The translations under genes and the position numbers were made by a program. Shown here one piece after another: positions 1 through 32,967 of a DNA stretch of 32,967 nucleotides. The stretch spans positions 1-32,967 of the forward strand of contig JALEHC010000103.1 of NCBI GenBank assembly GCA_022763215.1, given 5' to 3'. This DNA is from Saprospiraceae bacterium (GTDB lineage Bacteria > Bacteroidota > Bacteroidia > Chitinophagales > Saprospiraceae). Each line of letters begins with the position of its first letter. Position 1 is the first letter of the stretch. The notes beneath the pieces were generated by a model. That model was not told the origin of the DNA. It ran no database searches and was given only the letters and a program-made list of their open reading frames with translations.

Positions 1-53
1 TGTAAATTTCGCTTCAAAAAGACGTAAGTAATTAGACAAATTTCACTTGTTTA

Positions 54-61
54 TAATTTTG
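54..61 (+). promoter_or_regulatory. -7 promoter box for the LMW-PTP gene
   Basis: TAATTTTG matches the Bacteroidota sigma-factor -7 consensus TAnnTTTG and lies 23 bases before the ATG of the phosphatase gene. No good -33 TTG is visible at the usual distance, so this is a box match and not a complete promoter. Confidence 0.45.
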
Positions 62-84
62 CTCCGTCACATAATCTGATTAGC

Positions 85-543
85 ATGAAAATTCTAATGG
101 TATGCCTGGGAAATATTTGTCGATCTCCATTAGCTGAAGGCATTCTAAAACAAAAAATCCAAGAAAAGCAACTTGACTGGGAAGTCGATTCAGCGGGTAC
201 AAGTGGTTGGCACGAAGGTGAACTTCCAGACCAGCGATCGATAGCTGTCGCTAAAAATCATGGCATCAGTATACTTGATCAGCGCTCTCGCCCTCTAAAT
301 ACGAGTGACCTTGAGGAATTTGATCTGATTCTGGCAATGGACCATTCTAATTATCAAAACATAAAAAAACTAGCAAAAGATAGTCGTCTGGAGGAGAAAA
401 TTGATCTAATCATGAATTTTGCGCCCAATGAAGAGGGGACCGCCGTACCTGATCCATATTGGAACGACAATGGTTTTGAGCAAGTTTATCAGATGTTGGA
501 TCGGGCCTGTGAAGGGCTTATCTCAGCTTACGCTAAAAAATAA
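85..543 (+). CDS. Low-molecular-weight protein tyrosine phosphatase
   Basis: Cytoplasmic phosphatase that removes phosphate from tyrosine in proteins through a cysteinyl-phosphate intermediate. The P-loop is at the very N-terminus (VCLGNICRSPLAEG): nucleophile Cys7, Arg13 and the following Ser. The general acid Asp123 sits in the late DPYW motif. The 152-residue length is normal for the family and the whole fold appears present. It starts at an ATG with a TAATTTTG box upstream and faces sucA, from which it is separated by a hairpin terminator. No tyrosine kinase or capsule gene lies beside it, so the substrate cannot be inferred. The family also holds arsenate reductases, but the DPYW acid loop favours a phosphatase. 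Confidence 0.93.
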   Translation: MKILMVCLGNICRSPLAEGILKQKIQEKQLDWEVDSAGTSGWHEGELPDQRSIAVAKNHGISILDQRSRPLNTSDLEEFDLILAMDHSNYQNIKKLAKDSRLEEKIDLIMNFAPNEEGTAVPDPYWNDNGFEQVYQMLDRACEGLISAYAKK

Positions 544-544
544 A

Positions 545-578
545 GGCATCTGCGGAATCAATTAGAACCACAGATGCC
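545..578. terminator. Shared hairpin terminator between convergent genes
   Basis: GGCATCTG (545-552) pairs with CAGATGCC (571-578), with a further GG/CC pair inside after one mismatch. It lies between the stop codons of the phosphatase (plus) and sucA (minus), with T-rich sequence on the plus side. It probably ends both transcripts. Confidence 0.7.
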
Positions 579-605
579 ATTTTATGCGTTGCTTTTTCCT
601 TTTGA

Positions 606-3374
606 CTAGGAATTAAAAGCTCTATCTACGATTGATTCTTGTGTCTGATCGTGTACCTTCTTGTAGCCCGTAGCTGGTGAAGCACTTGACTTTCTAGCCA
701 CATATTGCAAGCTGTTCAGGTCGATCCCGATCTGGTCATTGTGCGCCAAAGAGCTGAAATACTGCCATGCTCCCATATTCGAAGGCTCTTCCTGTACCCA
801 AATTGGTTGAGCATTCGGATAACGCTTTACAATATGTTGCAATTGCTTATCAGGAAGCGGGTACAACTGTTCAATTCTTACGATAGCGACATCATCGCGC
901 TTATTCTCCTGCTTATACGACATCAATTCGTAATAAATCTTACCTGTACACAGTAGTAGTCGTTCAATTTTTTTACCACTTCTTGGCCCTACCGTCGAAT
1001 CATCTAATACTTCTATAAAGCGATTACCTGATTCCAATTCAGAAATATCAGAGATACATTCTGGGTGACGTAGCAATGACTTTGGAGACATCACAACGAG
1101 TGGTTTGCGGAAAGGTCTTTCCAGCTGTCTGCGCAGCAAATGGAAAAAGTTAGCCGGAGTGGTTACATTGGCAACCGTCATATTAAACTCTGCACAATTT
1201 TGCAGGAAGCGCTCCAATCTTGCACTAGAGTGCTCTGGTCCTTGGCCTTCATAGCCATGTGGCAGCAAAAGAACCAAGCCGCTCATACGGCCCCACTTAC
1301 TTTCGGCAGCACTGATATACTGATCTATGATGGTTTGTGCACCATTGTAGAAATCACCGAATTGAGCCTCCCAGATCACCAATGAATCTGGAGAAGCCAG
1401 AGAATATCCATATTCAAAGCCGAGTACTCCAAATTCAGAAAGCAGGGAATTGAAAATGCGGAATTCACCTTGGTCTTCTGAAAGCTTAGATAAGCGATTA
1501 TATTCTTCGTAAGATTTAGCGTCGTTAAATACGGCATGTCGGTGCGAAAAAGTACCTCGTTTGACATCCTGTCCACTCATTCGCACATCATTACCTTCCA
1601 TTAGGATACTACCATAAGCGATCAATTCGCCTAGTGCCCAGTCGATCTTTTTATCGTCCAGTAGTTTTCTCTTTCCTTTGATGAGACGATTAACCTTACC
1701 AAGCGGAGAGAAATTATCTGGAATTTCCATTAATTTATTAATGATATGATCCACTTTTGAGCGTTCGATACCAGTTTCGGGAGATTCTTCAAAATCTTTA
1801 GGGTCAGTTGTTTTCTTGAGCTTTTCCCATGCTTTTTCTGGTGCTTGTTGCTCGTAAGGAAGTGGATTTTCTCGCACTTCATCTAGTCGATCTTGGAGCA
1901 AGCTCCAGAATTCCTTTTCCAGTTCATCCGCAAGTTTGGCATCTACATCACCTCGATCTATCAATTTCTTGGAATAAATCTCACGGGGGTCTGGATGATT
2001 ATTGATAATATCATACATTCCCGGTTGTGTAAATTTAGGATCATCGCCTTCATTGTGGCCATGCTTACGATAGCAAACCATATCAATGAATACATCATTA
2101 TTAAACTTTTGGCGATAAGCCACTGCAAACTCAACTGCAAACAACACAGCCTCCGGATCATCACCATTTATATGAAATACGGGTGCCTGAATAACATTGG
2201 CAACACCTGTACTATAGGTAGAAGAGCGAGCATCATCAAAATCAGTGGTAAAACCAATTTGGTTATTGATGACAAAGTGGATAGTACCACCTGTGTAATA
2301 CCCTTCCAGTTGGCTCATCTGAACGGTTTCATACACGATTCCTTGTCCGGCTACAGCCGCATCGCCATGAATCAAGATAGGAAGTATGCGGTCGTAGTCG
2401 CTTTCATATAGAATATCTGCCTTCGCTCTGGAAAATCCTTCTACAATAGTATTTACAGATTCTAAGTGCGATGGGTTAGGGACTAGTTTAAGGTGTAATT
2501 TTTTGCCGGAAGGCGTATCGACCTGAGAAGAAAACCCGAGGTGATATTTTACATCACCATCACCAAAGCTTTGGTCTGGCATGATGTTGCCTTCAAATTC
2601 ATTGAAAATCTGGCCATAGGTCTTGCCCATAATGTTTGCCAGTACATTCAAGCGGCCACGGTGTGCCATACCGATGATGACTTCCTCTACCTTGTCTTCT
2701 GCTGCTTCATTGATGATAGCATCGAGACCAACGATAGTGTTCTCACCACCTTCCAAAGAAAATCGTTTCTGACCAATATATTTGGTATGCAAAAACTTTT
2801 CAAAGATGACTGCACCATTCAGTTTTTCTAGAATTCTTCTTTTCTTTTCAATAGGAATGTTGTAGGAATCATCTGAGTGGTGTCCTTCGATCCGCTCTCG
2901 AATCCAGCGGCGTTTGGCACGATCCTGGATATGATGATATTCAAAACCAATATTGCCGCAATACACTTTGCGTAAATGGTCGATAATTTGTTCGAGCGTA
3001 GCATTTTTAAGCCCAATCTCCTCTCCTGCCCGAAAGACCATTTTCATATCAGCTTCCGACAAACCAAAATCATCAAGGTTGAGGTTAGGTTTGCGATCTC
3101 GGCGCTGGCGGATAGGGTTGGTAGTGGACAACAAGTGACCACGATTACGAAAAGCCTTGATCAATGAAAGCACCTGAAATTCTTTCTGATCAAAAGGAGC
3201 TTTTGATGCCGAACCGTCTTCAGAATGGCCGTTAGTAGAGCTATTTGCAAAATCAAACCCTTTAAAAAAAGCGCGCCAGCTTTCTTCTACAGAACTCGGA
3301 TCTTGCTGATATTGCTCATACATAGATGAGATATAGTTGGGATGCGCATTGGCAATAAAAGAAAAATCGTTCAT
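606..3374 (-). CDS. sucA: 2-oxoglutarate dehydrogenase E1 component
   Basis: Thiamine diphosphate-dependent E1 of the 2-oxoglutarate dehydrogenase complex (TCA cycle), which decarboxylates 2-oxoglutarate and passes the succinyl group to the lipoyl arm of E2. At 922 residues it has the usual length. Visible marks are the N-terminal helix that in this family contacts E2 (YISSMYEQYQQDP, residues 14-26), MAHRGRLNVL (236-245), the diphosphate/Mg site with HGDAA (336-340) and NNQIGFTT (370-377), then GDDPEAV and the YRKHGHNEGD segment, and a full transketolase-type C-terminal half. The ATG at 3374 gives the canonical N-terminus. The E2 gene (sucB), often beside sucA, is absent on both sides. A promoter and an overlapping inverted repeat lie about 110 bases upstream. 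Confidence 0.97.
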   Translation of the reverse strand: MNDFSFIANAHPNYISSMYEQYQQDPSSVEESWRAFFKGFDFANSSTNGHSEDGSASKAPFDQKEFQVLSLIKAFRNRGHLLSTTNPIRQRRDRKPNLNLDDFGLSEADMKMVFRAGEEIGLKNATLEQIIDHLRKVYCGNIGFEYHHIQDRAKRRWIRERIEGHHSDDSYNIPIEKKRRILEKLNGAVIFEKFLHTKYIGQKRFSLEGGENTIVGLDAIINEAAEDKVEEVIIGMAHRGRLNVLANIMGKTYGQIFNEFEGNIMPDQSFGDGDVKYHLGFSSQVDTPSGKKLHLKLVPNPSHLESVNTIVEGFSRAKADILYESDYDRILPILIHGDAAVAGQGIVYETVQMSQLEGYYTGGTIHFVINNQIGFTTDFDDARSSTYSTGVANVIQAPVFHINGDDPEAVLFAVEFAVAYRQKFNNDVFIDMVCYRKHGHNEGDDPKFTQPGMYDIINNHPDPREIYSKKLIDRGDVDAKLADELEKEFWSLLQDRLDEVRENPLPYEQQAPEKAWEKLKKTTDPKDFEESPETGIERSKVDHIINKLMEIPDNFSPLGKVNRLIKGKRKLLDDKKIDWALGELIAYGSILMEGNDVRMSGQDVKRGTFSHRHAVFNDAKSYEEYNRLSKLSEDQGEFRIFNSLLSEFGVLGFEYGYSLASPDSLVIWEAQFGDFYNGAQTIIDQYISAAESKWGRMSGLVLLLPHGYEGQGPEHSSARLERFLQNCAEFNMTVANVTTPANFFHLLRRQLERPFRKPLVVMSPKSLLRHPECISDISELESGNRFIEVLDDSTVGPRSGKKIERLLLCTGKIYYELMSYKQENKRDDVAIVRIEQLYPLPDKQLQHIVKRYPNAQPIWVQEEPSNMGAWQYFSSLAHNDQIGIDLNSLQYVARKSSASPATGYKKVHDQTQESIVDRAFNS

Positions 3375-3465
3375 GGTTTTACCTCGGCTTTAACCTTTTT
3401 AATTTTAAATATAGATATCTATATGTGTTTCGTCAAATATTCGCAAAATTCTTTCAAAGAAAGCA

Positions 3466-3494
3466 ACTTTTGCAATAACTTCTTTTGCAAAAGT
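3466..3494. repeat. 10-bp inverted repeat over the sucA -7 box (candidate operator)
   Basis: ACTTTTGCAA (3466-3475) and TTGCAAAAGT (3485-3494) are perfect reverse complements separated by 9 bases. The distal arm covers most of the sucA -7 box and the proximal arm falls just past the predicted transcription start, where a repressor site would lie. Whether a protein binds is inference. Confidence 0.5.
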
Positions 3495-3516
3495 ACCAAT
3501 ATTGGCTTTAATTCAA
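3488..3516 (-). promoter_or_regulatory. Predicted sucA promoter
   Basis: On the minus strand TTG (3514-3516), an 18-base spacer, then TACTTTTG (3488-3495). This is a full match to the Bacteroidota consensus TTG-N17-23-TAnnTTTG. The transcript would begin near 3480, about 105 bases before the ATG. Confidence 0.65.
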
Positions 3517-3670
3517 TACTTGTCCTATTGCTTATTTGTGTCAATCAAATGCAAAGAATCAAAAGTACGACTTTCTATCCTCAAAAGCATTAGTGCCAAA
3601 CTTTTCCAGAATCCGAATCATTTCGTAATCAACATTTGGCATCTTTGTTTAGTTTGCAAAAGAATTCGCA

Positions 3671-3716
3671 AAATAAAAAAGCCTTAAAGAAGCTGTACTT
3701 TCTTTCTTTAAGACTT
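3671..3716 (-). terminator. Rho-independent terminator of the barrel gene
   Basis: A 13-bp stem with one G-T pair (arms 3679-3691 and 3704-3716) and a 12-base loop, followed on the minus strand by a T-rich run over 3671-3680. It lies about 30 bases past the stop codon of the barrel gene. Confidence 0.8.
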
Positions 3717-3747
3717 TTGCTGTGAAAGGGGTTGACTATCCGTTGAT

Positions 3748-4473
3748 TTAGCGATAGCTATTGCCAAACATAAAAGAACGTCGACCACATACTGAGCGAG
3801 CAATACCTCCTACTCCAAATGACAGCTCCAGCCCAATACTAGCTCGATAAGGAGATGTGTTGGCGTCACCATCATATTGTGTGTAAGGTGTCGGGTAGCC
3901 AGCGTCACTCCCGCCTGCGGTAACCATATCTGTCATTGCATACTCCAGACGAAGCCCCATTTTAAGCGTAAATGCACGCGAGCCCATGATAAAACCTCCG
4001 AAGCCGAGGGCTGCAGAAATATAGTTTTCGTTGTAACTATCTTCCGGAATATCTCCTGGGAAAGCAACGACACTTTGCTCAACCGACTGCATCAAGGAAT
4101 ATTTGGGACCAACTTCTAGGTAAGCGCCACGGTCGGTATAAAAGCGATACAGCAAAAAAACATCAATCGTTTCCCAGCTCAGAACGTTATTTTGTCGCAT
4201 TCCAAGCAAATTCGTAAAGTTGATGGTTTGCTCATTTTGCGTAAGCATAGCTTCCAGATTAATTCCATTGTGGCTTCCAAAGTTGAGGCCAAGGGCGGCC
4301 CCATAAGACAAGGATGCTTGCAGTTCGAATTCCTGTGTTTTGTCGTCGGCGATATTGGAATTGTAGTAACCCGTAAGGCCGTAGTTTGCTTTGGGGCCTA
4401 GTTCGAGCCAAACTTGAGATTTGCCGCTAAGGCAAATAAAAAGGCAGCAGAGTGTAAAAAGCAGGGTTCGCAT
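3748..4473 (-). CDS. Outer membrane beta-barrel protein (small, PorT-like type)
   Basis: Predicted small outer-membrane barrel of 241 residues. The ATG at 4473 is chosen over an upstream TTG because it places a signal peptide at the N-terminus (MRTLLFTLCCLFICLSGKSQ). The mature part alternates hydrophobic and polar residues, has Gly/aromatic turns, and carries strands such as YGAALGLNFG and LEVGPKYSLM, typical of the PF13568-like barrels of Bacteroidota. An extra 20-residue tail after the last strand holds a Cys and several Arg. Function is unknown; no partner gene is linked to it and it has its own terminator. Confidence 0.75.
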   Translation of the reverse strand: MRTLLFTLCCLFICLSGKSQVWLELGPKANYGLTGYYNSNIADDKTQEFELQASLSYGAALGLNFGSHNGINLEAMLTQNEQTINFTNLLGMRQNNVLSWETIDVFLLYRFYTDRGAYLEVGPKYSLMQSVEQSVVAFPGDIPEDSYNENYISAALGFGGFIMGSRAFTLKMGLRLEYAMTDMVTAGGSDAGYPTPYTQYDGDANTSPYRASIGLELSFGVGGIARSVCGRRSFMFGNSYR

Positions 4474-4678
4474 TGGTAAATATTTTTTGTGGTTTATGGA
4501 TAGAAAGAGCGCGTTCGTTTTTTTATAGATACCTTTAATGCTATAGATTGCTGCCTCTTTTGCTGTGAGCAAAAAACAGCACCTTAAAATAGTGGCTTAA
4601 AAACGTGAATCTCATTGGCTTAGAGAAAATATTCCTCAATAAAATAAACGAGGGCTTCTTTTTATAGTTAAAAACCCT

Positions 4679-4686
4679 TACATTTG
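4679..4686 (+). promoter_or_regulatory. -7 promoter box for rpsT
   Basis: TACATTTG is a perfect TAnnTTTG match, 40 bases before the rpsT ATG. The -33 region is T-rich (TTCTTTTT) without a clear TTG. Confidence 0.55.
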
Positions 4687-4725
4687 CGTTCCATTTTTGA
4701 GAACTAATTAGAATTAAGAAGTTTT

Positions 4726-4980
4726 ATGGCAAACCATAAATCAGCGAAGAAGCGGATTCGTCAGGACGCCAAGAAGCGTCTGCACAACAGATACTACAAG
4801 AAATCGACTCGTACAGCGATCAAGAAGATTCGCTCTATGGAAGATCAAGGTGAAGCAAGCAAGTATCTGCCTAAGGTGATCCAAATGATCGACAAGCTGG
4901 CGAAGCGCAACATTTGGCACAAGAACAAAGCGTCAAACTTGAAAAGTAAGTTGACTCGCTTTGTGAATGGCCTTTCATAA
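4726..4980 (+). CDS. rpsT: 30S ribosomal protein S20
   Basis: Primary 16S rRNA-binding protein of the small subunit. The 84-residue, strongly basic sequence begins MANHKSAKKRIRQ, the standard S20 opening, followed by the helical middle (KSTRTAIKKIRS) and the closing NIWHKNKASNLKSKL motif. It is a single-gene unit with its own -7 box upstream and a strong terminator downstream. Codon use is G/C-richer than in its neighbours, as expected for a highly expressed gene. Confidence 0.98.
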   Translation: MANHKSAKKRIRQDAKKRLHNRYYKKSTRTAIKKIRSMEDQGEASKYLPKVIQMIDKLAKRNIWHKNKASNLKSKLTRFVNGLS

Positions 4981-5002
4981 GAATCGATCCGGAAATAACC
5001 GA

Positions 5003-5017
5003 AAGGGCGTTGCCCTT
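5003..5017 (+). other. Small hairpin after rpsT
   Basis: AAGGGC-GTT-GCCCTT, a perfect 6-bp stem with a 3-base loop, followed by ATTTTG. It lies ahead of the larger terminator and may be a first, weaker stop or an RNA 3'-end stabiliser. Confidence 0.4.
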
Positions 5018-5035
5018 ATTTTGAATACCGAGCTT

Positions 5036-5086
5036 TCAGACGTGTATCGTGGTCTTACAATACCAGTGATACACGTCTGATTTTTT
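5036..5086 (+). terminator. Strong rho-independent terminator of rpsT
   Basis: A perfect 13-bp stem (TCAGACGTGTATC at 5036-5048 with its complement at 5068-5080) followed directly by six T. It sits 55 bases past the rpsT stop. Confidence 0.9.
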
Positions 5087-5111
5087 GGTATACATACCGC
5101 TCCTTCCTTCG

Positions 5112-5138
5112 TTGTCTTTTCAAGCTTTATTATTTTTG
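5112..5138 (+). promoter_or_regulatory. Predicted promoter of the tetR-map operon
   Basis: TATTTTTG (5131-5138) is a perfect -7 match, with TTG at 5112-5114. The 16-base spacer is a little short. The TetR ATG lies 20 bases past the -7 box. Confidence 0.5.
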
Positions 5139-5157
5139 CAATCCAGATGCAAATTTC

Positions 5158-5748
5158 ATGGCAAACAGTTTAAGAAAACAGGAGATACTGGAAGCAGCCG
5201 CCCGATTGTTTCGCGACCGGGGGTATCCGGCTACCTCTATGCGTCATCTGGCAGAAGAAGTGCAACTGAAAGCTTCCAGCCTTTACAATCATATTGGCTC
5301 TAAAGAAGAAATCCTGAAAACTATTTGCTTTGACAATGCTCGCCGCTTTGCCGATGGTATGACTGATGTACAAGCCAACCAAGAGCTTGGTGCTGCTGGC
5401 AAAATTAAAGCACTCATACGGCTGCATATCCAAATTGCCACGCATGATCTGACCTCTGTTACTGCCTTCAATGATGAATGGCGCCACCTTAGCGAGCCTC
5501 ACCTTTCCGAATTTAAAAAGATGCGTAAGAATTATGAAAATGCCTTTAAGGATATTCTGACCCAAGGTATAGAGGAAGGCATCTTTCGTTCACAAAATCC
5601 TACCATCCTTTTGTATTCTATTTTATCTTCCTTCCGTTGGTTATACGATTGGTTTAAACCAGAACGCAGTATTGATAGTAAGCAGCTCGAAGAAGAGATG
5701 ACTAACCTGATCATGAATGGCTTACTAAGCAATAATCCATCGGAATAA
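5158..5748 (+). CDS. TetR/AcrR family transcriptional regulator
   Basis: One-component DNA-binding regulator of 196 residues. The N-terminal helix-turn-helix is clear: KQEILEAAARLFRDRGY, then ATSMRHLAEEV and ASSLYNHIGSKEEIL (about residues 5-50). The C-terminal half is helical and variable, as expected for a ligand-binding dimerisation domain, and ends with a segment like TetR_C domains of fatty-acid/acyl-CoA type regulators (this likeness is an impression). It lies 30 bases upstream of the methionine aminopeptidase gene on the same strand and probably shares its transcript. No efflux pump or oxidoreductase adjoins it, so its target is unclear; autoregulation is a default guess. Confidence 0.9.
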   Translation: MANSLRKQEILEAAARLFRDRGYPATSMRHLAEEVQLKASSLYNHIGSKEEILKTICFDNARRFADGMTDVQANQELGAAGKIKALIRLHIQIATHDLTSVTAFNDEWRHLSEPHLSEFKKMRKNYENAFKDILTQGIEEGIFRSQNPTILLYSILSSFRWLYDWFKPERSIDSKQLEEEMTNLIMNGLLSNNPSE

Positions 5749-5778
5749 TTATCTTTGGTCACCAAAATACGCAACACT

Positions 5779-6537
5779 ATGTCTATACAATCGGTCGAGG
5801 AAATGAATGCGCTCAAAGCAGCAGCAGATGCAGTAGCCATCGCCTTACGGGAAATGCAGGCTTTCGCCAAACCGGGGCTTTCCACCAAACAGATCGATGA
5901 ATACGGATATGAAATTTTGCGCTCTTTTGGTGCAAACCCTGCGCCTAAAAAAGATTATAACTTTCCTGGTTGGACTTGTATCAGTGTCAATCATGAAGCT
6001 TGCCACGGAATTCCAGCAGACCATAAGATTTTACAGGAAGGAGATTTGGTGAATATTGACGTTTCGGCAGAATTAGATGGGTTTTATGCCGATAACGGTG
6101 GATCATTTATTCTTGGTGAAGACCATCAAAACTTACAACCACTAGTTGATGCCTCCCGGGAAATTCTTCATTTGGCTTTAGCCAATATTACACATGGTGT
6201 AAAAATATCAGCGCTTGGTGGTTTCATTGAAAAACAAGCACGACAACGTGGGTTTCAGGTAATTAGAAACATTTGTGGCCACGGAATTGGTCGTAAACTA
6301 CACGAAAGCCCCAATGAAATTCCCTGCTATCGAGACTTTTTTATCCGTGAACGCTTTCGCAAAAATGCGGTGGTCGCTATTGAGACCTTTATTTCAACTG
6401 GTGCCCGTTATGTATACGAAGAAGAAGATGGCTGGACACTCAGCACGGATGACAACAGTTTTGTGGCTCAACATGAACATACCATTGTAGTGACAGATGA
6501 TCAACCTATTATTCTGACCAGTGAAAACGGTATTTAG
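5779..6537 (+). CDS. map: Methionine aminopeptidase, type I
   Basis: Removes the initiator methionine from nascent proteins in the cytoplasm. All five metal ligands are visible (numbered from the ATG at 5779): Asp94 (NIDV), Asp105 (YADNGG), His168 (CGHGIGR), Glu202 (IETF) and Glu233 (QHEHT), plus His76 in ACHGIP. The ATG is preferred over an in-frame TTG at 5755, which would add eight residues without family character; the resulting 252 residues fit the type Ia length. The second ligand region reads ADNGGSF instead of the usual GDTSRTF-like sequence, which suggests a divergent paralogue and not the copy commonly found in the ribosomal protein cluster. It follows the TetR gene closely. Confidence 0.93.
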   Translation: MSIQSVEEMNALKAAADAVAIALREMQAFAKPGLSTKQIDEYGYEILRSFGANPAPKKDYNFPGWTCISVNHEACHGIPADHKILQEGDLVNIDVSAELDGFYADNGGSFILGEDHQNLQPLVDASREILHLALANITHGVKISALGGFIEKQARQRGFQVIRNICGHGIGRKLHESPNEIPCYRDFFIRERFRKNAVVAIETFISTGARYVYEEEDGWTLSTDDNSFVAQHEHTIVVTDDQPIILTSENGI

Positions 6538-6662
6538 GCCAACCCCTTCTGCCCTTTTTAAATGGCCTGACGTCCGTAGTAATCATAAATCTTGTTGAGC
6601 TAATTTGATGAAATGCCATTTTTTTTTGCAAATTGCAATCCAATCATTATCAATCATAATGG

Positions 6663-7778
6663 ATGAAGGACGTAATTGAGTTGTTTAGTAATGTGGTTAT
6701 TCAGATAGCGACCCCTTACAGTACTGGAACGGGTTTTTTGTTACGCGATTACAATTTGATTGTAACCAACGAGCATATCGTTCGTGACAATAGTGAAGTG
6801 GTCATTAAGAGTAACCATCTTGAAAAACAACTATCAAAAATCCTCTTCCTAGATGAAAGTTATGATCTGGCATTTCTGGAAGCCCCTAAAGACATTCCTG
6901 AGAATATTCCGGCTGTAAAGCTTGCGCTTTCGACGGAAGTCAATCAGGGTGATCCGATTTTGGCAGTAGGCCATCCGTTTGGTTTAAAGTATTCTGCGAC
7001 TCAGGGTATTATTTCGAATGTTTTGCATGAGCAAGGAGACCTCAACTACATTCAACATGATGCAGCGCTAAATCCGGGAAACAGTGGAGGTCCATTGGTA
7101 AATGCCGCCGGAAAAATAGTGGGCGTGAATACATTTATTATCAAAGACGGAGACAATATTGGATTCTCTTTACCAGTTAAATACCTGTACGAATCTCTTG
7201 AAGCCTACAAGTCATTACACCCTCATATAAGTATACGTTGTCACAGTTGTTCGAATTTGGTGAGTGAGAGCACGCTAGATTCGGGGTATTGCCCATTTTG
7301 TGGAACCAAACTAGTGCTTCCTTCTGATGCGGAGCAGTATGAACCTATTGGGGTAACCCAAACGGTAGAGGAGATGCTGGAAAGAGTGGGTCATAAAGTG
7401 GCCTTATCGAGGGTAGGCCCTAATAACTGGGAAATAGAAGAAGGTAGTGCCAAGATCAACATTTCGTATTATGAGAAGACTGGGCTGATTACAGGAGATG
7501 CCTATTTGTGCATCTTACCCAGTCAAAAGGAAAAAATAAAACCCCTGTATGAGTATTTGCTCAAACAAAACTACGAAATGGAGGGCCTTAATTTCAGTAT
7601 TAAAGGAAAAGATATTATATTGTCACTCCTTATATACGACCGCTACCTCAATGTAGATACAGGGATACAACTATTCAAACATCTCTTTGAAAGAGCCGAT
7701 TATTATGACAACATATTGGTAGAACAATATGGTGCGCATTGGAAACACGAGGAAGAGGAAGAAATAAGCGGTTCTTAA
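6663..7778 (+). CDS. Trypsin-like (HtrA-type) serine protease with zinc ribbon and C-terminal YbjN-like domain
   Basis: A 371-residue protein with three parts. Residues 1-185 form an S1C/HtrA-like protease with His38 (NEHIV), Asp68 (SYDLAFLE) and Ser141 (NPGNSGGPLV). Residues 191-216 form a zinc ribbon: Cys193, Cys196, Cys210, Cys213 (CHSC...CPFC). Residues 230-371 are an alpha/beta domain whose pattern recalls the YbjN/type III chaperone-like fold (tentative). There is no signal peptide or PDZ domain, so it probably works in the cytoplasm, unlike DegP. The ATG at 6663 is the only sensible start. The acidic tail is unusual. It stands alone in plus orientation, and its substrate is unknown. 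Confidence 0.8.
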   Translation: MKDVIELFSNVVIQIATPYSTGTGFLLRDYNLIVTNEHIVRDNSEVVIKSNHLEKQLSKILFLDESYDLAFLEAPKDIPENIPAVKLALSTEVNQGDPILAVGHPFGLKYSATQGIISNVLHEQGDLNYIQHDAALNPGNSGGPLVNAAGKIVGVNTFIIKDGDNIGFSLPVKYLYESLEAYKSLHPHISIRCHSCSNLVSESTLDSGYCPFCGTKLVLPSDAEQYEPIGVTQTVEEMLERVGHKVALSRVGPNNWEIEEGSAKINISYYEKTGLITGDAYLCILPSQKEKIKPLYEYLLKQNYEMEGLNFSIKGKDIILSLLIYDRYLNVDTGIQLFKHLFERADYYDNILVEQYGAHWKHEEEEEISGS

Positions 7779-8061
7779 TTACTTCAATCTCAAATGGTTT
7801 TATCGTGCCCTTCTGGTTAGTAGCCCTAATCGGATTCAGTAGGTTGTTTGCAAAGTTGTAAGCAGCGTTCTGAAAATTTGACGTGTCCTTAGTACAACGA
7901 ACTGTACGGAAAAACCTTTCTGTCTGACCGTTTACTAAACATATTTGTCTTTTAACAGAAATAATTCGGCCCATTTGAAACACATTCAGTATTATTGTGA
8001 CTCAAGTGATGGAGCCCATTAATAATTTTAGTTTGGCAGTAGTTTTACAAATAATCATTTT
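7779..8061. other. Intergenic region upstream of the porP-like gene
   Basis: 283 bases with no credible gene and no clear promoter or terminator. A minus-strand reading frame of about 100 codons crosses it and runs antisense into the protease gene; I treat it as chance. Confidence 0.4.
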
Positions 8062-9114
8062 ATGAAAAGAATCAAATCGCTTCTGATTGCCTGCATGCTT
8101 GTACTCGGGGGGGCAACGCTTGGTGCGCAGGACATTCATTTCTCCCAATTTTACATGTCACCTTTGAATTTGAACCCTGCCATGACGGGGGTAATGAATT
8201 GTAACATCCGCCTGGTAGCGAATTATCGTAATCAGTGGGCGAGTGTATTGCGTTCAAATGCATACAGCACTTATTCGGTGTCTTACGATCAGCGTATCCC
8301 TGTAGGCCGCTATGATTACTTCGGTGTCGGCGGAACATTCTGGGGTGACCGTGCAGGGGAAGCTAATTTCGCAACCATCACTGGTAAGCTTTCTTTTGCT
8401 TACAGCAAAAAGATGGGCGGTGGCCGTAATTATGGTAATTACCTAGTTGTAGGTGCAGAAGCAGGTGCAGCTCAGCGAAGCATTGACTTCCTGAAGCTAC
8501 GCTGGGGACTTCAGCACGATGGCAATGGCGGGTTTGACCCAAATATCGACCCCATGGAAGAGGGCTTCGATCGCGACAATTTCCTGTTTGCTGACTTGGC
8601 AGCTGGCTTGTTGTGGTTTTCTGTCTTTGACAAAAATAACAGCCTTTACTTTGGTGGAGCATTCCATCACCTGAACCGCTCTAACCAGTCTTTCGACAGC
8701 TCTGCTGAGGACTTGTTATACAGTCGCTTTACCGTGCACGCAGGTGGTGATTTTCTGACTAGCAATAGCTTCGGTATTTCTCCGGGTGTTATCGTTATGA
8801 GTCAGGGACCTTCCTTCCAAGTAAATGCCGGTACGAACTTCAAATTCATCCTTGGAAATAGCCGAATCAATTATCAGGCATTCCAATTTGGTTTGTGGAC
8901 ACGTATCTCAAATAAAATTGAATCTGGTGTATTGAACGATGCCGCGATTCTTTCGACTCGGTTCGACTATAATAACTTCAGTATCGGATTTAGCTATGAT
9001 ATCAACATCTCTCCACTTCGTCCGGCAAGTAATGCCAACGGTGGTTTTGAGTTTGGTTTGATCTACAAAATCTGCGGTCCTGAAAAAAGAAATGTATACT
9101 GTCCTAATTTCTAA
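8062..9114 (+). CDS. PorP/SprF family type IX secretion system membrane protein
   Basis: A 350-residue outer-membrane protein of the PorP/SprF family. It has a signal peptide (residues 1 to about 22, ending LGAQ), then the family hallmark QDIHFSQFYMSPLNLNPA and RNQWAS early in the mature chain, followed by a long beta-rich barrel region and a closing GLIYKICG segment. In T9SS members such as SprF/PorP the protein is tied to gliding adhesin or cargo export; many paralogues exist per genome and sit next to large adhesins. Here no adhesin adjoins it, so its partner is unknown. It is monocistronic, with a strong terminator just downstream. Confidence 0.9.
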   Translation: MKRIKSLLIACMLVLGGATLGAQDIHFSQFYMSPLNLNPAMTGVMNCNIRLVANYRNQWASVLRSNAYSTYSVSYDQRIPVGRYDYFGVGGTFWGDRAGEANFATITGKLSFAYSKKMGGGRNYGNYLVVGAEAGAAQRSIDFLKLRWGLQHDGNGGFDPNIDPMEEGFDRDNFLFADLAAGLLWFSVFDKNNSLYFGGAFHHLNRSNQSFDSSAEDLLYSRFTVHAGGDFLTSNSFGISPGVIVMSQGPSFQVNAGTNFKFILGNSRINYQAFQFGLWTRISNKIESGVLNDAAILSTRFDYNNFSIGFSYDINISPLRPASNANGGFEFGLIYKICGPEKRNVYCPNF

Positions 9115-9178
9115 TCAGGTCAGTATAGATGTAAAACGGGGTATTTTAGCCTGAGGGGCTCATACAATCCCTGTCCAT

Positions 9179-9223
9179 AAATATCCCACAGTGTAGTTTA
9201 ACTGCCTGTGGGATATTTTTTTT
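9179..9223 (+). terminator. Rho-independent terminator of the porP-like gene
   Basis: A 13-bp perfect stem (9179-9191 with 9206-9218, core ATATCCCACAG) runs into T residues up to 9223. It lies 65 bases past the stop codon. Confidence 0.9.
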
Positions 9224-9465
9224 GCATTGGTTAAAATCTATTATCTTCGTATTATTGATGACAATAATTTAGGTGATGAAGTACGTTAAACTGGTACCCT
9301 TCGTATTTACAACCTAAAAGACAGCGGGAAAGAGAACTACGATTTAATTGATGAACAAACATGCATTACCTTAAAGGCTAGCCCGTCCTGTCTATCTGCC
9401 CCAAATATTATTTTAGCCCAAATGAATAACGACAATAAGGAGTACCTGAATGACGTTCAGATACT

Positions 9466-9496
9466 TTTGTCCACAGGTAATGCGCATTTATCTTTT
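9466..9496 (+). promoter_or_regulatory. Predicted promoter of the bactofilin operon
   Basis: TTTG (9466-9469), a 19-base spacer, then TATCTTTT (9489-9496), which matches TAnnTTTG at all but the last base. The bactofilin ATG is 18 bases further on, giving a very short leader. Confidence 0.5.
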
Positions 9497-9513
9497 CACT
9501 AAAATTTGTAAAC

Positions 9514-9990
9514 ATGTTCGGTAGTAACAACAAGAAGGAGGCAGGAAAAAGTAAGAGTGGTTCAAGCAGTGCTTCATCCAATGGGCATTCACTGAATAGC
9601 CTCGTGACCGGTTCCAGCGTAGAAGGGACCATCCGGGCAGAAAGTGACCTGCGAATTGATGGTAGCATCAAAGGTACATTGGTTTGTGAAGCCCGACTAA
9701 TTATCGGCCCAAGTGGCTATGTAGAAGGTGATGTTCAATGCCAAAGCGCAGTAATTGAAGGAAAATTTGAAGGTAAACTAGTTGTAAAAGAGCTACTTAA
9801 TATACGCGAAAATGCAACAGTTAACGGTAATGTCTATACCTCCAAATTAGTCGTTCAGCCTGGAGCTGTATTCAATGTTACTTGCGACATGAGTAATGAA
9901 CACCCAACAAGTGCCAGCAAAACAACGAATACCATTAATAAGAAAAACCAGAAATTAGGCGAATCAGCCAAAGCGAATAGTGCCGGATAA
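9514..9990 (+). CDS. Bactofilin (polymer-forming cytoskeletal protein)
   Basis: A 158-residue self-assembling cytoskeletal protein. The central domain (about residues 28-120) shows the right-handed beta-helix repeat with a regular period: GSSVEGTIRAESDLRIDG, then GTLVCEARLIIGPSGYVEG, QSAVIEGKFEG, LNIRENATVNGNV and LVVQPGAVFN. The flanks are Ser/Gly/Lys-rich and disordered, as usual. There is no signal peptide. Bactofilins shape the cell wall or anchor envelope machines. The last 11 bases overlap the GTG start of the AtpZ gene, so the four genes from here to 11099 form one operon. Confidence 0.93.
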   Translation: MFGSNNKKEAGKSKSGSSSASSNGHSLNSLVTGSSVEGTIRAESDLRIDGSIKGTLVCEARLIIGPSGYVEGDVQCQSAVIEGKFEGKLVVKELLNIRENATVNGNVYTSKLVVQPGAVFNVTCDMSNEHPTSASKTTNTINKKNQKLGESAKANSAG

Positions 9991-10222
9991 ACAACCACCA
10001 CAAAAGAAAAAAACACCCAAGGATAAGGCCCATGCATACATGAAGTATTCTGGTATGGCCATCCAAATGGGCGTGATCATCCTTATAGGGGCGTTCATCG
10101 GAAAAAAGCTCGATGCTTATTTTCAAACTGAACGCCCTTATCTCACCAGCTTATTTGCCTTAATTGCTATTTTTGCAGCACTTTATCTTTCTTTGAAAGA
10201 TTTATTTGCGAATAATAAATAG
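9980..10222 (+). CDS. AtpZ/AtpI family membrane protein
   Basis: An 80-residue protein with a basic, Pro/Lys-rich N-terminus and two membrane helices (about residues 28-45 and 54-72). The GAFIGKKLDAYFQTERP loop between them is typical of AtpZ/AtpI proteins, which are linked to F1Fo ATP synthase assembly and Mg2+/Ca2+ handling. It starts at a GTG overlapping the end of the bactofilin gene; an in-frame ATG at 10040 would remove most of the basic tail. Bactofilin-AtpZ pairing is, from memory, common in Bacteroidota, often ahead of the ATP synthase genes, but those genes are not in this window. Confidence 0.8.
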   Translation: MPDKQPPQKKKTPKDKAHAYMKYSGMAIQMGVIILIGAFIGKKLDAYFQTERPYLTSLFALIAIFAALYLSLKDLFANNK

Positions 10223-10224
10223 CT

Positions 10225-10611
10225 ATGTCGGCAAAATCATTTTATCTTCAACTCTTACTCGTTTCTGCTGGTACGGCAGCAGGGCTCTTTTTGCTTAATC
10301 AAATTCCCAAATTAGCCCCTTACGAAATCATGTCTTGGCTAAGCCTGGGCTTGTTTATTTTTGTAAGCATCTTTATGTACAATATTGGTGTTAGTGCCTC
10401 CAAAAGCGACAATAAATATACTTTCACTAATACCATCATGGGATTTACCGTGGGTAAACTATTCTTGGCCATTATGGTCATCCTTGCCTACAATATGCTA
10501 GCAGAACCTGCAACTAAGTTTTTTATCATTCCGTTTTTTGCAGTTTATTTTATCTTTACAGCATTCGAAACTTATTTCCTGATGAAGCTGAGTAAAGCCT
10601 CCAAAAATTAA
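10225..10611 (+). CDS. Four-helix inner-membrane protein, ATP synthase subunit I-like
   Basis: A 128-residue hydrophobic protein with four predicted helices (about residues 5-25, 34-54, 70-90 and 95-118) and no signal peptide or known motif. It starts two bases after the AtpZ stop, so translation is probably coupled. Size, topology and place between AtpZ and a metabolic gene resemble the poorly conserved AtpI-like proteins that precede ATP synthase in Bacteroidota. That role is inferred from context alone; it could be a general small membrane protein. Confidence 0.6.
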   Translation: MSAKSFYLQLLLVSAGTAAGLFLLNQIPKLAPYEIMSWLSLGLFIFVSIFMYNIGVSASKSDNKYTFTNTIMGFTVGKLFLAIMVILAYNMLAEPATKFFIIPFFAVYFIFTAFETYFLMKLSKASKN

Positions 10612-10616
10612 GAGTC

Positions 10617-11099
10617 ATGCCTAATCCTACCTATAAAATAATCGTTGACGATAAATTTGAATTTGATAGCTCTCAATTGGGTGACCTAGACGTAGTACCA
10701 GACGGTACAGAACATTACCACATTCTTCATGGTCATAAAGCTTTTCATGCTGATGTACTCGAGAAAGATCCTGTAGCTCGTACGTATACGATCCGAATCA
10801 ATGGTACAGCTTATGAAATCAAAATTCTGGATGACCACGACCTCTTGGTAAAGCGGTTAGGGCTTGCAGCGGTCGGCGCTCAGAAAATAACAGATGTAAA
10901 GGCTCCTATGCCCGGCCTTGTACTCAGTATTGATGCCAAAGCAGGACAGGAAGTTCAAAAAGGGGATCCATTGCTCATCTTGGAAGCCATGAAAATGGAA
11001 AATGTGATCAAAGCACCAGGTGATGGTATCATCAAATCAATAGAGGTAGAAAAAGGACAGCCGGTAGAGAAAGGGCAGCTTTTGATTGAGATGGAGTAA
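10617..11099 (+). CDS. Biotin/lipoyl attachment domain protein (biotin carboxyl carrier)
   Basis: A 160-residue carrier protein. The C-terminal 70 residues form the biotinyl domain with the biotinylation motif EAMKMEN (Lys126), preceded by VKAPMPGLVLSI and followed by KGQPVEKGQLLIEME. The N-terminal half is a beta-rich lead segment often seen in the carrier subunits of acyl-CoA carboxylases of Bacteroidota. It would carry CO2 on biotin for an acetyl- or propionyl-CoA carboxylase. No carboxylase or carboxyltransferase subunit is nearby. It begins five bases past the preceding gene and closes the bactofilin operon; a convergent gene ends 15 bases later with no clear terminator between. Confidence 0.88.
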   Translation: MPNPTYKIIVDDKFEFDSSQLGDLDVVPDGTEHYHILHGHKAFHADVLEKDPVARTYTIRINGTAYEIKILDDHDLLVKRLGLAAVGAQKITDVKAPMPGLVLSIDAKAGQEVQKGDPLLILEAMKMENVIKAPGDGIIKSIEVEKGQPVEKGQLLIEME

Positions 11100-11114
11100 T
11101 ACAAGACTACCCAA

Positions 11115-13691
11115 CTAGAATCTATATTCACCACCAAAGACGATACTACCTGAAAAACGATTAAACCTTCTAACCTCTTGATACATCCAGTCAATGCTTG
11201 TATCGAATATTTGATTAGGTTTCAGATTGAGAATATCTCTAAAAGTCAATTTCAATCGCCACTTCTCTGAAATGGAATAACCAAGATTGCTATTCCAAAG
11301 CAAAAAATATTGTTGTTGACGATTATTCGTGTTCCAAATCAAATTAGCATCTGATTGAAATAAAAAACTACCAGACTTAAACCTTATATCCCCTGAGAGT
11401 TGCTGAGTGATAAATTGGAATGTTGAAATTGCAGTAGTCTGCCGATTATTTGAAAATGAATATCCCAATGATAAATTGACTTTCTTTTGAAAATTAGACT
11501 TCAGGTTGAACTTGAATATTAAGCGTTCGAATACCGTTCTTTGATCATTTTCCAAGGTAGCTGTTGAGTTGAATCGGCCTTCGATATTAACCTTAAATTT
11601 GGAGTCAAAAAGCGGTTGAGTCCACCACGTTGTCCACTCAAATATTTTTTGCTGTTGTGCAATCCTTGGCCTTTGTATTAAATAAAAACCATTATTTTGG
11701 GTAGTAAAGACGATTGGGTTGTCTTGTTGATTTATAGATAAAGAGCTAAACAGCCTTCTGCCTGAAAAGGTATCAAACCAAAAATGATTGAGCAAAAGGC
11801 CTCGCTTACGATTCACTTTTCCAAAAGGCAAATCATAAACCAAGACGGAATGATCATTAATAAGCTGATAATTTTTTAACGAGAGTATAGGATTATTTAC
11901 CCGTTCTTCATAGACTCCCTTCAACAGCAAAAAATGAAGTCGAGCAAAGTTATACCTCATAGCAAATTCGTGGCTCCAAAATCCAAATACGGATGGAGTA
12001 CCTAAAAGAACGGGACTTTCTTTCCTAAATTTCACATGATACTTAAGTAAAATTTTTTTTGTCTGATAAGCCAATTTTATTTGTGGCTCAAATACACTGT
12101 TTTTGTAAGTACCATTTAATTGATTTTGAGTTGTCAGATCAGAGGAATCAGAATAAATTATACTATGATTGATTCTTTTAAAATTTAAATACGAGATAAG
12201 CCTGAATTTTCCAGGTGTGAACTCCCAACTTGTATTTATGTCTAATTCACTATGCCTTTCCTTATTTTGCTGAGGTGAAAATGAATTCGAAAAAACATCT
12301 AGCGAATCTGGCAAAGACAATACAATGTCTTCTGTTTTTTTCTGACTCAAAAATTGTCCTGAAATAGATAAAAGATGTTCTCCAGAAGCCTGATGATTCC
12401 AATAAACTTGTGGATTAATATTCTGATCAACAAGATTATTCTTCCAATCACTCGACCATAAGCGATCATTTAAATTCCCTAATGTTTGGGTATTTTGGTT
12501 ATTCTGAAAATAAGCAAAAGGCAACTCTATTTCCAGTGTAGTTTTTGCGTTTAAGGTTGACTGAGTATTTAAAGCTGCTGATAAATAAGGAAGTTGCAAT
12601 GAAGTATGCTCATCGCCTTTAAATAGGTCATTTGATCGAATATATGCTCGATGAAGTGCAGCATTTGCAGTTCGATCAAAATAACTTCCTAAAACTGAAA
12701 ACTTAGCTGTCGTGTTTTCTTTAATTTCCAAGACAGAATTAGAAGCCAGCAAGTTTTCTACATTTTCTTGTTCATTTCCTTCTTTTTTGAAACCTTCAGG
12801 GATCAGATCATCGATATGTGTAGTTTTTTTAAGGCTCTCCAATAAATTTGACTGTAACGCCAAAAAATCTGCAATAGAAATTGTTGGTTCACCCAAATTA
12901 TTCGATCGAATAAAACTTGTATGTCCAAAGCTCGAATTTACCTTCATCAAAGTGAGCTCAGATTCATACCTCGAATCGTAACCAGCAGCCATCGATATAT
13001 TCCCATTCCATTTTCCTTTTGAATTTTCACTAAGCACCAGATTTAAGGCAACTTGATCAGACCAAGACTTAGAGAACCTTGCTTTGAAAGGCTTATAATT
13101 TTTGATAATTTCTACCTTCTGAATATCCTCAGCACGTAATTGCTCACTTGCCAAACCATGCTGATTATTAAGTATATCTTTATCCTCTATCAATAACTGA
13201 TCTACTCGTTTTCCGTTATAATTAATTTGTCCATCTGGTGTTACTTCAAAGCCTGGTACCTTGCTCAGTACATCTCCAAAAGTCTCGTCTGTTTCACTTT
13301 TATAATGCTGTAAATTATAAATAGTCGTATCTCCATTTTCTACCCGAGTAATTCGTTTTGCATCAATGATCACTTCCTCAAGCTTGTTATTTATAGGAAA
13401 CAAAACTACATGAAGAGAATCTTGGTAATCATCTTTGCTTATTGGTAAAATTAACTCTTTAAAAGCCAAATAATTAACTTTGAGTAGTCGAGGCTCCTTT
13501 TTCAATGCAATACTCCAGTGACCTCGCTGATCGGCAAAGGCATAACTAAGGATTTGATCCAAACTATCTAACAAAACAACACTTGCACCTGATAGAGGTG
13601 TACCAACCGAATCAGTAACCGTTCCCTCTAATTTTTGGGCCATAACCGAAGTCACAACTAATAGCCCCAAAATCGTTAAAGTATATCGCAT
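11115..13691 (-). CDS. TonB-dependent receptor-like outer membrane barrel with carboxypeptidase-regulatory-like domain
   Basis: An 858-residue outer-membrane protein. It has a signal peptide (residues 1-19, ending VMAQ), a carboxypeptidase-D regulatory-like beta-sandwich at 20-105 (GTVTDSVGTPLSGASV), a plug-like region at about 110-235 (EEVIIDAK, DVLSKVPGFEV, IQKVEIIKNY) and a long barrel from about 240 to the C-terminal Phe (GGEYRF). This is the layout of the OMP_b-brl_3/TonB-dependent receptor relatives of Bacteroidota. No SusD partner and no obvious TonB box are seen. It starts 10 bases after the GLPGLI gene and is almost certainly co-transcribed with it, which suggests the two act on one cargo or peptide at the outer membrane; the ligand is unknown. 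Confidence 0.85.
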   Translation of the reverse strand: MRYTLTILGLLVVTSVMAQKLEGTVTDSVGTPLSGASVVLLDSLDQILSYAFADQRGHWSIALKKEPRLLKVNYLAFKELILPISKDDYQDSLHVVLFPINNKLEEVIIDAKRITRVENGDTTIYNLQHYKSETDETFGDVLSKVPGFEVTPDGQINYNGKRVDQLLIEDKDILNNQHGLASEQLRAEDIQKVEIIKNYKPFKARFSKSWSDQVALNLVLSENSKGKWNGNISMAAGYDSRYESELTLMKVNSSFGHTSFIRSNNLGEPTISIADFLALQSNLLESLKKTTHIDDLIPEGFKKEGNEQENVENLLASNSVLEIKENTTAKFSVLGSYFDRTANAALHRAYIRSNDLFKGDEHTSLQLPYLSAALNTQSTLNAKTTLEIELPFAYFQNNQNTQTLGNLNDRLWSSDWKNNLVDQNINPQVYWNHQASGEHLLSISGQFLSQKKTEDIVLSLPDSLDVFSNSFSPQQNKERHSELDINTSWEFTPGKFRLISYLNFKRINHSIIYSDSSDLTTQNQLNGTYKNSVFEPQIKLAYQTKKILLKYHVKFRKESPVLLGTPSVFGFWSHEFAMRYNFARLHFLLLKGVYEERVNNPILSLKNYQLINDHSVLVYDLPFGKVNRKRGLLLNHFWFDTFSGRRLFSSLSINQQDNPIVFTTQNNGFYLIQRPRIAQQQKIFEWTTWWTQPLFDSKFKVNIEGRFNSTATLENDQRTVFERLIFKFNLKSNFQKKVNLSLGYSFSNNRQTTAISTFQFITQQLSGDIRFKSGSFLFQSDANLIWNTNNRQQQYFLLWNSNLGYSISEKWRLKLTFRDILNLKPNQIFDTSIDWMYQEVRRFNRFSGSIVFGGEYRF

Positions 13692-13701
13692 AAAAAGCTC
13701 T

Positions 13702-14394
13702 TTACTTAAACTGATTTTTTTTCTTAAACCCCGTTAGACTTACTTTTTTATCCCGATCAGGTATCGTCAATACCGTGTTTTGTGGAATTTGTTTAATTTG
13801 GATAGCCGTTATCGTTTTGCCTTGTTCTGGAAATTCTAATTGTAGAATAAGACCTGGGAGCCCTGCATAATTTTCTGGACCTTCATTTAAAGGAAGGTTT
13901 AAAGTGAACCATGCTACAATGTTTTCTTTTAAATGCAAAGCCTTCACCACAGGATGGCCACAAACCTCTTTTTTTTCTGTAGACTCAATTTTCCAATCTG
14001 TATTTGAAGACAAAGCACCTTCAATTTGTTCATTTGCGCCCATCACGGGAGATATCATCACAAATTTTTTTGCATTCAAATCTTTGTAATAATCAAAAGT
14101 TGAAAAAGTACTATTAGCTTCTTTAGGCTTTTCAGAAGATTGGTAGATATAAGAAGATTTTTGCTGGCTCGATATGAGCTTGAAAAAGTGTTTTGTCTTT
14201 TTTTGATTTTCTACAAGCTTTGATAGGAAAGCTTTTTGAGATGCCTTAAACGATTTTGAATTAATCTTACTCAGCTTTCGCTGAATCTCTGTTCCATCTC
14301 TCCTCAACTCATAGGTTACCTCAATTGTCTGACAAGTTGCTTCTCCAAAAAATATGGTAACAAAAAATAAGCTTACTAAAATTAAAGTTCTCAT
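13702..14394 (-). CDS. GLPGLI family protein
   Basis: A 230-residue secreted protein with a signal peptide (residues 1 to about 22) and the signature GLPGLI at 178-183. This follows the usual lead-in of an ICGH-like Cys motif (Cys145), AWFTLNLPLNEGP and YAGLPG. The family is confined to Bacteroidota, often multicopy, and has no settled function. From memory, members often lie beside carboxypeptidase-regulatory-like barrel genes, as here. The chain ends in a basic tail (GFKKKNQFK). It lies 97 bases after the small secreted protein gene, with a hairpin in the gap, and 10 bases before the barrel gene. Confidence 0.93.
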   Translation of the reverse strand: MRTLILVSLFFVTIFFGEATCQTIEVTYELRRDGTEIQRKLSKINSKSFKASQKAFLSKLVENQKKTKHFFKLISSQQKSSYIYQSSEKPKEANSTFSTFDYYKDLNAKKFVMISPVMGANEQIEGALSSNTDWKIESTEKKEVCGHPVVKALHLKENIVAWFTLNLPLNEGPENYAGLPGLILQLEFPEQGKTITAIQIKQIPQNTVLTIPDRDKKVSLTGFKKKNQFK

Positions 14395-14429
14395 GGCTTT
14401 TAACTTTTATGATCATAGCTATATAACAA

Positions 14430-14447
14430 GAGGTGTTTTTACACCTC
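14430..14447 (-). other. Hairpin between small secreted protein and GLPGLI genes
   Basis: A perfect 7-bp stem GAGGTGT/ACACCTC with a 4-base loop, followed on the minus strand by TTGTTATA. It may be a leaky terminator or RNA-processing site that sets the small gene's output above that of the two genes downstream. Confidence 0.45.
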
Positions 14448-14490
14448 CTGTCATTAAATTTAAGCAAATTTTGATAGTTGTAGAACAGCC

Positions 14491-14712
14491 TTAAAGGCTT
14501 GTTCCTGTATCGCAATCTGTAAATTCACCGAAAGAACCATCTTCGTAAATTACTAATACAGTTAAACAATCGTTTCCATCATCATAGTCATACATTTGAT
14601 CCCCATTAATAATAATCAATCGATCAGGGCTAATTGGTGGATTTACATCGATCGGGTTCGCAACCACTCCAACTGTAAAAAGCAATAATCCAAGAATAAG
14701 AAAGTTTTTCAT
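14491..14712 (-). CDS. Small acidic secreted protein, unknown function
   Basis: A 73-residue protein with a clean signal peptide (residues 1-18, cut likely after VVA) and a 55-residue mature chain. The mature part opens with a Pro/Asp stretch (NPIDVNPPISPD), is strongly acidic (YDYDDGND), and holds exactly two Cys (Cys49, Cys67) that could form a disulfide. I recognise no family. It is the first gene of a three-gene minus-strand set with the GLPGLI protein and the barrel, and lies downstream of DNA rich in inverted repeats. It could be a peptide exported or imported by the barrel, or a chance short reading frame; the signal peptide and position favour a real gene. Confidence 0.6.
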   Translation of the reverse strand: MKNFLILGLLLFTVGVVANPIDVNPPISPDRLIIINGDQMYDYDDGNDCLTVLVIYEDGSFGEFTDCDTGTSL

Positions 14713-15152
14713 AGATTAATATTTTGTTGCCCATCGCAATATGCTAAGGAAGCTGGACATTAACTCCCATAATATTTCGTTTTGTTCGCATGAACAGCCC
14801 TTAATTATTGGCAATAATTTAAGTCTACACTCAACAATAAGACAGACAGCTTCCTCTATCACCCTATTAAGTGAGTGATAGGTTTTACTATTAATATTTC
14901 AACCGCTGAGTTGAATATTATTCTGTTATAGCATTGTAAATGCTGGTCTATAGAAACAATTCCATAGAGCAATAAATACAAGACTTTTCCATCAAAATAT
15001 TATCTGTTGTAGGCCTAAAATATGAATGGCAAGCAATGAATTAGTGTGAAATGATCAGGCCTTTATCTGAAACAAGTGTGCCTCTAATATAAAAATAAAA
15101 AAAAGCCAATCAAATTACTGACTGGCTTTTTTTTATTAAATCAATAAATTAT
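14713..15152. other. Intergenic region rich in inverted repeats, upstream of the small secreted protein gene
   Basis: 440 bases with no gene. From 14747 to 14944 it contains six inverted repeats in close order. A 9-bp stem (AGGAAGCTG 14747-14755 with CAGCTTCCT 14847-14855) encloses hairpins at 14783-14796 (TGTTC/GAACA) and 14803-14819 (AATTATT/AATAATT). Beyond it come hairpins at 14856-14881 (CTATCAC/GTGATAG), 14892-14920 (11-bp stem with one bulged T) and 14930-14944 (AGCATT/AATGCT). On the minus strand this would be the leader of the small secreted protein. AT-rich DNA makes chance stems likely, so the structure is a hypothesis. The dsbD terminator lies at the far end. Confidence 0.5.
15097..15134 (-). 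terminator. Terminator of dsbD (possibly bidirectional)
   Basis: An A-run plus GCCAaTCA pairs with TGAcTGGC plus a T-run (arms 15097-15112 and 15119-15134, one mismatch, 6-base loop). On the minus strand the hairpin is followed by a T-rich stretch, 18 bases past the dsbD stop. Confidence 0.85.
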
Positions 15153-17690
15153 TTATTTCGAACTTTGATAAGTGGACAAGCCACAGTTCAAAAAGTCCGC
15201 ATAGTCGTCTATTCCTTCTTTGTAGCCCCGTGGTGCCGCCAATACTTTTTCATCTGGTGACATCATTACATACAAGGGCAGGGAGTTTTGCTCAAAATTC
15301 ACAATCTGGAAATCTGCCCACAAGTCTCCTACCCTTCTCAACTTCTTATTTCTTGGTTGAGAGAATATCTCCTCTTCCAATTTCTTACGGTCATCTACGT
15401 ACAGACTGATCAGTACATAGTTTTCCTGAATGTTATTCCGAACCTTGTCTGCAATCCAAATGTGTTCTTCCGTTTTACGACAGTTAACACAACCGTAGCC
15501 CGTGAAATCTAGTAAAATAGGCTTATTCTGCTCTTTTGCGTAAGCAACACCTTCATAATAATCTTTAAAACAATCCAGGTTGTTCGCACACTTCGTAAAT
15601 GATGGATACTTCGCCTTAATGGTAGGATCGACTTCCGGCTCTGGCAAAAGCACATTATACTGAGACGGAGGTGCCAAACCACTCATCAACTTCAATGAAT
15701 TATACGATTGGGTCAATTCATTCGTAAAAAATCCAGTGACCAAATATATTGTCAGTGCTAACGATCCAACGGCGAAAAAGCCACGTGTTGGGCTCAGCTT
15801 TTTCATTGGGCTATCGTGCGGAAAGCGGAACAAACCGAACAAATAGGCAGTCATAGCTGCGAAAATAACGACCCACAAGCCCATAAACACTTCATACGGC
15901 AAAATATTCCAGTGCATCGTCATATCTGCAACAGACAAGAATTTTAGCGCAAGCGCCAACTCCAGAAAACCAAGTACCACTTTTACCGAGTTCATCCAGC
16001 TACCAGAGCGAGGCAGTGAGTTCAACCAACTTGGGAACGCCGCAAATAAAGTAAACGGAATAGCCAAAGCACTGGAAAATCCAAGCATCACCACAAATGG
16101 CCCTAACGAATTGGTAGCAGACTGTACCAAAGCAGAGCCAATGATAGGTCCGGTACAAGAGAAGGAAACCAGCGCCAAGGTAAATGCCATGAAGAAAATG
16201 CCCAGGTATCCGCCTTTATTAGCAAGACTGTTACTTTTATTTGCCCACGAGCTAGGCAACGTAATTTCATAATACCCAAAGAAAGAGAACGCAAAGAATA
16301 CAAAAATCAAGAAGAATAAAGTATTGGCTACCCAGTTTGTTGATAACTGGTTCAACGCGGTGGCACCAAATACCCCCGTGATAATCAATCCAATAGCTAC
16401 ATAAATAACTATAATGGACAGACCATAAATCAATGCATCTCGAATTCCTTTTGAACGATCTTCATTGCCTTTCGTGAAGAAACTTACTGTAAGTGGAATC
16501 ATCGGAAACACACAAGGCGTAAGTAAGGCCACTAATCCGCCCAAAAATCCGAGTAGGAAAGTCCATGGTAAGCTATTTCCTCTCGCCACATCTTCCACAC
16601 CACAATCTCCAACCGGGGTAGTATATGTTGCACGAATCGTCTCGATGGTTTGGTCAATCGTGTTCCCGTCAATCGGAGCAGCTGCATTTCCAATTGCAAC
16701 AGTATTCGCGTCATTTAGCTGAAAGCTAAATGCTTCTAACTGTGGTGTCAGACATCTTTCATCGTCACAGCTTGTAAACTCCACCTCACCGGTGATAGGT
16801 GTATTTGGATCAAGTACTTTGACCTTTTGTTTGAAGACAACTGGGCCTTCTACAAACTTGATAACGATTGCATTATTAAATAATGGATCAGGCCCTTCCT
16901 TTTTCTTTCCTTCTTCTGCCATTTCGCCAACCAGTTCAAAGTGCGGACCTTCATCAAAATATACCGTGGTCGGCAGTGGCCCGTCATCCATAGAAGTATG
17001 CTGAGACGGAAGCGTCCAACCCTCATCTATTTGGGCTGTAAAGCTTAGCTCATAAAGGTTTTCCTCTAGTTCTTTTTTTGCAAAAGACCATTGAACAGGC
17101 TGCAAAATCCCACTTGGTTCAGGCGTCTCATCCAGTACTATGCTCGTCTCTTCTGGCGCTTCTTCCTGTATTTTTTCCGCTGCGGGTGTAGGAGGCGTAT
17201 CAGCAGCTACTGTTTCTTCTGCTTTTTTCGCTTTCGCTAAATCAAAAGAAAAGTCAACACTGGTTGGTGGCAAGCAACGTTCATTATCACAAGTCATAAA
17301 TTCGAGGTATCCCGTAATAGGCTTACTGGCATCGCTCACCTGCACGCGCTGCATAAACAGCACCGGACTTTTCACATATTTGATAACCACTACATTATCA
17401 AATAATGGGTCTGGTCCTTCCTTCTTTTTGCCCTTTTCACTCACTTGCCCCTGGAGGGTAAAGTGCGTTCCGGTATCAAACTCGAAGTAGGTTGGCACAG
17501 GGCCATTATCATCTGTGAATTGAGAATAGATAGTCCAGCCATCTTCCATAGTGGCGGTAAAGATCAGGTCATATTCGTTAGCACTTACCTGTTTAGACGT
17601 CATTTCCCATGTAACGGGTTCATAGATTTGCCCTTGTCCGTGCAAACTAGTCCCCAATAGAAGTATCCAGAGTAAAAACTTGAATCGCAT
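15153..17690 (-). CDS. dsbD: Thiol:disulfide interchange protein DsbD with duplicated alpha domain
   Basis: Moves reducing power from cytoplasmic thioredoxin across the inner membrane to periplasmic proteins. Numbered from the ATG at 17690 (845 residues; a GTG six bases upstream is less likely): a signal peptide; alpha domain 1 at about 22-150 with Cys134/Cys139 (TCDNERC); a Pro/Glu/Ala linker; alpha domain 2 at about 196-325 with Cys308/Cys313 (SCDDERC); the CcdA-like membrane core from about 375 to 660 with Cys393 (LTPCVFP) and Cys512 (SFSCTGP); and a C-terminal thioredoxin-like domain with Cys734/Cys737 (GYGCVNCRK). Ordinary DsbD has one alpha domain; here there are two, and a third is encoded by the gene upstream. 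The CX4C spacing is one residue shorter than the CX5C I recall for E. coli DsbD. Confidence 0.94.
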   Translation of the reverse strand: MRFKFLLWILLLGTSLHGQGQIYEPVTWEMTSKQVSANEYDLIFTATMEDGWTIYSQFTDDNGPVPTYFEFDTGTHFTLQGQVSEKGKKKEGPDPLFDNVVVIKYVKSPVLFMQRVQVSDASKPITGYLEFMTCDNERCLPPTSVDFSFDLAKAKKAEETVAADTPPTPAAEKIQEEAPEETSIVLDETPEPSGILQPVQWSFAKKELEENLYELSFTAQIDEGWTLPSQHTSMDDGPLPTTVYFDEGPHFELVGEMAEEGKKKEGPDPLFNNAIVIKFVEGPVVFKQKVKVLDPNTPITGEVEFTSCDDERCLTPQLEAFSFQLNDANTVAIGNAAAPIDGNTIDQTIETIRATYTTPVGDCGVEDVARGNSLPWTFLLGFLGGLVALLTPCVFPMIPLTVSFFTKGNEDRSKGIRDALIYGLSIIVIYVAIGLIITGVFGATALNQLSTNWVANTLFFLIFVFFAFSFFGYYEITLPSSWANKSNSLANKGGYLGIFFMAFTLALVSFSCTGPIIGSALVQSATNSLGPFVVMLGFSSALAIPFTLFAAFPSWLNSLPRSGSWMNSVKVVLGFLELALALKFLSVADMTMHWNILPYEVFMGLWVVIFAAMTAYLFGLFRFPHDSPMKKLSPTRGFFAVGSLALTIYLVTGFFTNELTQSYNSLKLMSGLAPPSQYNVLLPEPEVDPTIKAKYPSFTKCANNLDCFKDYYEGVAYAKEQNKPILLDFTGYGCVNCRKTEEHIWIADKVRNNIQENYVLISLYVDDRKKLEEEIFSQPRNKKLRRVGDLWADFQIVNFEQNSLPLYVMMSPDEKVLAAPRGYKEGIDDYADFLNCGLSTYQSSK

Positions 17691-17866
17691 AGGCACTTAT
17701 TTAATATACTGTTATAGCCGTTATCTGTTTTTGCCTTCGCGCCATTTGGCGGACAGTTTTGGCAAATACACAAACAACGAAGGTATTCGTTTCAATTTCT
17801 GTTTACCTTTCGGTAAATAGGTTTTCCTTCTTTAAATAACCGGATGATTTCTGGGAGATAATGTCA

Positions 17867-17913
17867 TTACCACAGCAAAGTATAGAAATAAACACTATTG
17901 CTTGTTGTGGTAA
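17867..17913 (-). terminator. Possible terminator/attenuator hairpin ahead of dsbD
   Basis: TTACCACAGCAA (17867-17878) pairs with TTGTTGTGGTAA (17902-17913) over 12 positions including one G-T pair, with a 23-base loop. It is the second hairpin met by a transcript leaving the upstream gene. Confidence 0.4.
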
Positions 17914-17917
17914 AAGT

Positions 17918-17945
17918 ATCGGCAACAATCAAATCTGTTGCCGAT
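17918..17945 (-). terminator. Perfect 10-bp hairpin downstream of the free alpha-domain gene
   Basis: ATCGGCAACA (17918-17927) and TGTTGCCGAT (17936-17945) pair perfectly around an 8-base loop, followed on the minus strand by ACTTTTACC. The T-tract is short, so termination may be partial. Confidence 0.55.
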
Positions 17946-18015
17946 CTAAAATTTATAATGAGTTCACTAAGAAATAAAATTTTGATTATTTCTTGATGAG
18001 GCTTTGGGAGCCACC

Positions 18016-18465
18016 CTATTTTAGTAATACTTCGAAATTCATTTCAGTTGGCGGCAAACATTGGTGATCATTACAAGTCATATACTCCACAAATCCGCTA
18101 ATTTCCATACCTGCTTTTGCCACTCTAATCGTTTGTCTTAGTTCCATTTTGGTCGCATATTTTACGACATCCATCTCAAACATGGCATCATACCCTTCTT
18201 TTTTGTCTCCACGCTCTATCGCTTCCTCAAGCAATTCTACTCCTTCTTGCTCTGTAATTTGGATACTGGTCGGAATAGGCCCACCATCTTCCAAAAACTG
18301 AGAATAAACATACCAACCGTCATCAATGGTGGCTGTAAAAACCAACTCATATTCCAGATCACTTACTTTAACGACCTCGTAAGACCAGTTGACAGGATTT
18401 GTCTGAGCGTCCACTTTCGTGAAATAAGCCAAAAACAGTAAAAATCCGAGTGTAATGTATTTCAT
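18016..18465 (-). CDS. Free-standing DsbD alpha-like (thiol-disulfide interchange N-terminal) domain protein
   Basis: A 149-residue periplasmic protein. It has a signal peptide (MKYITLGFLLFLAYFTKVDAQ) followed by one DsbD alpha-type immunoglobulin-like domain that closely parallels both alpha domains of the neighbouring dsbD: FTATIDDGWYVYSQF, DGGPIPTSI, KKEGYDAMF and the CX4C site TCNDHQCLPPT. The ATG at 18465 is chosen because it starts the signal peptide and sits just after a consensus promoter; an upstream in-frame start would bury the signal sequence. It could act as a mobile shuttle taking electrons from DsbD to periplasmic targets. That role is inferred; it lies 325 bases upstream of dsbD on the same strand. 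Confidence 0.88.
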   Translation of the reverse strand: MKYITLGFLLFLAYFTKVDAQTNPVNWSYEVVKVSDLEYELVFTATIDDGWYVYSQFLEDGGPIPTSIQITEQEGVELLEEAIERGDKKEGYDAMFEMDVVKYATKMELRQTIRVAKAGMEISGFVEYMTCNDHQCLPPTEMNFEVLLK

Positions 18466-18485
18466 GTTTTGCAGTTGATGTGGTA

Positions 18486-18515
18486 CAAAATTAAGGCTGT
18501 TCAATACAAAACCAA
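18486..18515 (-). promoter_or_regulatory. Predicted promoter of the free alpha-domain gene
   Basis: On the minus strand TTG (18513-18515), a 19-base spacer, and TAATTTTG (18486-18493), a full match to the Bacteroidota promoter. The transcript would start near 18479, about 14 bases before the ATG at 18465, which supports that start. Confidence 0.65.
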
Positions 18516-18548
18516 GTGACTCAGCGCACTATAATAAAAGATTAACAG

Positions 18549-18571
18549 TTCTTAAGCAATAGCATTAAGAA
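18549..18571 (-). terminator. Possible terminator of purQ
   Basis: TTCTTAA (18549-18555) pairs with TTAAGAA (18565-18571). On the minus strand a T-rich stretch follows after a few bases. The stem is AT-rich and weak. Confidence 0.35.
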
Positions 18572-18620
18572 GCACGCAAAAACCAACAATTTTGTTATGA
18601 ATTTTAACCCGCCAGAAGGA

Positions 18621-19331
18621 TTAGCCAGCCATTACTTTTGAGGTGCTGAGCAATGACTCAAACAAAATCCGACCATCTGTATTCCCGAGAATATCTTCTG
18701 CGGCTCTTTCCGGGTGTGGCATCATGCCAAATACATTGCGATTGGCATTACAAATACCTGCAATGTTTTCAATAGATCCATTTGGATTGGCCTCTTCCGA
18801 AACTTGTCCATTTTCATCACAATAGTGGAACAAAACCTGATCGTTGTCCTTGAGTTGCTGCAGCGTCGCTGCATCTGCATGATAGCGGCCCTCTGCGTGG
18901 GCGATTGGAATTTTCAAAGCTTTTTCCAGATTAATATGTGCAACAATAGCTGCATTATTAGTTGGTGCTTTGAGGTATACGTTTTTACAAATAAACTTCT
19001 GATTGGAATTGCGAAGCAATACGCCCGGCAATAAACCTGATTCGCAAAGAATCTGGAATCCATTACAAATCCCCCATACAAAACCACCCTGATTGGCAAA
19101 TTCAATGACAGACTTCATAATCGGACTAAAACGTGCAATTGCTCCGGCACGTAAATAATCTCCGTACGAAAATCCTCCAGGTAAAATGATGCAGTCACCA
19201 CGCCCAAAACCAGAAATGTCTTCATCTTTATGCCAAAGCTTCACAACTTCTTGCCCCATCACTTCTGACAACACGTGTACCATATCATCATCACAGTTGG
19301 AACCCGGGAAAACAACTACGCCAAATTTCAT
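18621..19331 (-). CDS. purQ: Phosphoribosylformylglycinamidine synthase, glutaminase subunit
   Basis: Glutaminase subunit of the FGAM synthase complex in purine biosynthesis; it frees ammonia from glutamine for PurL. It is a class I glutamine amidotransferase with nucleophile Cys89 (GICNGFQ) and the catalytic His207/Glu209 in PHPER. The N-terminal [12 protein letters not shown] and [14 protein letters not shown] motifs are the usual PurQ landmarks. The 236-residue length fits the separate small subunit, so a small-type PurL and PurS would be expected elsewhere in the genome; neither is adjacent. A TAATTTTG box lies 35 bases upstream. Confidence 0.96.
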
Positions 19332-19365
19332 TTCAATTATTCTTTTGGAGATATTATAATGAGCA

Positions 19366-19373
19366 CAAAATTA
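19366..19373 (-). promoter_or_regulatory. -7 promoter box for purQ
   Basis: On the minus strand TAATTTTG, a perfect TAnnTTTG, 35 bases before the purQ ATG. No good -33 TTG is seen at the right distance. Confidence 0.4.
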
Positions 19374-19419
19374 GTGAAAATATGCTAAAGCATTTAATTT
19401 TTTCTGGTCACCCCATAAA

Positions 19420-20400
19420 TCAAACTAGTAATGGATAATACTGGAATAGTAAAACCAATAACAGCAATATGAAAAACCAGCTCTCGGCCCATCTATTAGC
19501 CAAGCTCGAAAAACTCAATGCTAATAATGTTCCGAATGGAATTGCCATTAACAAAAGCTGATCGAGAATTAACCGAGGAAAGACCACAAAACTCAATATT
19601 GAAATAAACATCATCCAATAAAAAATATCAATCTTCTTCTGTACATCAATTCCTTTCTTACTGGTATGTGCTCCATAACTAAAAATAATAATCACCAACA
19701 AAATGAAAATGATCCCTAATTGCAAAACCAAATCTAGTCCCAGTGGCTGCGTTAGCCATTTGAATTTGCCGAAAGGCGAAAACTGAAGATCAATAAATGA
19801 ATCCAACTGACCGATAAAGAAAAAATAAGTCCCTAACAAAAAATAGGGTACAAATCCCCCTGACAACAATATGATTCGCTCACTAAATTTATAGGCCCTG
19901 AGTATTTGTAAACCGATGAAAGCAAATAAAATGAATACCAGAAATGGTTGATAAAACAAGCTTGCCACACCTATCCACAGTCCTATATTAAAAATGGAAT
20001 CTGCTACATTCGGCTTTTTGTAAGCATTGAGCAAATTCATGAGCGCCAGCAAAATGAACAGATTACCCATATGCACCGGCGATAAGCCCAATAGGCCCGG
20101 TATAATAGAGCAAAAAATGACAAAAAATAAGCCGGGATACATGTTGATCTCACGATCTAGCCGATGGCTCATCGCAATTAAATTGATCAGGGCTGCCTGA
20201 ATAAACAGGAGGAAGATAGCGATAACTTTAGCAAGCCAGCTCTGCTCACCAATCCATCCATAAACGACTTTTGACAGCCAGCCATGATCAGGTACTACCC
20301 AATCTGCCGGAAACACAAAAGTATGTGCCCAAAGGCCAGCTAAAAAAAACAGTAGCAGTAAGCTTACCGCAAGTTGGTTTGTTCGAAATATCGATAACAC
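19420..20400 (-). CDS. Multi-pass inner-membrane protein (DUF6427-like)
   Basis: A 326-residue, very hydrophobic protein with around nine to ten predicted helices and no soluble domain. The opening (MLSIFRTNQLAVSLLLLFFL) and the general layout resemble DUF6427 proteins of Bacteroidota, an assignment made from memory. The start is a GTG; no better ATG lies nearby. Function is unknown. It is on the same strand as purQ with a short gap of 88 bases that includes a promoter box for purQ, so the two may not be strictly co-transcribed. Confidence 0.65.
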   Translation of the reverse strand: MLSIFRTNQLAVSLLLLFFLAGLWAHTFVFPADWVVPDHGWLSKVVYGWIGEQSWLAKVIAIFLLFIQAALINLIAMSHRLDREINMYPGLFFVIFCSIIPGLLGLSPVHMGNLFILLALMNLLNAYKKPNVADSIFNIGLWIGVASLFYQPFLVFILFAFIGLQILRAYKFSERIILLSGGFVPYFLLGTYFFFIGQLDSFIDLQFSPFGKFKWLTQPLGLDLVLQLGIIFILLVIIIFSYGAHTSKKGIDVQKKIDIFYWMMFISILSFVVFPRLILDQLLLMAIPFGTLLALSFSSLANRWAESWFFILLLLVLLFQYYPLLV

Positions 20401-20451
20401 GCTTGTCTAGATTTCGTCAGTTAGCAAAATACAAAAAAACACGAATTCCAT

Positions 20452-21309
20452 TTAATGCCTCAGGCTTTCCAAAAATTGCAGGGTCGTATCTACCAATACC
20501 TGAGCATGCCCTGGAAGCGAAGTGCCATTGTACGGGTGGCTTCCGCCAAATACATGATTTGCACCGGCAATTAGTTTTAACTGCGCCTGCTCGCCCAGCC
20601 AGTCTTTAAGTTCGTAAGCTGCTTGCTCCGACACGGCCGGGTCATCTGTGCCATGCACAATAAGCACTGGTTGATCAATATTTTTTGCTGCTTTTTGTGT
20701 TATATATTCATCTCCTGCTTTCGCAAAATCTTCATACATCTGATAATAGAGTGGCATTTTTTGGCCGGTACGGCCATTAAGAGCGTGGTACACACCTTTT
20801 TCTTTCCATCTTTCGATAAATCCTTCCTCCAGCCAGGCGTAATCCAATCGGCTAACTGCGGCCCAAGTGATTAGGGCATCAATGCGTTTGTCCATCGCTG
20901 CTTTTACGATACCCAGACCACCTCCTCTGCTGTGACCAATATAGTTAATTTGACTTGGCAACTGCTCCAAGTATTGAAGTGCTTGGGGCTGGCTAGACAG
21001 CCAGGTCAATACGGCGTCAATATCTGTAATTTCTTTGGAGTAATTATTTTGTCCAAACGCTTCGAGATCAGGAAATTCGAGCGGTTGTTGGGGAGTTGTT
21101 CCGTTATGAGAAAGGTTGAACTTGATAAAAAGATATCCGGCTTCAGCAAACTGACGTGCGATTAGATCCCATATCCCCCAATCTTTGAAGCCTTTAAAGC
21201 CATGAACAAACAAGACTGTTGCATGAGGTTTGGGCACAGCATAATAGACATCCAGTAAAAACGTGCGCTTTGCGGCACCTTTGAGCGAGAGATTTCTGAA
21301 GACTTTCAT
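20452..21309 (-). CDS. Alpha/beta hydrolase (serine aminopeptidase/dienelactone hydrolase-like)
   Basis: A 285-residue cytoplasmic hydrolase. Visible are the oxyanion strand TVLFVHGFKGFKDWG, the nucleophile elbow GHSRGGG (Ser127 from the ATG at 21309), the acid region HGTDDPAVSEQ and a late His in GANHVFGGSH. No signal peptide. I prefer the ATG at 21309 to a GTG at 21324, since the GTG falls in the loop of a perfect 10-bp hairpin and adds only five residues. The gene follows the small ferredoxin-like gene closely. The substrate is unknown; an esterase or peptidase role is equally possible. Confidence 0.85.
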   Translation of the reverse strand: MKVFRNLSLKGAAKRTFLLDVYYAVPKPHATVLFVHGFKGFKDWGIWDLIARQFAEAGYLFIKFNLSHNGTTPQQPLEFPDLEAFGQNNYSKEITDIDAVLTWLSSQPQALQYLEQLPSQINYIGHSRGGGLGIVKAAMDKRIDALITWAAVSRLDYAWLEEGFIERWKEKGVYHALNGRTGQKMPLYYQMYEDFAKAGDEYITQKAAKNIDQPVLIVHGTDDPAVSEQAAYELKDWLGEQAQLKLIAGANHVFGGSHPYNGTSLPGHAQVLVDTTLQFLESLRH

Positions 21310-21310
21310 G

Positions 21311-21334
21311 GCGTAGTTTTCCACAAAACTACGC
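21311..21334 (-). promoter_or_regulatory. Perfect hairpin abutting the hydrolase start codon
   Basis: GCGTAGTTTT (21311-21320) and AAAACTACGC (21325-21334) pair perfectly with a 4-base loop. The stem ends one base before the ATG at 21309, so it would cover the ribosome-binding zone of the hydrolase, or act as an intercistronic stop after the upstream gene. No T-run follows. Confidence 0.55.
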
Positions 21335-21342
21335 TTTAAAAG

Positions 21343-21639
21343 TTAATTTAACGAAAAGACTGCCGGAGCCTGTTGATAATCATATGCACTAAGCAATGAA
21401 ACTTCAAACTGTAAAAAACGAGCAATCGGAAAATGAAGCATCATTTCAAAAACTTCAACTTCGGAGTTGGCATTTACGATGGCCCACAACTTGGAATTGT
21501 CCAAAGAAAGAGCATAATGCAACAGCTTCCCCTCCGTCATATACCGTCCCAAAAGATCGTGCTGATCAGGAAGTAAAGCAATTAACTCTTCCGTTATCTC
21601 ATCAGGCAGGGTACAATCTACCATGAATTGGTGTATCAT
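21343..21639 (-). CDS. Small muconolactone isomerase-like (dimeric alpha/beta barrel) protein
   Basis: A 98-residue cytoplasmic protein starting at the ATG at 21639 (MIHQFMVDCTLP). The pattern of a beta strand, a helix rich in Glu/Leu (DEITEELIALLPDQ), then strands (LLHYALSL, LWAIVNAN) and a closing helix-strand (EVFEMMLHFPIARFLQFEVS) fits the ferredoxin-like fold of muconolactone isomerase-like proteins. Catalysis cannot be judged; many relatives have no known role. A longer in-frame start adds 14 residues that overlap the promoter leader. It is probably co-transcribed with the alpha/beta hydrolase. Confidence 0.65.
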   Translation of the reverse strand: MIHQFMVDCTLPDEITEELIALLPDQHDLLGRYMTEGKLLHYALSLDNSKLWAIVNANSEVEVFEMMLHFPIARFLQFEVSLLSAYDYQQAPAVFSLN

Positions 21640-21678
21640 ATCGTTGCTTTTATAGCATTTATATAAGTAGGATAAACA

Positions 21679-21711
21679 CAAATGTAAATTGAAATATTAT
21701 GTCATACCCAA
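21679..21711 (-). promoter_or_regulatory. Predicted promoter of the small-protein/hydrolase operon
   Basis: On the minus strand TTG (21709-21711), a 22-base spacer, then TACATTTG (21679-21686), a perfect -7 box. The start would be near 21672, about 33 bases before the ATG at 21639. Confidence 0.5.
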
Positions 21712-21731
21712 TCAGGCCATTCCAGTTTATA

Positions 21732-21759
21732 GCTAATCGGACTTTTGTCGCAGATTAGC
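21732..21759 (-). terminator. Possible terminator of the MFS gene
   Basis: GCTAATC (21732-21738) pairs with GATTAGC (21753-21759), directly abutting the MFS stop codon. The following TATAAAC is only weakly T-rich. Confidence 0.4.
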
Positions 21760-22953
21760 CTAAGCTATTGCCCTCAAACGTCCAGCTACCAGTATCGCGA
21801 TGAGGCTCATGCCAATGGCAATATACCCGACATAGACATAATTATTGAGGCTACCATCTGGGTTTTCAGTAATAATATAGCCTGCCACAAAGGAAGATAC
21901 TGCCAACGCCATTTCATTAATCGACGTTCGAACAGACATAAAACTTCCCCGATTTTCTGATTTCACTACAGCCGTAATCATAGTCGTTGCCGGAACACTC
22001 CGGCCGCTCGACACCACAAAATAAGAGGAGGTCACACAAAGTGCGATCACGATGGACACTTCCGGCAAAGTGGTAATCATATAAATTGAAAATAAAGCAA
22101 AAATACTGGCAATCGTAAAAATACGGAGATGCCCAAACTGATCAGACAAGCGTCCCATCAAAGGAAGCAGAAATACGGTCAAGGTTCCACCTACTGCATA
22201 AATATATGAAACCTGAATATCCGTAAACCCGACATTCAATTGCATGTAAGGCGCGATAAATGGAATAATGGTAAAATGCCCAAACATTAGGGTTATGCTA
22301 AACAGTAATGCCAGCGCCTGATTTTGATTAGAAAAAATATTATAAATCGTTCGAAACGGATTAGGACGGGTTGCTTTATCCTGCAAATGGCCTTGCATTT
22401 TAGGTAAAATGAAATACATAATAACGGCTACTACCGAAGAAATAATACCGACCAACCGAAACGGAAACCACCAGCCATTCAAAGCCGCCAAATAAATACC
22501 AGCTGGTACACCAACAACAGAGGCAACAGAGAAAGCAGTCATCACAATCCCCATGGCTGCGCCTCGACGCTGAAGCGGGATTACATCTCCTACGATAGCC
22601 AAAACCAGTGCAGCTAAGACGCCACCAAATGCACCAGTCACAGCACGAGAAATAAGCAAAAACTCATACGTATCTGCCATAGAACAAGCTAATGTTCCTA
22701 TTGTAAATCCTATATAGTTAAAAATCAGAGCCGTCTTTCGATCAAAACGATCAATAAACATCGCGCTAATAAACCCAAACAAAAAAGCACTAAAGGCATA
22801 AACTGATACGATTAGACTAAATTGTCTGGGGTTAATCCCAAATATATTCATGAGTTGAGAGCCCAATGGCATGATAATCATGAAATCGATAATATGGGAA
22901 AACTGTACTACTGCCAGAATAAACAGTAGGATACGCTCTTTTTTCATTTGCAT
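21760..22953 (-). CDS. MFS transporter (DHA1-type efflux permease)
   Basis: A 397-residue inner-membrane transporter with about 12 predicted helices. Between helices 2 and 3 lies the major facilitator loop FGFISAMFIDRFDRKTAL (the GxxxDRxxRK motif), and a similar GRLSDQFG loop follows helix 8, marking two related halves. The family exports drugs or sugars by proton antiport; no substrate can be inferred. It starts at an ATG 16 bases after the HD gene (another in-frame ATG lies six bases further in), so it is the second gene of an HD-MFS operon. Confidence 0.88.
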   Translation of the reverse strand: MQMKKERILLFILAVVQFSHIIDFMIIMPLGSQLMNIFGINPRQFSLIVSVYAFSAFLFGFISAMFIDRFDRKTALIFNYIGFTIGTLACSMADTYEFLLISRAVTGAFGGVLAALVLAIVGDVIPLQRRGAAMGIVMTAFSVASVVGVPAGIYLAALNGWWFPFRLVGIISSVVAVIMYFILPKMQGHLQDKATRPNPFRTIYNIFSNQNQALALLFSITLMFGHFTIIPFIAPYMQLNVGFTDIQVSYIYAVGGTLTVFLLPLMGRLSDQFGHLRIFTIASIFALFSIYMITTLPEVSIVIALCVTSSYFVVSSGRSVPATTMITAVVKSENRGSFMSVRTSINEMALAVSSFVAGYIITENPDGSLNNYVYVGYIAIGMSLIAILVAGRLRAIA

Positions 22954-22969
22954 ATTACTTACCGGCTAA

Positions 22970-24217
22970 TCAGATTAAAACTGAACGGCTGGATCTTTTT
23001 AAAATTTCTTTTGGGTAACACAGGTAATGCTTTACAAAATTTTTGGCTTGTATGCCATAATCCATTGATACCGACATGGGCTGAACACTACCATTTTTGA
23101 AAAGAATCTTGATTTCATCTTTTGAAGTACTGTAAGCACTGTTTGATTCAATACCTTCAATAAATAGATACTCCATGATATTGGAAGAAAACGGATTCCA
23201 TTTTTCAACTTTTTCGAAAACACCCTCTTTGTAGGATTGTTCAAAAGGTAAGTTGCTGAATTCAAGTCTGAATAAAGAGCGATTGACAATCTTCTTTGAC
23301 AGAAATGCCAAAAATGGGTCATCTGCGTGTACCCAGTTTTTGATAGATGAGATAATGTCAATATCATCCAATTGAGAAAAATGAAAAAGTAATTCCTCTG
23401 GATGTTCGCGTAAATCTTTCCTTTCTAATTCGTATTTCAAGAAATAATTCATGGCCGGCGAGTGAATCTGCGGGTCCCAACCATTTCTGACCAGTGCTTT
23501 GGCTCGATTGAGTGCCTGAATGAGCATCAGTTCTGCTGCAAGCACCGTTTTGTGTAAGTATACCTGCCAGTACATCAGTCTGCGAGCAACCAAAAACTTT
23601 TCGATAGAATAAATCCCCTTTTCTTCAACCACCAGTTCATTATCGTGAACTGCCAGCATTTTAATTATTCGATCATACCCGATTACACCTTCATGGACTC
23701 CAGTGAAATAGCTATCGCGATTGAGGTAATCCATCCGGTCCATGTCCAATTGGCTCGATACTAATTGATGCAGGAATGTCTTGTGGTAATTCCCTTTAAA
23801 AATCTCGATTGTCAGATCGAGTGCCCCACCAAAGGCTTCATTTAACTTTTCCATAAACAATACGGAAAGTTCTTCATGCGTAACATTGATAAGGGTATTT
23901 TCCAAGGTATGCGAAAATGGGCCGTGGCCAATATCATGTAATAAGATCGCAATCGATACTGCTTCGGCCTCTTCGTCTGTAATATCTGCGCCTTTGGAAC
24001 GCAAGACTTCAATGGCTTGGGTCATCAGGTGCAGGGCCCCTAGGGCATGATGAAAGCGCGTATGCAAAGCCCCCGGATATACATAATGGGTAAGACTTAG
24101 TTGTTTGATGCGTCGAAGACGCTGGAAATACGGATGTTCCATCAGATCAAAGATGAGTCCGTAAGGAACACTTACAAAGCCATATACGGGATCGTTCAAA
24201 ATTTTTTTCTTGTTCAT
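22970..24217 (-). CDS. HD domain phosphohydrolase (YdhJ/SAMHD1-like)
   Basis: A 415-residue metal-dependent phosphohydrolase. The start NDPVYGFVSVPYGLIFDLMEHP and RLRRIKQL are typical of this HD subfamily. The metal site is visible as His56 (HTRFHH), His94-Asp95 (LLHDIGHGPFSH) and a later Asp in LDMDRMDYLNRDS. Relatives hydrolyse dNTPs or nucleotides; the actual substrate is not known for the Bacteroidota form. It is transcribed divergently from porX and followed at 16 bases by an MFS gene. From memory this HD gene is a common neighbour of porX, sometimes with lpxD, in Bacteroidota. Confidence 0.9.
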   Translation of the reverse strand: MNKKKILNDPVYGFVSVPYGLIFDLMEHPYFQRLRRIKQLSLTHYVYPGALHTRFHHALGALHLMTQAIEVLRSKGADITDEEAEAVSIAILLHDIGHGPFSHTLENTLINVTHEELSVLFMEKLNEAFGGALDLTIEIFKGNYHKTFLHQLVSSQLDMDRMDYLNRDSYFTGVHEGVIGYDRIIKMLAVHDNELVVEEKGIYSIEKFLVARRLMYWQVYLHKTVLAAELMLIQALNRAKALVRNGWDPQIHSPAMNYFLKYELERKDLREHPEELLFHFSQLDDIDIISSIKNWVHADDPFLAFLSKKIVNRSLFRLEFSNLPFEQSYKEGVFEKVEKWNPFSSNIMEYLFIEGIESNSAYSTSKDEIKILFKNGSVQPMSVSMDYGIQAKNFVKHYLCYPKEILKRSSRSVLI

Positions 24218-24528
24218 GGCGTATGGTCAAACTTTCTTTTCTATATTCCGTTGCTATTGTCTTATTTGCCGCAAAGGCAAACAAAAAACGGCAGGCCTTA
24301 CCCGAAGTCTATTATATTTCCGGAAAAAACAGCAACAGCATACCAAAAACAGGTCAAATGCTCGTTGCTATAAAACGGAATATTTCAATTTGTTTGATAA
24401 TCTATTTAAAAAGCACACAAAATTAGCTGATTTACAGCTCCTTTTTGTTAATTAAACAATAATTCTGAGCCTTTCGGGAAATAAACAACCTGATTGTTCC
24501 TCTTTCACCCAAAACATCAAGCAACTTC
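24218..24528. other. Divergent intergenic region between the HD gene and porX
   Basis: 311 bases carrying the upstream sequences of two divergent genes. I find no full consensus promoter for either. A small hairpin AGCTG/CAGCT lies at 24425-24439. Short plus-strand frames here (for example 24223-24426) have no protein-family character. Confidence 0.4.
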
Positions 24529-26082
24529 ATGGAGAAGATTACAATACTCTGGGCAGATGATGAAATTGATTTGCTAAAGCCTCAACTTATGTTCCTTCGC
24601 AAAAAAGGATATGAAGTGATTGAAGTAACCAATGGTTATGATGCCCTCGAAGAATGCCAGGAAAACCAAGATATTGACGTCGTGTTTCTGGATGAAAGCA
24701 TGCCTGGTATTACCGGCCTCGAAACACTTCCCAAAATAAAAGCGAGCTTCCCCCACCTACCAGTTGTCATGATTACCAAAAATGAAGCTGAAAATGTAAT
24801 GGAAGAAGCTATCGGTGCTCAAATATCAGATTACCTGATCAAGCCCGTCAACCCAAACCAAATTCTGCTTAGCCTCAAAAAAATTATTGACAACAAACGC
24901 CTGGTTCGCGAAAAAACTTCTTCTGACTACCAACAGGAGTTTCGTCAGATTTTCATGAAAATCAATAGCGGGCTAGACTTTGAAGAATGGGTAAAAATTT
25001 ACCGCGAAATCATCGGTTGGGAAATCAAAATTGATGATTCCAATTCGGTAGAAATGGCCGATATACTCGCCATGCAGAAAAGTGAGGCGAATACCGAATT
25101 TTCAAAGTATATCGTCAAAAATTATATGAAGTGGATGGACAAGGGCAATGGCCCGGTCATGTCTGATAGCTTGCTTCGACAAAAGGTATTCACGAAAATG
25201 GATCACGAAGTGCCAACCATTTTCCTTTTACTTGATAATCTTCGATATGACCAATGGAAAATTCTGGAGCCGATTATTTCCGAATTTTTCAAAATGGAAG
25301 AAGAAGACTTCTTTTACAGCATCTTACCGACTTCCACACAGTACAGTCGGAATGCCATCTTTGCAGGTATGATGCCAGGCGAAATTGCCAAACACTATAA
25401 AAAATGGTGGCTCAATGATCATGAGGAAGGTGGGAAAAACCAACACGAACAAGACCTTCTAGGGGAACAAATTAACCGCCTCTTCCGCAATCCAATCCGC
25501 TTCGATTATGTGAAGGTAACCAATGCCTACCATGCCAAACAACTCAACGACAACATACTCAATTATTTGAATAACGACCTAACCGTTATTGTCTATAATT
25601 TTATTGATATGCTGTCTCACGCACGTACTGAAATGGAAGTGCTGAAAGAACTGGCAGGTGACGAACGCGCCTATCGTTCATTGACCCGATCGTGGTTTGA
25701 AAACTCTCCACTCTGGACCGCTTTACAAAAAGTAGCGGAAAGGGAAGTGCAGTTATTTATCTCAACGGATCATGGTACCATCCGGGTAAATCAGCCATCC
25801 AAAGTCGTTGGCGACCGAGACACCACTACTAATCTGCGGTATAAGGTTGGTCGAAACCTAGATTATCAAAGAAATGATGTATTGGAGGTGAGAGACCCGA
25901 AAAAAGCACATTTGCCAAGGCCGAATGTGAGCTCAACTTTCATTTTTGCGAAGGAAGATAAATTTTTCCTCTATCCGAATAATTATAATTATTACAACAA
26001 TTATTATCGCAATACATTCCAGCATGGTGGTATTTCACTGGAAGAAATGATTTGTCCGGTGATTCGATTACGAAGCCGCTAA
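24529..26082 (+). CDS. porX: PorX, response regulator with PglZ domain (type IX secretion regulator)
   Basis: A 517-residue two-component response regulator of the type IX secretion system, normally phosphorylated by PorY. The receiver domain (1-120) has Asp10/Asp11, the phospho-acceptor Asp55 (VVFLDESMP), Thr83 and Lys105 (YLIKPVNP). After a helical linker (about 125-225) comes the PglZ domain of the alkaline phosphatase superfamily with Asp236 (LLLDNLRYDQW), the PTSTQYSRN nucleophile region (Thr270), VIVYNFIDMLSH, STDHGT and a late QHGGIS. In studied PorX this domain is a phosphodiesterase for oligonucleotides, and the protein also affects sigma-factor control of T9SS genes. It is monocistronic with a strong terminator. 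The receiver fusion separates it from the PglZ of BREX phage defence. Confidence 0.95.
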   Translation: MEKITILWADDEIDLLKPQLMFLRKKGYEVIEVTNGYDALEECQENQDIDVVFLDESMPGITGLETLPKIKASFPHLPVVMITKNEAENVMEEAIGAQISDYLIKPVNPNQILLSLKKIIDNKRLVREKTSSDYQQEFRQIFMKINSGLDFEEWVKIYREIIGWEIKIDDSNSVEMADILAMQKSEANTEFSKYIVKNYMKWMDKGNGPVMSDSLLRQKVFTKMDHEVPTIFLLLDNLRYDQWKILEPIISEFFKMEEEDFFYSILPTSTQYSRNAIFAGMMPGEIAKHYKKWWLNDHEEGGKNQHEQDLLGEQINRLFRNPIRFDYVKVTNAYHAKQLNDNILNYLNNDLTVIVYNFIDMLSHARTEMEVLKELAGDERAYRSLTRSWFENSPLWTALQKVAEREVQLFISTDHGTIRVNQPSKVVGDRDTTTNLRYKVGRNLDYQRNDVLEVRDPKKAHLPRPNVSSTFIFAKEDKFFLYPNNYNYYNNYYRNTFQHGGISLEEMICPVIRLRSR

Positions 26083-26088
26083 GCTTAG

Positions 26089-26123
26089 AAATGCTCAATT
26101 GAAAGTTATCCAATTGAGCATTT
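26089..26123 (+). terminator. Terminator of porX
   Basis: A 13-bp perfect stem (arms 26089-26101 and 26111-26123, core ATGCTCAATTG) with a 9-base loop and a run of T to 26127. It lies between convergent genes and may also work, less well, on the minus strand. Confidence 0.9.
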
Positions 26124-26125
26124 TT

Positions 26126-27268
26126 TTATGATTTGGCGAAAGCCAAAACCGCTGAAATATGCTCCGCAATAATTGCAGAATCCCGATTAATAACACCCAG
26201 AATTCCTCCTGGGGTGTAATTGTCATAACCTATAAAATAGACATTTTCAAAATCGCCCTTCCCGATAAGCTGCCGGGGTGCTTCGTTTTCATCTAACAAC
26301 TGATCAGTATGCTCAAAATAATCTTGGATTCCTGGTCGATAGCCGGTTGCCAAAATGATGGCATCAAAGGGCAGTTCTTCTCCGTTTTTAAACAGCACCC
26401 CCTCGGTTGTAAATCGGTCAATACCAGGCAGTACTTTGATATGGCCTTTTTTGATTTGTTCGAGTGTGCCGACATCAATGACAGGGGTTTTTCCGGTTAC
26501 CCGCAATTGTTTAGCTGGTGGCATTTTAGGCGTTTTGATACCATATTTCGACAAATCACCAACCGTAAATCTTCTGAGTTGTACTCCGATCCAATCGCCC
26601 AGCCAATCGGGTAGTTTTGACAATTTCTGGGCAGTCAACTGGGTCGGTCGCCCCATCACATCTCGCGGCACGATATTAACAGGACTTCGAACAGAAATGA
26701 AAGAATTGGCACCGTGCTCATATAGATCGAGCGCAATTTCTGCTCCGGTATTTCCCATACCAATCACCAGCACATTTTTGCCCTTATAGGACGAGCCGTT
26801 TTTGTAAAACTTACTATGGACGATGGAGCCCTGAAAATCTTCTTCATCCTGAAAAAACGGATGATAAGGAATTCGATTGACACCAGATGCCAATATTACG
26901 TGCTCTGCCTCAATACTGAGATCGGTATTGGTTTCTACCAACCAGTTATTTCCTTGTTTGTGCAAAGCAGTTACTGCTGTGTGAAAAATAGGCTGAATAT
27001 CGAAAGCAGCAGCATATTCGCACAAATACTCCGCCACCAGCTGTTTTGGAACATAAAGCGGATAATCTTCAGGAAATGGTTTGAAAGGTAGATGGGAAAG
27101 AGATTTGACGGTATGCAAATGCAGTCGATCATAGTGTTCATGCCAAGCATTTCCGACCCGACCACTTTTTTCAATCATAACAAAATCGAGCTGGCGCTTT
27201 CGCAAATGTGCCGCTATCGCTAGGCCTGCCGGCCCAGCTCCTACAATCAGTATTTTTGTTGTCATCAT
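26126..27268 (-). CDS. FAD/NADPH-dependent flavoprotein monooxygenase-like oxidoreductase
   Basis: A 380-residue cytoplasmic flavoenzyme of the FMO/YUCCA/Trk-like group. The N-terminal FAD site is GAGPAGLAIAAHL; the FMO fingerprint is present as FQGSIVHSKFY; the NADPH site is IGMGNTGAEIAL; and ATGYRPG closes the C-terminal part. Such enzymes add oxygen to N or S of small molecules, or oxidise ketones; the substrate is unknown. The start ATG at 27268 overlaps the stop of the GMC gene by four bases (ATGA), so translation is coupled. It ends just before the porX terminator, in convergent orientation. Confidence 0.88.
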   Translation of the reverse strand: MMTTKILIVGAGPAGLAIAAHLRKRQLDFVMIEKSGRVGNAWHEHYDRLHLHTVKSLSHLPFKPFPEDYPLYVPKQLVAEYLCEYAAAFDIQPIFHTAVTALHKQGNNWLVETNTDLSIEAEHVILASGVNRIPYHPFFQDEEDFQGSIVHSKFYKNGSSYKGKNVLVIGMGNTGAEIALDLYEHGANSFISVRSPVNIVPRDVMGRPTQLTAQKLSKLPDWLGDWIGVQLRRFTVGDLSKYGIKTPKMPPAKQLRVTGKTPVIDVGTLEQIKKGHIKVLPGIDRFTTEGVLFKNGEELPFDAIILATGYRPGIQDYFEHTDQLLDENEAPRQLIGKGDFENVYFIGYDNYTPGGILGVINRDSAIIAEHISAVLAFAKS

Positions 27269-28884
27269 GCCTGAATCGATTGCTTCTTACTCGTTTGCTG
27301 TTCGGCATCCAAAATAAAGGCAGCCGCCTTTTCTGCGATCATCATAGTGGGTGCATTGGTATTGCCCCGCACGATAGTTGGCATAATGGATGCATCTGCT
27401 ACTCTCAGCTGCTCAACACCCCGTACCCGTAGTTGTTCATCTACGACAGCGTTCTGGTCAGTGCCCATACGACAAGTACCTACCGGATGATAAAGGGTTT
27501 CCACATATTCGCGAAGGAAGGCAATCATATCTTCTTCCGGCAAATTTTGTTGATCAGGTACTCGAATGGCACCTCGATAAGGCGCAAATGCAGGCTGAGA
27601 CAAAATATCCATAGCAATATAGCAACCTTTTAGCATAACCCGTATATCAGACTCAGCCGCAAAATAGTTTGGATCGATTAAGGGTAATTCTTCAGGTCGA
27701 TTACTTGCTAATTGAATATGGCCTCTGCTTTCGGGTGCAATCAGGGTTGTACCCAAGCTAAAACCACTTCCAGCGGGGTTTTCGAATCCGTGTCGTAAAT
27801 AATAAGCTGGTGCAAAATGGAATTGTATATCTGGTGCAGGTAGGCTTTTGTCGGTTTTCAAGAAGCCTCCGGCTTCCGCAACATTGGAGGTCAATGGGCC
27901 TTTTTTATTTAGAAAATAACGTGTCAGATGTGCAAGTATAGCTGGAAAATTTTCAATGGTATCTAGTGTTATCCGCTTTTTTGATTCAAAACTAATGCCT
28001 CCGAGGAGGTGATCTTGCAAATTTTGGCCAACTTCCGGGCTATGGTGCATTACTTCTATCTGGTGTTGGCGGAGTTGAGCAGCATCACCTATGCCTGAAA
28101 GCATGAGCAAATGCGGACTACCAAAGGCTCCTGCACATAAAATAATTTCTTTATTAGCCCTTATTTGTTGTTGCTTGCCGCCCTGTTCAAAAGTAACGGA
28201 TACCGCTTTTTGCTCTTGTATATCAATTCGATGAACCAGCGCATTGGTTTTGACCGACAGATTGGGACGATGCATAACCGGATGCAAAAAAGCCACGGCT
28301 GCACTACAGCGCTTGCCTTTATTTTGCGTAAGCTGATACAAGCCAAAACCTTCTTGTTTTGCTCCATTAAAATCGTCATTAATGGGATAGCCTGCTTGCT
28401 GAGCTGCTTCCACTAATTTATGGCTCAGTATATTTGGAGAGCGTGGATCGGTGACGATCAGTTCGCCTTCACTTCCGTGAAATGCATCTGCTTTGTGCAA
28501 ATTTTGTTCAAATTTGCGAAAAAACGGTAACACCTCTTCATACGACCAGCCTGTATTGCCCATAGCTGCCCAGTTATCATAATCATAGCGATGACCTCGA
28601 ATGTAGATCATTGCATTAATACTACTACTCCCTCCCAGCACCTTGCCTCTGGGCTGGTACATAGCACGCTGATTCATGTGTTTTTGTGGAATAGTGTCGA
28701 TATTCCAATCTACTTCTGATCGGAAGAGTTTTCCAAAAGAAGCTGGGGTATGAATATTGGAGTGATCATCTTTGCCCCCGGCTTCCAGTAATAATACCTG
28801 CTGCGCTGGATTTGCCGAAAGGCGATTGGCGAGCAAACAACCGGCGGAGCCTGCCCCTATGATGATATAGTCTACGGTTTGCAT
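27265..28884 (-). CDS. GMC family oxidoreductase (choline/alcohol dehydrogenase type)
   Basis: A 539-residue FAD-dependent alcohol oxidoreductase. It shows the N-terminal FAD site GAGSAGCLLANRL, the flavin-binding SSSINAMIYIRGH region, GMC signature 2 (GSPHLLMLSGIG) and the active-site pair: His in YHPVGTCRMG and Asn in GNTNAPTMMIAEKAA. The sequence resembles bacterial choline dehydrogenase-like and alkyl-alcohol dehydrogenase-like members (PF00732/PF05199). No signal peptide. It overlaps the FMO-like gene by four bases, so the two probably oxidise successive intermediates of one substrate, which is inference from gene order. No betaine aldehyde dehydrogenase adjoins it, so a choline role is not favoured. 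Confidence 0.93.
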   Translation of the reverse strand: MQTVDYIIIGAGSAGCLLANRLSANPAQQVLLLEAGGKDDHSNIHTPASFGKLFRSEVDWNIDTIPQKHMNQRAMYQPRGKVLGGSSSINAMIYIRGHRYDYDNWAAMGNTGWSYEEVLPFFRKFEQNLHKADAFHGSEGELIVTDPRSPNILSHKLVEAAQQAGYPINDDFNGAKQEGFGLYQLTQNKGKRCSAAVAFLHPVMHRPNLSVKTNALVHRIDIQEQKAVSVTFEQGGKQQQIRANKEIILCAGAFGSPHLLMLSGIGDAAQLRQHQIEVMHHSPEVGQNLQDHLLGGISFESKKRITLDTIENFPAILAHLTRYFLNKKGPLTSNVAEAGGFLKTDKSLPAPDIQFHFAPAYYLRHGFENPAGSGFSLGTTLIAPESRGHIQLASNRPEELPLIDPNYFAAESDIRVMLKGCYIAMDILSQPAFAPYRGAIRVPDQQNLPEEDMIAFLREYVETLYHPVGTCRMGTDQNAVVDEQLRVRGVEQLRVADASIMPTIVRGNTNAPTMMIAEKAAAFILDAEQQTSKKQSIQA

Positions 28885-28955
28885 GATACAAGGTGATTAG
28901 TCTGAAATTTTATTCTGCGGCAATTAAAAATATCAAACAATACCTTTCCAGCCAT

Positions 28956-28989
28956 AAAAAAACGGAATAAAGTTTTACACCTTATCCCG
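28956..28989 (-). terminator. Terminator of the T9SS cargo gene
   Basis: On the minus strand, CGGGATAAGG (28980-28989) pairs with CTTTATTCCG (28963-28972), including two G-T pairs, with a 7-base loop. A run of seven T (28956-28962) follows. It lies 26 bases past the stop. Confidence 0.8.
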
Positions 28990-29015
28990 CTTTTGTATCC
29001 CTTTTAAAAAAAGGC

Positions 29016-30266
29016 TTATTGTTTCAGTAATTTTTGGGTAATGGTCGTTTGTTCTGTTTCGATTTGTAACAAATAAATTCCCGCTTTCAGCGAACGCAGA
29101 TCAATAATGCCGTTGCCATTTATTTTTTGTTGTAACAATTCCTGGCCTTGTAAATTTAGCAGTTTTAATCTGACAGTTTTCGGGGCTACAGTTTCCTGCA
29201 AATCAATCTGTACCCAGTCAGTAGCTGGATTGGGAGAGATATTAATTTCGGGAACATTTACCTCTTCCAGGCTATTTAGGCCGACACTTACGTTAAATGT
29301 AGTAGTATCTGCACAGCAGAAATTTTCGGTTATCAGTTCGACGATATATTCACCTGCTGCTGCATAAGTATGAGGTGCCGGGTAGCGATCTGTCACTACG
29401 GTGCCATCGCCCAAATTCCAAGTCCAGGAAGTACCATAACGCACTTGGTTGTCAAAGGTGATGGTGTTACCATCTACCATCAAATTGATTTCACCTGTTG
29501 GCTCTACCAATTCTTCCCCACAAAGACTGTTGGTGGCAATAAAAATACCCGAATCATAAATAGAATCACCAATATCGGTGATACCGATTTTGATATGATA
29601 AGTATTGCCCGCTTCCACAGAAAAACTGGCAGGAAGTAGAATCGTTCTCCCGTCAAACACAATATCGCTACCTCCGGTAGCTGCATAATCGATATAATAA
29701 TCTGCATTAGTAGCATCATTGACATTATCGATACTCACAGGCGTACTCTGCCCCGGAATCATGGCAATATTTTGATACTCCGTGCTATCTTGATGGCGGA
29801 CAAAGAAAGCAAATACATCATTGAAACCAGCATTGACAAACTCGGGATATTCTTCAGAAGCAAAGATGTAGTTGAACTCAAGTAAACCACTTTCTTGTGC
29901 CGTGATATCAAATTCCAATACAGCCGCATTAAAGGAAGCAGTACCTCCCGATAATGCCAGCAGATCGTCATCGCCAGGCGAATCTAGAATAAGGCTGAAA
30001 AAATCACTTGGCGGATAAGCAATGTTGCTCACATCGCCTGTGGACAACAAAATTCCGGCATTGATACCATAATCCGTGGTCGCTGCCTCGAAATAGGCAT
30101 GGCTCACATCCAAACCCGTAAAAGTGATATTAGAAGGTGTGACACAGGAATTATCAAAAAAGTCCATTACCATTTGTTCCGGAGAAATGCTATTATCGAC
30201 AAAGAGTTGTGCATTTAACGAAAGTGAAAAAAGAAATACGCTAAGGCTTGTAAACAGGGCTTTCAT
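29016..30266 (-). CDS. Secreted choice-of-anchor L / PKD protein with T9SS type A sorting domain
   Basis: A 416-residue extracellular protein. It has a signal peptide (1-20), then a choice-of-anchor L domain (about 30-250) with the hallmark AGILLSTGD and FNYIFASEEYPEF...GFNDVFAFF motifs, a PKD-type beta domain (about 260-330; WTWNLGDGT, TYAAAGEYIVEL) and a C-terminal T9SS type A sorting domain (about 340-416; INISPNPATDWVQI, then LNLQGQEL and LKAGIYLLQI). It would be exported by the type IX system, its sorting domain removed, and the rest released or tied to the cell surface. Binding or adhesion is likely but unproved. It sits divergently from the NADAR gene. Confidence 0.93.
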   Translation of the reverse strand: MKALFTSLSVFLFSLSLNAQLFVDNSISPEQMVMDFFDNSCVTPSNITFTGLDVSHAYFEAATTDYGINAGILLSTGDVSNIAYPPSDFFSLILDSPGDDDLLALSGGTASFNAAVLEFDITAQESGLLEFNYIFASEEYPEFVNAGFNDVFAFFVRHQDSTEYQNIAMIPGQSTPVSIDNVNDATNADYYIDYAATGGSDIVFDGRTILLPASFSVEAGNTYHIKIGITDIGDSIYDSGIFIATNSLCGEELVEPTGEINLMVDGNTITFDNQVRYGTSWTWNLGDGTVVTDRYPAPHTYAAAGEYIVELITENFCCADTTTFNVSVGLNSLEEVNVPEINISPNPATDWVQIDLQETVAPKTVRLKLLNLQGQELLQQKINGNGIIDLRSLKAGIYLLQIETEQTTITQKLLKQ

Positions 30267-30300
30267 AGGCTTTGAATTTTATTCATTTGATTATAATAGT

Positions 30301-30339
30301 TTGACGGACTTACAAACAAGTGAAGTTTTGATCCGTCAA
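30301..30339. repeat. 8-bp inverted repeat in a divergent promoter region
   Basis: TTGACGGA (30301-30308) and TCCGTCAA (30332-30339) are perfect reverse complements, 23 bases apart, between the T9SS cargo gene and the NADAR gene. It could be an operator or a chance repeat. Confidence 0.35.
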
Positions 30340-30404
30340 TTACAATTTACGAAAATTGAGGAACTATTAACCGATTAACATAGTTTGAAAACAAAACTAA
30401 GGAT

Positions 30405-30949
30405 ATGAAATATCATACAGACTGGCTGATGCAAGAGTTGGAAAAGGGGCTTTCGCCCAAATACATTTTCTTTTGGGGGCACCAACCTAAAAAAGATGGC
30501 CAGATTGGTAAAAGTTGCTTTAGTCAATGGTGGGAAGAAGTATTTGAAGTGGAAGGGATTAAGTATCGAAGTGCAGAGCATTGGATGATGGCCGAGAAGG
30601 CCCGATTATTTGAAGACCCGGAAATACTTGGGCAGATATTGCAGGCCCAGCATCCGGCAGAAGCCAAAAGCTTGGCCGAAAAGTCAGAAATTTTGACGAA
30701 AGTCAGTGGAAAGCGCATCGATATGAGATTGTGAAGCGCGGTAACTACTACAAATTTGCGCAAGCAGAGCCGTTAAAAACATTTTTATTGCAAACGAGCG
30801 ACCGAATTTTAGTGGAAGCAAGCCCGTATGATAAAATTTGGGGAATCGGGATGACCGTACAAGAAGAAGGGGTTGAAAAACCCGAAAATTGGAAAGGACC
30901 AAATTTGTTAGGTTTTGCACTAATGGAAGTCAGAGATGAGCTAAAATAG
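30405..30949 (+). pseudogene. NADAR family protein (YbiA-like), broken by a one-base frameshift
   Basis: NADAR proteins cleave N-glycosidic bonds of ADP-ribose or of riboflavin intermediates. The first part ends at 30734 in an off-frame tail; the second continues from about 30677 in another frame. Together they give one normal NADAR of about 181 residues: FFWGHQPKKDG, YRSAEHWMMAEKARLF, then RGNYYKFAQAE, DRILVEASPYDKIWGIGM and NLLGFALMEVRDEL. Restoring one G at 30674-30675 (TTGGCC to TTGGGCC) recreates SLGRKV and joins both halves exactly. It may be a real mutation or a sequencing error in a G run. No slippery heptamer of the -1 type is evident. The gene ends 1 base before a shared terminator. 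Confidence 0.85.
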
Positions 30950-30950
30950 A

Positions 30951-30985
30951 AAACCGGAGTCCAGCATAGTGCTGAGCTCCGGTTT
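30951..30985. terminator. Bidirectional terminator between NADAR and barrel genes
   Basis: AAACCGGAG (30951-30959) pairs with CTCCGGTTT (30977-30985), and inside it CAGCA pairs with TGCTG around a 3-base loop. It lies between two convergent genes. Confidence 0.85.
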
Positions 30986-30994
30986 AGGAGTTGG

Positions 30995-31492
30995 TTAGAA
31001 GTAGAATCTTAGACCGACGCCACCACCTACAGCACCGGAGGTTTCGTCAATTAATTCTAGTCGAGGCGTTACCTGACCATACAACTCTACAATACCGATC
31101 ATAACGTTTAGTCCCAAGGTACCACTCAATCCGGCAGCTACTTCATTGTTGTTATTGTCGGAATCGAAAATATTTCCATTTTCTCCTCTAACACCAAGAA
31201 ATACACCAGGACCAATAAAATAGTGTACCACATCAGAGTCACCGATGTGACGTTCAACTAGACCGTGGACATTTACGAAGAAAAAGTCGTCGAGGTCCCA
31301 AGCCACCAAAATGTCAGTAGAAACACCTGATGGTTTGTACACTTTCAGACTAAGACCGGTAGGTTGACCAAATTGTGCACCGATACCTACATCACCGTTT
31401 GAACGTTGAGCTTGTAAGCCTACCACACTCAATACGGCAAAAATAAGGACGAGCGACCACTTGGTCATTTTTGAATTCATTTGGTTAAACAT
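30995..31492 (-). CDS. Small outer-membrane beta-barrel-like protein
   Basis: A 165-residue secreted protein with a signal peptide (MTKWSLVLIFAVLSVVGLQAQ, near the N-terminus) and a Gly-rich beta chain with strand-like motifs GIGAQFGQPTGLSLKVY, YFIGPGVFLGVRG and a C-terminal aromatic GGGVGLRFYF. It resembles the short barrels annotated as BAPKO_0422/DUF3996-like (impression only). Three in-frame ATGs exist (31492, 31480, 31468); 31468 gives the cleanest signal peptide, so the true chain may be 8 residues shorter. It is co-oriented with the serine hydrolase 84 bases upstream and may share its transcript. Function is unknown. Confidence 0.72.
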   Translation of the reverse strand: MFNQMNSKMTKWSLVLIFAVLSVVGLQAQRSNGDVGIGAQFGQPTGLSLKVYKPSGVSTDILVAWDLDDFFFVNVHGLVERHIGDSDVVHYFIGPGVFLGVRGENGNIFDSDNNNNEVAAGLSGTLGLNVMIGIVELYGQVTPRLELIDETSGAVGGGVGLRFYF

Positions 31493-31576
31493 AACAGATT
31501 TTTTGGTTTGTTACTTAAACCTAAGAATTCAATTGGTGTTCGATAGTGGCCTATCTTGGCCTACCTTCCAGCGACA

Positions 31577-32707
31577 TTAAAAAGGAATCACCTCTAAGTC
31601 TTTCACGGCTTTCAGCTCTTTCAAAATATCATTAAATGAAAGGTTAGCTCCATTGTCCAGCAACACTAAACAAGTCTGGTTGGTGGTATTGCGGCCGATA
31701 AAAGTTCTTGCCCCCAACCAAGAGCCATTATGCCATACGATATCACCCTGCTTAATCCAGCCGAAAGCATAATCGGTTTTGTTCCCACTTTCGAGTGTGG
31801 GCGGCGTCATAGCGGCCATGCGCAAGGAGTCGCTGATCAGCTCATTGCCATACCAAAACTGATCCCAAATCAAGAAATCTTCCACGCTGGCAAATATGCC
31901 GCCATCGCCTGCGATGCCATCCAGATAAGTTGGCCGGAGTCGAATACCAGAAAGAGCATTGAAGCTATTGGTTTTGTTATTGAAAGTCGTATCTGCGGAA
32001 AGCAAATTCCAAACGCGGGAATTAGTCATTTGAAGCGGATCAAAGAGATTTTTTTGCATAAATGCTTCGAAGCTTTCGCCAGATATTTGCTCAATGATAC
32101 CAGCCAAAAGGACATAGTTTGTATTAGAATAAGCGAATTCTTCACCTGGTTTCCGTTCGGCTTTTGGTCCATATTTATTGACCAGTTCTACTACTTTTGC
32201 GATGGTTAGCACCTCCCCTACTTCGTATTTATACTTTTCGGCTATGCCCATGTAGCTGTCCGGCACGCCGGAAGTTTGGTTGAGCAGATGTCGGATAGTA
32301 ACGCCCTCATACTTGAAGCCATCCAGATGATTGCTTACCAAATCATCCAGTTGCAACGAATCGCGTTCTGCCAGGAGCAAAATACCTGTGGCCGTAAACT
32401 GCTTGGATACGGAAGCCAGACGAAAAGAAGATTCGGGGTGAAGAGGTTCTTTTGTTTTGACGTCCGCAATGCCATATCCTTTCATCAAAAGAGGTTCCCC
32501 ATTTTTAGCAATGAGGATAGCTCCGTTAAATTGTTTTCGTTCTTTAAGTTCCTCCAGATAATCGTTCACAGCACTAATTTGTTGCTGTTGTGTGGCATTT
32601 GGCGTAAGCTCCAATCCTGGTATTTTTACGTAAGTGTAATAAGCGAAGGCAATTCCGCCGACGACAACGGCAAGTAGCCCCAGAAAAATGTATAATGCAA
32701 TTCTCAT
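31577..32707 (-). CDS. Serine hydrolase, class C beta-lactamase/penicillin-binding-protein-like
   Basis: A 376-residue membrane-anchored periplasmic hydrolase. It has an N-terminal transmembrane segment (about residues 4-26) and then a class C beta-lactamase fold with Ser99-x-x-Lys102 (SVSK), Tyr193-Ser-Asn195 (YSN) and His326-Asn-Gly328 (HNG, the KTG-like triad). These motifs are complete, so the enzyme should be active. Relatives include esterases, D-aminopeptidases and low-activity beta-lactamases; the fold alone cannot separate these. No cell-wall genes adjoin it and no inducer gene is seen, so antibiotic resistance should not be assumed. Confidence 0.9.
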   Translation of the reverse strand: MRIALYIFLGLLAVVVGGIAFAYYTYVKIPGLELTPNATQQQQISAVNDYLEELKERKQFNGAILIAKNGEPLLMKGYGIADVKTKEPLHPESSFRLASVSKQFTATGILLLAERDSLQLDDLVSNHLDGFKYEGVTIRHLLNQTSGVPDSYMGIAEKYKYEVGEVLTIAKVVELVNKYGPKAERKPGEEFAYSNTNYVLLAGIIEQISGESFEAFMQKNLFDPLQMTNSRVWNLLSADTTFNNKTNSFNALSGIRLRPTYLDGIAGDGGIFASVEDFLIWDQFWYGNELISDSLRMAAMTPPTLESGNKTDYAFGWIKQGDIVWHNGSWLGARTFIGRNTTNQTCLVLLDNGANLSFNDILKELKAVKDLEVIPF

Positions 32708-32790
32708 GCTTTGATATTTTTTCTAAAAATGCGCTCAAGAATGCCGATGGCCAAATTTTTTCTACGGTAGTTATACTTTGTTCGGTAAAA

Positions 32791-32967
32791 TTAATCGCCG
32801 GTTACATCACCTAATTTAATGGCAATCATTTCAATTTTAGGAATAAACTTAGGTTGATTTCCATTGCTTGAAAAATAAAACATCTCGCATTCAGGAACTT
32901 CTTCTTCGTCTTCCAATTCGGCCCAGGGCGCAGCAGGATTATGCCAATTGTAGTCTTTTCGGACAAA
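32791..32967 (-). CDS. C-terminal fragment of an unidentified protein, cut by the window edge
   Basis: The last 58 residues of a minus-strand gene whose start lies beyond the window. The frame opens with FVRKDYNWHNPAAPW, contains an acidic stretch (ELEDEEEVPECEMF) and ends KLGDVTGD followed by a TAA. The ending recalls the GDVNGD of dockerin-like repeats in secreted Bacteroidota proteins, but one half-motif is not enough to claim the domain. Confidence 0.55.
   Translation of the reverse strand, partial: FVRKDYNWHNPAAPWAELEDEEEVPECEMFYFSSNGNQPKFIPKIEMIAIKLGDVTGD

Follow-up and report, generated by a model that had tools for sequence, protein, structure and literature searches.

A multi-alpha DsbD variant in Saprospiraceae, with two alpha domains fused in DsbD and a third encoded upstream

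nDsbD, the alpha domain, is the hub by which reducing power exits DsbD. Why should a single locus carry three such domains, and what might the additional copies do? The question is raised by a dsbD locus in a 32,967-nucleotide stretch of Saprospiraceae DNA (the window), for which the closest named genomes are themselves Saprospiraceae (a Saprospiraceae MAG at 77%, and Phaeodactylibacter). An initial annotation of the window had described two alpha domains fused in DsbD and one free upstream, each with a CX4C pair. A search of the whole genome (89% complete) with a free-alpha profile agreed with this description, returning exactly three matches, all at the window locus and well outside the range of chance (E 4e-51, 6e-45 and 1e-35), the latter two being the fused domains.

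All features described below lie on the minus strand. The dsbD gene (15153..17696) encodes 847 aa from a GTG start as listed, although the ATG at 17690 is the likelier start. In its product a unit of about 130 aa occurs twice, both times with a CX4C pair, and is followed by the transmembrane and then the gamma domain. Both alpha assignments rest on the repeat, a profile match, an AlphaFold model and fold comparison, and both Cys pairs on sequence and conservation. Alpha domain 1 spans residues about 25-153 (17238..17624) and has its pair at Cys136 and Cys141 (MTCDNERCLPPT; 17274..17291); alpha domain 2 spans residues about 198-327 (16716..17105), with Cys310 and Cys315 (SCDDERCLTPQ; 16752..16769) directly followed by LTPQ. 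The linker between them (17106..17237) is predicted to be disordered except for a short helix at its start, with pLDDT falling to 42-52 in mid-linker. The transmembrane beta domain (15897..16577; DsbD_TM, PF02683, E 1.5e-29) contributes Cys395 and Cys514, and the thioredoxin-like gamma domain core (15381..15566; Thioredoxin_7, E 3e-9) contributes the CVNC motif, Cys736/739; conservation supports both assignments, these four cysteines being invariant in 160/160 homologues. The protein thus has the features of a DsbD: a PF02683 transmembrane domain with two conserved Cys, a gamma domain with CXXC and, twice over, an alpha domain of predicted nDsbD fold with a Cys pair. Four further cysteines (Cys365, Cys703, Cys709 and Cys838) are 97-100% conserved in Saprospiraceae versus 37-63% elsewhere in the class; they may make additional structural disulfides, close to TM1 and to the gamma domain.

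The third alpha domain is a separate protein of 149 aa (18016..18465, ATG at 18465), recognized by Pfam PF11412 (E 4.5e-10), by profile search, and by its model and fold match. Read by eye, it has a Sec-type signal peptide (MKYITLGFLLFLAYFTKVDA), with no lipobox Cys in the window copy; its CX4C pair, Cys131 and Cys136 (MTCNDHQCLPPT; 18058..18075), is invariant in 60 free homologues. The gene lies upstream of dsbD, and because about 320 bp separate the two, their co-transcription is uncertain. When relatives' loci were compared, no redox partner was found in the shared dsbD neighbourhood, where the only recurring upstream genes were purQ and a membrane protein gene. These two (18621-20400 in the window) recur near dsbD in 47 and 70 loci, respectively, by protein match, in conserved order and with no obvious functional link. 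Just downstream of dsbD (11115-14394) lie genes for a Porph_ging protein and then a large carboxypeptidase-regulatory-like-domain protein, a pair not common to other loci, except for one gene in the closest relative.

Several lines of evidence indicate that the three domains are homologous, in keeping with the domain duplication originally proposed. The GWxxxSQ segment noted at the outset is present as GWTIYSQ (alpha1), GWTLPSQ (alpha2) and GWYVYSQ (free), and the GGPxPT-like segment as NGPVPT, DGPLPT and GGPIPT, respectively, so that 'GGP' is literal in the free copy only. Amino-acid identity is 52% between alpha1 and alpha2, 41% between the free protein and alpha1, and 37% between the free protein and alpha2; at the DNA level the three share 52-58%, with alpha1/alpha2 identical at 58% of bases. 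The Pfam model DsbD_N (PF11412) scores the free protein at 40 bits against a cut-off of 25, the fused region together at 23 bits, and does not detect alpha2 alone. Since the fused alphas fall under this cut-off, the tandem is overlooked by automatic annotation. On profile and fold evidence, the fused alphas are DsbD_N homologues, and the shortfall is a limit of the Pfam model. A PDB sequence search gave no matches for the tandem alignment and only E near 1 for the free alignment, so fold comparison was needed. When the tandem region was modelled with AlphaFold from 73 Saprospiraceae sequences, two beta-sandwiches emerged at high confidence (pLDDT mostly 90-98), connected by a linker with a disordered middle. 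Modelled alpha1 matched E. coli nDsbD (1jzd chain C) with Z 11.9 and rmsd 2.6 over 110 residues, alpha2 matched Neisseria nDsbD (6dps) with Z 12.7 and rmsd 2.5 over 119 residues, and the free protein (pLDDT 95) matched 6dps with Z 13.3; the best unrelated folds reached Z about 9 (first unrelated row for the tandem domains, Z 8.8). These comparisons support the prediction that all three alphas have nDsbD-type folds, as the initial annotation had assumed.

How unusual is this layout? The expectation that DsbD has a single alpha domain holds for E. coli and fails for Saprospiraceae: 77 named loci, selected by similarity to a tandem query, had a DsbD sufficiently complete for scoring, and of these 74 had two fused alphas and 3 had one. 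A free alpha gene lay upstream of dsbD in 59 of the 76 named Saprospiraceae loci with known upstream sequence, and no free alpha was found anywhere in ten genomes that have no upstream free gene. A less biased view came from a hand-transcribed tally covering 197 Saprospiraceae genomes more than 95% complete, in which the number of alpha domains was 0 in 2, 1 in 14, 2 in 97, 3 in 79, 4 in 4 and 5 in 1 (G016). Many Saprospiraceae have no free gene at all, with only two alpha matches per genome, and a requirement for at least two alphas in every genome of the family is rejected by the 14/197 that have one. Both observations indicate that the extra copies are dispensable over evolution. Sampled long DsbDs from outside the family revealed tandems in 13 other families, seven of the same order (f2, f8, f9, f10, f11, f12 and f17) and six elsewhere in the class (f19, f22, f26, f27, f50 and f51), alongside single-alpha DsbDs in many other families of the class; outside the class a few DsbDs are long, as judged by reading-frame length alone. 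Individual loci show other arrangements. One dsbD with a single fused alpha (L088) is flanked on both sides by free alpha genes, and a tandem dsbD (L089) is preceded by two; in family f10, separate proteins of 435-487 aa upstream of dsbD (L113, 975-2279; L124, 685-2145) each combine two alpha-like domains, of which the second lacks a recognizable Cys pair. The window layout is old, common and changeable within its class, and ordinary within Saprospiraceae.

We consider it rather likely that the window encodes a thiol reductase of the DsbD type whose output domains have multiplied, two being tethered and one free. Electrons would flow from cytoplasmic thioredoxin to the transmembrane Cys pair and on to the gamma CVNC, which could then reduce the disulfide of any of three nDsbD-like domains, two of them carried by a flexible N-terminal arm, the third secreted, separate and presumably diffusible. 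This flow, the partners and the diffusion of the free alpha are inferred. In E. coli, nDsbD receives electrons from the gamma domain and delivers them to DsbC, CcmG and DsbG (PMC7347389). DsbC was set aside as the main partner here, DsbC_N being absent from 20 relatives searched (E. coli control positive). The window genome has 20 AhpC-TSA/TlpA-type matches; on these two grounds the reduced alphas would more likely serve periplasmic thioredoxin-fold acceptors of the TlpA/ResA type. The tethered pair would most likely raise capacity without bringing in a second, fixed specificity, while the free alpha, as a distinct class able to act in trans, would probably add reach.

An alternative, suggested from the start, is a division of labour in which each of the three alphas has acceptors of its own. 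The motifs after the second Cys do differ (LPPT in alpha1, LTPQ in alpha2, LPPT in the free protein), and LPP is near-universal in free and alpha1 domains and relaxed in alpha2, LP or IP following the second Cys in 96% of alpha1, 76% of alpha2 and 100% of free Saprospiraceae domains. The LTPQ of domain 2, singled out by the initial annotation, is indeed there, and LTP is shared with a congener (TSCDDEKCLTP); it belongs to a broad set of relaxed variants found in the second domain. Alpha2 also changes faster than alpha1 (63% versus 80% amino-acid identity between window and congener). The trees, however, do not follow these positions. In a tree of 102 domains, short sequences that leave the majority of forks unresolved, the Saprospiraceae fused alphas fell mostly into one group with alpha1 and alpha2 intermixed (SH-aLRT 98; two domains of another family included, two Saprospiraceae alpha2 excluded), and the free alphas fell outside. 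AU tests on a set of 42 domains, covering 14 Saprospiraceae, rejected a single clade for alpha1 (p 0.002) and for alpha2 (p 0.0004), and with it the idea of two ancient parallel lineages; a single lineage of free alphas was not rejected (p 0.84), a point in favour of a separate role for that copy. Moreover, some lineages, both Saprospiraceae and from other families, have an alpha1 that pairs as sister with the alpha2 of its own protein (L078, L085, L115, L123 and L136), and alpha copy number is labile. The AU rejections and these within-protein sisters indicate that the tandem is old at the family level and that its positions have been repeatedly re-duplicated or homogenized. For the window protein itself, the data are compatible with alpha1 and alpha2 both as sisters (AU p 0.66) and as non-sisters. 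A recent local duplication is ruled out: alpha1 and alpha2 share only the 58% of bases given above, no examined pair exceeds 72%, and tandems are family-wide and recur elsewhere in the class. A single clade of f1 and f16 free alphas is rejected when L193, whose free and fused copies are sisters, is included, and is not rejected without it (p 0.63); in these trees, free and fused alphas look like distinct classes. Because the trees reject alpha1 and alpha2 as separate lineages, set and separate tasks for the two gained no support and are unlikely; a distinction between free and fused alphas is better supported. We regard a three-way partition of acceptors as unlikely.

Somewhat less probable still is that the extra alphas have no specific role and are simply maintained by frequent duplication, with alpha2 or the free protein drifting. 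The 1 to 5 copies found across the family and the relaxed alpha2 motif would suit such drift, as would the poor match of the free protein to its counterpart in the congener: at 49% identity, set against 89% for TM-gamma, it is the fastest-changing segment, which also fits weak constraint. Against it, the Cys pair is invariant in both fused alphas of 73 tandem homologues and in 60 free ones, and is present in all 90 alpha1, 90 alpha2 and 71 free Saprospiraceae domains, always with CX4C spacing. At the codon level, nonsynonymous change is far below synonymous change in TM-gamma, alpha1, alpha2 and the free gene relative to the congener, with synonymous sites near or at saturation, consistent with purifying selection.

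The strongest evidence for a functional free protein came from a sister family in the same order, f16, probably Chitinophagaceae. Here the fused alpha has no Cys pair in 21 of 23 genomes, raw counts that are uncorrected for kinship of species and may reflect few loss events. These 21 loci are L146, L147, L168, L177-L192, L194 and L195 (compare YMALKGEEVTGP of L168 with YMTCNDHQCLPP of the window free protein); in 20 of the genomes a CX4C free alpha lies directly upstream, and the remaining one (G198) has it elsewhere. The two intact fused Cys pairs occur in G134, which has no free alpha, and in G222, which has one. Loss of the fused Cys pair is therefore seen only alongside a Cys-bearing free alpha, which argues against redundancy and for a free protein that functions in the DsbD pathway. 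From these sequence patterns, the redox role in f16 seems to have passed to the free alpha, and the free protein probably serves DsbD as a functional outlet that acts in trans. A serial relay, in which gamma reduces alpha2 and alpha2 then reduces alpha1 as the sole outlet, with reach across the periplasm extended, would draw on the flexible linker and the tighter constraint on alpha1, yet an arm could lengthen reach without a second Cys pair and we know of no alpha-to-alpha transfer in nDsbD, which leaves this reading very improbable. Multiplied output domains, two tethered and one free, remain our preferred reading. More tentatively, and short of what we would call probable, the free alpha may be a diffusible periplasmic electron carrier acting in trans. 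In this view the output module of Bacteroidia DsbD would have been copied and split off repeatedly, and in one family the free protein would have taken it over completely, leaving the fused domain redox-dead.

The multi-alpha layout is a DsbD variant that we did not find described in the open-access literature searched, although a description may exist elsewhere, and it comes with a useful evolutionary series. Within one bacterial class there are DsbDs with one fused alpha, with two fused, with two fused and one free, and with a dead fused and a live free domain. With this natural series one can ask if tethering is essential to an alpha domain, what number of outlets is of use and if a free alpha is able to work as a mobile carrier; the pattern is easily missed since automatic annotation under-reports these domains. 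The window protein shares with E. coli and Neisseria DsbD (nDsbD-TM-cDsbD) a transmembrane domain with two Cys, a thioredoxin-like gamma domain with CXXC and an immunoglobulin-fold alpha domain with a Cys pair. E. coli DsbD has one alpha, with C103/C109 in a CX5C arrangement, whereas the window has two fused and one free, all CX4C. CcdA has in common with DsbD the transmembrane electron conduit, without alpha and gamma domains. The best Foldseek match to the whole-tandem model was the two-part N-terminal region of ScsB (6c29), a DsbD-like protein whose N-terminal periplasmic region likewise consists of two beta-sandwich parts. A plasmid-borne ScsB of Enterobacter, however, has one Cys pair (CX3C, Cys133/137) and a Cys-less second part, and adjoins ScsC/ScsD-like genes; both window domains carry CX4C, and no ScsC/ScsD-like gene was seen adjacent to the window dsbD, which sets it apart from ScsB. 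Stand-alone DsbD_N proteins next to dsbD in f16 and other Bacteroidia have the same gene order and CX4C-LPP motif as the window free protein; in f16 the Cys pair is gone from the fused alpha, whereas the window DsbD has kept it.
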